A stretch of 64,000 nucleotides of DNA from Erythrobasidium yunnanense (taxonomy: Eukaryota; Basidiomycota; Cystobasidiomycetes; Erythrobasidiales; Erythrobasidiaceae), in assembly GCA_001600175.1 (NCBI GenBank), contig BCJC01000003.1:2046001-2110000 (forward strand). Direction: 5' to 3'. Shown here piece after piece: positions 1-64,000 of this stretch. Within the stretch, counting starts at the first letter, position 1. Every line of letters starts with the position of its first letter. Both the position numbers and the translations under genes were made by a program. Below the pieces are notes generated by a model. The model was not told the origin of the DNA and searched no databases. It saw only the letters and a list, made by a program, of their open reading frames with translations.

Positions 1-205
1 CAAGATCTGACGGGTGCATGTTTGCGATACCTTCCTGCTTCTCACATCTTTCTCTCGTCATCTATTTACCAGTCGGAATAGAGATGTTCGCCAGGCCAAA
101 TTGCAATCTTCGTCGGGGCTGGGCGATGGCCTCGCATCAACAAAGGAACAACGCTGAGCTCTCGGTAGACTGCCATACGCTGGATATCAAAGGCTAAGCA
201 GAATC

Positions 206-3030
206 ATGGACGATTACCACCACCAGCGTCAGTATTCTCAGCAGGATCACGCCTACTACGAAGGTTCTGGCTACGAAGACTACGACATGGAAGCTACGCC
301 TTCTCAGCATCCGAAACCCATGAGGTCTAGATCTCAAACAAACTACTCACACGCCAGCAATGAAAGCACCTCGTCGAATCAAGAATTCATCGCTTATCGA
401 GACGAAGGCGGACCTATTGTACATGGCTTCGAATACGGGCCATACAGCTATATGACCCAACCTCAAGCTGTACAGATGGCTGCACAGCTATCTGACGATT
501 CACATCATTCGAGCGCTTCTGGATCAGGATTCAGCCAAGGTTCTGCAAGGCCCGGACAACCTTATGCAGCACACGCAATGGCGCCTCATCTGGCATATAC
601 ACATTCCAACAGTTCAGGAAGCTCTTCACAGTCGTTGAAGAAGCCAGCTTTCTACCAAGTCCCCAGCCATGCCGACTCTCAGAGGTCCGTCGCACAGACA
701 ATGACAGCCAACAACGTACAAGACACATACTTCCTCTACGACACGAAAGATTCTGAAGGAGATGACTACATGCACAACCCAAGTCCGCACGATGCGATCA
801 AAGAGAGAAGATCGTGTAGCTGGTCTTGGAGAGGAATGCTTAATATACTGGGACTCTTGCTCATAACGCTTACACTAGTGGCTATGTTTGCGGTATATCC
901 TGTTATACAGCAGGTACTGAAGTTGACTGGCGGAGTGAATGGATGGGGATTAGGCGGGACAAACTCGAGCGGACAGGTGCCAGGCAAGCTAGGATTACCC
1001 TTAGGTGTTTCACACTTTGCTGACTGAAGTATACTTCATCAGATATACAAGGTCTGCCTACACTGATCGATCAACATACACCAGACTCGGCCTATACGAG
1101 AACTGGGTTCGATGGACAGCCTTACAATCTGGTCTTCTCAGACGAGTTCGAAGTGGAAGGAAGGACATTCTTTCCGGGTGATGATCCGTATTGGGAAGCT
1201 GTAGACTTGCACTATTGGGGCACGGGCGATGCGTGAGTCTCGCCGACCCTGCTTCTGACATCTCCGCTGATAAGGATGCACTCGTAGAGAATGGTACGAC
1301 CCCGATGCAGGTATATCCTTCGTATTGTCAGAAGCCTCGAAGCAGCGACTGACGGTCAGCCTCTCCCTCGGACCGCAGTGACGACCGCGAACGGTTCTAT
1401 GGTCATTACAGTCACGGAACAGCCCATCCACGACCTCAGCTATCGTAGTGCCATGGTCCAGTCATGGAACAAGCTCTGTTTCCAAGGTGGCTACATCGAA
1501 GTTAGGATGTCTCTGCCTGGATCGCCGCAGATAGCTGGATTTTGGCCCGGTAAGCCTTCTTAATATGCTCAATGCAATGTAGGATCTTATATGAAGGGTA
1601 TGCAGGTGCTTGGACTATGGGTAATCTGGCTCGGGCTGCTTACGGTGCTACTACAGATGGTGTTTGGCCATAGTGAGTCCAACCTAAGATGCCGGTATGG
1701 CCTGTTCTCAAGGCGACTCATTTTTTGCAGCTCATACGAGGCTTGCGATATAGGAACCCTTCCCAACCAGACTACAGCAGACGGGACAGGCCCGCAAGTC
1801 GCACTGACTTCCGGCGCAGGCGGGGGCACGCTCTCCTACCAACCAGGGCAGAAATTATCCGCATGTACATGTAAAGGCGAAGAACATCCTGGTCCCAATG
1901 TCAAGACTGGAAGAGGCGGTCCGGAGATCGATATTCTGGAAGCACAAATTGACTTTGGAGAGGCTAAAAGAAGTGGTGCGAGTTCACAGTCGGCTCAGAT
2001 GGCGCCTTATGGTCAGTTGTGATTCTCAATTGTAGTGGATGCGCATTGCTGACATTGGCACTCGCAGATACTGGCTACAACTGGGGACAGAGCGCAGCCG
2101 TGATACATGACGATCAGTATGCTTTTCCAGCACCTGTTACACTTTCGAGACCCTGACATATACCACTTTCTCAGGACGCGATTTAGTATGTGATCCCTCC
2201 AACAAAGCAAGTCTTTGCTTTCCATCCTGAATATTCTCCTACAGATTCCTACAAAGGCGGTGTATATCAAGAAGCACTCTCCGCAGTGACAGTCATTGAT
2301 GACGATGACTACGAGATCAATGGCGGATTCGGCAGGGTACGTTAATCGTCCTTCGCCAGAAGAAGACTCAAGCTGACAGTAAAGCGCAGTTCGGCTTCGA
2401 GTATATCCCTGGCGGTAACAGCGATGCATACGTGACCTGGGCCTACGTAAGCTACGCTTGAACGTGAAATCCTTCCGTTCAAGACTGACGACTTTAATCG
2501 ACAGAATGGTAAACAAACCTGGACACTGCCCGCTGCCAGTGTGAGTAGCTGACATACTCTCCGAATACAATGGTGCTAAAATCGTACCTTATGCAGATTG
2601 GACCGGACCTGCAAGCGGGTATCTCACAACGTATTATCTCGGAAGAGCCGATGTCCATCAACCTCAATTTGGCGATAGCGACCAGTTTCCAGAATGTAAG
2701 GAGTATCTTCTATTAGAAGAGGTTCTTGTCTGAAGCTATCTTTTCTTGATGTACAGGTCGAATGGGACCAGCTACCTTTTCCCTCCAAGATGCGGATAGA
2801 CTATGTCCGCGTCTATCAGCGAGAAGGCCAGACTAGGCTAGGGTGTGATCCGGATGACCATCCTACTGCCGACTATATTGCAAAGTACGCTACCTACACT
2901 TGCTTAGCGCGGACGCAGACTGATAACATGTCTGAACAGGCATCTCGAAGCATACACTAATCCTAATGTAACGACATGGAAGCAAGCAGGCTATGACTTC
3001 CCTAAAAACAGCATGCTGGACCAATGCTAG
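206..3030 (+). CDS. KRE6: KRE6/SKN1-type beta-glucan synthesis protein (GH16 fold), 14 exons
   Basis: Type II membrane protein of the Kre6/Skn1 family, needed for cell-wall beta-1,6-glucan assembly in the secretory pathway. Exons: 206-1004, 1043-1232, 1288-1310, 1379-1549, 1606-1672, 1731-2011, 2068-2116, 2175-2185, 2245-2336, 2390-2446, 2505-2540, 2597-2695, 2757-2884, 2940-3030; these sum to 697 residues, close to yeast Kre6 (720). Residues 1-205 are a Ser/Gln/His-rich cytoplasmic tail, about 210-231 a single membrane anchor, and the rest the lumenal SKN1 domain. The GH16 acidic signature EIDILE lies at about 482-487, with family blocks such as [29 protein letters not shown] and [14 protein letters not shown]. 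Start is the first ATG in the frame. Intron 1 is only 38 nt and exon 8 only 11 nt; these are the least certain joins. Family certain; substrate role inferred from yeast. Confidence 0.93.
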
Positions 3031-3480
3031 TCAAGCCACAGTCTCTTTATGTATGTAGCCTTTATGTTCTAGAAGTACCTTCAAGATTCAAGTATTGTAT
3101 TAGTAGATCCTTGTTTCGAGCGCCATGCGTCGACAGCGCAATGCCAGCTTGTCAGTGATAAGATTCTGTGCGATACGTAGATTGCATCTGAGAAAAGTGT
3201 TTCCATACGAGACTGCCCGATGAAACCAAGGATACAGCATAGTGAAGATTTTCTAGAATATGCACTGAGGTAAAGTAGAAGGGCGAGTAAGTCGACCGAC
3301 AGTATTATGAGTGTTGAGTAGTATGTCCATTGTCCTTAAGCACGGAGGCATCGGAAGCTGTCGAGTCTGTGAGAACTGCGGAAGAGAGGAAGAATCAATC
3401 TTCAGGTGCAAAGTTGCTGCGCCTAAAGTCTAGACATGTCAGCATTAGAGAGCTTTGCTTGGGCTTGTGCGTGAGAAGAC
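3031..3480. other. Convergent intergenic region
   Basis: Space between the 3' ends of KRE6 (+) and the BET gene (-). It must hold both 3' UTRs and terminators. I see no credible ORF, RNA gene or repeat in it. Confidence 0.7.
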
Positions 3481-6400
3481 TCACTCAGACTCAGACTCCG
3501 AAGCATCTTCATCTTCTTCCTCGCTTGACGAGCTAGCAACATCTCCACGACCGCCTTGCTGTGCGCCGCCAGCGGCCTGATCGCCATCCATAGGAGGAGC
3601 AGCTAGACCTGCATTTGCGCCCATTGAAGCACCGAGGGTGCCAGGTGGCAGCTGGCCACCACCTTCCATAGCATCCAATTGCGCTTGGAGCAAGTTGATA
3701 CGCTCCTCCTCTGCTACTTCGTCGACACCGCGATTCCTGCCCTTCGGCTTGTTCTTCTTCGGCTTAAGCTGCCTGCCTTTGCCGACAGGGTGTACAGCGA
3801 ATTCGTAGAGCTTGAGGAGAGTACGTTGATCTAGCATGTCGATATCCAGCTCGATCTCCTTGTTCTCGTCTGCCAGAAGTTCAGGTGCGGAATTTCGGAT
3901 GATCTCGACGACTTTGTCCAGCTTAGGTCCATCGAACTCTTGGATCTTCTCTGCGAGTTCTCTCTTCATGTCGAATGTGACACTGACCATAGGGTCGGCA
4001 GGGGCATCAGGCTCTTCATAGTCTGAATCGCCGCCTCGAGATTGAGGTTCCCAGTCTGTATCGCCTCTAGCCATAGAAGAACGCTTGGTGGTACGTGGCT
4101 TCGGCGGTGCGGGAGGAGCTGATGTAGATGCTCCAAGAGATGCGTCGGACTTCCGCTTGGGAGCAGAAGGTGGTTTGGGTTGACGAGGAGCGGGAGGAGG
4201 TCGTGGTGCTTTCTGAACAGGTGCAGGTGCAGGTGGAGAAGGCATCTGCATCTGCATAGAGACTGGAGACATCTGCATAGGCTGCATGCCCATCTGCATG
4301 GACATGGGACCTGGTCCGCCGTATGAAGGTGGTCTGTTCATCCTTGCCTTCGCCTTCATCATTTCCAAGTTGCCGGTAAGGAGCTCGAGCTGACGCTGCA
4401 TAAGGTGAATCTGCTCGCTATCGAAGCCAGACTCGTTGTAATCGTCTTCGTAGCCGCCGTTGTAGCCTCCGCCCCAGTGATTGCTTTGCGGATGTGGTAG
4501 CTCTCGCCATTTCTCGTAGAATGCTTGCTGAAGCTGTTCACCCATCTTGTGAACGGGAGTCATGGGAGGGTTGTAGGTGAAGCAATTGTTGATGAGGAGT
4601 TTGAAGTCGTTCTCGAATGAAGCGGCGTTGGGGTAGTGACCTGCGTCAAGCTTCCTCTTCATTGTTCCGAGATCGATAGGACGGCGAATGACTTTCGGGT
4701 AATCAGGGATACCGAGGGCCATGTAGTCTGCAAGCCCAGATGGCGTTAGTACAAACTCCTGTCTGGGTATCTTCGACGGTATGCGCTTACCAACTGGCTC
4801 GTAGAAAGGATAAGCGAAACTCTGATGCTGCTTCTTGAACAGTTCCTTGATGACTTCTTTGCAGAACTTGAGCTGCGTGCCATTAAAGTCCATTGAGCCA
4901 CCTCCATTCTGCATGCCCTGCATATGTTGCATCTGCTGAAGCATGTATGACTGCTGCTGCTGCATCTGCTGAATCTGCGAGTTTCCTCCGTATCCACCCG
5001 AAGAGCCCATCATCCCTCCTGACATGTTTCCACCGTATCCGGTAGAGCCTGAGAGAGCAGGGTTCTTGCCCTTCTTTTTCTGAGCAGCAAGCTGGGCAGA
5101 CCGAGAGCTGCCTCCCGTGCTGGGACCATAGTCATCATAGTCTGCTTCGTAGGCTGCCGCTCGTCCGCTGCCTGATGTTCGACCGCCGCCAGCTGTTGAG
5201 GAGCGGCGAGCTTTCTTTGAGCTCTTCTTCTCCGCTGCTGGCGATTCGCTCCGTTTCTGGATGGCGATCTGAACAGGTGACAAACTTAGCGATGGTCCAA
5301 CAGAAGGTAAAGAGAATGATTACACACCTGCTCGAGCGTAGGCATCTTTGCATTCTGCTTTTCGAAGACGACAGAGAGGTTCTTTGCCATAGCGGTGATA
5401 GGGTTATCCGGACCGTTAAAGGTGACACAGTTATCCCAGATCAACCTCACGTCCGCCGCAAAGTCGTCCGCCTTTTCATATTGGTTCTGAACGAGCTTTC
5501 TGTCGACTGTTCCGAGATCCATGGGGTGCGTGATAATTTGGGTGTAGTGGGGGATACCGAGCGCTACTGGGTCGACAGGCTGGAGGAAAGGTGCTGCCTC
5601 GGACTTCTTCTTGATCTGGCGGAGGATCGCTTGGGCGTATTTGATCTGCTCTTTCGGCATACCGGTCGGCTGTTGAGGCTGAGGTGCAGCGAGAGCACCA
5701 GGTTGTTGGCCGTCAATGTTTGCTGGCGACTCGACCTGAGAGCAAAAGAAGATTAGCAAGCGTAATCGATACCGAGCTCGGGAAACGCACCCTTGACGAC
5801 TCTCCATCTTTCTGATCCTGCTGCATATCCAAGCTTTGATCAATCATACTCTGATCCAGCATCGACGAATCTCCTTGATCAAATGCATTCTGGTATGACT
5901 GCTGGTTTTGCTGTCCGAACCCTTGTTGTTGCTGCTGATAAGGCTGTTGTTGCTGCGGCTGGCTCGAAGAAGGGTTGAGGAGAGCATCAACCGGCATGCC
6001 ATGCTGCTGTTGTTGTCCCGCCGGCTGATCAAACTGGTTAAGCGATGATTGGGTTTCTTCAGCTTTGGGGAAGCCAGCTGCTGACATTGCGCTTTGAAAG
6101 GCATGCTGATCCTCCGTTTCTGGCGACACTTTCTGGCGCTTGAATGTAGGTTCGATGACATCGCCTTGGTAGGGGAGTGATTGAGCGGAGTTGTCGGGCT
6201 CGAAAGGACGTTTTGCCAAAGATGGGGAGATCTCAGGTGGTGCTACGAGATCAGGGTGAGTAGGAGGGAAAGAGGTGGAAGCATCGCTGGCATGTCCGTT
6301 CTGTTGTGGCTGCGCTTGCTGTTGCGGCTGGCTGTCGTGTGTAGGGAAAGCTTGGAAAGAAGAAGAGGAGGAGGTGGTTGGCTGTCCTGACGGCTCGTAG

Positions 6401-7386
6401 GCCGATTCTTGGTCTGCAGACTGCTGCACTTGCTGAGCAGCGGGAATAGCAGCTTCTGGCCCCGCTTGACTCAGATCTGTCGAAGCAACAGAATGGTTGA
6501 CGAGCTGAGATGGTAGAGGTGCTGGATCTTGCGGTAACGAATCCATAGAAGGTGAGAAAGATGGTTGTGAAGGAAGAGGTGGAAGTGAAGAGGCAGGCGC
6601 TTGGTGCTGCTGTTGCTGCTCTGGCTGAGGCGTTGTTTGCTGCTGAGCTTGCGTCTGGCCTGGATGCAGCTGTGACACTGTTGCTTGTTCTGATGCCTGA
6701 GAGTGTGAATCAAGAGGTTGAGGAATAGTCTGCTGAGACTCTGCTGGAGGTTGTATCGAGTGGGCTTGAGAGATAGAAGCATTGTCAGAAGGGAAAGGTG
6801 GGAGAGACGAAGGCTTGGGAGATAGAGAGAGCGGTGCTGTCGACTCTGCACCAGGAGCAGGAGGCATAGCTTCGCCTTGCTCAGGCTCTCCTGCTGCTTT
6901 CGGTGCTTCTGCTGCAGGCTGGTCGATATCGAACGACATGGGTGGTACCTGCTCTCCCTCGTTTCCTGTGAGATTCGCTACTCTCCCATAGTCTACACCC
7001 ACTCCTGCTCCATTTCCATGAGGATTCTCGCTGCTGCCTTCCAGCTCTTGAGTATACCCGTTTGTGTGAGGAAGATCTCCCGTATCGAGCCTGTCATCCA
7101 CCGCTGCCATGGCTGCATCTCCTACACCACCTGCACCAGACATCATTGCATCTGCAGGCTTTGTCGCTGGCGTATCTTGTGCTTGCTCAGCTTGCATTGG
7201 GATGCTCTGCTTTATCGCTGCTCCTTCGACGCCAGCTGCAGGCATAGGCGGTCCTCCAGCAGCTTCTTCCTTCTCAAGGCTTTCTTCTGCTTCTTGCTGT
7301 TGTGGAGGTATCTGCTGCTGTTGCTGTTGGGTACCCTCATTTCCCAGAGCTTCAGAAGCCAGGGCCGACAGGGCGTCGGTGCTCAT
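3481..7386 (-). CDS. BDF1: BET-family double bromodomain protein (Bdf1-like)
   Basis: Nuclear reader of acetylated histones that supports TFIID-dependent transcription in yeast. Four exons on the minus strand: 7386-5791, 5735-5328, 5268-4791, 4727-3481, giving 1242 residues. The first ~550 residues are Gln/Pro/Ser-rich and disordered. Bromodomain 1 lies at about 558-660 (PMDLGTVDRKL, WDNCVTFNGPDNP) and bromodomain 2 at about 800-905 (PIDLGTMKRKL, INNCFTYNPP), both with the acetyl-lysine-binding Asn. A NET domain follows at about 1075-1140, and the tail is a Ser/Glu-rich acidic stretch typical of BET proteins. The intron 4790-4728 is 63 nt and stop-free, so the uninterrupted frame hides it. 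Removing it restores the normal ZA loop (EPVDYMALGIPDYP), and it has a GTACTAACG branch site. Longer N-terminus than yeast Bdf1 (686). Confidence 0.93.
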
Positions 7387-8095
7387 GGCCAGGCAGGTTT
7401 CAAAGGAGTGTGAGAAGTGTTAGGAACACTTTTACTTGTTTTATCTTGAATCTTGTAAAGCCTTGATGACCTTTTCCTTGAAATTCTTCAATCTCCCTTG
7501 AGCCCCTATTCGAAATTCCAAAGCGAAGACAAGGAGAGGTCGAAGACGGTTTAGGCCGAAAACGGCGAGCATTGGTGGCAAAAAATCGAAATGCGCTAGA
7601 GAACGAAACAAGCAGGAATAGCAGCAGGAGTATGGCTGTTGAACACATCTAATCATGCTTGTTGTACTCGCAACATCGCTGCGTAGATGCTCGTCTTTCT
7701 GGCGTCAAGAACGGACAATCCCCGCACCTCCCAGCCTTCCTCGAGCTGAAGAGTTTGCAAAACATCGTCTGATAGCGTATCCGAGCATATGCGATGGTAG
7801 AGTACATGTATATAAAGCTACTGAGCGTTCTTGAGACCGCCAAAGACCGACTTCAGCCCAAAGTGGTGATTTGCCACCCGCTGCTGTTGCTCGACGTCTG
7901 CTTGTTCTGAGACGCGTGAAGAAGCGAACAATACTGGGAGAGACTATCATCAAGCTGCAAACGAGTGTGTGCGAGCGAGATTGCTAGATCGACCTGTCAC
8001 AAAGTCCAGCAGACAAGTTGGTCATCGATCTTCGCGACATTGCTGAACACTGCTGAGCACTATATACAGCTCGATATAAGCATCGTAGACGTCCT
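7387..8095. promoter_or_regulatory. Divergent promoter region, BET gene / 8.1-kb gene
   Basis: Shared 5' region of the BET gene (-) and the small + strand gene. TATA-like runs (tatatac, gatataag) lie 20-40 bp before the ATG at 8096. Small ORFs here (for example at 7400-7950) have no recognisable content. No repeats seen. Confidence 0.45.
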
Positions 8096-8593
8096 ATGGC
8101 TGCGCGACCTCCGACTCCTGATGAAAGAGACCATGCTCAGAGGTATCGCATACTCTACTGCGTGCGATCGCATGATATGATGCTGATTCTGAACACTGTC
8201 AACAGGATGGCACGTCTCGACAATCGTAGAGCTTTTCCGCCAGTCGTACCTCAGAATCCAGAGGACAGGCTGCAGCGCAGAGCGTTTCCAGTCCTGTTGC
8301 CCGACAAAGATCCGCCCAAATGGAGTGCAGAGGATGAACGAGATGCTCGCGAGCTGCCCAAAGTCAAGAAGCCGGTCCTACGAGACGTTAAAGACATGGA
8401 TCTGGAGATCAGGATGTCCGGAAAGCTGCCCGAAGTTGAGAGAAAGGAGCTTGAAGGTAGACTGAGGTACCTTGGCGAGGAGGCAGAGAAAGCTCGCAGA
8501 GTTGCAGATGAAAAGGCAGAGCTTCATGAACGGGTAAGGGAAGAGATTCGAGAAAGAGTGCCGTCTCCTCCTCCTCCTCCAGCATCAGCTTAG
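8096..8593 (+). CDS. Small charged protein, unrecognised
   Basis: Two exons, 8096-8142 and 8206-8593, giving 144 residues. The 63-nt intron 8143-8205 (GTATCG..AACAG) keeps frame, so an unspliced 165-residue reading is also open. I prefer splicing because of the clear GT..AG ends and a TGATTCTGAAC branch-like site. The product starts MAARPPTPDERDHAQRMARL, is rich in Arg, Glu, Asp and Pro, has a predicted helical second half (residues 70-130, heptad-like Leu/Arg/Glu), and ends in a proline run. No membrane segment or known motif. It ends only 17 bp before the next ATG (8611), so the two genes are packed tightly in tandem. Function unknown. Confidence 0.6.
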   Translation: MAARPPTPDERDHAQRYRILYCVRSHDMMLILNTVNRMARLDNRRAFPPVVPQNPEDRLQRRAFPVLLPDKDPPKWSAEDERDARELPKVKKPVLRDVKDMDLEIRMSGKLPEVERKELEGRLRYLGEEAEKARRVADEKAELHERVREEIRERVPSPPPPPASA

Positions 8594-8610
8594 CTTGTAA
8601 CCAATTCGAA

Positions 8611-10732
8611 ATGAGCTCAGACCTCTCTGCGAGCCAAACAATGGAGGACGACGACGACGTTTACTCCCAGTTCGATTTTGCTCCTGATATCGTTGCTGCT
8701 GTCAGGTTCGCGTGATTGTCGTGGTTGTGATCTGCTTACAGGTATACTGATGCGACGTTGCTGCAGCGAGGACACGCGGCCCGTGCTTGAGCAGCGCATG
8801 GCCGTCAAAGCCCAGCTCAAAGCGATGATCGAGTTTCAGATGAACGATAAAAACTACACCTCAATCCAGCAGGCCCAGAAGGCCGGCGAAGCTCCTCCTG
8901 CTGAGAGTCCTACTCGCCTTGCGCACGGAGCGAGCAAATATAGGGCCGAGGACTTTCTCAAAGAGTTTGGCGCCGATTTCGCCAAACATCTGGGCCGGCA
9001 GTTTGTCCCTACGTATCTGTATTCGTCAGACTGGCGAGCGGCCTATCGGGACGCAGATCTTGATCCAGTGCATTACGACTTCTTCAGGGACAATCGATTC
9101 AAGTTTGACGATGATTTCCTCATCTTCTATTGCCATGAATGGTCCGAGGGCTCCCCGAAGTGGATCGCGTCGAAGTGGTCGAAGACGCCAGCTTTCGAGG
9201 ACGACCCGAGGGAGCGTCTGTCGCTCATGCACTATGTGAGACGAGAGTGGGGATATGAGAATAAGCTCTTTTCCGTTCTCAAGCGCGACTTGAAGAAGGC
9301 GCTGTACGAGCTGTGGAAAGGTCCGCGACCTCTTCCTGGTCTGCCAGATCATATTCAGACAATTTGGAATGTGTCGGATCTCAGCGAGAACCCAGCCTTG
9401 TCGCCTATCGATTGCAAAGCCATTCGTATCTTGACCCAGGCAATGGAGATTGGTGCCCCTAATCAGTATACGAATCCTCTTCGCCAGTATCGATACGAAG
9501 GTGTCCCTATAAAGGAGTCCAAGGTCATCGAAGAGCTTTGCGAACGCATCGCTGAATCTGCTCGAGCTTTGATCGCGTTGGCAGAGGTTCACTGCTACAA
9601 AGTCATGCGCGGCTTGCAGGATACCGAGCGCATCCTACCTATCGTCGGTACTCCAGAGACGAATCGCTTGGAGCCTGATGAGTACACGGCCAAGCTGCCA
9701 GCTTGGACCGAGCCAGACAGGAAGGACGGCAACCTTGAGGCCTGGGCAGCAGAGGCTAGAAAGGAGATCGAGTCCTGGAAGGCCGGTCGTGATCTCGAGA
9801 TGGACAGGATCGTATCGGAGCTTGCGAGAGTACCGGAGATGATTCGGCAGCTATCAGACGAGCCAGCACCCGAGAGCAGCGATGGCTCGACGTCCAAGCT
9901 CGTCTCAGGTATCGAGGCTATTACTCACATGACGCGCAGCTACGTCAATCCTACAGGAGAGGGCAGCTTTTCCATTCCTCTCCTGCGGGCCAGCGTCGAT
10001 GCGCTGCGCGAGATCTCCAAGATGGTACCAGAGAAGGACAGCCATACTACTGAGCTCGTCTTGACGATGGTAGTGCTGTGCTTGGTCGGTTGCAGCCAGA
10101 CCGAGGACTTCACAGTCTGGTTGGCTCTGACAGACTTTGCAATCAGACTCCTTGTCAAAGACAGTGCGGAGGATGGAGCGCCCGAAGACGCGATGACCTA
10201 CGATGAGCTCGTCGTCCTGACTAGACATGTCGTGCCTACCTTATACGGCGCAGTCGACAGTCTGGCTGTTCAGCGCCATAACGTAAAGCGCGCACAGGAT
10301 ACGAAGACGTCGGACGATCTTCTTCGCTCCAAGCTCGCGTTCTTCACAGCTACATACATCGGCCAGATCTGCCCGATGTGCGGAATCGATACCTGTCAGA
10401 ATGAGCTGCCGAAGAATGAAGGAGGAGTGATGGGAGACGTCTTCCTCAAGTGCTCGTGCTACAACTACGAGTCGATGATTGGAGCTGCGCGATACCGCGG
10501 TACAGGCTATTCGCCAAATTCAAGCTTCAAGTGCTTAGCCCTCTTCTTCGAATACTATCCACACAAGCAGCTCACCTCGCTCTACTCGCTCACGTCCATT
10601 ACGGGATCCAAAGGATGCAAGAATCTGCGAAAGGTCTGCGGAGGAAATCAAGGATGGCAAGGTAGGCTGGCTAGAGATCCAGAGAAGTATGCAGCGGAGA
10701 GCGAGATTCCGAAGTTCTACGTAGAAGGCTGA
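8611..10732 (+). CDS. Unrecognised 686-residue protein with C-terminal Cys cluster
   Basis: Two exons: 8611-8705 and 8767-10732, joined over a 61-nt intron (GTTCGC..GCTGCAG, branch TACTGATG). A second in-frame ATG lies at 8641. The N-terminus is acidic (MEDDDD). The middle is mostly helical and charged. A possible zinc site sits near residues 570-610 with CPMCGIDTC followed by KCSC. The C-terminus is basic and rich in Lys/Gly. No membrane segments or signal peptide. I do not recognise a family. The 3' part (from about 10255) is the left edge of the tandem duplication: a decayed copy of the Cys-rich end lies at 17098-17463. It sits directly upstream of another orphan gene. Coding status is supported by the long open frame with strong codon regularity. 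Confidence 0.72.
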
Positions 10733-10918
10733 ACGTGGGATAGGTGATGAGCTGCTTCTTACTGCGAGATTGCAATGCCAATAATGGTTGCGAGATGAGA
10801 GAGCTTTGCGCTTGACAGTTTTGACATTTTCGTGGTGCTTCGGAAATTGCGGAAAGAGAGTCTGACATCAGCCCACCTAAAGTCCGCAGTCTATCACCGG
10901 GAGACATCAGCAGTCATA

Positions 10919-13900
10919 ATGGCATTCATAAATCAAGTCAACGATGGTGCTCACCGTGCCTATCACATTGGCGCTCTACAGCTGGCTGGTCCAGTGGACT
11001 TTGCGACCATCGGGCAAGTCGACACCTGCAACGACAGACTGCGAAACCAGCTTCGAAGGGAATTCGCTACCGACATTGCTGCTTCTGAACGCCGCCAAAC
11101 AGCTGCTATCGCTGCTGCTCTTCCTGCTGCTGTTGCTCCTCCGGCTCCAGTCGTCGCTCCAGCTGAGCCCCATCCGGACTTTCGAGCTCTCCATGATGGA
11201 ACTGTCGGTTTCGCACGTCGTATATGCGTCGAAAGGCTAGCTGAATCGTGTACGCTACAGCGCCGAGAAGTGCGCAAGCTTGCTGAGAATGTAGAGGGTG
11301 TCGATAGATGCACGAGAGTACGACTTGAAATGCCAAACTTGATTTTTAACAAGGAAAGCAGATAGCTAATCATGTCTTGTATGTACACAGGAACTGATTG
11401 GTATCAACCAGGTGCGCCCACACTTTGAAACGACTTGGCCGGGTTCCCCAGCTGGGACCAGGTTGCTGTTGAAAAGTACAAAACGCTGACGAGATTCGCT
11501 TCTATGCTTACAGAACGTCATTCCACAGCTGAATGAAAACGGTACTCAGCTGCACAAGGCACTCAATGCGATTCTGGCCATCCAGAAGAGACTCGACGTA
11601 ACGGAGGAGCGCAATCGTCAGCAGCACGAAAGCCAGCTATACACCCTTCGTATGGCACGCGAGCTCGAGGCTAGGCTAGACGTTGAAGCGGTAAGGCAGT
11701 CTCTTGCTGTTTCAAGACTTTGGCTGACTGCTTTGATGCTTTGTTGCAGGCCAAAGTCTCAGCTCTCGAAAGCGACAAGCAGGAGGTATGCTGGGTCTTG
11801 TCATTGATGTGGTGACTTGATTGAGAGCTGCTTTTGATATATCCGACAGCTCCTCACCCGTGTCGAAGTCCTGGAGAAGCAGGCTAGCGAGCAGCAGCAG
11901 AAGTCCAAGGAGATGGCGGAGACTTGTCGGCTTCTGGAGAAGATGCTGGCTGCATGCCATGGCACATTTGCGACATGGGAAGATCTGCGCGATATGGCCT
12001 TCGCAGTCATGGAGCAGATCGACCTGGCGGGCTACAGGACCGACGAGCGCTTCGCCGAGGTCTCGAACAAGGCGATGAGTCTGGCGCGTGTGCGTCAAGT
12101 GCATTTTCTGGATCGATATGCTGCGATTCCACTGATGAGGATGTTTGTTTTGTTCTTGCAGGCCGTGACAGTCAGGCTGGACGCCATGTCTGACAAGTTC
12201 GACAACCTGGCCATATCGTCCTGCGACATGGGCTACGTTGAGAGCAGGTTGATCGAGGTCCAGCAGTCGCTGCGGGCAGAAGTCCTTGCTCTTGACGTAG
12301 TTCGTGGAGCGGAGACGCATAGTGTTGTCGGTACTGTCATCGCTGCACAATCTGGCCATCTGGAGAAGGCTATCGTCAATACGGCTGATCTGGTACAGCT
12401 GTACAAGAACCAATCAGGTCAGCAAGAGTTACTCGACACGATCAGAGAAGATCTCGCCGACAGCATATCGAGCTCCGTCGACAATGCTCTGCAGATCATC
12501 TCCATCAGCACCAAAGTCGAGGACCTCGACATCCGCGGCGTATGGACTGATCAGCATGCAGCGGTCCAGTCCCTTGCGATCGAAGGGCTCGTCGAAACCC
12601 AAGCGCAGGCGGCGAAATTGACCGGTGACTTGCTGTCTGCAATCGGCAAGAGCGACCGAGAGATCCGACGTACTCGTACCAGAGTTGGCGATGGCGAATC
12701 AAGGCTCGACAACTTGGCGACGATATGTCCGGATCCCTCGGTCATCGCAGACCTGCATAGCGAGATCAAGAGTCTGACTCACGTCAGCGACATCGTCGTC
12801 GACCGAGTCGCTGCTCACCACGACGCCCTCGCAGAGCGAGCTACCGACGTCGACTTCCTTTCCAACCAATTGGAGGTGCTGGCTATCGATGCTGCATCTG
12901 AAGTCAGCTTGGGCGAGGTACGAGGCAATGTAAACTTGCTCACCAAGCATGCGAAAGACATCTCGCGAAGACTAGGTGTCGGCCTCGGGAAGATCAAGCA
13001 GATTTCCCATCTGGCCAAGACCTCCCAGATCACCTTCTCTGCTGGTATCACTAGCCTGTGGGACTACTGCAGAGCATTGAGGACCGTCAACATGGAGCAG
13101 TGGAGGCAGATTGACGAGACGGTGAACAGCATGTGCCATACGCAGAGGAGAGTGCTGACATTGGAGAACACTGTCGCTGCTGGCGGACAAGGTGAGTCGC
13201 TGTCTTGCCCAATCCCAGTGTTGGTCCGTATTGAGCCGGGATGATTTAGCTGGCAATGATGCGGATGCTCCTAATCAGGTTGCAGACGAGGAGCCGGTCC
13301 CTAATCTGGATGAAGGAGAAGGTGACGAGGAGCAGCCTCAGCAGCAGCAACAGCAACACCAGAATGTCGAAGATGTCGGCCAAGAGGAAGCGCATCAGAA
13401 CGATGGACACCAGCCTGCAGACGGAGCAGAAGGACAAGGTCAGATGGTCGACTATCAGCCAGCCGAGTTCGACTTTGAAGCTGACCAAGGCGGATTGGGC
13501 GGAAACGACGTCGACATGGCTCAAGCTGGTGGTTCGCCAAAAGCAAGTCGGGCACCCAGTCAGGGAGAGGAAGAAGCCAGAACCCTTCTTCAGCTCGGTC
13601 AAGAAGGCCGCAAGCGAGCTCTCTCGAGTACCGGTCCGGTCGAGCCAGAGGGAGACCAGCCAAAGAGAACAAAGGTAGAGGAGGATGACGATGATGACGA
13701 AGAAGAAGAAGAAGATCAAGAAGACCAGACTATTCCCCTTCCTGCTCAACGTGAGTCCTCTCCACTCTCCAGTCCTCCTTCTTCTCCCAGACCAGCAGCA
13801 TCAGCAGCCCAACCTCTACGCAACTCTTCTCCTACTCATTCCGACGATAGCGAAGCAGATGAGCAACCAGCTCCAACTATGCAAGATGTAGCGAATGGTT

Positions 13901-14301
13901 TCGAGGCTTGGACTACTGCGATGGGTGGAGATGCAAGCGACTTCTGGAATATCAGAGCGGTCTGGCCCGGCCCAGATAATACCGAGTCTCCAATTCAGAA
14001 GCTCACGGGATGGCTTGTCATCCTGAGAGAACTGATGGGCGCCAATAAAAAGCTCTTCATGGATGCCGCAGGTAAAGGCTTTATTATCCAGCATGGTGAC
14101 CTGATCAAGGCTCTTGCGGTCGCTGCGCACGAGGAGCAGAACATGAAGAGCCTGTCGCAGGTCGAGGAAACCGCCTTTCCTATGCTGGCGTCTTTCATCG
14201 ATGCCTTGTGCCAGCTCAATCAAGGGATCACGAGGCAGTGGAGATTCAATACGGATGCGATGCGAGGTACGGCCAGAGTATTGAGATATAAGAAGCGATG
14301 A
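10919..14301 (+). CDS. Orphan coiled-coil protein with acidic C-terminal region, 984 residues
   Basis: Seven exons: 10919-11317, 11391-11411, 11514-11690, 11750-11785, 11850-12089, 12162-13191, 13250-14301; total 984 residues. Exon 2 is only 21 nt (ELIGINQ). Intron 12090-12161 is 72 nt and stop-free. Residues ~60-90 are Ala/Pro-rich. About 140-640 is heptad-like helix with Leu/Ile/Val spacing and repeated D/E-S/A-R patterns, so probably a long coiled coil. From ~650 there is a Gln/Glu/Asp-rich disordered stretch with a putative nuclear signal (PKRTKVEEDDDD, ~790). The last ~140 residues look globular (MQDVANGFEAWTTAM, then a basic end). No known family recognised. The gene is the main passenger of a ~6.7 kb tandem duplication; the second copy (18090-20984) is decayed, while this one is intact. 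Confidence 0.75.
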
Positions 14302-14423
14302 GTGGAAGTCGGTGCGTTATGGAGAATCGATCGCTTCTTGATGCGGAAGAGGGTGCAGCTAATGGGAGAAGGAGAATGGCTATGATGGAAGTCTGCTGTA
14401 TTTGTACGAGATCTTGATGCTTG

Positions 14424-14909
14424 ATGTCGTTATGCGAAGTTCGCGACAATATAAAGCCTGCACACTCGTGCCCCCTTCCGGAAATTCGGTACCAAGTTGA
14501 AAGTGTTGACCCAGAGGAGACCAAGAAATATTGCCAACAGCTTCACCGCAGCGCTGCAGCATGGAAGTTGATACACTCTTTCTTAACCCAGCTGAAAGGC
14601 TGCAGCAGCTGCGACTCTTTGCCCATCCTTCTAGTCCTGCCACACCTAGAGCGCTTCTCCGTTCCGCGGGCAGACTTCGCTGTTGACAGCGACTATGTCA
14701 CCCAGCCTTTTTCACTGTTCCTAGCCGTAGAAGGCAAAACTCAGAGGCCAGTCCATCGAAGATCACAGATACCTAGATGTCGAGCAGCCGAGATCCTGCC
14801 ATGTGCCTCACGAAGCCAGTACTTGGCGGCGCTAGCCTGCCTAGACATTGTATTTCCAGCATTTCCGAGGTTGAGAAGTCGCAGCGATCCATTCAGAGTT
14901 GAAGTGTAG
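14424..14909 (+). CDS. Possible small gene in the duplicated unit, 161 residues
   Basis: Open frame of 161 codons starting at an ATG 122 bp after the stop of the coiled-coil gene. Product unrecognised, with hydrophobic stretches in its middle (HSFLTQL, ILLVLP, PFSLFLAVEG). The matching region of the second unit (about 21130-21410) is roughly 95% identical over the first ~165 bp. Several differences there are silent in this frame (gca/gcg, ttg/ctg, tta/ctg, caa/cag). The second copy carries stops. That pattern hints at past coding constraint, but the sample is small and the same DNA could instead be a conserved 3' region. Low confidence. Confidence 0.3.
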   Translation: MSLCEVRDNIKPAHSCPLPEIRYQVESVDPEETKKYCQQLHRSAAAWKLIHSFLTQLKGCSSCDSLPILLVLPHLERFSVPRADFAVDSDYVTQPFSLFLAVEGKTQRPVHRRSQIPRCRAAEILPCASRSQYLAALACLDIVFPAFPRLRSRSDPFRVEV

Positions 14910-17090
14910 GTGTAGATGGGCGGAGGACGCGGCTAAGCCAGAGGTAGCCTGGGCGGACAGTAGGAAACGGCAGAAGATGACCCAGTCTTGGAGAAGCGTA
15001 ATATGAGACGGAAGAAGTAGGGAGCGATGTCGTACGGGGCGTTGCGATGAAGAAATGCCAATTTAGCCGTTTGAGTGACAATATAGTCAGAGAAGCTTTC
15101 CGGGGTGAAGAAGGTATCCAGACCTTGGAGTAACGTGTATGCTGCATGGTGGAATGTAGAAGAAGGCCGTGCCTGCTCAAATGGTCGAACGAAGCCATTT
15201 CTTGCACCAGAAACCGCTGGTATGGAGAGAAGAGGCGACCGGGCGCGCTGCGTCGGGCATTTCCAGGTTGGTAAGGGTCTTCTCCAATGCTGAGAGCCGT
15301 CTCTTCGGCTGTTTGGTGTTGACGAGCCGCTGATAATGGAGGGCTGGGGAAAGCTGGGCTGACTTCCTGTTCCAGCGCCTTCGATGGCACGCCGAAGTAG
15401 CCAGACCTTGGAGGACCTGTACGTGAAGTGATTCAGCGATATTCCAAGCCGCGGTATAACTCCCCCTTCGAAATATGCGAAAACTGACAAAAACCGACAA
15501 ACACGCTAGGTTGAGTCCCAAGCGTACGTTCAAGCTGCCTGAGCCTTGGAGAGACGATCTATTAGAGAGATAAGAAGGTTGATTAGCCAAGAATGTAGCT
15601 ACTGAAGCCATGGCGAGGTACCTTAGCTCAGATCGTAGGCGTGTGAAGCAGGATCAGGACTGAAAGTATCGCGTCTTGCTTGCGTGGTGGTCTTCCAAGA
15701 CCTGGTTCGTCCTGCAGGCGCCGTTACACGTTGCCAGGGAGCTTGGCAAGAACCAGCCCGAATTTACTGCCTGGCGGAAAGATCATGTCGAGGCGGCCAG
15801 GATGGGTATCCAGACCTTGAAGAGCGTGGTTAGAACACTGAAAACAGTCGTCTTGGCCGAGCCAGCTCGAGTCGCCTCACTAAAATATGCCAGATTTCGG
15901 CCAGAAGTAAAGCCAGCAGGCGGAGGAAGCCGAATGGACGTCCGGCGAATTGACCATAGAGAATAAAGACTGTGTCTCCAAGGTTGGGATTCGAAAGCGG
16001 AAAGACTTTCCCAACATCTTGGTGGATATGACAAAATAGGCTGAAAAGGCAAATCTCGTAAGCAGTGGCTCAGACAACGGTGAGATGGTTGTCATACCCC
16101 ATTTCTGTATCGTCTCCAAGGCTGGGAGTCGATAACGAATCCGTGATGACTTTGCGAGGGGCGCGAGCTCTGCAAGTGGAGGAGGACGACGACATCAGCG
16201 GAAGCGACCCCGAAGATCATAGAAGGGGGAGATCCAGACCTTGGAGCTACTTCGTACGAGTCCAAAATTAGCAGCCTATGCGAGCTTCAGAGCGAGCGCG
16301 CTGAAGTATATCGATTCTTGGGAGCGAGGTCGAACCAGTAGCTAGCGAAATGTATCTCGAGGTCCAAGGATGGCTTGCATCGCTTCATGATGCTGTGTTC
16401 CAAGGCTCAGATGCGTCGTATCGGCCGAATTGTCGCAGAGGCAGCTATTCGGCTTGCGGTGACGAGAAGAGACCAGGTAGTCGGTCGAGTGCAGCGAAAG
16501 TGCCAGTTGGAGGATACCGAGCCTTGGAGGAGGGACTTGACTGTTCATAAATAAAGAAGAAGTCAGCTTTGATGCCCATTGCGCGAAATGTCAGACATTC
16601 TGGGTCGGCGAACACTTACCGACAAGCCAAGAAGGAGAGATACCCGGCTGAGAGCAAGCGTTCTAACATCAGTGTATGCTCCTCCAAGGCTGAGAATCCA
16701 CTAGAGGGTAGCTCACCTCGTTCTACAGTCCATCTTCATGCTTGGGCTGCCAAACATGGGAGCTTTGCCTTTCCTTTAAGCTGCGGCTGCACCGATGATC
16801 TGTATACACACGTCAGCCTGTCAAGCATCAGTGCGAACCATCAGCTGCCAGAGAAGCTGCCGTCTTCCTTGCTTTATGGCTGCTCGAGTTGGGCGAGCTT
16901 CTATGGACTTGGTCAAGCTGGGCTCTGCTGGGCGAGAGAAGTGGAAGAAGTGGTGCAGTACACTGCTGGGTTAGCGCTGAAGCTGCCGGGTCGATACTGC
17001 AGGCAGTCTGTAGGGATCTCGGTAGAAGCTTCGTTCTTCTGTCGACTAGGCGGCCAGTTCGCAGGAGGATGAGCAGGCATTATTTACAGC
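14910..17090 (-). other. Octamer-array zone, unit 1; possible minus-strand transcript
   Basis: No convincing protein gene. Two facing octamers, CCTTGGAG and CTCCAAGG (or one-base variants), recur at 14986, 15123, 15282, 15406, 15544, 15692, 15815, 15976, 16114, 16239, 16398, 16522 and 16682, spaced about 115-175 bp. Minus-strand intron candidates have canonical ends in this unit or its partner: 16619-16541 (GTAAGT..GAACAG), 16097-16039 (GTATGA..TTTTCAG) and 15488-15417 (GTCAGT here, GTGAGT in unit 2). Hydrophobic translated pieces occur on the minus strand (for example LLALLLAEIW), but no long frame survives. It may be a decayed multi-exon membrane-protein gene, a spliced non-coding RNA, or a structured repeat. 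Confidence 0.5.
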
Positions 17091-17097
17091 CTACTGG

Positions 17098-17463
17098 ATG
17101 GTGCTGAACATCGAAGCACAGCTCCAAAACGTCAAGCGCGCCAAAAAGCTTGAGATCTTTCTTCGTTGTTCCAAGGTCGCCTTCTTCACAGCGACATACA
17201 TTGAGCCAGGTCTGCCCGATGTGCGATTGATGGCTGTCAAGACGAGCTGCTTGTATGTGATTCGGAGTGATGAGTGTCGTCGGAGCATGTGTCGTGCAGG
17301 CAAGCCTTTCGAGTCGATCTTTCTGTGCGAGCTTCAGGCGGTCCAGGCTTTCTACGCCAAGCTTGACGCTTCAATTGCTTATCTTGTCGATGCTAGCTTG
17401 CTGTACAGCTTTCGAGGTCTCGCGAACGAGTTGTATGCAAGCAGAGCTGTAAACATCACGTGA
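17098..17463 (+). pseudogene. Truncated copy of the Cys-rich 3' end of the 8.6-10.7 kb gene
   Basis: The translation from 17098 keeps the parent's order (NVKRA, then SKVAFFTATYI) and then diverges: the parent's CPMCGIDTC region reads differently here after small indels, and KCSC is lost. It lacks the first ~540 codons of the parent. It marks the left end of duplication unit 2, so the breakpoint lay inside the parent coding region. Unlikely to be functional. Confidence 0.75.
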
Positions 17464-17606
17464 AAAAGGTCAGAGTCGTCGGGTGCTGGTCATCTCTGAG
17501 AAACCCCTGAGCTGACGAGCTCCTTGTATATGCATGGTCATTAGTCGTTGTTGTATGTCTGCTTGATACCACCTGCAATCCCTTTGCGCAAAAAGCTGGC
17601 TCCAAG

Positions 17607-18069
17607 ATGTCAAGCAATACGGCCAGCAGTGGTAACTCATCAGTCACAAGCGGCAGTAGCGACAGCACCCAGAGCGTGCAAGCAGCGCCATCCAAAGCCG
17701 ATGCAGAGCGTATTGCAGCATACGAGGCGAAGCTGGTCAATGCTTGTGCAGCCGCAAGAGCTGCCAGTAAGCCAGACTTCAAGGCTCTACTGGCAGCTCG
17801 AAAGCCAGTCCGTCGCTTCTCTTCTCTCGCGCAATCGATTGCATTGTACAACAAAGGCTGACTGATCGCTGTCTTCTCCTCCTGCTTCATCTGTGCGCTT
17901 GCGCTTGCCGCTGTCCTTCCAGCTTCCGAGGCCTGCAGATCAGACCCTCGAGTCCGAGCCTTTCCTGCTCCCCAACGATGAAGGCTGGGCAGAGAGCGTG
18001 CTCGCTGAAGCAAGGCGAGGTGGAAAAGACGCTTCTCCCACAAGCAGCGCCGGAAGTGCCGCCAGCTAG
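17607..18069 (+). CDS. Possible small Ser/Ala-rich gene in the unit-2-specific segment
   Basis: An 84-codon frame from ATG 17607 (Ser/Thr/Asn-rich start, then Ala/Lys-rich helix with KPDFKALLAARK) is followed, beyond a pyrimidine-rich CTTCCAG acceptor near 17920, by an open stretch ending near 18069. The exact join is uncertain: TT|GTACAAC at 17846 is one donor, but it puts the downstream frame past 18069. This segment has no counterpart in unit 1, where exon 1 of the coiled-coil gene lies. The shared intron just after it (from ~18090) is well conserved between units. It could be a replacement first exon of the decayed copy or a separate gene. Confidence 0.25.
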
Positions 18070-18089
18070 GTATCAATGTAAGCCGGAAG

Positions 18090-20984
18090 AGAGGTCTCTT
18101 GTCAATGCCAAACCTGATTTTTAAGAAGGAAAGCAAGCAGCTAATCATGTCTTGTATGCTATACAGGATCTCATGGTATCAATCAGGTGCGCCTACACTT
18201 TGAAACGTCTTGGCCGGGTTCCCCAGCTGGGACCAGGTTATTGCAGGAAAAGTAAATCAACTCGAGCTGATTCGCTCTTTGCTTTTATCTACTTCAGAAG
18301 GCAAGCCTCCCAATAAGAGCACCTCATCAGCTGCTGGACTGGCCTCTTGTGTTCTGCAATTTAGATTAGACTCCTCTGTAGAGGCACCTGTTTTGGACCA
18401 ACAACAGTGTAGCAATAAAATACCATACATTCATCGCAAGAGCTCGCGAGAAAAGCGAAATATTGCCGCTGTCGAGTCGTCTCTTGCTTCAGACGGGGAT
18501 GGTCGGTTGCGCAGATGGGCGAAAGTTTGCATCTCGAGAGCCGGCAATGGCTGATGCCGACGACGAGCATGATGATGGAGTGATTTGAGGGCTTGATACC
18601 GACAAAACTCTGCACGTATCGATGCTTGGAGAAGCTTGGCGTATGGATGTAGCTGCAGAGTCTTTTTCGCAAACCAGAGATGCGAACCGCTGCTGACTGA
18701 AATGCAAGTGACTGCATTTGCGATGCTGAGGACGACTTGAGCGAGTGTCTGAGCGTATTTTTTTCAGCTGACGGTATGCGGGTCATGAGCCAAGCGGCGA
18801 CAAGGGCAGTTCGAGCAGGGCGACTGGCAGTGAGCGTCGATATATCTTGATCTATGATCGATTCCAATGATGGTCGAATCGTGCATAGGCCTTGAACATC
18901 TCGACTGCATGTCTTGCCAAATTCGACATCTTGGCTGTATCGTCCTGCGACATGGGCTACGTTGAGAGCAGGTTGATCGAGGTCCAGCAGTCGTTGCGGA
19001 CAGAGATCATTGCTCTTGACGCAGTCCGTGACGAGGAAGCGCATAGTATTGTTGAGACCGTCATAGCTGCCCATGTTGACCAAATGAAGGAGTTGTCGTC
19101 AAGTCGGCTGATCTTGTAGGTGGAACTGTACAAGGATCAAGCAAGTCAGCGATAGTCACTCGTCATCGTCAGAGAAAAGTGTCGCGGAGAGCATATAGAG
19201 CTCGGTCGACAATGCTCTGCAAACGAGTTCATTCAGCATCAGAGTCGAGGATCTTGACAACCGAGGCCGATGGACTGACCAGTATGCAGCTTTCCAGTCC
19301 TTTGAGAAAGAGGGTCCCGTAGAAGGACAAGCGGAGGCCTCGAATCTTGGCAGCCAAATGCTGTCTGCAATTGACGAGAAGCACCGGGTTATCAAGAGGC
19401 TGCGTCCAGAGATCCATGATTACTGATAAGGCTCGATAGTCTAGCGCCCACTTCTCCAGATCTGTCGGTCGCTGCAGAGCCATTGGCGAGATAAGGGGTC
19501 TGACCAAAGTCGGCGATATCGTTGTTGACTAAGTCGCAGGCCATACCGATGCCCTCGCAGAGCGAGCTACCGATGTCGACTTCCTTTCCTCGCCATTGGA
19601 GGTGTTGGCTGTCGATGCTGCATCTGAAGTCAGCTTGGGCGAGGTGCGAGGCAATGTAAACTTCCTCACCGAGCATCTTCAAGACGTCTCGCGCAGACTG
19701 GGTGTCGATCTTGGGGAGATCCGGCAGGTTTCCCACCCGGCCAAGACCTCCCAAACTTCTCTCTCCACCGGTATCGCTAGCCTTTGAGAATGTTGCAGAG
19801 TCTTGATGACCGTGCATCAGCACCAGTGGAAAGATAGCCATGGTGTCGTTCGAGGACGTATGCAGAGGAGCTGCCTTTGACCGAGTCCATTGGCGCTGCA
19901 ACGATCGGAGCCGAGTATCGGCTTGATGACCCAGATGGATCCAGTATGCATTGATAAGGGCTAATTCAGATGACGATGTTGACGATATCTCTATAAGATG
20001 CTGCTGCTGACGAATTGGTTCAGGTGGTGGGTGCCAGAGGTGACGTGAGAGCCCAAAGTGGATGCAAAAGTGAAAGGTACGGTGAGGGAATGCGAAGACG
20101 ATAGAACCAGCTTGAAGAAGGTACAGAGGGACAAGGACTTACAGCCAGCCGAGTTCGACTTTGAAGCTGCCCACGGCGCATGGGATGGAAACGATGTTGA
20201 CATGGCTCAAGCTGGTGGCTCGCCAAGAGCAAGTCGAGCACCCAGCCAGGGAGAGGAAGAAGCCAGAACCCTTCTTCAGCTCGCTCAAGAAGGCTGGAAG
20301 CGAGCTCTCTCGAATGCCGGTCCAGTCGAGCCAGGAGGGAGATCAGCCAAAGAGAAAAGGTGGAGGAGACGACCAAGTTCATGATGAAGAAGGTGAATAG
20401 GACAAGACCGTTCCTGCTTCACAGCCTTGGTCTCCGCTGCCAGTTCCTCTTTCCAACCCCGGTACTCCAGAAAGTCAACAGCAGCCCATCCTTCTCTTAA
20501 CTCTGCACCTTCTCCGACTCCTTCCCATCATAGCGATGCATCCGAGTAACCAGCCCATACTATTCAAGAGGTAGCGGATGATCTCGATGCCTGGAATGCC
20601 GTGATGGGTGAAGATGAAAGCGACTTCTGAAATGTCAGAGCGGTCTGACACGGCCCAAGTAATACCGAGTCTCCAATCTAGAAGCTCACAGGATGTCTTG
20701 TCACCCTCAGAGAGTTGATGGGCGGCAATAAAAAGCTCTTCAAGGTTGCCGCAGGTGGATGCCTTTTGAGCCAGCATGATGACCTGATCAAAGCTCTTGC
20801 GGTCGCTGCGCATGAGGAGCACAGCATGAAGAGCTTGTCCCAGATCCAAGTAACCGCATATCATATGCTGGCTGTTCTCATCTCTGCCTTGCGCGGTCTC
20901 TATCCAGGGAAAACGAAGGCGTGGATATTCGATACGGACAGGATGGGAGGGACTGCCAGAGTGCTGAGGTACCAGAAGCGATGA
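18090..20984 (+). pseudogene. Decayed copy of the coiled-coil orphan gene
   Basis: Scattered open stretches match the parent: 18910-19119 (ISSCDMGYVESRLIEVQQSL-like), 19550-19787 (ATDVDFLSNQLEV-like), 20140-20400 (PAEFDFEA to the SRAPSQGEEEART region) and 20715-20984 (the C-terminal globular part ending ARVLRYQKR). Between them the frame is broken by stops and indels, and the acidic run is shortened. Splice-site sequences of the first parental introns are still recognisable (CTATACAG near 18165, ATCAG|GTGCGCC near 18187). I see no way to read it as one protein, so it is probably non-functional. Confidence 0.82.
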
Positions 20985-21049
20985 ATGAAGGTGACACGGG
21001 AGATACCGACTTCTTGCTTTGGGAGACATCGAAGCTGCCGCAAAGGTAC

Positions 21050-23745
21050 TGGGTCTCATCGAAGCTTGCTGTATTTGTACGACATTTTCATGCCTGGTGT
21101 CCTTACGCGAACTTCCCGACAACATACAGTGCACAGTCCCGTTCTCTTCCGGAAATTGGGTACCAAGTTGAAAGTGCTGACCCAGAGGAGACCAAGAAAT
21201 ATTGCCAGTAGCTTCACCGCAGCGCTGCGGCATGGAAGCTGATACACTCTTTCCTGACCCAGCTGAAAGGCTGCTGCAGCTGCGACTCTTTGCCCATCCT
21301 TCTAGTCCTGCCATAACAAGGGCTCTTCTCCATTCCCCATGCAGACCTCGCTGTTGACAATGACTATATCGAACAGTCTGTTTCACTACTTCTAGCCGTA
21401 GAGAATGAATGCGAAGGTCGGGCCAGCAAAGAAGACGGAATCGCGAATGTCGAGCAGCTGAGATCTTGTCCTGCATCCCTCGAAGCGAAGAATTGACGGC
21501 GCCAGGTTGCTCAGATGTTGTAATTCCAGTATATCCAAGGCTGAGAAGTCCCAGCAATCCGTTCAGAGTCGAAGTATAAGCGAGGATGGATAGGGGATGC
21601 GACCCAGCCATAGATGACATAGACGGAGACCAGGGATGCGTCGGAGATGTCCCAGCCTTGGAGATACATATAAAAAGATGGAAGAAGTAGTCGGTGATGT
21701 CGAAAGAAGCGCCGTAGAGGAGAAAGGCCAATTTGGCTGTTTCAGTGACGAAATAGTCAGAGAAGCTTTGCGGGTTGATAAAGGTATCCAGACCTTGGAG
21801 TAGCGTATACGCTACATTGTGGAATGTAGGAGAAGGCCGTGCCTGCTCAGACGGTCGAATGAAGCCGGTTCTTGCACCAGAAACCGCTCGTATGGAGAGA
21901 AGAGGCGGCCGGGCGTGCTGTATCTGGCATTTCCAGGTTGATGAGAATCGTCTCCAATGCTGAGATGCGTTGCTTCAGCTATCGGGTGCCGGCCGGCTGC
22001 TGGGCCTGGAGGGCTGGAAAGGGCTATGGCGACTCGGCGTTCCAGTGCTAAATCTGTCCAGACGAAATATTCAGACCTTGGAGGACCTGTAAGAGAAGTG
22101 ATTCAGCAACATGCCGAGCCGTCTGTGAAGCTTCTTTATAAAATATAGAAAAACTCACGGAAACCAGCGAATACGCTAGGGAGGTGCAAAAGTACCGGTT
22201 CGAGAGATTTCAGCCTTGGAGATAGAGTCGGGGATGCAGAAATTGATACGTTTCAGCCTAGAAAAGAACTACAGAAGCTGGAACAGCGGTACCTAGGCCA
22301 GATTCAGATCTTGTGACTGCTTTTTCGGGCTTGAAAGTATCGCATAGTCCTCCTGTGATGGTCCTCCAAAAACTGGTTCGTCCTGAGGGCGCTGTTGCAC
22401 GTTACGAGGGAGCTTGGCAGGAACCAGCCCGAATTGGCTGCCTGGCGGAAAGGGCGTGTCGAGGCGGCCAGCAGAGGTATCCAGACCTTGGAGAGCGTGG
22501 CTGGAACACTGAAAACAGTCGTCTTGGCCGAGCCAGCTCGAGTCGCCTCACTAAAATGTGCCAGATTTCGGCCAGAAGTAAAGCCAGTAGGCAGAGGAAG
22601 CTGGATGGAGGTCGGGCGAGTTGGCCATAGCGATAAGAGACCGTTTCTCCAAGGCTGAGATTCGAGAGCGGAACGACTTCCGCAACGCTCTGGTGGATAT
22701 GAGAGAATGGGCTGAAAATGGCTATCTCGTAAGCAATGGCTCAGACAACGGTGAAAGCATTACCATACCTCTTTTCTGTACCTTCTCCAAGGCTGAGATC
22801 TGAGTACCGGTCCAGAATAAGCTTGCGTTGGGTGCGAGCACTGGCAGCGGGAGCGCGCGACGGCATCAGCTGGAGCAGACCCAATAATTGAGGAAGAGGC
22901 AGATCCGAACCTTGGACCTGCTTCCTAGGAGTCCAAAATTGGCAGTCCTGGCACGTTGCGAATCGGAATGCGAGAGCTATGTCGATTCTTGGGCGGCTCG
23001 TCGTTGCAGCAGGCGGCGAAACCCTATCTTTGACAGGAAAGCTTCTTGAACAGCTTTAGAAGACGATGATCCAAGGCTGAGTAGCGACGGAAGTGCCCCG
23101 AGTCTCGTGTGCAAGCTGTTCTGTCGTTGCGGTTCGAAGAGGAGGAGAGCGGGTCGACTAATGATTCGAAAATGCCGTTTGAGCGATACTGAGCCTTGGA
23201 GGAGGTAAGAAACTATTCAGAAGCGAACAAGAGGTGAGCTGTGGTGCCGGATTCCAGGAATGTCACGCATTCTTGAGAGACGAGCACTCACAGACAAGCC
23301 AAGAAGGAGAGATACCCGGCTGAGAGCAAGCATTATAACATCAGTGTATGATCCTCCAAGGCTGAGAATCCACTAGAGGGTAGCTCACCTTGTTCTACAG
23401 TCCATCTGCATGCTTGGGCTGCCAAACATGGGAGCTTTGCCTTTCCTTTAAGCTGCGGCTGCACCGATGATCTGTATACACACGTCAGCTCGTCAAGCAT
23501 CAGTGCGAACCATCAGCTGCTCGAGAAGCTGCCGTCTTCCTTGCTTTACTTGCTGCTCGAGTTGGGCGAGCTTCTATGGACTTGGTCAAGCTGGGCGCTG
23601 CTGGGCGGGAGAAGTGGAAGAAGCGGTGCAGTACACTGCTGAGTTAGCGCTGAAGCTGGCGGATCGGTGTTGCAGGCAGTCTGTAGGGATATTGGCAGAA
23701 GCTTCTTTCTTTGGTTGACCAAGGCGGCCCGGTTCGCATGATGGA
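21050..23745 (-). other. Octamer-array zone, unit 2
   Basis: Counterpart of 14.4-17.1 kb. Octamers or one-to-three-base variants lie at 21533, 21656, 21793, 21952, 22076, 22214, 22364 (weak), 22486, 22647, 22785, 22910, 23069, 23194 and 23354, in the same order, orientation and spacing as in unit 1. Minus-strand intron candidates 22158-22087 (GTGAGT..TTACAG) and 22768-22712 (GTATGG..TTTTCAG) match those of unit 1 in position and size (72 and 57-59 nt). No intact protein frame is seen. The long minus frame 21731-20475 runs through antisense of the decayed gene and is not taken as real. Confidence 0.5.
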
Positions 23746-23801
23746 GAGCGGTCGAGGTTTTGCAGTTCTCCATAACTTTACACCACTATGTGACAGTCGC
23801 G

Positions 23802-24501
23802 TCACTCTTCATTCTGATACTCCTCCCACTGTGTCACTCCCTCCTTCTCCCGCTCGCTGATGACTTCCTTCAGCTTCTTGTCTGTCCATACGGTCGGAAT
23901 GATACAGCGAGGCTCGTGCTTGCATTCGACTTCTGCATGGATTACGCATTCCCATGCCTGGTCTGGCTCCCACATGTCCTTGCTGCCTTCGTATCCTCTA
24001 AGAATGTACTGCTTGGAGCAGGTCTTTCTGCCAGCCTGGTAATCGTGATCTTCGACTTTGATGTGCTCAATGTTGATGCACCTGGGCTTGTTGCAGATGT
24101 GACTGGCGTCCAGACCTGCTGTGTGGCCCATCCTTCTGGCACCTGCATAGTCACTGGAAGCAGCAAAATACCATCATGTGACAGTCAGCAACCACGCTGC
24201 TTCTCAGCAAGCTTCAACACGTACCCTGCTGCTAGAATGGCTAGTCGATGCAAGCCGAAGGTTCCTTTCTTTGAGATGGTCACTGTCTTGTACTCGCCCG
24301 AATTCTTGAAGAAACAATCAGCAAACTTAGTACCACTATGTGACAGTCCATCCTTACTGCTTTTCCTTGGAAGTACAGGCAATCTGTAAACTCATCGCGC
24401 TTGGCTGGTTGGATGTTCTTGCTGGGCGAGCCGTTCACGTAGAGCTCGATGGCCTGGACTGCTGCTGTTCTGGGGACTGAAGCCAGCGCTACGTTAACCA
24501 T
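23802..24501 (-). CDS. His-Cys-box (I-PpoI-like) zinc-loop protein A, 191 residues
   Basis: Three exons on the minus strand: 24501-24358, 24304-24225, 24153-23802. The second half carries the zinc-binding loop of His-Me homing endonucleases: SHICNKPRCINIEHI, the same spacing as I-PpoI SHLCHNTRCHNPLHL, followed by further Cys (RKTC, WECVIHAEVECKHEPRC) and a basic/acidic tail. In I-PpoI the His of the SHxC motif is the catalytic base; that His is present. The metal-binding Asn further on is not obvious (VEDHDYQAGRKTC), so nuclease activity is doubtful. Both introns (53 and 71 nt) contain a copy of the 19-bp motif, and a third copy follows the stop. Divergent partner of protein B at 24760. Fungal proteins with this loop are common and mostly uncharacterised. 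Confidence 0.8.
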
Positions 24502-24759
24502 GATGGAGATTGTGTTGGTAAGAAGCAGAGAAGCAAAACAATGAACCTCTGCTACTCTTGTCTCTGATCACCTTGATCGAGCCGTTGCAACTGACGGAGC
24601 TCGAAGCAGGGTTATCCAGACGAGCTTCGTCATTCGTCTCTTTCCTTCTTACCAACTCACACAGATGACAGCGCTCTACAAACTGGTCACCCACTCATTC
24701 TCCTACTAAACTGTCACATAATTGTACTATCAACTCTGTACAGTATCAAGGATTCATCA
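24502..24759. promoter_or_regulatory. Bidirectional promoter between zinc-loop proteins A and B
   Basis: Only 258 bp separate the two divergent ATGs, so the genes probably share control elements. One copy of the 19-bp motif (reverse orientation, 24710-24728) sits 32 bp before the ATG of protein B, probably in its leader. Confidence 0.5.
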
Positions 24760-25934
24760 ATGGCTGGCCAGAAAACAAGCAAAACGAAGAAGAGAGCAGG
24801 CTCTCCTGTCATCGAAGCCCCAAAGCTATACGATATCAAGAACGATGCTCAATTGAAATCATACAAACGACAAAAGCGGATCTCAGAGGTGGCATACGCA
24901 AAGAAGGGCCAAGTTGAGACGGATGCTCACAGAATTGCCAAGGAGAAGGGGGAATCATTTTGGTAAGCTCAACTGTATACCACTATGTGACAGTCATTGA
25001 CGCGTCGCTTTCCCTCCAGGTTCGACATGGACCGCCAAAACACCCGCGAGTAGGGCTGCATTCTTCTGGCAAAACTTTATACGCCTATGTGACAGTCGAC
25101 TCTTCCAGCACCTATCTCGACGAAGCTATCGCAATCGTCGACAAAGAAGCTGAGGCTCAAGACAAGAAGAAGCGCCAACGAAACAAGGATCTCATTCCCT
25201 GGTTCACTGCAAGCGAAGACATGGTGGAGGAGGCTTTCCAGAAGCGTCTCATGGGATACAAGCCCAACAACAGCGCTATCACTATCCCCGCTGCAAAGAT
25301 CATGGCCTTCACTGGCTGTCGACTAGCTGGCGATGGACAGAAGGTGAGCTGCAGATCGTGGAAATGACGTGCCGCATATGCTGACAGTGGTTGTAGCACG
25401 CCTACACTCTAATTAGAATCGGCAGCCCAGAGTGGTCAAGGTGTTACTTGCACCAGGTCGTTATCCTGCGAAATTACATCAACAATAGACAGTGAGTTGA
25501 TGACTGTCACATAATGGTATCTATTTCTGAATTTCTTTCTTTCCAGGGATGAGCTGCTGCTCGAGTACATCAAGCATCTCGAGAAAGACCAGGCTCCCAT
25601 CCACTGTTCGCACCTCTGCCATCAAAAGAAGTGCATAGCGCCTGGTCACATCGAACTAGAGAGTGCCAGCATGAACTCGGACAGAGAGGACTGCGCTAAT
25701 GCTGTAAGTTTCGATGCCATCTGTCACATAGTGGTATTAAGGTCTCCTCCATCCCAGCCCACCATTGTCTACGCTAGAAGATCTGATGGAAGACTCTTCA
25801 AGATGACGCCAAACGATATCTGCGAGCATACGCCGTTTCGATGCGCGCCGCGCGTCCACATCGCAAGCCGTATTGAGTTTGGTGTCAAGGACAAGAGCAT
25901 GGAGCAGAGGTACAGAGCATTCCTTAAGCTCTAG
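24760..25934 (+). CDS. His-Cys-box (I-PpoI-like) zinc-loop protein B, 298 residues
   Basis: Six exons: 24760-24962, 25020-25049, 25109-25343, 25397-25491, 25547-25703, 25758-25934. The first ~130 residues are Lys-rich and probably nuclear (KTSKTKKRAG, DKKKRQRNK). The C-terminal third holds the zinc loop: HCSHLCHQKKCIAPGHIELES, then NSDREDC, which lines up with I-PpoI LESLDDNKGRNWC. The His of SHLC is kept, but the I-PpoI metal Asn appears to be Glu here by eye. Four of five introns carry the 19-bp motif; the remaining one (25344-25396) has a possible worn version (ATATGCTGACAGTGG). Protein A is the divergent neighbour and a relative. Role unknown: domesticated nuclease, DNA-binding regulator or active endonuclease are all open. 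Confidence 0.82.
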
Positions 25935-26088
25935 TTGATGTTGTAAAAGGAACAGCAAATGCAAGATACTTCCCGCTTTCTCAATACCGTTATGTGACAG
26001 TCTGCTGCTGACCCTGCTCCCAGCTGACACCATCAGCTGATTGCGCCAACCCGTCCAATCAAAGCCCTTTAACACAACCACCAGCACC

Positions 26089-26826
26089 ATGTCCACCTCC
26101 AGTATGCTAACAGAGCTTTATAACGCGTCTCGCGCGGTCGCTAACGCGTTGCGAACGCAGCTACATCCGAGTTGATGTACGAGCGACTCACTCGCAACTC
26201 GAAGGCGTACAAGGAGGGAACAGACGACTACAGAGCTCGAGCAGAAGCTCATCTTGTCAAGATTGCTGCTGGAAGGAACGAGGTCGTAGCAGAGCTCAAG
26301 AAAGACGGCAAAGAATATCCCACTCTCGTCAAGCTAGCCGAGACCCGACAGCAAATCAAGACCCTCCAGGTGTGTATACTAGACTGTCACATAGTCGTAT
26401 TTACATACTGAAAACAACAAAATTTGTCATCTGAATCAGGGCAAAGCCGATGACCTGTACAAAAAGCAGCGAGGAATCAAGACCGCCGGCGAGCTGGCCA
26501 GAGAGCAGGAGCTTGCCCAGGAGCAGGAGCAGGCCAAGATGCAAGCTCAGCAGCAGCAGCAGCAGGCCGTCGCAGCAGCTGCAGGCGCCAACGTCCGACC
26601 TGGCAAGATTGCAAGCGAGGGCAAGGCTGCAGACAGCTCTAGAGCTCAGACAGCTGCTGGTACCAGCGGCAGCAGCAGCAGCAGCAACAACAGATCCTTT
26701 GGCGCTCCAAGCCGAGTTGTCTACGCCGACGCTGCCAATGCTCGAGGTCGAGAGCAGGGCACCGGTACCAGCAACTCCAGAGGCCGACAGACTGTCGCAC
26801 AGCAGATCCAGACTCAGCAGCCATGA
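26089..26826 (+). CDS. Charged, Gln/Ala-rich protein of 202 residues, unrecognised
   Basis: Three exons: 26089-26101 (13 nt), 26161-26369, 26440-26826. The tiny first exon gives MSTS, then TSELMYERLTRNSKAYKEG. Residues ~10-75 are helical and highly charged; ~75-120 continue as a Glu/Gln-rich helix; the rest is low complexity (Ala, Ser, Asn, Gln) ending QTQQP. No known domain. Intron 2 (26370-26439) carries one copy of the cluster's 19-bp motif, tying this gene to the two zinc-loop genes. Intron 1 contains two ACGCGT (MCB-like) boxes at 26123 and 26144. Function unknown. Confidence 0.7.
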
Positions 26827-26978
26827 CTGTAGCATAGCAGCATGTAGCAAGTAGATCTCGCTAGCTAGCACGTCTGCGCAATACAGCAGAGCCAGATTGA
26901 GCAAGCGATAAAGACACAACAAGGAATACAAATTACAGTATTACTACGGCGAACATTCTATGCTATGAATACAAGAGC

Positions 26979-29717
26979 TCAAACGTATTCCTTCTTGACG
27001 CGCCGACCTGCCCGGTCTCCCGGCTTCTCCTCCGACTGGACGGCCTGCTGAACTCTCTGAGCCCACCGCTCAATCTCGCTACCGTCAAAGCCTCTCTTAT
27101 ACTCTCCAAGTCTCACCGCGCCTGTCGAAAGCTCGACATACGGGTTGCCCAGCGGAGAGTCTACAGCCATCAAAGCCAGTTGACGGAAAGCTTCGTAGCG
27201 AGCTGCCTTTTCTGCTCTTCTTGCCGCTCTCTCGTGTCTGACCGCGGAAGCTGATAGCTCTGGATCGGCTTTCGGCGACGAGGCCTTCTCGATGACGGCA
27301 CCTGCCTCGACGAGCAATTCACGAGGAGGAGCAGATATGTAGTCGATGGGAAGACTGACTATCCGTCTCTCGCTTGCAAGTCGCGAAGAGGTTGGTCTGA
27401 GGACCGAAGGATGCGGACCAAGCGAAACCTTACTGTTTCTGTACTGTGTAGAGGTGTCAAGCTGGGGCGCGTCAACCTCCACTCCACATCGCGACAGAAG
27501 CTCGCTGGTAAAGCCATCCATCTGGAGGGAGGGAGGTGCGGGAAGAAAGTATGTATTGTGCTCTTGCGGAGCAGCGTGCACTTCAGATTCATTGTCCTCG
27601 TGGAGCATAGGACCAGGTGTACCAGGTTCGGGAAGACATACGACCGGCTCGCCGGAGAAAAGCTGAGCGTTGGATACGAAGGGAGTTGCAGGTGGCCTAG
27701 GCGAGACGGGTGCGGGAGTGTAGCCCGGTGCGGTTAAGCTCACTCGGCGCCAATCGGGCTGCACCACATCGATGCAATCGGAGATCTCCAATAATGGAGC
27801 AGGAGGAGGAGGGAGTGGAGCTGAGACTCGACGTTCCTGCCGATCCTTGACGAGACCCGGTCGGTTAGGCTTCGGTGCCAGAAGCTGACGTTTGCCCATT
27901 GTCGCTTTATCCTTGCCTTTCTGTGCCTTGGTATCCTGCTTACGCTGTCTGCTTTGCAAATTTGGAGCTTCTTCCGCGCTCATGGCAGAAACAGTCGAGC
28001 ATTCCTCGCTTTCATCGGCATTGCTAGAGTCGCCAGACTGTGCTCCCACTCTTGAGTTGTCTTCAGTCTTGCCCTTCGTATGGTCTGCAGATAGCTTCCG
28101 AGCCGGTCTGCTGATCAAGAACGATCGAACAGGAGCAGGTGTAACAGGTTCTGGTACAGGCGGAGCTGCTCGAGTCGGATATAAAGACGTTTTAGGAGAC
28201 TTTCCGCGCTGCGAAGTAGGACTCAGACTGGTCGCAGCTGTAGACGGGCTGAGAAGATCAGATGAGCTGTTGTTGTACGAGCTTGATGTGGCCGAAGAGG
28301 GTGACAAGCGGTTCGCCGACAGTGGAGAGAGAAGTGAAGCCTTCTGCGGCTTCATAGGCGTCATGAGGGCAGGTGGAGCGGACACCTTGCGCTTCTCGGC
28401 AAGAGTACGCTTGCTAGCGGTATCTCTGACGTCCTGACGCCCTGCCAATCCCGCTCCTTCGTTATCCTCTTCATCTATATCCGGATTGGTTATTCGTAGA
28501 ATCTTGATCTGCTGCGTGACGATGCTACCGACAGAGTCGCAATCATCGGCGTGGTGAAAGCTCGCACTTCTTGAGGCTGGTAGAGAGGCTACTTGAGCCG
28601 ATATGACTGGTCTGCTCACACTGCCAGGCGACACGAAAGCTTCGAGATAGTCTTGCTGAGTTCGTTCCGCTAAGATCAGATCGGAGATGGGCGTGCCAGG
28701 CAGAGGCAGCATACCAAGCTGCGGAGCGAGACCAGGCGATGTCGAAGACAGATGCGGAGAAGATATAGGCCGCTCTAGCACAGGTCGACTAGTAGGAGGA
28801 GGCAACGAGTAGCTCGGAGCGGGATCATGCAGAACAGCCGGCATACTAGGCGAGCGAGGGAAGGCTGGAGGTGTCTGTGCTGGAAAGGCGGCAGATGATC
28901 CACTCTCGAAGCTATTCGAGGTCTCCTTCGCTTGACCAGCGCCGAGTAAGGGTGAGCTCTCGACAATATCGATTCGTGGTACAGCTGCTAGCCGGCTTGA
29001 AGATTGCTCAGCAATTGGCTGATAACTGCCTTTGTTGATTGTTCTCCGCTTTCTTCGACCTGCATCGAGCTTCCTGTCCTTGACATCGAAATTTGCCCGT
29101 TCGCGCTCTGCCCTTCGCGATCGCGACTTCTCTCCGCCTTCTCCTTTCCGTACTTTGCGTCCTGCAGAAGATAGTCGACTGATAGATGTGCCATTGAGTG
29201 CACTCGACTGGTAAACCGGAGGATCCGTAGGCACCGATGCAGCTGCCTTGGAACTGCGTTTGAACGGTGACAATTCGCGAAGATGCGATAGATCCATGCC
29301 AGAGTCTTGTTGACTGTGAAAGTTCTGCGATATTGACAGTTCTTGTTGCGAAGGTCGAGTTGGCGCCTGGCCCATGCTTCTGTCGATTGGCTTTGTCAGT
29401 ATACCGCGAAGCCCAATTAGAAGTACTAACAAGTTGATTGCGAGAGAGAGAGACCAGCTCTTGTGCGTGTGAAGGATGTAAGCGTCTTCAGTTTCAGGCG
29501 GACCAGCCGGAGTTGTAGCGTATGAGTGACTAGCGACGGGGGAGCAGAACCAGCTGCGATGACCGAGCCGCAGTACACGCTGTGAACGCTGCGATGAAGA
29601 AGAATACGTAGTTGCTCTCGAGACGAGGAACGAACGCTGATAAACACAAACATGAGGCCATTGCGATTCGGGCTGGCGTCTGAGGCTGGTACAGCTTCCA
29701 AGTATTGCAGATGTCAT
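26979..29717 (-). CDS. Large disordered Ser/Pro-rich protein, unrecognised
   Basis: Single long frame of 912 codons. Two starts are possible. From 29717 the N-terminus is Arg/Ser-rich and lacks acidic residues for ~60 positions, then has a hydrophobic stretch (LAINLLVLLIGLRGIL), like a mitochondrial presequence plus anchor. From 29375 (MGQAPTRPSQ) the protein is 798 residues and wholly cytosolic or nuclear in character. The rest is disordered, with basic clusters (EKSRSRRAERER, GRRKRRTINKG) and many SP/TP sites (SPK, TPM, SPT) suggesting regulation by proline-directed kinases. The last ~120 residues (RAARRAEKAARYEAFRQLAL onward) look helical and may be the conserved core. Divergent from the ADCK1 gene, 149 bp away. 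Function unknown. Confidence 0.7.
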   Translation of the reverse strand: MTSAILGSCTSLRRQPESQWPHVCVYQRSFLVSRATTYSSSSQRSQRVLRLGHRSWFCSPVASHSYATTPAGPPETEDAYILHTHKSWSLSLAINLLVLLIGLRGILTKPIDRSMGQAPTRPSQQELSISQNFHSQQDSGMDLSHLRELSPFKRSSKAAASVPTDPPVYQSSALNGTSISRLSSAGRKVRKGEGGEKSRSRRAERERANFDVKDRKLDAGRRKRRTINKGSYQPIAEQSSSRLAAVPRIDIVESSPLLGAGQAKETSNSFESGSSAAFPAQTPPAFPRSPSMPAVLHDPAPSYSLPPPTSRPVLERPISSPHLSSTSPGLAPQLGMLPLPGTPISDLILAERTQQDYLEAFVSPGSVSRPVISAQVASLPASRSASFHHADDCDSVGSIVTQQIKILRITNPDIDEEDNEGAGLAGRQDVRDTASKRTLAEKRKVSAPPALMTPMKPQKASLLSPLSANRLSPSSATSSSYNNSSSDLLSPSTAATSLSPTSQRGKSPKTSLYPTRAAPPVPEPVTPAPVRSFLISRPARKLSADHTKGKTEDNSRVGAQSGDSSNADESEECSTVSAMSAEEAPNLQSRQRKQDTKAQKGKDKATMGKRQLLAPKPNRPGLVKDRQERRVSAPLPPPPAPLLEISDCIDVVQPDWRRVSLTAPGYTPAPVSPRPPATPFVSNAQLFSGEPVVCLPEPGTPGPMLHEDNESEVHAAPQEHNTYFLPAPPSLQMDGFTSELLSRCGVEVDAPQLDTSTQYRNSKVSLGPHPSVLRPTSSRLASERRIVSLPIDYISAPPRELLVEAGAVIEKASSPKADPELSASAVRHERAARRAEKAARYEAFRQLALMAVDSPLGNPYVELSTGAVRLGEYKRGFDGSEIERWAQRVQQAVQSEEKPGDRAGRRVKKEYV

Positions 29718-29866
29718 AGCACGATACTATACTAGGGCATGTCTAGTGTATGTACGCCGTGTCTTCGGCTCCCTCAGATCCCCACAGCGAGCTAGGATTG
29801 CAGCTCGTCGGTCAGTTCACCATGCGACGCGAATAGCAGGACAAAGGTCAGAAGCATATCAGTATC

Positions 29867-32430
29867 ATGAAGTTGTTGTCATTCGTGTCGTCGAACAGTT
29901 TGCTGCACTTTGAAAGCGTGGTTTGCCTTGACGTCGAAACGAGTCCCCATTCGATGCTTCATGGCTGCGTTCGCCGGCGGGTCCATTCGGCTCTCGTCGA
30001 TACTACTGCAAGATCTGTAGTTTTTTCACCTTCTTCTGGCTCGTTTGCCGCATCGAGCTCGTGGCTGGCTAGTACAAGAAGAAAGAGCGAACAGATCCGC
30101 CTTTCCAGCTCGACTTCTGCGACTTTCCACAATGCTTTCGCTGCTCAGAGGTGCTCTACATCTTCCAAGTCTTTGAGATCCTCCCGTGCGACCCGTCCTC
30201 CATTTGCAAGTCGATTCTACGCGACATCATCGATTCCGATATCTCAGCTGGAAGATGGCCAGGCTGCATCTCCTCTGCATGCACAGCAGCAGGAAATCAA
30301 AGCTTTGAAGAAACAGAGGCGGCGGTACCGCTTCCTGTACATTCTAGCGATCTTGGGAGCTGCTGGTGTCATAGGCTACTATACGGTCCGGCCTTTCCGC
30401 AGGCTCTGTATTGTTGTGCAAAGGTGCACAAGGGTCGCATATGCTGTTGGCGCCTGTATTCTGGACTACAAGATACTATTCAGAACAGAATGGGACGATC
30501 CCACGAAAAGGCATATGGATTACAAGGCGTGTCATAGTGAGGCACTACCTTGTTTATACGTTATATAAGTAAGCTGAGTATATGTAGAACGCTGCGCCGA
30601 GCGGATCCTGGACGTATTGAAGACAAATGGCGGAATCTACGTCAAGCTTGGACAGCACCTCAGCTCAGTACAGCTAGTTCCGGAAGAGTGGTCATCTACA
30701 ATGAGGCCATTACAAGTGGGTTTCTACGCCTCCGAAGCCACCTAGGCTAGTCTGACAAGAATGCTCGCAGGACCACTGCTTTCCAACACCTTTAGACGAA
30801 GTGCAGGCGATGTTCCTACACGATATCGGCGAGCCTATCGAAGACCTCTTCTCCTCCTTCGACCCGGAGCCTATTGGTGTAGCTTCACTCGCACAAGTAC
30901 ACATCGCAACCGATAAGCTGTCTGGTCGGAGAGTGGCCGTCAAGCTTATGCATCCTGATCTACAAGAGTTCACCAGACTAGATATGACTACTACGTTCGT
31001 CGCAATCATACACCTTGCTACGTACGCACACTCATGCCTAATTCGTTTTGGTATCTCTGCAGGATCATCGGTCTCAAAGTCGTCAAGTTCTTCTTCCCTA
31101 CTTTCGAGTTCACCTGGCTTGGAGAAGAGATGGAACAAAGGTACTATCATGTTAGAAATACCGCAAAGCCTAGCTAAGAATCCAAGCACAGCTTACCTCT
31201 CGAGATGGACTTCCGGCACGAGGCTGCAAATGCAAAACATTGCGTGGCCAACTTTGCCAAACTTAAGCATACTTCTCTGGTCGTACCCGAAGTGTTGTGG
31301 TCGCAAGAACGCATCCTAGTCATGGAATACATAATCGGTGGAAGAGTAGATGACCTTCAATACCTTCAGAAGCATGGTATAGACAGAAGTAAGGCTCTCC
31401 TCTCTTTGCTGAACCTCGTGTCTCTTACTGATCGTTCGTATGTGATCGTCAGACCAAGTTTCTTGCGAGATCTCCCGGATCTTCTCGCAAATGCTCTTCA
31501 TAGACGGAAGCTTCCATGGTGATCCGGTAGGCATTGGTCGGCCACATTGTTGGATCTGATCTGACCATTTTATAAAGCACCAAGGAAACTTGCTCATTAG
31601 GCCGGTAACAAAGCTACAATCCAGCCGTTCTCGCTTCAACTTTGAGATTGTCCTGTTGGATCACGGTCTCTGGTTCGACATTGCCAAGGATCTCCGCGTC
31701 AATTATGCTCGCCTTTGGCTATCTCTGCTGGCACCGAAGACAGATGCCGTAGATGCAGAGAGGCGGAAATACGCCGAGCTAGTCGGCAACATCGGACCTG
31801 ACCTATTCCCTATATTCGAAGCCGCTATCACGGGCAGAGCGGGGATATCAGAGAAAGATTATGATGATACGAAGGGACTGAAAGGAACGCTGGAAGGAAG
31901 CTTGATGGGTCTAGCTACACAGACGCCAGAAGATGCGCAAAGACTTAGAAATGCGTTTATGCAGGAAGGGATGCTGGAAAGCATCTTTGAGCTGTTACGG
32001 AAGGTACCTAGGCGGCTTCTCATGGTACTGAAGATCAAGTAATCGAATCGTGCACACAGACCTGCAGGATCAAAGCTGACTTACCTTCCTTATCAGCGAT
32101 CTTACGCGTTCTCTGGACAAATCCTTGAACCCTTCCCATCCAGTCTGGCGAGTCTGGCTCATCGTAGCGCGGTATTGCTGTCTAGCAGCGCACTACGATG
32201 ACATCGAGCAACTCGAGTCTCCGACCTATCGAGCATCCCATAGCCGACTGTCAATAGTACGCCAGCGCTTTACGAACTGGATCGGCTTCCAAGTTTGGTA
32301 TAGAGGGCTAGGCATGGTGGAGTTCTTTGCTGATAGATATGCAAAGTGGGTCAAGGTGAAGAGCTACTTGATCGGACTAGCGAGAGGAGGCTTTAGGGAA
32401 GCTACTCAGCGAGAAGCAGGCTTGATCTGA
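29867..32430 (+). CDS. MCP2: ABC1/UbiB-family atypical kinase, ADCK1/Mcp2 type (mitochondrial)
   Basis: Eight exons: 29867-30536, 30588-30715, 30771-31021, 31063-31140, 31192-31388, 31453-31526, 31578-32038, 32097-32430; 730 residues. The N-terminus is Arg/Ser-rich with RFYATSSIP, a likely mitochondrial presequence, followed by a membrane segment at ~155-173. The UbiB/ABC1 kinase-like domain follows: GGIYVKLGQHLSS (family KxGQ motif), FDPEPIGVASLAQVH (nucleotide loop), VAVKLMHP (Lys), EYIIGG, FHGDPHQGN (catalytic block, ~462) and VLLDHGLW (metal Asp). ADCK1/Mcp2 proteins sit at the mitochondrial inner membrane and affect phospholipid and coenzyme Q balance in yeast; the subtype call (Mcp2/Cqd2 rather than Coq8) rests on the membrane anchor and on the Coq8-specific motif being absent. 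Intron 3 is only 41 nt. Confidence 0.9.
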
Positions 32431-32660
32431 CGGCAATCAAAGACAGCCGAAATGCAGTGATCAAATGCGTATTTGTAACCGCTAGCTGCAAAGGCGGGGT
32501 CTTGTTGTATACTATCTGTGATTTCGTTAAGACTAGCAAGACAACCAGTCAAAGGCCCTCCAGACTTTGCATCGATTCGGTTTAACAGGAACACAAGCTA
32601 TATGCGAGAGTATATGTACAACGACAACGGAGCACAAACACGAACAAGAGCTACGTAACA

Positions 32661-35236
32661 CTACCAATCATTCGTCCTGGATGGCCTCAGCGGACTGATT
32701 TCGACGCGAGAATCCTGATCGGATCCGCTTCCTGTATCTTCGTCTGGGATACGGCAATGGTAAGTCACGGCCACGCGGCATTCAAGGATAGAATCAACTC
32801 ACCCAAAACGTCCGCCAACGTGACTACGCTCTCGCCTGGCGCATCTGGCTCATCTACAGACAGCTTGACATTTTGCATAAGCATTGCGAACATGAGAGCC
32901 GGCAGCAAGCCCAACAGTGCTGTGAGGTTGAGGTATCTTTGCACTTCAACATATGCCCGGTTTATGCCTTGCCGTTCAGGGGAGGCCGGATCGTAGGATA
33001 TAGCAACTGCTATTGAGCCAAAGATGCCGTCGAGCTCCTTCTTGCTTGAATTCGGCAGGTGTTTGCGTAGCGCTCTTGGGAGAAAAGTAGACCAGATAGC
33101 ACCTGAAGCTGCACCGCCAACCGCTCCTCCTATCTGCGTGATCGTCAGGAAGACCGCAGTGACGATGGCTATATCTTGGTGGTCTACCACAGCCTGTGTC
33201 CCAAGCTGGGCAGATAAAGTGGTGAAACCGCCTCCGAACCCTCCGATGACTTGGCTCAATACCAGATCGAAGGTAGAGTTGTCGAGCGATCTGAACCTGA
33301 CCATCATGTATGCTCCGACCATATGGACAAGAACGCCAAAGATCATCCAGATCTTGTACCTTCGAGTAATCTTGACGAGATATCCACATAACAGAGCTGC
33401 CACAGATGCGCTGAAGACGTAAGATTCGCTGATGTAGGATGCGTCCCGAGCAGAGTAATATCGTGCGACTTGTAGGAAAGATGGAAAGTAGGATTCGTAC
33501 GCGAATTGCGCGAAGAAGTGGAATGCCCCTAGACAGCATCCACTCATTACTGTCCGCTGTCCAAGCAGTCTTGAGGGGATCAGCGGGAATTCCGCAACGT
33601 ATGTTTCGTGATATCCAAGAAGACCAAGTATGAAAAGTCCGCTGACTGCCAAGATAGGGTAGACGGGATCCTTCCAGCCTTTTTCTGCACTAGACGCCAA
33701 AGACAGCGGAAGTAGGAAAAGCGTGCATCCAGTCATGAGGTAGAAGATTCCGAGGAGATCAAGTTCACGGTGCGCTTCTACAGCTAGAGCTTGGAATGTT
33801 CTTGGCTCCCATGATAGTGCGTCGTCTGCTTCGACCCTTGTTCCACCGTCTGCGCTCATCTTGAGTGCGTCTATCGCAGGCATCGCGTCCTTCGTAAGGC
33901 GGAGAACAGTCTTGTAAGCTCGCCAGAGTGCGAAGAGTAGAAACAGACACGATATTGGAACGGCGATGCCAAAGACGGTATAAGCTGCTCTATAGCCTTG
34001 TTCTCCCGCATCCTTGAACATCTGACCGAAGTAGGGACCTAACCAGGGTGTAATGAGCCAGGGTAAGAAGATGGTACTGGTAACGAGAGCGCGGGAAGCG
34101 AGAGAGGTGATGTCGGCAACAATGACTTGTTGGGCCAAGTTGATGCCTTGAGCACCTGCGGAGCCGATGACTTTAGCGACTCCGAAGGTGAAGATCGAGT
34201 TGGTAGCCCCGGTCAAAAGAAAGCCTGTCCAAGCTCAATGATTAGATGCACATCATGAAGTAGGACTCTCTGAGGACTCTTGCTCACCGACGCCATACAG
34301 AACAGCGGAGACTGCCAGCCCTTCTGCTCGACCGAAAACATCGAGTATTTTGGCCATTGGTGGTTTACATACTGCAAAGGCTATGCTCGTGACAATGGCA
34401 ATTGAGCTAATGTACGAATGACCGCCAAAGAGGGAGAGTAAGAAAGGTTCAACGGCCGGCGTTGTTGTCGAGGACAACGAAGTAAAGAGGGTGATGAGGT
34501 ATATTGCGGTGTAGAGGAGTGACTTGGGTACGTAGCGCGATATGACTTCCATCTTGCGAACGCCATATGGCATGCCGTCTTTCGAAAGCTCATCGTCATC
34601 TTCGTCGTCGAATCTATCGTCTATCGCTGAGCCTTCCAGCCGTACTGCTGCACTGACAAGCCGTCTTGGAGTTGTCGTCCATGTAGCGATAGCTTCTGTG
34701 TTAGAAGTCGGATGCGAGAGAAAGTAGGTACTGGCTCTTCGATGGCCTTGCAGAGCTTGATAGCCATCTTCATCGTCCGAGTCGCCAGCTAGAGCATGTA
34801 TCAGAGCTTGCGAGATAGACCTGCGCTGCCCATGACTGCCTTCGTCCCGTCGACGCGCTGACAGACTCGCTGCCGGAACTCTGCGCTCCACTGAGTGCGA
34901 CCAGCGCCTGAGTCTCCCTCCCTTCTGGTGCTTTTTCCTACGTGCAGAGCTATTGCCAGACTCGAGCAGGCGGCCGTTCTCGTTGCCTTCTTGTTGCTGG
35001 ACATCGGACCCGGATACGTCGTGCCGCGAAGTAGGTTCTGGCGTAGCCAGCGCGTTTGGCGAGCGTCCAGACAAGCTGCTGATACTGCCATACGAAGGTA
35101 TACGAGGTAGCGGGAATGGCGACAGACCGCGCGAGCTCGATGCTACCGCAGGGCGAACGGGCGTGACAGGACCGCCCTCGACATCGGTCATCGAGCTGCC
35201 AGCATCAAGCTGCTCGTCGTGCTGGTGTAGATGCAA
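32661..35236 (-). CDS. Siderophore iron transporter, MFS (Sit1/ARN family)
   Basis: Three exons on the minus strand: 35236-34288, 34224-32803, 32743-32661; 817 residues. A long Ser/Arg/Asp-rich cytosolic N-terminus (~230 residues) precedes about 14 hydrophobic segments, the 14-TMS layout of the ARN/Sit siderophore-proton symporters. Matching blocks include the N-terminal SLSSTTTPAVEPFLLSLFGGHS region, GVAKVIGSAGAQGINLAQQ, TPWLGPYF and, late in the protein, ITQIGGAVGGAASGAIW, typical of this family. It imports ferric siderophores at the plasma or endosomal membrane; the exact siderophore cannot be told. The N-terminus is longer than usual (yeast Arn1 627). A GATA-factor site lies 67 bp before the ATG (see separate entry), in line with iron repression. 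Confidence 0.9.
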
Positions 35237-36429
35237 GCAAGGTTTGCTAGACTTTCAAATCGACCAGTAGAAGCAGAGACAAAAGGCTGCGCGACGATCG
35301 GTTTATCAGATTAGAAGAGGCTGTTTCCGCCGGAAGATCCGGCACCTCGTCAAGCGATTTTTTTGCGCACGCACCACACCTACTGGCTAGGAAGACATCG
35401 GATCGCATACATGGCTGCTAACATACCTCTTGTCTGCGTTCGTGCAGTATCTCGAGAAGAATTGGACACAAGGAGTACCTGGGTTCAGGTGATCTGATTG
35501 TCTGCTCGCGACTGAAGAGCCTCGAGTACGAGCAGCTGTGCCAGTAAGCCTGAGTAGTCCCACACTTCGTCTTTCGATGTAATATTCAAGAGATTAAAGG
35601 CATTTGCAAGCGCTGAGATCACCTCAAATCGCGTGTGATTCCATTGACACCAAGTCGAGACTGGCTTTCCTTTTTTGAACAGGAGATGAATGCTCCGAGC
35701 AGCCCTCTGCTCTTTGCTGACCTGACGCAATCAAAGCGATAACAAGCGCTCTGACAGCACTTGAGATACCTGTCCGAGTCGAATCCAGCGAGTACGCGTA
35801 TGAGGAATCAGGATTCGGTCAAACTCAATCCAGGACAGTATCAATGGCCCATATTTGCACAAATTGTCGTCTCTACCCGCATAACCCTACCTATAGTAGG
35901 GCGGTCAGCAATGGCAGCAGCGCCAGTAGCTATTCAGTGATGGGATGGAGGAGATGACTGGGCTGTGTGTGGAATACCATGACTTGGTCGAGAGCGAAGG
36001 AGCGTATTGCGTTTTAGGAAGCCAGGAAGATGGGTATGAGCAATAATGCCGGGCGAATGAGCAGGGATATTCACAAGGATTAGAGGGTACCCTCGAAACA
36101 TATGTACGAAAGAGGGCCAGCTTTAGAAGGAGACGCGCTTGGGCATATTCGGTTTCTCGTTCTGACGAATCGTCACAGCAATCAGGGCTCAAGCAGAGTA
36201 GGTCCAGCGTCACAAACGGGCAGGAGGAGAACTTGACGGCGTTGCTCAGACCTTAAGAGACAACTTAAGACTTCGGCGTCACGCCCTGAGACAGACACTT
36301 CGTCAGCAATTTAGTCAGCAGTCGGTCAAGAGACAACAAAGACAGAAAATCAAGCAAGGAGGGCAGTCTGAACCTGTCGATACTTTGATCCTGCTGTATC
36401 CACGCCCTCCCTTGCTGAGTCCTGGCTCG
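35237..36429. other. Divergent intergenic region, transporter / bZIP gene
   Basis: About 1.2 kb between the siderophore transporter (-) and bZIP gene (+). Apart from the GATA site at 35303-35311 I see no convincing ORF; small frames at 35485-36213 have no recognisable content. No tRNA or repeat seen. Confidence 0.5.
35303..35311 (-). promoter_or_regulatory. GATA-type iron-repressor site ATCTGATAA
   Basis: Minus-strand ATCTGATAA, an exact match to the ATCWGATAA site bound by fungal iron GATA repressors (Urbs1, SREA, Sre1, Fep1). It lies 67 bp upstream of the siderophore-transporter ATG, a gene class known to be controlled by these factors. Confidence 0.7.
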
Positions 36430-37562
36430 ATGGCTGGAAACGGCAGTGTCGAAGCAGCAGCTGGGTCTCCGCCTCTGATTCCCGCAGACTCTGGAGCCGG
36501 TCGTCTTCCTCCCCTTCCTGCTCAATCTTCCTATCCTTCTGGCAGACCACCCTATTCCTATGGCTATGGCCTGGTAGGGGAACATCACTCGTTCTCGCCC
36601 AGCGGCAGCAGCTCTCTTCCCGGCAGCTTGGGCGGCCCATCATCTCTATCACATTCGCACGGCATTGGTAGTGTTCCAGCACTGCCTGATCTCCCAGCCT
36701 ACAGTCACCTTCCCGGAAGTCCAGGCTTGGTCTCGCCAGCTACTCCGAGCGGCCTGCATCTCCCTCTCTTGTCATCAAGCTTGAAGAGACCACGCTCAGA
36801 ACGACCAGAGGAAGAAGCAGAGTTCTCAGATGATAACGGAGACTATATAACGAGCGGGAACCAGCGACAATCACAGCAACAACCACAACAGCAGCAACAG
36901 CAGCAGCAATCCAATGAGCCGAGCGACCAGGATGACGAGAAGGGAGGGAATGGAAGACTGTTGAAGCAGACAAAGAGAGCAGCACAGAACAGAGCTGCAC
37001 AACAAGCTTTTCGAAAGCGAAAAGAAGAGCGTATCAAGGAGCTCGAAGATAAGGAGAAACAGCTGGCTGGATGCTTACAGAGGGAAAGGGAAGTCGTGCG
37101 CAGAGAGAAGGACGTATATGAACGTGAACAAAGAATCATCGCTATGGAGCAACATGCTAATCAGACCTCAAACGGCTTCGTCTTTCCGGCACATCCACAT
37201 CCGAATGGCCATCTCTTACCCGCTGCATCGCCGGAAGACTCAAAGCCCCATCACTCTTCAGCATCAGAGCAACAAAATCTAATTGAGGAGTTGCAGGCCG
37301 CGCGTGCCCAAGTAGCGGAGCTACAGCGACAGCTAGCTCAGAAGGACGGTACCTGTGCATCGCTGAATGGGACGATAGGTGAGTCCGGACATACATTGAA
37401 GGCGATGGGGGTAAGCTGCTGATATATGCTATCGACTACCCAGAGCACATGGTCACCCAGAATCGAATATTGCGAGAAATGACCCACACTTCCGAAACGC
37501 AGCTGGCCGACTCTACGAGGGATCCAGACGGCAAAGACAACAACTTTGGTACGCAGCAATAA
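36430..37562 (+). CDS. bZIP transcription factor of the fungal AP-1-like (Yap/Pap1) class
   Basis: Two exons: 36430-37378 and 37444-37562, 355 residues. The first ~120 residues are Pro/Ser/Gly-rich, followed by an acidic stretch (EEEAEFSDDNGD) and a poly-Gln run. The basic region KRAAQNRAAQQAFRKRKEER matches the fungal Yap/Pap1 signature (NRxAQxxFRxRK), followed by a leucine-zipper-like helix to about residue 250 and a second helix (LIEELQAARAQVAELQRQL). The short second exon gives HMVTQNRILREM. There is no C-terminal cysteine-rich domain of the oxidant-sensing Yap1 kind; only single Cys residues are seen. So it binds DNA as a Yap-type dimer, but redox sensing by that route is unlikely. ATG 36430 is the first in the frame. 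Confidence 0.88.
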
Positions 37563-37802
37563 TATGGGAATCGGACCACCGTTGTAGGAGAATATTTGCT
37601 TTTGCAAGATGCACGCGTGCAGTCAGTCAAGGAGCAACAGGAGCGAATATGGATTCAAGTGTCTTCGTACTGATCTCCTTCAGATGAATCCAATATCTCC
37701 CCCCTCCTCACTCCACACCTATACCGCTGACGTGAAAGTCAGAATCGATAGGACGCTTACCGGGGCGTACTACGCGGAGTCTCTAACGATCTCGATCAAA
37801 CA

Positions 37803-38644
37803 ATGTCAAACTCGCAATGCATCTGTGACCCACCTATTACAGTGAGCTTGCCCTGAGCTTCAAACATTGCTTCACACACTGATAAATTTTGCAGATGTAC
37901 TCCAGTTCTGACATGAGCACAGCCGGCAACGTCAGACTGTCCGCGCAACCAGCAAATATCGACCTTGACGGGCAACGCAAGGCTTGTCTCCAACTCCAGC
38001 TATCACACGATCTATTTCAACCCAATCAGGTGCCTCTTTATCGCACTTCTCACCAGGCCTTGAGCGGCATGTCTCATCGAGCGCCTGAATTCGAGCATCT
38101 CCCACCACCACCACCAGCCGGCAACCAACCTTATCAAGCCAAGTGCGATCCCAGTTACCAGTTTACAGAAGTCCTGAATGTGCGCAAGCCATTGACTACG
38201 GACGACAGAGGCGAAACACTTCCAGGTGCCGGATACTTCGTTTTACTCCAATGGCGGGCTGTTGGCGGCTACCCCTTCGAAATCTGGCAGTCTGATGACG
38301 ATACCTCGGTGCTCTGGAACGCGCGATTCTGCAAGATGAGAGCCATGTATCACCCTGCATCAGGGATTACCACGTACGAGCCCGATCCCTATTGGCGAGA
38401 AGAACGAAGAGAGATGCAAGAGCTGAGAAGGAGCAGGCGGAGAAGAGAAAGAGACGCACGAGCTGCAGCAGAAGAACTCCACGGCATACGACATGGTGGG
38501 CACGACGATGCGAGATCACAGGGTACATCCAGAAGCGGCACCACTAGAAACGCTACTAGACATAGCCGGACTAGTGGTGGTAGAAGTACTGGGAGAAGTA
38601 CTGCAGGTTCAGGTCCCTTTCAGCCTCCACCGCGATACAGATAG
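37803..38644 (+). CDS. Unrecognised 262-residue protein with basic C-terminal tail
   Basis: Two exons: 37803-37841 and 37895-38644, joined over a 53-nt intron (GTGAGC..TTTGCAG, branch ACTGATAA). A start at an ATG inside exon 2 (37895) is also possible. The centre (residues ~105-190) looks globular: FTEVLNVRKPLT, PGAGYFVLLQWRAVGGYPFE, SVLWNARFCKMRAMYHP. The rest is disordered: a His/Pro-rich N-terminal part and an Arg-rich helix (EERREMQELRRSRRRRERD), then Ser/Thr/Gly/Arg low complexity. No signal peptide or membrane segment. I do not recognise the family. Confidence 0.65.
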
Positions 38645-38839
38645 CGAACATTGCGCAGCGGACGGGAAGCACCTAGATGCACATGTTCCAAAATGTTGCT
38701 TTCTGCCCATGCTTGCTCGAGAGCAGCCGGAAATGTTACTAAGCGAGGCTTTCTCCTATTCTTGCATCATCGATTCTGTCAGACTGTTACTTTCTTTTGC
38801 ATGTCTTCTTCCTACCAAACCGAACCAGCAAGAATCAAG

Positions 38840-39392
38840 ATGTCCGCTCAAGAACAAGTACAGGTGGGCTGCCTAGTAAGCGCAGGAAGCGCGCCCAATC
38901 TAAGTGGGACATGTCAATTCGCCAGAAACTCATTGACAGCCACGATGTCGCCATCTTCTCCAAGTCAGTCGACGTTGATATTGACCAGTCCAACGAGCTA
39001 TACTGACTCCCTTTCTCTGCAGATCCTACTGCCCCTAGTGAGGGTTGCTGACAGGCTCCGTCATGGCGCCACCTTGATACTGATACCCGAACTCCGCTTC
39101 TTTGCAGCTGCACCAAGGCAAAGCGCTTCGTCAATGGACTAGACCTCAGCGAGGGTGCTGTAGGCGTCGTCGAGCTCGACGAGATGGGCGAGGAAGGAGC
39201 AGCCATCCAGGACTACCTTCAGCAAAAGACCGGACAGCGAACCGTCCCAAGCGTATGGATCAAGCAGCAATTCATCGGAGGTGTGTGGTGTCTCGACTAC
39301 TTGAAGAGTCTAGCTGACTCTGGCGTCTCGCAGGCTCGTCCGACCTTGTCGCGCTCTCCCCTGCCGAGGTTAAGCAGAAGATCAAGGCTTAG
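38840..39392 (+). CDS. GRX1: Dithiol glutaredoxin (CPYC type)
   Basis: Five exons: 38840-38863, 38926-38963, 39023-39037, 39108-39280, 39334-39392; 102 residues, the usual size of yeast Grx1/Grx2. The active site CPYC is at residues 24-27, the cis-proline motif TVPSVWI near 70, and the glutathione-binding end GGSSDL near 83. It reduces protein and glutathione disulfides with GSH in the cytosol. An in-frame upstream ATG at 38801 would add 13 residues (MSSSYQTEPARIK); no clear presequence, so I take 38840. Exon 3 is a 15-nt microexon that encodes most of the SYCPY catalytic stretch, so skipping it would remove the active site while keeping frame. Confidence 0.93.
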
Positions 39393-39895
39393 ACGAGGTC
39401 ACGACAACGGGACAAAACCCTGCATCTTCCAGTCAACAGACCGAAAGATGAGAGATAGGCCATCAGAACCGTTTTGCATTTCAGACAATGTAGCGAACAC
39501 GCTAGACTTGCTAGTAACATCATGCAATGCAAGGAAACTATAGCTGCAGCATTAAACTATTTGTCATTATGCTTGACCACTTTCAGGATTCGTTCAGCGA
39601 AAGTTGCCCGCTTGCTTGGATGCGACCGCCAAATAGTCTGACGGGACAATCATCCTCCGCGTGCTACTGATTGTGTGATTTGTGCTATGTTACTTAAGCG
39701 TCTATCTACCTGATTAGGTGCGAAGTGCGGACGATGCCTGCGTGTTTCATGCAGTCTGCGAACATAGAATACGGTAGGATGGAGATGAGCTGATGATGCT
39801 CGAAATGGCGTTTTAGTCGTCAATATTGACTTATCGTACCTTGAAGAGTGGTAGGGTGTGTCGAAAGATCCTTGTAGAGCATGAAAAATCCTCCC
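39393..39895. other. Convergent intergenic region
   Basis: About 500 bp between the 3' ends of the glutaredoxin (+) and homeodomain (-) genes. Somewhat AT-richer than its surroundings. No ORF, RNA gene or repeat seen. Confidence 0.6.
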
Positions 39896-41934
39896 TCAAT
39901 TCGCGTCTCCTTCAAGGTCGAAATCGCTTGCATCCTTTGAGAAGTCGTCGTCGTCATCCTCTGCCTTGGCGAGTACTGCTGCTGCATCCTGGATAGAGGA
40001 AGTCGAAGCTGCTCGCCTTACACTGCCGTAGACAGGTCGCGGACTGATATGAGTGGATTGCAGGCCACGCGACAGCGGCCTAGTTGATCCAGAAGGGAGA
40101 TGAGAAGGCTCCCTGTTGATCCTTGCTAGCTCTCGCTGTGGAGGAGAGCCTTCTGCCAATGCAGAACTGACGCTTGCTCGTCTTCGCAAGCCTCTAGCCG
40201 ACGAGCGCTGTAGAGGGATCGGAGGCGAACCAGGTGCTTCTTTCTGTTTCGGTGGGCCATTGACCTCGAAAGTAGATTGCCCACTTTTGAAAAGAGGAGA
40301 GGCTGTATCGTGGCTTCTGTAGTCGTACTTGCCAGAAAGCGCATCGGTGAGAGGGGGCAGCTTCTTGCCGCTGCCCAAGCTTGGACCAACAGACTGTGCT
40401 AATCGACTGGAAGATGTCGACTGACGAGGAGACGTCGATGCATCTGTGGTAGGGTGGAACGGCGTAGCGCCATCAGGGATGATAGAAGGACGTCTAGCTG
40501 AATCTCGCGCTATTGCATTCTTGGATGAGAAGCTGCTTCTGGACGAAACATCGAGAGGTGGCAGCTCCGCAAAGGGACTGTATCTCTCTGGATCTCGCTC
40601 ATCCGGTGCGGTCATGGACGTTCGCAGAGCGGATTGAGTATGATGTCGCAGAGATGATAGCGAGTCCGTAGATAGTGAAGACGACCTTGTAAGAGGAAGG
40701 GGAGCAATGCGACGCTGCTCTGGCTGCTCCAGAGTGAGAGGTTCGAGACCACTTCCAGCTGGACCGGAAAAGCTCGAACTTGAAGAGGTACGCGATATCC
40801 CGCTTGCACCGTACGGAGCAGCGAACCTGTCTCCCCTTGGATCATGTGGTGGTGGACCGTAAGGGTAAGGGTAATGGCCATAAGGTGCTCCAGCTGTCGG
40901 ATACGGCTGCGGCGGGTAGCCATAATGACCTGAAGGCGGTGGGACGCCAGGGAATGCTGGATCTACAGCAGTGTGCGGATCTTCTCCTCCGGTTTTCATA
41001 GGTGGTGGTGGAGGAGGAGGATAGTGCCCGTACGGCGGATAAGGAGCATGATAGCCTGGCGGAGGAGGAGGATAACCCCAGGGACTGCCTGGGTGCTGAG
41101 GTGGGTAATAGCCATAAGGAGCGTGATAGGGATCCATCCAGCGTACGGGAGGAGCTCGAGCAAGACGTTCTGCTTGTCGTCTGTTCTGAAACTAGAATCA
41201 AGCAGAATCGTCAGTCTCAGGTAGCGCAGAACCGAATCGTGATGTAGCTTACCCAGACTTGCACTCTGAGTAGGTTAGAAGCAAGGCAAGAAGTAAGTAC
41301 GCTTCGCGTCGTGTTTGTAGCGGGTGCACATACCTTCGAGGCGTCATCTTAAGCTGCCGCGCTAGCTCTGCGCGCCTCTCTACGGTAGGAAAGGGATTCA
41401 TCTTCATCTCTTCCGATAATACAGCTACCTCTGTAGACGAAAGACGAATGTAGGAAAGGAAAGGAGGCGTAGGGTGACCGAGAGTCAGCTGAAAGTCAGC
41501 CTGTCGCACGCAGACGCAAAGCGTCAGGGAGGATAAAGAAGGCACCCACGCTGCGGTGTAGTCGCAAGTCTTGTCCGTCTGGGCTCGTTTGACTCGCTCG
41601 CATCTGCGCTTCCCGTAGTTTTCGTACTCTTCCTTCTCTCGCCAACATAGACATCCTCGCTCTCTGCATCCTGACCCTGATCCTCTTCAGAGCTATCAGA
41701 CGGCGGGTGACCCAAGAAGGGGGCCTGGCTTTCCCTCCAAGCATTGACAGAGTCTACGAGGTTGACGGGCGACACAGCTGTCCCATCTCCATTCTTGGTA
41801 GGTGATGGAGGAGCGTCTGAGCGCCTGCGTTCGGCTTGAGTGCTTTCGACAGCTTTGGAGCCTCGCGTGGTGACACCGCCCGCACGAGTGCCAGAAAAAT
41901 CTGACTTCCTGCGATCAGGTGCCCGATAAGTCAT
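39896..41934 (-). CDS. Homeodomain transcription factor
   Basis: Four exons on the minus strand: 41934-41550, 41430-41334, 41265-41253, 41191-39896; 596 residues. The homeodomain lies at about residues 119-178 and is only complete after splicing: RRTRLATTPQQVAVLSEEM, then NPFPTVERRAELARQL, then helix 3 RRVQVWFQNRRQAERL with the invariant W, F, N, R. It is a standard 60-residue type, not TALE, so it resembles Yox1/Phx1-like fungal factors rather than one class of mating-type HD. N-terminal part Ser/Asp-rich; after the domain a Pro/Tyr/Gly-rich region (YPPPPPGYHAPYPPYG) and a Ser-rich tail with an acidic end. Exon 3 is 13 nt and encodes RVQVW. The first intron is long for this genome (119 nt) and has alternative AGs. 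Confidence 0.88.
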
Positions 41935-43472
41935 CCTAGGTGCGTCTCAAACTGAGTCTTGTCAGATGGAATTAGGAGAAGTGTGTATGAAGGAATCAGA
42001 AGAAAGGAAAGAGGTGATATATGCCTCTTTAAATTTTCTGATTCGGTCTTATTGATTGAAAATTTAGATCCTGCCGGACATCTTCCTGCGACCTCTGAGT
42101 CAGTTACTGACCGAAAGTGCGGTTTCAGGTAGTAACTTACCGGCGAAAGTAGTGCTGACTGATTGTTTGTGCTTCTTGGACTGACAGTCTATCAGACTCG
42201 GACAGGACGGGCTGAGTTGGCTGAAAGGTCTAATATTTACCGAGGGAGACAATATCAGCCGGTTGTTACTGACGCAAGCCAAACGAGCGTTGCTCGTAGT
42301 GGCATCGCATCGTATTGTATGTTCTGCTCACCTGGCCCCACTGTCCAAAGATGATCTATTCTTGCGATACTGTGTCGCAGTCGCAAGCTTGGGCTGATAC
42401 TTCTGGTCCAGCACTAATAAATGAGAGTCAGGAAGTAGAAAGGAAAGGCGTATCATACGAAACAGACGAGCGAAAACAAGCGTCGAGTGGGAAGTGGGTG
42501 ACTTCTCAGAAGGGTTTTCGCGATGGCTTAACGATCGACCAGGCCTAGTGTGTCTAAGAGAGGGGAAAGGACGCTTGTTGAGCTGCATTACGCTCCCGCT
42601 CGTAGCTCGTTGCTGGGCTGCGGACGATATGAGCGGTCCTTGTTTGTTCGCTCAGGCCATTTTAGACGGATCCGGCTCATACCGTGCTATCCCCTTTCTA
42701 GACGTCGTCTTACGTCGACGGTTGCGGTACCGCAAGCTTGCCTGGCTAGAGCGGGCTTTCCACCCATGTCGCGTGGCCTCAAGCTCTTGGTCAGTGGAAG
42801 CCCTTTCGTAGCTCATCACCGATCAAGAGGAATCCAAACAATACCACAAGAAATCAAGATAGGCTTGTATACGGCCACGGATAGCGCGCGATCTTGTTCG
42901 GATGTCATGCAAGTTCAGGCCCTCTAATGGCGTCTTAAGGGTTGCGTGTCAGAACCGGAATGCTCGAAATGATTGGTTGTTCCTTCATGCCCCTGTTTGT
43001 TGGCAGTTCGCATCATGGCTCTCAGCCAGCTTGTCGGGTCTGAGCAGAAAGCGGAGTTTGTCTCGGGATGGTCCATGAAGCGACGGAAGGCAGCAAACAA
43101 GCGAGAGACTCCAGACAGGAACAGCTTGTGTTGAGCAGTACATCGTTCCCGGTAGCAGCAGTGTGTCTCTCGGTACGGGACGCCAGCGCGCAGTTTCAGC
43201 GAAGCGCTATAACTTCTCAAGCCTTCGCGTGCGCTCGCTTTTGCACGCAGCCGGCAGTTCGTATAGACTTTCCGGCCGTTCTCTAGCTGCGGGAGTATGT
43301 ATGTAGGGAACGTCGTGACATGCTGAAATCTTTGCGATGGTAGGTCGAAGAAAGCGTAACTGTAATGAAAGCCAAAACCAGTTTACTTTCGGACTTCCTA
43401 CTCGCGAGAAGCGACAACAACAACAATCTATCTGATCCCCTACTTGCCTATACCACCGTGGCCTGGTTGGAG
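41935..43472. other. Intergenic region upstream of the homeodomain gene
   Basis: About 1.5 kb between SPC25 (ends 43473) and the homeodomain gene (starts 41934), both on the minus strand. This long leader/promoter region holds only short frames on both strands with no recognisable content. The part nearest the homeodomain ATG (42000-42080) is AT-rich. No tRNA, repeat or conserved motif seen. Confidence 0.5.
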
Positions 43473-44688
43473 CTACCTCGCGTACGCTCCGCTCCTCTCG
43501 TTCGTAGCATCCTTGACTGAACCTACGAACGCCGCTCTCATCTCTTTGATAAACGTATAGAGGTCTCTTGATGTATTGAGCTTGCTGAGCAGAGGTTTCG
43601 TGGCGAGGACCGGAAGAGAGGGTTGGCATTGTGTGACTGAAAGACAAGGCAAATTAGGGCCTGCAATGTAATACTTTGTGGAGTGTTTAAGGAACGCACG
43701 CGTATATGATGAAGACGACGCGTCAATGTCGAAGCTGAATGCCCGCTTATGATCTGCGGGGTCGATCGATGTGAAGCGGAACGAGACGATGTCGTCTTAG
43801 AAGATTATTGAGATAATCAGCAGAGCACTGGATATGCTACTTTGTAATGCAGGCTCACTCGGCTTGCCCTGTATCTTCAACGCCAGCACATCTTCAAAGA
43901 AAGCCAACTCTGGTTTATCTCTACTAGCTTGCAATTCGAATGCCGCCTTCTCTTGCGCATTAAAATCGCTTCTCGTCTTTGCTCTCAATGTCCATTCTTC
44001 AATATCGCCTCGTAGAGCTTCTACTTGGGCACTCAAGGTCCGCCGCCGGTTCTCGAGGGACGTGACGATGCTTTGCGCGTCTGCGACTTCGACTTTTTCG
44101 CGTTCGAGGGCTGTGATAATGTAAGAACATGATATTCAGCTTGGCTTTAGCTGTGGTCGATACCAAGCAAGCCGCACTCTTAACTATCTGGGCGCCCTCC
44201 TTGCGTAATCTTTCGCATTCACCCTCCCACCACCGCTCCTCTTCCAGTAGCTCCACTTTTAAGCTCTCATGCTGCCTCCGCCGTTCACTCTTCCCTTCTC
44301 TGAGGTTCTTGAGCGAAGCATCACAATTGCCCGCATCTTGCTCCATGACCGCTTTAAGCTGCGCATCCTCCGCTATAATACGATGTTTGACAGGTGGGAA
44401 AGTGGAAGAAGAGGAAGAGGACTGTTGTGAGGAAGATGGATGGCCAGATATCGACATTGACAAGGCATAAGGTGCTGGTCCAGCAGCGGGCGACTGAGCA
44501 GCCTTCACGCGTTGTGGAGTGAGCGTTATCCTTCGCTTGTTGTTCGTAGCACTGGGCGTCATCCCGCCATACGCGCTGCTGCCTTGCCCAGCATTGTTGT
44601 TTACGGATTCGCGCAAAAGTGAGCCTTTCTGCTGCCGGCCAGGCGTCACAGGCTGGCTTATTCTGCTCGTTGAAGCTTGCAGATTCAT
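43473..44688 (-). CDS. SPC25: Kinetochore protein Spc25 (Ndc80 complex)
   Basis: Four exons on the minus strand: 44688-44178, 44110-43859, 43795-43700, 43636-43473; 340 residues. A Ser/Gln-rich N-terminus is followed by a coiled coil from about 95 to 235 (RRRQHESLKVELLEEERWW; LEREKVEVADAQSIVTSLENRR). The C-terminal RWD-like domain fits Spc25: FFEDVLALKI, then DIVSFRFTSIDPADHKRAFSF, then LNTSRDLYTFIKEMRAAFV. Spc25 pairs with Spc24 and joins the Ndc80 complex to the inner kinetochore. The conserved domain is split over three exons and no single frame shows it. The first intron's donor (GTGCGG) was chosen to keep frame; a GTATCG donor slightly downstream would not. Longer than yeast Spc25 (221) because of the N-terminus. 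Confidence 0.87.
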
Positions 44689-45285
44689 CGTAGGTATCGG
44701 AGCGCGTTGTAGCTGGGCATACAGGATTTCGGTAGCGTTTGGACCAGATTCAAGCTGTCAGGCTGAGAAAGCTCTAAGTCGTCAAGAATGCAGTCCTATA
44801 CGAGGTCTTAAAGAGTCTTGAATGTGACTTATAGCTTATCTCAACGTGTTGTAAGGTCTGAGGCAAGCCTTACATCAAGTAAACCCGGCCTTTACAGCTT
44901 GTCTTTCCCGCATTCAAGACTATTTCAACGCTTTCTTTCAAGGCTTTCCGTAACGCTTTCAAGACTTCATAGACCTTATAAACCACTTTGATTAGTCTCT
45001 GGCCAACCTGCTTTCTCTGGATTTCTGCTATCAAGACACGCTTGATTGTTTCAAGCAAGCACGGGCCGAAAAATGCATTGTGGACGCGCAAAGCAGTGAA
45101 AGAATCCTACGCACAGCTCCTCTATCCTATTGTGCTGTACGTCGAAACAACAAGCCATCAAAGCCGAAGAAGCCTTTGCGCGAAAGAGCTAGCTGGACGC
45201 TGACTTTGGTAGCCTGCTTTGTCGGCAGCTCCTTCCGCTGGTTTCCCTCCTTACGATCTCATCAAGATAGAGAGGAGCATACCAG
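44689..45285. promoter_or_regulatory. Divergent promoter region, SPC25 / helicase
   Basis: About 600 bp between two divergent genes. It holds three near-repeats starting TTCAAG at 44913, 44937 and 44958 (21-24 bp apart, sharing AACGCTTTC blocks) and further CAAG-rich stretches to about 45060. No ORF of note. Confidence 0.4.
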
Positions 45286-48200
45286 ATGCACAGGATTTCA
45301 CAATGCTGCTCAAATGCTTGTCGGACGCATAAAGCGCTTGCGAAATCAGTCAGACCAGCCAGAAACGTTCAATATGCCTCGCAAGGGTTCGCACATACTC
45401 TACGATGTACACCATCTACCTCTCGTACATTTGCGACCCATGTCGACCTACCCTCGAGCATAGACATCGATCAATCGCCACCTCCTAGTCCACCTTCAAG
45501 CTCTTCACCAGCAAACAAGCAGAACCACACTGCTCGCTACTCTAGACTTCTGAATACGCAAGAGAAACAAGAAGCGTTCTCGTCCACGCTGGAAGAGATA
45601 GGGTCGAAGAAAGATCTTGTGAATGATGGACAGTATGAGCGGGTAGATCAGGATGAAGAAGGCAACTTCCCAATAGGAGAAGTGGTGGTACCGCCAAGGG
45701 TATCGCAGAAAGTGCCAGAAAGCCCACTTATCGCAAAGCCAAAGGTGCAAGCTAAGAAGCCGCGAGCGAAAGCGGGTACAAGCCGAATAACTTGGAAGAA
45801 GAAACCTCAATCGCAGGATGCTACTGTTGATCCTATCGTATCGAAGCGGTGGACTCGCTATCAGTCGATTGCGACGGAAGAGATGGATTTCTACGCATTT
45901 CGAGACTATCACAGGCAGCAAGCTTCGCTCAACTCGTATACTGCGCCCTCTGCGTCCGCATCAACCTCTTCTTCCAAATTCGTGCAGCCGCACGAAGTCG
46001 ATCTTGGCTCGCGCTATGACTGGCGACTACGTGCACCCTCCCAATCCCTATCACAGAAGAAGGCGTATGGCGGGAAGATCATCTGGCGGAAGCGGAAGCC
46101 TATCGAGGGAAAATCAGACGATGCAGCCTACGAAGCCTACCAATTGCGCTTTCAGCGGTTCATAGATCTCGAGCGACAGTCCGCAGAAGATGGAGCTTTA
46201 GCACGATTAAAGAAGAAAGCTACTATAGCAGCGAAGAGATCGGACGATGGATTCTCCTATACTTCTATAGATACGTTCTCAGACACGCTTATTGGGCTGC
46301 AAGCGAAAGAGCTCCGTCCGTACTATACTGCGAAAGATAAGGGCAAAGGCAAAGCTGTTGCAGAAGCTAGACCCACGGAGACAAGCACGGCAAAAGCTTT
46401 GAACGCATCGTTGGATAAAGACGCTGCTGAAGCGGAGGAAGACGCCCTACCTTCATCAAGCGAGATCGAGCAAACCTGTTCGCAGCAGCAGGCTGCTTCC
46501 GAAGATAAATTATTATCCTTCTCCTTGCCAAGGAATGAAGATCTCCCAGATCATTCATTTCGAAAGGGAAAATCTATATTCGTCTGGAAATGTAAAAGAA
46601 GACCAGAAGACGGGACATTATATGTACCGGAGCTGGAAGACCCGTCTGCGGATTGGCAGCAGCTGAAACAGCTGCCGTATATGGCTACTGTCACTAGGGC
46701 GTGGAAGAACAGGATAGACGTGGTATATGAAGGGGAGCTGCCCTACAGCGAGGAGGACTACTTTCGGTGAGTCTAACCTTTTGAGCCGTTGGTGGAGAGT
46801 GTTGTATGCTTACCGTCCTGCATGCTCTTTCGACAGTCTGGACATCGGATACGACGATACATCCTTCATGAGGATGGAGAAGGCGCTCCAAGAATACCTG
46901 CCTCTAGATGCATCCGCACAACACTCGCTAAACATCAATAATGGCAAAGCACCCAGTACTAAACAAATGGACGTAGAGATCTTGGGGTTGGAAGTCCAGG
47001 ATCTTATTCTACGAGGCTTCGAGTCGCCAAAGAAGGTAAAAGGGAAGGGAAGGATCATGGATGTGAAGCAAGCGAGAGCGGAACCACTCCACGGACTAAC
47101 ATCGCAGCTCTTGATGCAAGACCAGAGGATAGCTAGCTGGGCGAGGAGGTATTCCCGCTTATCGCCAATGTGAGCTTTGATCAAGATCAGACCAGTGCAC
47201 GCGAGATTGGACTGATGCATATCGCATTCAGTCGAATGGAAGGCGATCCAGATCTGCGTCTCAACAATACTCAGCTTCGAGCCGTTGCAATGGCTATCAG
47301 AAACCGCCTGATGCTAATCCAAGGTGTAAGTCTGGGTGAACTCAGCCTAACGGGGTGCTGATTTCTTTGGCAGCCTCCTGGCACAGGCAAAACAGCTACC
47401 ATCGTAGCCTCTCTCACACTTCTGAAAAAGCACTTCGCGGTTCCCTTCCCCATCCTTGTGTGTGCACACACGAACGTCGCCGTCGATCTTATTGGCGAGA
47501 AATGCATAGATGCGGGCTTGAAGACCCTACGCTTCGGAATGGCGCATCGCATCTCACCGAAGATGCAAGATCGTAGTTTGGAATCGCAGATCAAGGACCA
47601 TCGGCTGCAGTATAAGCTCGATCAACTGTCTGCTCAGGAAACATCGCTGCAGAATGAGTTGACGGATATCAAGGCTGGCCTTCCAACGAAGTTCGGCCAG
47701 AATGTCTTTGATAAGGGGGAAGCATTCATCAGTGAAACTAAGGCTGATAAACCTCAGCTGGAGAAGCGCAAGGGTAATAAACTTACGGTCTTCACCCTAT
47801 CAAAGCTCAATGCTGACTCCGTACATCTTGCGTGCATAGCTGCCATACAAACGGAGCTCAAAGAGATCAAGCTCCAGCTAGTCAAGGTCTTCAAAACGAT
47901 ACAGACAGATCTCATCGAGTCTAGCGATGTCTGTCTCTCGACATGTATCAGCTCGATGGTCTGGCCTATGCAAACAGCCGACTTCCCGATGGTCTTTTTG
48001 GACGAGGCTGGCCAATGCGACGAGCCCTCTTCTCTTGTTCCTCTCATGAAAGGATGCAGGCACCTCGCCCTCATTGGCGATCACAAGCAACTTCCGTCTG
48101 TTGTCAGTAGCGAAGTCGCCAGAGTCGAACAGCTCAACATCAGTATGTTCGAGAGACTGGTCAGGACAGAAGGTAAGCCGAAGTCTCGGTAGCTTTACTA

Positions 48201-48945
48201 GCAAAACCGACTGAAGCTGATGCTTTATTCGTCATTTAGCTGTACCTTCCATACTATTAGACATGCAATACCGCATGTTACCATCTATCTCTGCCTTCTC
48301 GAACGAAAATTTCTATCATGGAAACATTCGCGACAGCTCAGCCCGGCAAAGCTTCGAAGCTGAACTACCCAACCCGCCAGTTCAGTTCATCCATCACGAA
48401 TCAGAAGAACGCAGAGCTGGACTCAGCTTGCTCAATGAAGGCGAAGCCGACGTCATTATGCAGCTTGTGCAAGATAGCCTGGATGAAGGGCGGGTCCTAG
48501 CAGATATCGGTGTTATCTCAGCCTATGCTGCTCAAACTATTTTGTTACGCAAAAGAGCTGCCGCGACATTCGGCGAGGCAGCTCAAGACTTGGAGATTAA
48601 TACCGTCGATGGTTTCCAAGGCAGGGAAAAGGTTACTATTATTCTCAGTACAGTCAGGTCGAACAAGACTGGCAGCATCGGCTTCTTGAGCGATGAAAGG
48701 CGTCTGAACGTCGCCTTGACAAGAGCAAGAGACCAACTATACGTCGTCGGAAATGCTAATACACTATCGAGAAGCAACATCTGGTGCAGCAAACCGCACA
48801 TCTTTGCTGACTATTTGCAGTGGGCTATGAAGGTAAGTCGCATTGTTCTGTACCGGAGCTCCTTTGTTCTAATATTTATCTTACTCAGAACAACTTCGTA
48901 CGGGGTTTGCCTGCCGTGCCTGTGCTTGAAGACATCTACGAATAA
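45286..48945 (+). CDS. Upf1-like superfamily 1 helicase, putative mitochondrial
   Basis: Six exons: 45286-46766, 46837-47169, 47232-47325, 47374-48172, 48240-48832, 48889-48945; 1118 residues. Helicase motifs in order: GPPGTGKT (Walker A, ~636), VCAHTNVAVD (Ia), DEAGQCDE (II), GDHKQLP (III), QYRMLP (IV), TVDGFQGREK (V), VALTRARDQL (VI), the set of Upf1/Sen1/SMUBP2-type RNA/DNA helicases. The first ~55 residues are Arg/Ser/Thr/Cys-rich without acidic residues and include TSRTFATHV, a likely mitochondrial presequence. The following ~550 residues are specific and partly disordered. There is no Upf1 Cys/His-rich domain, so it is not Upf1 itself. Role in mitochondrial nucleic-acid metabolism is inferred only from the presequence. 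Intron 47170-47231 contains a tempting open frame but must be removed to join the frames. Confidence 0.88.
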
Positions 48946-49499
48946 GCTGGACTATGCTACTTCCTGTACACTCGTCCTTCTGAAGCAAATTAAGCAATAC
49001 CTATCGTTAGCAACGTTATCGCAGTTAGAAATCTAGATGTCCGCAGTGAAGTCGTGTAGAATAGGCTGTCAGAAGTACCGACCAGCAGTGGTGGCTTTGT
49101 TGAATGTGGACCCAAGTTTGGAGCAAGGGAAAACTTGCAAGAAATCAGGGCAGCGATGTCCATCAACTTCATATAGTAGATTAGCACCGATCGTGCTCCA
49201 CAAAATTCGCATCTGTCAAAACTCTAAGGTACATAGAAAAGACTGTGACGAAACTTGAGAAAGAAAGAAGAACGATTGAACAGAACGAAAGGGTAGAAAC
49301 GGATAACTACTAAAGATCGTTGCTCGTATTTGCGGGGAAATAACATAAAGAGGGTGTTAGGCATCCTTGCGCAGATAGGGTTGCGGGGACGGCGCGCTCT
49401 TGTGCGAGCAGAGTCCGCAAGGTAGGGAGCGAGCGGGAGATTCTATGTACGTCTAGGAGGGTGAGCACGGAGGACGAGATGCATCTGATGACTTGAGAT
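48946..49499. other. Convergent intergenic region
   Basis: About 550 bp between the 3' ends of the helicase (+) and Bni4-like (-) genes. No ORF, RNA gene or repeat seen. Confidence 0.6.
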
Positions 49500-52400
49500 C
49501 TAAACGAAGAAGTGCGTGTAGTTGCGACTATGATGATGCTGTAGCCACTTGTCAGCCGAGAATCTACGCGAGCAAAAGACACCCTTCCACTTACTACTTC
49601 CATTTCTTCCATCTTGAAGGCATTGAGCTCTTCTTTTATACGTTGCGCGAGTTGCGGAGTCAAACGATTGCATGTTGCTGGATCACCGCGTCTATCGTAG
49701 ATCGTGCCAGGCCAAGTAACGTGAACACTGAGGTTTTGTGCGAACGAGATATTGCGTTTCATGACTGGACCAGTGACTGATCTAGTCGACATCTGCACTG
49801 AAGCAGGATTGGCCAATACTGGCGCGGAATTGTTGAGGGAAGGATTATTGTAAGGCGTGTTCTTGCTGAGAGAATTCGTCGAACTTGAATGAGGCATGTT
49901 CTCCTTTTCAGCTGTGTATAAATCGTGATCTCCTGCCATTGTGTCGAGACGAGCAGCAGTAGATGAATGCGCAGCTGTTCCATCGACTTGTGCGCCGGAA
50001 GGAATAACTTGTGCAAGGGCAGCAAGACGTCCTGGCTGGTTCGGTGGGCTCGTCTGTACGGGAGCGTCGTATGAGCTGGCTCTTGCTCGCAGGAATGCTG
50101 GTTGTGGGTGTGCAAGCGCTTCCTGACTATACGATCGGGCATCTGTGAACATCGTTAGTATCTGCACATCATGCCGAATGGGAGACTACATACTCTTCAA
50201 GATGCCTTTTGCTGGTCTGACGTAGTGAGGCGGACGTTCGGGTACCTTCTGTCCGAAGCGGCCATCGTGACCTCCGTCATCATCGTATTCGTCAGGCTCA
50301 GCTTGATAGCGATGAGAAAGATCGCCTTCCGAGTTCTTGAAAGACGCCGTGTCGTCTTCGAAGAAAGACGAGCTGGGAGGCTCGCCGTCCCAATCGGCAT
50401 ACGGTCCAGCAGACTGTTCTTCGCCAAGAATCTCCATACTCTGTCTGGGTGTACGATCATCGTAGCCTTCGTCATCGTTCACAAGGCTATCTGCATCATC
50501 GTCTGCGAACTGAATAGCTCCAGCTGGTAGGCCTGAAGAAGGCTGTAATCCGGTCTTGCGCCACGAATCGAGCTGAATACCATCTAGAGAAGGTCTGACA
50601 GTCGGTTCTCCAAGGTGTTCATGGTGTTCAGTCTCCGAGTCTACGCGTGGTGAGCTGGAAGATGCGCTTGTGTTTGCTGAGATCTGACCGGACTGATCGA
50701 ATATCGGTGAGGGTGCGGCCGAAGATGTAGGTGAAGAGGCTTTGCTTTCGTTCGCAGCAGCCACAGCTGCATCATGTCTCAAGGACGAGGAAGAAGCGCT
50801 CCTGCTGAATGCGCCAAGACCCCATTTCTTGCCTGTCCCAGCTTTCTTCCCGCTGGCATTCTTGAGCTTCTCCTTTTCTTTCTCAAGGAGCTTGGATCGA
50901 GGAGACTCTGGTCCGCCAGGCAGGGGAATGGCAGAAGTCACACCAGCTGCCCTTCTCTTAGCGGCCTCAGCTTCTTTCTGGACTCTTTCCTTCTCCTGAT
51001 GCTTCCTGACTAGAGCCTCAGCAGGTGTCATACCTGACCCTGAGCCGCTCTCGACCTCGACAGTCACATGAGAGATAGTAGGATCGGCGGTCCCACCCTT
51101 CTTCCTGTCTTTGCTGCTCGACATGGCTGCTCCAGGCACACCGAACTCTGATACAGCATCGCTTCTAGATGTATCCTCTGATCTCTCTCTTTCAGATCGA
51201 GAGAAGAGGTTGCTCAGCGATCTCACAGAGGACTTGCGACCTAGTTTGCCGAAGGAAGCCATCTTGCGAAGCATGACAGAGGCTGAAGAGACAGTGGAGG
51301 AGATGGAAATATTGTCTGTGGATGAGTTCATCTTGCTATTGAGCAGACCGAACCGTCTGCCTGTATTGGTAGGTAAAGATCCTCCGCTCGCATTGCCTTG
51401 TCGGCCAGAATGCAGGTTCGTAGCTGAAGAAGCAGCATACGAGCTCGGCATGACTGGCGATGCACCATTAGGCGGCGTACGAGGTTCCGCTGTTGAGTGG
51501 CTCGTATCGCTCGATGAGGAATTGCTAGTCAAGCTTGCTCTGCCAACTTTCTTGCCATCTCCGCTGCCCAGCGTACTTGAAGACGAGTTGTTGTTGAGCT
51601 CAGAAAGAGGAAGAGCTTTGCGAAGCTTGTTTCTGAACATGTTTGAGCTCTTCGCATTGCCGGAATTTGCAGAATTTGCAGTCATATTGGATGATGCATT
51701 GCTTGGGGTGTTGCGGTGGCCTTTCGAGAGATCTGCTGCAGTACTATCGGAGTCCACATCGCTCTCATTTACGATGCGACTCGGTAATGCAGAATGCTGC
51801 TGAGGCAGTGTCCTATGCGAAGCGATTGGAGTGCTCGCTGGCGAAGGTACAGCTTGAGTCGGCGTAATACTTCTATTACTAGCTGCGCTAGAAGTCAAGC
51901 TTGCGCCCTGCGCGAGAGGCGATGATTTCCTCTGAATGGTCGCAGGCGTCGCTAACTGCGTGCCTTTACCGCTCAAGCTTGAAGATGAAGATGAGGATGG
52001 GACAGATTTAGAGTGATGGTGCAAAGATTGGGTAGGTGTAGGTGCCCTGTCACTGCTTGCAGGCGATGCCGATCTCGGCGCCGCAGCTGAAGAGGCACTG
52101 ATTGCGGTTGCTGTCGAGCCAGATGAGGACGTCCCGGAATCCGTTCGCAGACGAGGAGGATTCATGGCGGATGAATATGCAGAAGGAGCGTGGTGGGCGT
52201 GAGCGGCTGATGGGCCAGCTAGGGAGGATAGGGATGGAGAAGCTAGAGAGGACACTGAGTGATTTGGAGAGTGGCCAGATCGTGGTTTGGAAGAAGAGGA
52301 GTCGGTGCGACCGCGTGCTAGTTCAGGTTGCGGGGGGCGATGCCTTCCGTCTGAAGCTTGCGAGTCTGTTCGCAGGCGGCCTAGAGAAGAGAGGTCTGTC

Positions 52401-53553
52401 TCAGCGATAGTCATATACAGTGTGAATACTAAGTGGACTTACCATTCGGATCTGTCGGTGTAAGAGGACTTGGCGATCTACCGGGACTATGAGGTCGCTG
52501 TACGCTCGCAAAAGGTGCATTGGGAGGATGAGAATAGCCATTAGGCGAGGAAGCAGGAGAAAACTGTTGTGATGAAGGAGAAGGAGCCGTGCCAGCGCGA
52601 TCGCGTCCACCTTGGTGCGAAGGCCCTCTATGCATTTGCTGCTGAGGATATTGCCCATTGAATGAGCCGTGCGATGAAGGATGGTGCAGTAGCGGAGGAG
52701 GGCCTTGTTGGAGTGGTAGATGATGAGGGAACTGTAAGTGAGCGGGATGTATTTGGTGTCCGGGATGGTAGAATTGCTGTTGCTGAGGATGGAAATGTTG
52801 CGGCTGCACGAGATACATATGCGGCTGCTGTTGTTGTTGCTGATAGATGTATTGCTGCTGCAGGTATTGTTGATGCTGCTGTTGCTGGACGTGCGAAGGG
52901 TGCTGCTGGGATTGATTTGGTAGTGAAGGAGCGCGCCGCCTTGGGTCGTTGTGATTGCCAGCCATGTAGCTCATCTGCTTATGGAAGTGTTGTTGCTGCT
53001 GCTGATATGCAGCATACATCATTGCAGCTGCTGTCTCTTGCGAGTATTGTTGATGATGCGGCGGCGCCGAGTTTGGCGCGCTCGAGCTCGAGCTATTGGC
53101 TGTTGAAGATGATGATGAGGAGGGTGATGCAGGTCTTGCAGTGTTGTAAAATGAAGGATGTGGAGCTGCGAATCCGCTACTAGTCATAGTATTGCTGCTA
53201 CTGTTGTGATGCTGGAATTGCGGAGGCGCGTGCATCGGCTTGTTCGAGTTCGCACTGCCTGCATCTGCAGTGAAGCTACCACTACTGCTGCCTACTGGTC
53301 GTTTTGAGTTGCTCGAATGCGCCTGATGTTGGTTGTTGTTGACGCTTGCCGAGGAATTCTCGAACCCTGCAGCGCTAGTCGCGTTGATGATTCCCGACGA
53401 AGAGCTTGAGAGGCCTGCAGCGGGCATACCAGATGACTTTGCAGTATTGTAACTCGCAGTTGTAGGGTTCTTGAAGCCGCTCCTAATGCCCGATGGCTCG
53501 AAATCGAACGCTGGAAGCTGAGGTCGTTGAGGTGTCGCTACCAAAGCTGACAT
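49500..53553 (-). CDS. BNI4: Bni4-like septum scaffold protein
   Basis: Four exons on the minus strand: 53553-52443, 52395-50194, 50142-49595, 49538-49500; 1299 residues. Almost all of it is low complexity (Ser, Gln, His, Asn). The extreme C-terminus carries the Bni4 signature: an RVxF-type PP1 docking site (KRNISF), YDRRGDPATCNRLTPQLAQR, IKEELNAFKMEEMEV and the final SRNYTHFFV. The last 12 residues are on a separate 39-nt exon after a 56-nt intron; without splicing the C-terminus is lost. In yeast Bni4 ties PP1 (Glc7) and, through Chs4, chitin synthase III to septins at the bud neck. The Chs4-like gene is the next gene upstream on the same strand. Internal motif PAKGILK (~1104) precedes exon 3. 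Length exceeds yeast Bni4 (892). Confidence 0.87.
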
Positions 53554-54911
53554 CCAGCAAGGCTATCTAGCTGGCTGTGCACTCTGATACTACTACTCCT
53601 ACTCTAGTACCGATCCATGCACTTGTTGCGCCGCTATGCTCGCGTACACACGCAGTTTTTGCCCAGGCAAAAACGAGGTGTTCGGGTCCAGCGAAGGCGC
53701 AGCCAGTCCAGATCTTGACGGGACAAAGTGATTGTGTTGACTTTCAGATTGTAGAGATGTTGTTTCAAACTTGAAAAGCGAAGAATTGAGGCCACGACAA
53801 ATCAGCCAATTTGGCGAGCCAGACGAGCCAAAAAAACACGCAGCTCAAAGGCTCCGCTACTCACTTCGGCTGGCAATGACAGCTGAGTCGCAATGTGCTA
53901 CTCACTGCAACTGGTTGCCTGCTACGTTCTGGCTCGAAAAAGCGAACGGGTCTCTTCCAGGGTTCTCTCTGAGAAAGCCGCCTTGTTTGCGAGGCCTTCG
54001 AAAGCAGTCACTACCCAAAGCTTTGGATGTGATGAAAGCTGGCGGGTAGCGATTCCTTGAAGTTGCCTTGAATATGGGAGGATAGATCTGTGCTCTTTGG
54101 CTGCAGATAGCTCTGCGCTCGAGCCTTTTGCGTATCTTGAAAAAGGATGGTCTGGCCGTCGCAGCGCTATAGCCTTGTAAGATACCCTCTAAGATGGATG
54201 ATAGGTTACTCTAGGCTATGCTACAAATCCTATGTCACTCTAAATCTTGCAGGTTGAGGCTCATCCTTGCAGGCGTCATATCATGTTGAGTAACCCCGAT
54301 TTTCCAGAAACCCCTACATACGTAAACTTGAAGCTCAACCTTTTCCTAGACATCCGCATCACCGCATTTGCCTTTTTTCTGCGGGAGTCCGGCAGGTGCA
54401 AAGGACCCTTGTCTTATCGTGACGCGTAGAGGGCACTCGCGGTAAGTGCATGCCTGAATTTCATCAGGGAAGGCGAAACATCATTCTCAGCACGCGTACA
54501 GTCTACTGGTCAGTTTGGATGTATGAAGCCTGCTTGCTATCGCGCTCGGTCGCGATAATTGCAGTGGTACCTAATTTTTCAGGTACAGGGACAGGCCTTA
54601 AAGTGGTCTAAGAATAGGTGAGGGGCCACGTGGAGGCAGGATTTTCACTGCAAAGAGTGACATGCTGCAGGAAAGAGACAGGGAGATCCTGTTGCTGCTG
54701 TCATATTAGTATTTCTATGGCTTGCTTAGGCTTGGTTCCGTAGGTCTGGCTTGACGCGGTCTCCTGGAGAGTCTTTCCCTATGAAGATCTTCAGAGTTTG
54801 TCGAAGCTATGTGTGTAGCAGTAGGCTATGCTTCTGCTGATCAAGAGGATATGCTACATAAGAGACTTATCGGAGGCGGGACGCCCTTGATTCCAACAGC
54901 ACGGCGGCTAT
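53554..54911. other. Intergenic region between BNI4-like and CHS4-like genes
   Basis: About 1.36 kb on the upstream side of BNI4 and the 3' side of CHS4. Besides the inverted repeat at 53656-53673 I see only short frames without content. No RNA gene recognised. Confidence 0.5.
53656..53673. promoter_or_regulatory. Perfect inverted repeat TTTTTGCC-CA-GGCAAAAA
   Basis: Eight-base arms with a two-base centre, 103 bp upstream of the BNI4-like ATG. It could be a dimeric factor site or a hairpin in the leader. No named factor is assigned. Confidence 0.5.
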
Positions 54912-57900
54912 CTAGTCATCATACTTCGACTTATATCTGTCGCAATGATCAGCATCAGCATCAGCACCACGTCCCTTGTATGCGGAGATGCATGTAAAGA
55001 AACGTCAACTCACATCCACTGCATTCCAAAACTCGTATATCCCTGTTTTGCCGCCATTCTATAGTATTTCGCAGCTTTCTTGAGGTCTTTCCTGCATCCT
55101 CTGCCTGTAGAATAGCAGAACCCTAGCTCGCTCTGCGCATCTGGATCTCCCAAGTTTGCAGCTAGTTCAAAATACGCTAAAGCGGTCTTCTTGTCTTTTG
55201 TCACGCCCCACCCGCGTAGGAAACATTGGCCTAGCTCATAGATTGATAGGACGAGCTCGCTCTGTAGATTTGAACCAGGCAGTCAGTCGCGATCGAGATC
55301 AGGGTGCTAGAAGTGAACGCACCTTTGCAGCCTGTTCTTCGAGCTGCTGATTGCTGAGCTGTATCTGCCCAGAGACTACTTTATCAAGATTCTGCACGAC
55401 AGACTCTGCTGCTTTCCGAAGGTAATGAAAGCCGTCTTCAGGTCTAGATTCGCAGCCCTAAAGTGCATACATAGTCAGCATACGATTGTGAAGGTCAAAA
55501 ACCAGCAGATGACGTACCCAACCGTGCCGAAGCGCAAGTCCATACATGAGCATTCCCAATCCGCATCCCTGCTTTGCAGACTTCTCGAACAGCGCTGCCG
55601 ATTTCTCCAGCTCTCCTCTCTCGTGCGCATCTATACCGAGATGAAGGCATACAAGCGGATCATTGGGATCCATCTTACTCAGATCGAGCGTCTGGTTTCC
55701 CGCTTTGCCCGCTCCACCCGATGCGCCGAGTTTCGGTACTGTAAGCTTATCATGCGAGCTCACGGCTAGGAGTTGGATGGAGTTGGAGCGCTTCGCTTTA
55801 TGTAATGTACCTGAACCTTCAGGTTTACTTGAATCATAGCCTAATTGGAAGTTATCGCTATTCGGCGCGATATAAGGTGAAGGTAGTGGAGATCGCGTTG
55901 GAGAAGGTTCCGTAAGGGCCGGTGAATAGCCAGGGATGTTGTGCGTTTGTTGTAGAACAGGTGAGTTGGCGGGAAGGTCGCCATAGTATGAATAATTGGA
56001 GTACAGAGACCCGGATCGATCGCGCATGCCTGGTCGAGATGCGTTTGAAGGACTCTGCTTGTGCGGTTGAGAAGTGGGCGAATAGCCAGGTTGGACAATA
56101 CGTGGTATACTATTGTTCCCCTTTGACGCTGAAGAACCAGGTGTAGTGACAGCCGTGTTAGGCGTGCGCAAGCCGAATTGAGTATTGTAGGAGGACGAAC
56201 CAGAAGGCGAGCCGTCTACCATCCCTCCGTACAGATCAGGGTTAGGGGTGCGCGGTTCATGCCATATCCATTCTTGCTCGTTCCCATTCCCGTTCCCGTT
56301 CTCTCGTGACATCGGCGTACCGGTCTGTAAGACGCGCTGAGATGGTGATGTAGTGGGCGTTCCTTCGCGGCTTGCGTTGGCCTTCTTATTGCCGCTCCAG
56401 GGCTTCCAGCCTTTCGAAGGTGTTTCTTCGTCGCCTGACGAGCCGTCCCAGCCAGACTGCGAGCCATTCTGGAACATGCCCGCGCTTCCCGGCTGCATCA
56501 ATCTACTCTGACTCGTCGCTAGCACACTGCCGCCCTGCTGCGGCGGTGATCTAGGCTTCACCTTCGTAACTTCCCACCCGCTTTCCTTCTTGTACAGTTT
56601 TCGCCGTTCTTTAGTCCTCTTCTTCTCACCTGATGATCTCGCCTCGAATGAAGACGAAGGGTCGTTGTTCTCCTTCCCTTCCGACCTATTCTTGCTGCCC
56701 GAAGTCCCGGACGCAGCTACGAAATAATGTTTCCCGGACTTCGGATCGACGTAGTATTCTCCTTCTGTCGTTAAGCCAGCAGCTTCTCTTTGTGCACGAT
56801 GTTTCGCGATCGCACTTGCTATACTCGAAGAAGGGGATCGAGCGACCGCTGCTTTGTGAGATCGAGAGCCACCAGCGGAGGACATGTTTGAGAAGCTGGG
56901 ACTTGCGTTGAGGGAGGTGTTAGAAGAAGATGTGCCTGTCCGCTGCATTGCGAACGGCGGCCGGGGAGCACCGAGAGGCGAGTCCTGTCTCGGTACGACC
57001 GTGCTGTTCGCAAATGGGATGTCTGCATTGTGATTGTTGGCGAAAGTAGCGGTAGATTGGGACATTGGAGAAGCCAGCCTGCCATTACTGGGAGAATCGC
57101 CATGTCTCGGTATAGGCCCCCGAGAAGGTGAGCTATGTGTGTATGCGAGATGCGTTGCTGCACTATCTGAATATGGCAGCGGAGGAGGTTGTTGAGGGAA
57201 ATTTACGTTTTCTGGATTTGCCGAGTTTGGCGAATAGGCTGACGATGATGCGTATATCGAGTATTTCGCATACTGGGCGTTGTCTATACTCTGTCCCTCA
57301 TGAGCTCCCGCGGGAGCTGCCAAGGGTTGTTGCTGCTGCTGATTATTGCTAGCGAAGGACCGGTGATAGGGTCGTTGATAGTTGATCTTGGCTTTGTTGA
57401 TATTCGCACGTTGTTGTGGTGTCTCGCTCCCGTTGCTTAGCCCGCTTTCAGGCGATGCGAATTGGCCAGTGTGCAGTGTCGGAGGCGTGACTGGATAGGC
57501 ATAGACGGATGTAGGACGGTTCTCAGAGTCGCCGTTGCTTGACGTTGGCGGCTGCTCGTTCGGGCCACTCGGCGGATCAAAGTAGTATTGGTGTAGGGCG
57601 CTGGAAGGCATCGAGTCTGTCGAAGGTATCTCCAGCTCTTCGACCTTCGAGTGATCTTCTGAATTAGGCGCACTTTCGTATTGCTAAGTCCAATGAAGGC
57701 AATCAGTGCATGCATCGTGAAGCTGGAGATCACGGCCACTTACCGCATAATGGAATGGGTCCGCTATACTGACAGCACTTTCCCTTTCTTGCGGATTGGT
57801 GTGCTTTATAGTATTCTGTCTCCTCCTGGCTAAAGCTTCTCTGACTCCATTCATGCTCTTCTGGCTGGCTGCTCTTGCTAGATTCATCTCGTTGGCAGCT

Positions 57901-58787
57901 TGACTGTCCCAGCTTGAAGCTCTTGCTCTCGCTCGTTCTGCACCATCCCATTCTGAATACGCCTCGCTCTGTCCTACTTGCGCTCGTCTACTATCGATCT
58001 CCTCGCTGTCTGTTGATGACTTCTGCCCTGCGCGATCGATGCCATTCTCGCCAAGAATACCAGCTAGTTCATTCGCAGCTTTCGCAAAGTCCAACGTGAC
58101 GCTCGGACTGTTAGGTTCCGACATCATCCAAGAGTATGAGGAGTCTCGTCCATTCGTAAAATGAGTCCCATATGAGCTTCGAAAGGCATCGATGAGCTGG
58201 GATTGGTCGTCTAATCCTTCTACATCCGTCCTTTGCGATTCACGGGAGAAGCGTACAGGCTCGTAGCGCGTCTGTTGAGCTTGTTGCTCGGGAACTGATG
58301 TTGATCGTGGTGGGAAGCGTGAGGACGTAGCAGGCGGAGAGTCGACTGCAGTATCGAGGTCCAAAAAGGAAGGTTCTTGACTATGTATCCCTGAGGTGTC
58401 ATTCTGACCAGACTGCACGAGCCTTATCGTATTAGGCTGATGTGGTTCGCGTATGTTTTCCTTCGCGTCTTCGTCGTTCTCGGGCTCCAACGCTCGCTGT
58501 TTCCCTTTGGCCTTCGAAGTACTGTTACTCTCCATCCTTGAAGCCATCCCAGGCCTGTTTCCAGACTTATTGAAGCTCAGGCTCCGTGTAAGTTGCTCGA
58601 GCGGACTCGACATGAGCAGGGAATCGGGCCTAACATCTGGCGCAGAGGTATCGCTTCGAGCATCCAAAGAGTAGTTGTCTGTATCCTGGCGGCCATTGCC
58701 GTGGCTGTTTCCTGAGATGTCGACATTGAATACTCGCGGTTCATAGCCCGTCGAAACATCCTGATTTCGAAGGCGTGTCGCAGTCAT
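54912..58787 (-). CDS. CHS4: Chs4/Skt5-like chitin synthase activator (Sel1 repeats)
   Basis: Five exons on the minus strand: 58787-57744, 57683-55518, 55457-55323, 55261-55014, 54936-54912; 1205 residues. The first ~970 residues are disordered (Ser, Asn, Pro). The C-terminal ~230 hold Sel1-like repeats in the Chs4 arrangement: DPLVCLHLGIDAHERGELEK, LMYGLALRHGWGC, LVLSIYELGQCFLRGWGVTK, FELAANLGDPDAQSELGFCY, KKAAKYYRMAAKQGY. The last exon of 25 nt gives the ending WIYKSKYDD, matching the W(I)xKxKYD end of Chs4 proteins. In yeast Chs4 activates chitin synthase III and is anchored at the neck by Bni4, whose homologue lies next door. No C-terminal CaaX prenylation box is seen, unlike yeast Skt5. 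Confidence 0.88.
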
Positions 58788-58928
58788 GTCGTTCTTGATG
58801 TTGTTACAGTGTTGACCAGCAGCAAAGAAGGTGTATATAACAGAGTCTTGAATTGTTAGGAAATCGCCAGCAATTCAAGCAGCGCGTGCATCGGCCTTTC
58901 AGCCGGAAACCAAGAATCAATAGACAAA

Positions 58929-59550
58929 ATGGAGCAAGAAAATGATGTGTCAGAGTTTGAGGTGTGCGAAATAGACGTATAAGTTGAAATAAAGCTAACC
59001 TCGGTCTCAGCGCGGTCTCTCCAAGATCCTGGACTCCATGAAGGCGCAGGGCGCTTCGCAACAAGAATTGGATAATATTTCGGCGAAAGCAAGGACATTC
59101 TACGAGACACGGAGGACTAACGTTGCAGTAGATGCTAGGGCGAACACGTCCAAGTGCGCCATTCGTCGAGCTTCTGCCAGAAGAACCGACTAATACTACG
59201 CAACAGTCCCGTCGCTGGCTCCTCAGCTGCAAATGATACATTCCCATCGTCTAATGCTGCTCAGTAAGCTGCCTCCCTGTCGCAGAGAGACAAGAGATTG
59301 AGACTCTTCCGGCAGAGCTGCTCCGGGGTCATCGTCCACACCTAGCGTATCGAGCACCCTCTCCGTTCCTTCCCTTCCAGAAGATAATCCTCCGTACCCT
59401 ATATCCTTCGAAGACATTGCCGAGCTGATCGCGACTGGCAAACCTGTTCCGGGGATCCGAGAGATTCCAGACAAGATCAACGAGCAGGCGCCGAGTGAGG
59501 CGTCTTTAGCACGCAAAGTTGGAGCTGGCAGGAAGCCGTGGGAGGTGTGA
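58929..59550 (+). CDS. PEX39: KPWE-domain protein, PEX39-like
   Basis: Four exons: 58929-58961, 59011-59153, 59207-59263, 59316-59550; 155 residues. The C-terminus carries the conserved block ISFEDIAELIATGKPVPGI, then REIPDKIN, and ends GRKPWEV, the KPWE domain. Proteins of this family (yeast Yjr012c) were recently described as Pex39, which works with Pex7 in PTS2 import into peroxisomes; the R/KPWE motif is the key element and is present. The N-terminal part (RGLSKILDSMKAQGASQQEL) is helical; the middle is Ser/Pro-rich. The exact introns are my reading; the second uses donor GTGCGC and a CTAAT branch. Divergent from CHS4, 141 bp apart. Family fairly sure, peroxisomal role inferred. Confidence 0.75.
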
Positions 59551-60371
59551 TGGGATAGCAATGCGTGTGCTTTCGATCCAAGGCATCGCCTCGCCTTGCC
59601 CCACCTCGGCTGGCAGCAGTGGTACATATATGCACAAGCACTTTAGGTTCTTCATACTTAGTAAATTACCACTTTTTAACCTAGTTGCAACCACTTGCTA
59701 ACCATGTTTCCAGCCTGCAGACTTCAACGGCGGCTCACGAAACGTTGTTGGATACCTCAGTCACTTCGCATTGTACGGCGACTCAAACCCATCAGTCCCA
59801 CGAAGTAACTGGGGTAGAAGTTCTCCTTTGGGGGATTTCATCTGGAAATATTTCCTTTGGTCTCGTTGGCTTAGGCCCCTTGGACCCGACTAGACCCTGG
59901 CTTTGGCTCATCTCGACACGCTTGATCCGAAACCCTCGGCACATGCTCTGGGCTGCAAGGACAGCTTGCTAGACAGCGGCGATAAGCGGTGTCGAATAGC
60001 TATGCGGCTTCGGACTGCTTCAAGTGGCTTCATTCCCTATTGCCATCATGATCAAGTGCGAAATGTATGCTAGATCGTATGCATACGGCAGTACATCCAC
60101 ACGACATGTATACGTCTCCCGTCCATGCAGACCAAGCCATTGTTGCATGCGTCATCAGCTGCGGCACTCGGATCGCGTGCCTTCTTGTTGTCATCTAAAG
60201 CGTGAACAGCTTGTTTAGCAATGCATGCATGCGCAGCCAGCCCTGCAGATTCCATTTTCTGGCAGGTTTCCTTGCACGTGCCGATTTGACTGTTTCAGCT
60301 TTGTCCGACTCTCTTCATTCTGTGTCGTAAGGAAGGCATGTTGCGTCGCTGAAGACCATAAGCAGTTCATC
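59551..60371. other. Intergenic region
   Basis: About 820 bp between the KPWE gene and the acyltransferase gene, both on the + strand, so it holds the latter's promoter. Only short frames without recognisable content. No RNA gene or repeat recognised. Confidence 0.5.
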
Positions 60372-62310
60372 ATGCCCTTTGAGCCGATCCCAGGAAGCCG
60401 GCCTTTGACCGTCTCGGCGGCTGTCACACCTCCTCTGATTTACTGTCAGTTTGGCTGTCATTGCTCTTAACCTCTCACTGCCGCTAAGGATCTTCCAATA
60501 TACTGCCAGTCCTCGCTCTTACTCTACTTCCTCCATTCAATCATGTCAGCGCATCGACTAAGCGCACCATCGCCAGTTTAAGGGCGACTTTGGCCATACT
60601 TGCGACTATTACCTTCGCAAGGCTTCCTCTATGCTATCACATACCGTGGTCCTGCGGTCTCACGTATATACTAAATCTCGTTGGATGGTATGGCTGCACG
60701 CGCGTCATCGATGTCTTCTTCATCACTGGTCGCACGCATATACCGCGAAGAGTCAAGCGTAAACTGAAGATGCTGGAAGATCCAGACTCGGAGGTCGAAA
60801 GTGAGAACAGTCCAGTACTGAAGGTCGGCTTTGGCAAGAAGCAATCAGGTAGGCTTCTAGTGCGCCTTGCAGCCACTCCACTGAGAGCGTTATCCCCAGC
60901 TCATCAAGAAGGATTGAACCCCAAGCTCTCTACCAGAAGAACCTCGTTCCTCGTAAAAGTAGCTAAAGAGCGCAAGTTGTGCCTCAGCGATATCAAGGAT
61001 GTCTTTTACGACAATAATCCTTTAGCTCGAAAGAGACACGGTAGGCAGACTTGAAAACGGTGGACAGAGTAGTGCTGAGACCCTTTGGTAGGCTCTTTCA
61101 ATGTAGAGAAAGCCATGACCGACAACCATGAGCAGATGAAGCCAGACTGGGCCGCTCGATTTCTGTATGCGCTAGACTTAGAGCTGTCCATGCGAGGTGT
61201 TGGGGTGAGCTGGGGCCATCTCTCCTTGCGGCCATTGTCCTAAAACTAATGGCCGTTTCGACAGTGGAGCTGGACGACTGCCGATGTGCGACATAGCAGG
61301 AAGACCTGGCTTCCTACGCTCGAAGACGAATTCCATCAGCTCTTCTTCAGCGATATACCTCTAGTAGCAGGATCCCTAGCGCTTGAGCGATACATATTCA
61401 CCTCTTCCGACCCCAGGATCGGCATAGACTCGCTCAACTACGCTCAAAGAGCTCTTCTCACACTCTCGCAAGGCGTCTTCCTGTTCGGGACGTTCTCGGC
61501 TGGCTATACTGCTGGCGCGATCGCGACTGCACCGCTACGGATACGGTACAGGCAGTGGTGAGTCAGAATTTCGGCACTGCTTGACTAGATTATCAGCTCA
61601 TGTATCTGTAGGACGACACATAACTTGGCATTCTGGCCGCCCCTGAATAGCGAGCCGCTGATATCAGTCACTACAGTCAGACAGTTCTGGTCGAAGTCGT
61701 GGCATAGGCTCTTTTCGCGGCTCTTCCTAGTATGGGGCGTATGGCCAGGTAGGCCACTCCTGACGCCCTTGCAGAAGTGTGCGACTAAACGTGAGATCAG
61801 GTCAATGGCTCGAGGAGAAGCTCTGCAGGTCCTCCTTCCTTGATCGACTGGATCCAGAGCGCGACATCGGGAAAGTTCTTGGCGCTTTCTTCATATCAGG
61901 CATAGTCCATTCAGCAGCTGGGATATCGATCAATGGAGGCCGGCCGTCGAAGACGTTCGAATGGCTTTTCTTCTTCACGAGCGGGGCTGCAGTCGTCATC
62001 GAGCAGGTAGTACAGCGTCTTGCCCAGAGCTGGCGAGGTGATAAGAACCCAAGATGGTACGACCCGTGGATTGGAAGGGTCTGGACCATGTCTGTCCTGC
62101 TGTGGAGCGGACAGTACTTTACGCGAGGGTGGTACGACAGTGGCTTGATAGAGGTGAGCTGTTCATGACGCCGCATCGATAAGTTGCTGACGTTTCGATC
62201 TGTAGGAAATGGTGACTCTGCCATTCCAGACTCTGGGTCTCGGCCTGGATATTGTCATCCAGGGCTTGTCAGCAGTCAGGGCGATTGTGAAGGGCTACGA
62301 GGTAGCTTGA
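60372..62310 (+). CDS. Wax-synthase-like membrane-bound O-acyltransferase
   Basis: Seven exons: 60372-60444, 60510-61040, 61092-61204, 61265-61557, 61612-61748, 61801-62153, 62206-62310; 534 residues. Multiple membrane segments begin at ~26 (LIYFLALTLLPPF) and continue through the protein. Matching blocks of the fungal wax-synthase-like family (MBOAT-2): LELSMRGVGWSW, TVRQFWSKSWHRLFSR, and FFISGIVHSAAG with the likely catalytic His. Such enzymes move acyl groups onto alcohols or secondary-metabolite hydroxyls in the ER membrane; the substrate cannot be told. The first exon join (TTTACT|GTCAGT) has a weak donor but restores the typical N-terminal helix. Convergent with PIG-U, 43 bp apart. Confidence 0.85.
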
Positions 62311-62353
62311 TCACACATGTAGCTTCTACCTTCCACTACGTATTTGCATGGTA

Positions 62354-64000
62354 TCACCGCTGTACTAAACTCCACTTATCTGTATCGTAGTCTATCGAGC
62401 TCCCCTTTAATGCTGGATGACCCTTCGCACGCTGCTCGTGCAGGAACTTCTGCTTCAATGCTGCTGTGAGAGTATCGAGTACGCCTAATCCGCTTGCGAG
62501 TGCCCAGACTAGAGTAGAAGCATAGTAGAAATTGCTGTTGCCCGAGCCTGCGTATAGCCAGAGATGGTGGAAGGTAGGCAGGAGCAATATCGTGTACAGA
62601 TGCGCCATAATCGTAAAAAGCGGGTAGCGCATGTCTGTGTAAGAATTCGCGTTACGTTAGAGTGGGTGAGAACAGCGTAGGAGGCCCGGAGCGACTTACG
62701 GGAAACCAATTCTGGATGAAGAGCTAGTAGGCTGTGGTAAAGTGCTGCGTCGCCAACGGTAGGATATGACTTGAAAGTTGCCTGTATGCCGCTTAGGACT
62801 GTGAAAGCGAGCAGCGGATCATATCTGAAAGCAGGCAGCATCAGTATCGGAGCTCCCATGACCAGCACGGCAAGCTTACTTGAGCTTCAGGCAGATAGGT
62901 ATCGCGTATGCCGACAGATGCGCTTGAAAGACCAGCAGGAAGAAGTTGCGGAAGTGGTCAAACATCTCGATGAAAAAGTACCAGTATAGCCCCACGTTCG
63001 GAGTCAGGTCTTGTACAGTGAGCCTTATTAGCGGAAACATTGTCAGATTAGAACGGCGTAGGCTCGGCCGATGCAGCTTACAATGCTACGTAGGTTTTGA
63101 GGAAAGACCAAGAGCCGAGGAGCATGTACGAGGCGAGTAGAAGAGAGACTTGCTGGATGACTAAGCTAGCTATGGTGCGTACGTAGAAATTGGTCTGTCC
63201 AGCTCACGCATCAGATAGGCTCAAACGGAGTTTTGTGACGGCACTTACTTGCTTCGGCTGCGATTGCTTGAGAAGCAGAAGAAACGCAGGTAGGAGAATG
63301 GTAGGGCAGGACAAATGCATTGCAATAGAGAAAGCGGATGTTGCAAGAGTCGTCGAGCCTATCATCTCCATTTCAGCATCTTGGCCACGCACCCTGCTAT
63401 AATGAGTGCATACCTGTAGATGCTCCATATACCGAAACTGCGATGGCCAGATTCGAGAAAGATGTAGCTGATTTCGCGACCACGGTGAGCAGTCCAAGCG
63501 GGTTAAACAGGACTCTGCCAGTCAATCTGAGCCGGCGTGATGGTAGAGATAGATAGAGACGTACAGGAGTGCTATCCACCAGGGTTGCAAGGACGATATG
63601 GAACTCTTCGCGTTCTTGGCTCGAGCAGCGCCGACAATAGCTAGAGCTGTTCCCAGGTCTGCCAATGCATACAGGAAGGGCACCAGAAGGTCAGGACATG
63701 CCGAGAAGACGGCTAGAAGCAGCGGCGCCTGGATGACATATCAGCCGGGCTCGGAGAGGTCGACCAAGCTGGTCGTACCTGTCGAAACACGCTGCCAGCG
63801 TATGGATCCAGGCCATGACGGTATAGATAGACTCCTTCCTGGACTGTACATCATGCTCAGACGTCGGCTTGCTGCTGGTTAGACCGTTTCTTCGCGTACG
63901 TGTTTTCCAGCTCGTCACCGGCGTCGCGAGCTCGAGACGTGTAGCAGCATGGCCAGCGACAGCAGGATGATGCAAAAGAGCAATACGTAGAGCTACTCCC
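62354..64000 (-). CDS. GAB1: GPI transamidase subunit PIG-U/Gab1 (5' end beyond window)
   Basis: Partial: the first residues lie past 64000. Exons seen on the minus strand: 64000-63900, 63843-63779, 63728-63565, 63514-63414, 63358-63249, 63194-63082, 63023-62880, 62824-62700, 62634-62354; about 400 codons. Family blocks: RLELATPVTSWKTLQEGVYL, GLDPYAGSVFRQAPLLL, the central LTPNVGLYWYFFIEMFDHF (the PIG-U signature) and the C-terminal YPTVGDAALYHSLL region, with many membrane helices. PIG-U helps the ER GPI transamidase attach GPI anchors to proteins. All introns are 50-65 nt. No early stop or odd residue seen. Confidence 0.92.

What the first reader, a model, noticed from the sequence alone, without database searches (positions are those of the whole stretch)
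23780..26400. A 19-bp motif repeated ten times, only in introns and flanks of a three-gene His-Cys zinc-loop cluster
Seven of nine introns in three neighbouring genes contain ATACCACTATGTGACAGTC or its reverse, and three further copies sit in the flanks. None is in an exon. Only the motif is shared, not the whole intron, so this is not ordinary intron copying. Two of the genes encode proteins with the I-PpoI-type zinc loop, a fold known from DNA-recognising endonucleases. A self-targeting or self-regulating system (the protein recognising sites in its own cluster), a motif that helped intron gain, or an RNA-level control element are all possible. The link between protein and motif is my inference.
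Basis: partly seen in the sequence, partly recalled or inferred. Interest (0 to 1): 0.9.

Follow-up and report, generated by a model that had tools for sequence, protein, structure and literature searches.

The report
Repeated DNA motif in zinc-loop gene introns
Three neighbouring genes in what looks like a fungal genome, two of them related to a known family of DNA-cutting proteins, carry the same 19-25 letter DNA sign in either direction in most introns and gaps, which looks like a set of protein-binding sites, though which protein reads it and why is not shown.

Summary
Ten copies of a 19-bp motif lie at 23780-26400 and none elsewhere in the 64 kb. In spliced models of three genes, 7 of 9 introns carry one copy each and 3 copies lie in flanks; none is exonic. 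Two genes encode Pfam zf-His_Me_endon proteins (E 2e-10, 3e-13). Gene 2 keeps the His-Cys catalytic residues; gene 1 has Gln for Asn119.

New here: variation is confined to a 4-bp spacer and the edges, while ATGTGACAG is invariant. Conservation reaches about 6 bp further on one side. Copies fall one per noncoding segment more often than random placement gives (282 of 100,000). Five of seven intronic copies face one way relative to the transcript and two the other, and there is no dyad symmetry. This points to a constrained, orientation-independent DNA site rather than an RNA element or a whole-intron introner.

That a zinc-loop protein binds it is plausible but untested. A second motif array lies next door, unexplained.

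The parts
23802..24501 (-). G1, 191-aa zinc-loop (His-Cys box type) protein gene; introns 24305-24357 and 24154-24224
   Evidence: model; Pfam PF05551 E 2.2e-10
24760..25934 (+). G2, 298-aa zinc-loop protein gene with His98/His110/Asn119 equivalents; introns 24963-25019, 25050-25108, 25344-25396, 25492-25546, 25704-25757
   Evidence: model; Pfam PF05551 E 2.6e-13; I-PpoI segment aligned, E 0.42
26089..26826 (+). G3, 202-aa glutamine-rich protein gene, no Pfam family above cut-off; introns 26102-26160 and 26370-26439
23780..23798 (+). motif copy 1, just past the stop codon of G1
24168..24186 (+). motif copy 2, G1 intron 2
24330..24348 (+). motif copy 3, G1 intron 1
24709..24727 (-). motif copy 4, 5' of G2 in the divergent G1/G2 intergenic region
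24977..24995 (+). motif copy 5, G2 intron 1
25079..25097 (+). motif copy 6, G2 intron 2
25502..25520 (-). motif copy 7, G2 intron 4
25719..25737 (-). motif copy 8, G2 intron 5
25984..26002 (+). motif copy 9, between G2 and G3; possible UTR intron 25943-26023 or 25943-26036
26382..26400 (-). motif copy 10, G3 intron 2
25377..25388 (+). possible decayed copy (core with one inserted base) in G2 intron 3; overlaps that intron's CTGAC branch-like site, so weak and not counted

Best explanation
The motif is a double-stranded DNA recognition site of about 19-25 bp for a sequence-specific DNA-binding protein. It was copied into most noncoding segments of this three-gene cluster and is kept there by selection on its core. 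It most likely acts in cis on the cluster as an array of control sites in promoter, introns and 3' flanks. The likeliest reader is the cluster's own pair of zinc-loop proteins (autoregulation, perhaps as a G1-G2 heterodimer, which would suit an asymmetric site). Shown: the sites, their placement in the gene models, the invariant core, the mixed orientation, the protein family. Inferred: the selection, that a protein binds, which protein it is, and that the outcome is control of expression.
For: Ten copies, none elsewhere in 64 kb. The 16 substitutions avoid a 9-bp invariant run; 40 of 200,000 shuffles give so long a run. Conservation reaches about 6 bp upstream and stops at position 19. Intronic copies lie in both orientations relative to transcription (5 of 7 and 2 of 7), which fits a DNA site better than an RNA one. 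3 of 10 copies are outside the modelled introns. One copy per noncoding segment: 282 of 100,000 non-overlapping random placements (the outer limits of the region, 23760-26826, were my choice). G1 and G2 belong to a DNA-binding nuclease family. A precedent for such folds becoming transcription factors is the Smad MH1 domain, called a degraded homing endonuclease (Grishin 2001, seen only as a reference-list entry and one passage in PMC4999995; its role as a transcription-factor domain is recalled).
Against: No binding data. No genome-wide count, so the motif may be common in other genes outside the window. An array spread through introns rather than focused in the promoter is unusual for transcription control. 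G2 keeps catalytic residues, and an active nuclease reading this site would cut its own cluster. No dyad symmetry (4539 of 5000 shuffled column sets reach it), unlike the homodimer and semi-palindromic site described for I-PpoI-type enzymes (PMC9587614 passage). No relative was found to test conservation between species.
Confidence: 0.42

Rival explanations
1. Operator sites of an ordinary host transcription factor with a long bipartite site (for example a homeodomain heterodimer), scattered in whatever noncoding DNA a compact locus offers. The zinc-loop proteins have nothing to do with it.
For: Bipartite layout TAC-4 bp-ATGTGACAGTC with variable spacer; one copy in the divergent promoter region 33-51 bp before the G2 start. 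That TGACAG resembles TALE homeodomain sites is recalled, not tested.
Against: At about 25 bits it is long for a usual factor (recalled yardstick). No copy lies near any other gene in the 64 kb. Intron-by-intron placement is unusual.
Confidence: 0.25
2. Remnants of introner-like insertions: a short element carrying the motif inserted in both orientations, supplied the introns, and decayed except for the motif.
For: One copy per intron in 7 of 9; both orientations; weak extra similarity of about 6 bp beside the motif. The cluster has 9 introns in 2082 coding bases, while ORFs elsewhere in the window run up to 912 aa uninterrupted; I did not model the introns of the other genes. Lack of terminal repeats or target duplications is no argument against, since fungal introners lack them (PMC9860276 passage).
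Against: Distance of the motif from the 5' splice site varies 9-38 nt and from the 3' site 11-39 nt. Flank blocks beyond 10 bp are at shuffled identity except the outermost one, 21-30 bp after the motif, which is slightly above (131 of 3000 shuffles). 3 of 10 copies are in flanks. Variation is concentrated in a spacer, which plain decay does not predict.
Confidence: 0.15
3. RNA-level element: introns of G2 pair through opposite copies, holding the pre-mRNA in nested stems that control splicing or make circular or double-stranded RNA.
For: In the predicted minimum-energy fold of 24700-26010 the 5' copy pairs with the 3' copy and intron 1 with intron 5. Intron 1 and 5 copies are complementary over 17 of 17 bases.
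Against: G1's three copies all face the same way and G3 has a single intronic copy, so these cannot pair internally. Intron 2 and 4 copies do not pair with each other in the fold. Spacer letters differ in the other two partner pairs without compensation (read by eye). Any inverted repeat would fold so; no shuffle control was run on this fold.
Confidence: 0.1
4. The cluster is, or derives from, a DNA transposon or other mobile element whose transposase- or nuclease-binding sites are scattered inside it.
For: Outermost copies face each other and share a 41-nt, 73% inverted match; KolobokP transposons carry an I-PpoI-like nuclease (PMC9587614, abstract and passages).
Against: No transposase family: Pfam gave none for the 3 cluster proteins and for 12 of the 20 ORFs of 250 aa or more; the other 8 and shorter or spliced genes were not scanned. 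No clear terminal inverted repeat; target duplications were not searched systematically.
Confidence: 0.08

Closest known systems
His-Cys box homing endonucleases (I-PpoI type), Pfam PF05551
   Same: Zinc-loop domain in G1 and G2; G2 keeps equivalents of S97, H98, H110, E114, N119 (residue list from PMC9587614 passages; correspondence read by eye)
   Different: Known ones sit in group I introns of nuclear rDNA; these are free-standing spliced gene models with no Rfam match in the window. G1 has Gln at the N119 place.
His-Cys HEGs interrupted by spliceosomal introns (PMC9548176, abstract)
   Same: Same protein family, small spliceosomal introns (a 47-nt one there, 53-71 nt here)
   Different: In the abstract I read, no shared intronic motif is mentioned; here seven motif-bearing introns over three genes
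Fungal introner-like elements (PMC4457414 abstract; PMC9860276 passages)
   Same: Sequence shared between introns at different positions
   Different: Introners are recognised by similar intron ends and multiply over many genes; here only 19-25 bp inside the intron is shared, in one cluster as far as the window shows, and also outside introns
Smad MH1 domain
   Same: Works-like precedent: a homing endonuclease-type fold reused (reference entry and passage in PMC4999995; use in transcription recalled)
   Different: MH1 is described there among members with lost zinc ligands; G2 appears to keep zinc and catalytic residues
KolobokP transposons with His-Me nuclease (PMC9587614, abstract and passages)
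   Same: I-PpoI-like nuclease in a multi-gene unit
   Different: No transposase found in what was scanned and no clear terminal repeats

Membership tests
His-Cys box (I-PpoI-like) protein family PF05551 | Profile match above Pfam gathering score | tested here: met
   G1 41.3 bits, G2 50.8 bits, cut-off 27 (the G2 letters sent there differ by one residue from the exact model)
His-Cys box (I-PpoI-like) protein family PF05551 | Catalytic His and metal-binding Asn | tested here: inconclusive
   G2 has both; G1 has His but Gln in place of Asn (alignments read by eye against the residue list)
Homing endonuclease gene | Lies in a self-splicing intron | tested here: not met
   No Rfam match in the window at gathering score; genes are separate spliced models. 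Inteins were not tested.
Homing endonuclease gene | Cleaves a specific DNA target | not testable with these tools
   Needs recombinant protein
Introner / introner-like element | Introns alike at their ends or over their length | tested here: not met
   Flanking blocks beyond 10 bp at or near shuffled identity; motif offset from splice sites varies
Introner / introner-like element | Many copies in unrelated genes across the genome | tested here: inconclusive
   0 copies in the rest of the 64 kb; genome not held
DNA transposon | Transposase and terminal inverted repeats | tested here: inconclusive
   No transposase family in 12 of 20 long ORFs and 3 spliced genes; only a 41-nt, 73% inverted match between the outer copies
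Transcription-factor site array | Orientation-independent short DNA motif with an invariant core, repeated near the genes | tested here: met
Transcription-factor site array | Bound by a factor and changes expression | not testable with these tools
   Needs binding and reporter assays

The most novel reading that the evidence does not exclude
A domesticated His-Cys box nuclease pair whose own recognition site is installed once in most introns and gaps of its own cluster, giving a self-reading locus (autoregulation, self-targeted recombination or motif-driven intron gain) with the site hidden in introns so that it never alters the proteins.
Probability: 0.2. Interest if true: 0.87.

Novelty: new variant of a known kind. 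Interest (0 to 1): 0.62.

Why it matters
If the proteins read the motif, this would be a free-standing, intron-rich relative of I-PpoI that controls or rearranges its own locus through sites placed in spliceosomal introns. That would link homing endonucleases, domesticated DNA binding and intron gain. It is directly testable with one genome search and one binding assay. If instead the motif turns out to be a common host site, the case is an unusual but ordinary regulatory array.

Tried and rejected
Relatives: protein scans of viral contigs with G2, G1 and the G1-G2 alignment, and of genome contigs (GTDB prokaryotes) gave no confirmed relative. A motif scan of viral contigs gave 2 contigs, L001 and L002, each with a single copy. 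They were picked for holding the motif in a very large collection, so I treat them as chance; I did not study them further. Structure prediction of G1 exon 3 alone had mean pLDDT 45 and was not used. PDB search: G2 against I-PpoI only at E 0.42; G1 none. The degenerate site after the G3 stop (26825, score 10.0) is at chance level for the window. The decayed copy in G2 intron 3 has an estimated chance of 1.4e-4 per 53 nt, but it overlaps that intron's branch-like site, so the estimate is too kind and I do not count it. The ATG-TGA start-stop inside the motif was considered as a minimal upstream ORF and dropped because most copies face the other way. I first took the neighbouring CTCCAAGG motif for a coding repeat (note) and withdrew that. 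Literature: ten searches. One search (Pfam name) found one paper, on Naegleria rDNA plasmids (passage). One search (motif letters) found 79 papers and listed 20; I saw titles and abstract starts only, none on such genes.

Full report
Observation. Ten copies of ATACCACTATGTGACAGTC lie between 23780 and 26400 and nowhere else in the 64 kb. One search finds 9 at up to 3 mismatches, with none in 100 shuffles; one search finds 10 with a shorter pattern, against a shuffle mean of 0.60. A weight matrix built from the ten scores them at 26.9-33.8 and the next site at 10.0, a score expected about 0.9 times per 64 kb by chance. A search for locally enriched 9-, 10- and 12-mers, low-complexity words left out, shows this family, one other family next to it, and a single unrelated 12-mer with three copies.

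Genes. The window is eukaryotic and probably fungal (inference: short GT-AG introns; MFS_1, BET and bZIP genes and a weak fungal TRI12 match); the species is not known. In-frame models give G1 (191 aa, minus), G2 (298 aa, plus) and G3 (202 aa, plus) with 2, 5 and 2 introns of 53-71 nt. All nine are GT..AG. No RNA data back them. Seven of nine introns hold one motif copy each; G2 intron 3 and G3 intron 1 do not. Three copies lie in flanks: just past the G1 stop, 33 bp before the G2 start, and between G2 and G3, where a UTR intron of 81 or 94 nt is possible.

Proteins. G1 and G2 match Pfam PF05551, zinc-binding loop of homing endonuclease. G2 aligns with the I-PpoI zinc loop in the PDB only at E 0.42 and G1 not at all, so the profile match is the main evidence. 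By the residue list in PMC9587614 (passages), G2 keeps S97, H98, H110, E114 and N119 equivalents. G1 keeps the first four and has Gln for Asn119 (read by eye). The Cys/His pattern of both zinc sites looks complete in both, with the last Cys one residue further on in G2; the exact zinc-ligand numbering of I-PpoI is recalled. G3 has no Pfam family above cut-off.

What the sequence says about the motif. (1) The 16 substitutions among ten copies fall in positions 1, 2, 5-8, 18 and 19; AC at positions 3-4 and ATGTGACAG at 9-17 never vary. Only 40 of 200,000 shuffles give so long an invariant run. Plain copying and decay would hardly do this, so the core is probably selected. (2) Conservation extends about 6 bp before the motif (A at -6 and T at -3, 8 of 10 each) and ends at position 19; the blocks 11-30 bp before it and 1-20 bp after it are at shuffled identity, while the block 21-30 bp after it is slightly above (131 of 3000 shuffles). 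(3) Orientation relative to the transcript is 5 of 7 one way and 2 of 7 the other in introns. (4) All ten lie in different noncoding segments out of twelve; 282 of 100,000 non-overlapping random placements do so, and 157 of 400,000 when overlaps are allowed. The outer limits of the region were my choice, and the first segment was cut to hold copy 1. Avoidance of exons alone has P about 1e-6 under uniform placement, but any functional noncoding motif would avoid exons. (5) No dyad symmetry (4539 of 5000 shuffled column sets are as symmetric).

Mechanism. These features fit a long, asymmetric, double-stranded DNA recognition site used in either direction. The proposed reader is the cluster's own zinc-loop pair. 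This is inference: I found no data on binding. A heterodimer of two different zinc-loop proteins would suit an asymmetric site better than the homodimer described for I-PpoI (passage in PMC9587614). Because an active nuclease would cut its own genes, I favour a binding, non-cutting role. The Smad MH1 domain is a precedent; I saw it only as one passage and a reference entry in PMC4999995.

Results against this reading. The genome is not held, so I cannot show that the motif is peculiar to zinc-loop genes. No relative was found in viral or prokaryote collections, which is expected for a fungal locus and says little. G2's retained catalytic residues speak for a nuclease. The predicted fold of the G2 pre-mRNA pairs the 5' copy with the 3' copy and intron 1 with intron 5 (no shuffle control), so an RNA role in G2 is not excluded, although G1 and G3 cannot do this. 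Intron dispersal is odd for a promoter-type regulator.

Neighbourhood. The cluster begins right after a tandem duplication (10.3-17.07 kb and 17.16-23.75 kb; 76-77% identical over the two long matches, 82-85% over two short ones). Each copy holds a second motif, CTCCAAGG followed by roughly YYTGRG, in both orientations with spacings of 120-163 bp. Between the copies it is kept better than its surroundings: over 12 of the 13 motif places, 17 of 156 sites differ against 28.8% background, and 0 of 94 rigid shifts are as low. The stretch 14970-16640 has 481 differences but only 4 gap columns and no visible codon periodicity. Units share little beyond the motif. I do not explain it. Two such arrays side by side, with different motifs, may be a coincidence or a property of this locus.

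Known or new. In ten literature searches I saw His-Cys endonuclease genes with spliceosomal introns (PMC9548176, abstract) and introner-like elements (PMC4457414 abstract; PMC9860276 passages), but nothing listed that describes a locus-specific motif in the introns of zinc-loop genes. The library is open-access only, lists were capped, and most listed papers were seen as title and abstract start.

Noticed in passing
14981-16694 and 21533-23366: Second local motif (CTCCAAGG plus about 5 bp) in both orientations at spacings of 120-163 bp, conserved between two diverged tandem copies that differ at up to half the sites in places yet have 4 gap columns in 1.67 kb and no visible codon periodicity.
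   Followed up: partly
10318-23749: Tandem duplication of about 6.6-6.8 kb. The second copy looks degenerate: the 443- and 369-aa plus-strand ORFs of the first copy (11913-14301) have no plus-strand ORF of 250 aa or more in the matching stretch; a 418-aa minus-strand ORF (20475-21731) overlaps it. The zinc-loop cluster starts at its edge.
   Followed up: partly
24511-24531 and 24639-24659: 21-nt inverted repeat (86%) in the divergent G1/G2 intergenic region, arms 107 nt apart.
   Followed up: no
8678-13244 and 23802-26826: GC at third codon positions of G1-G3 (0.62-0.64) resembles the ORFs at 8678-10732 and 11913-13244 (0.64, 0.67) more than the other nine ORFs checked (0.44-0.56).
   Followed up: no
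23758-23798 and 26382-26422: The outermost motif copies face each other and share a 41-nt inverted match of 73%, the longest of the 25 pairs shown of 48; possible trace of a longer ancestral unit or chance.
   Followed up: no
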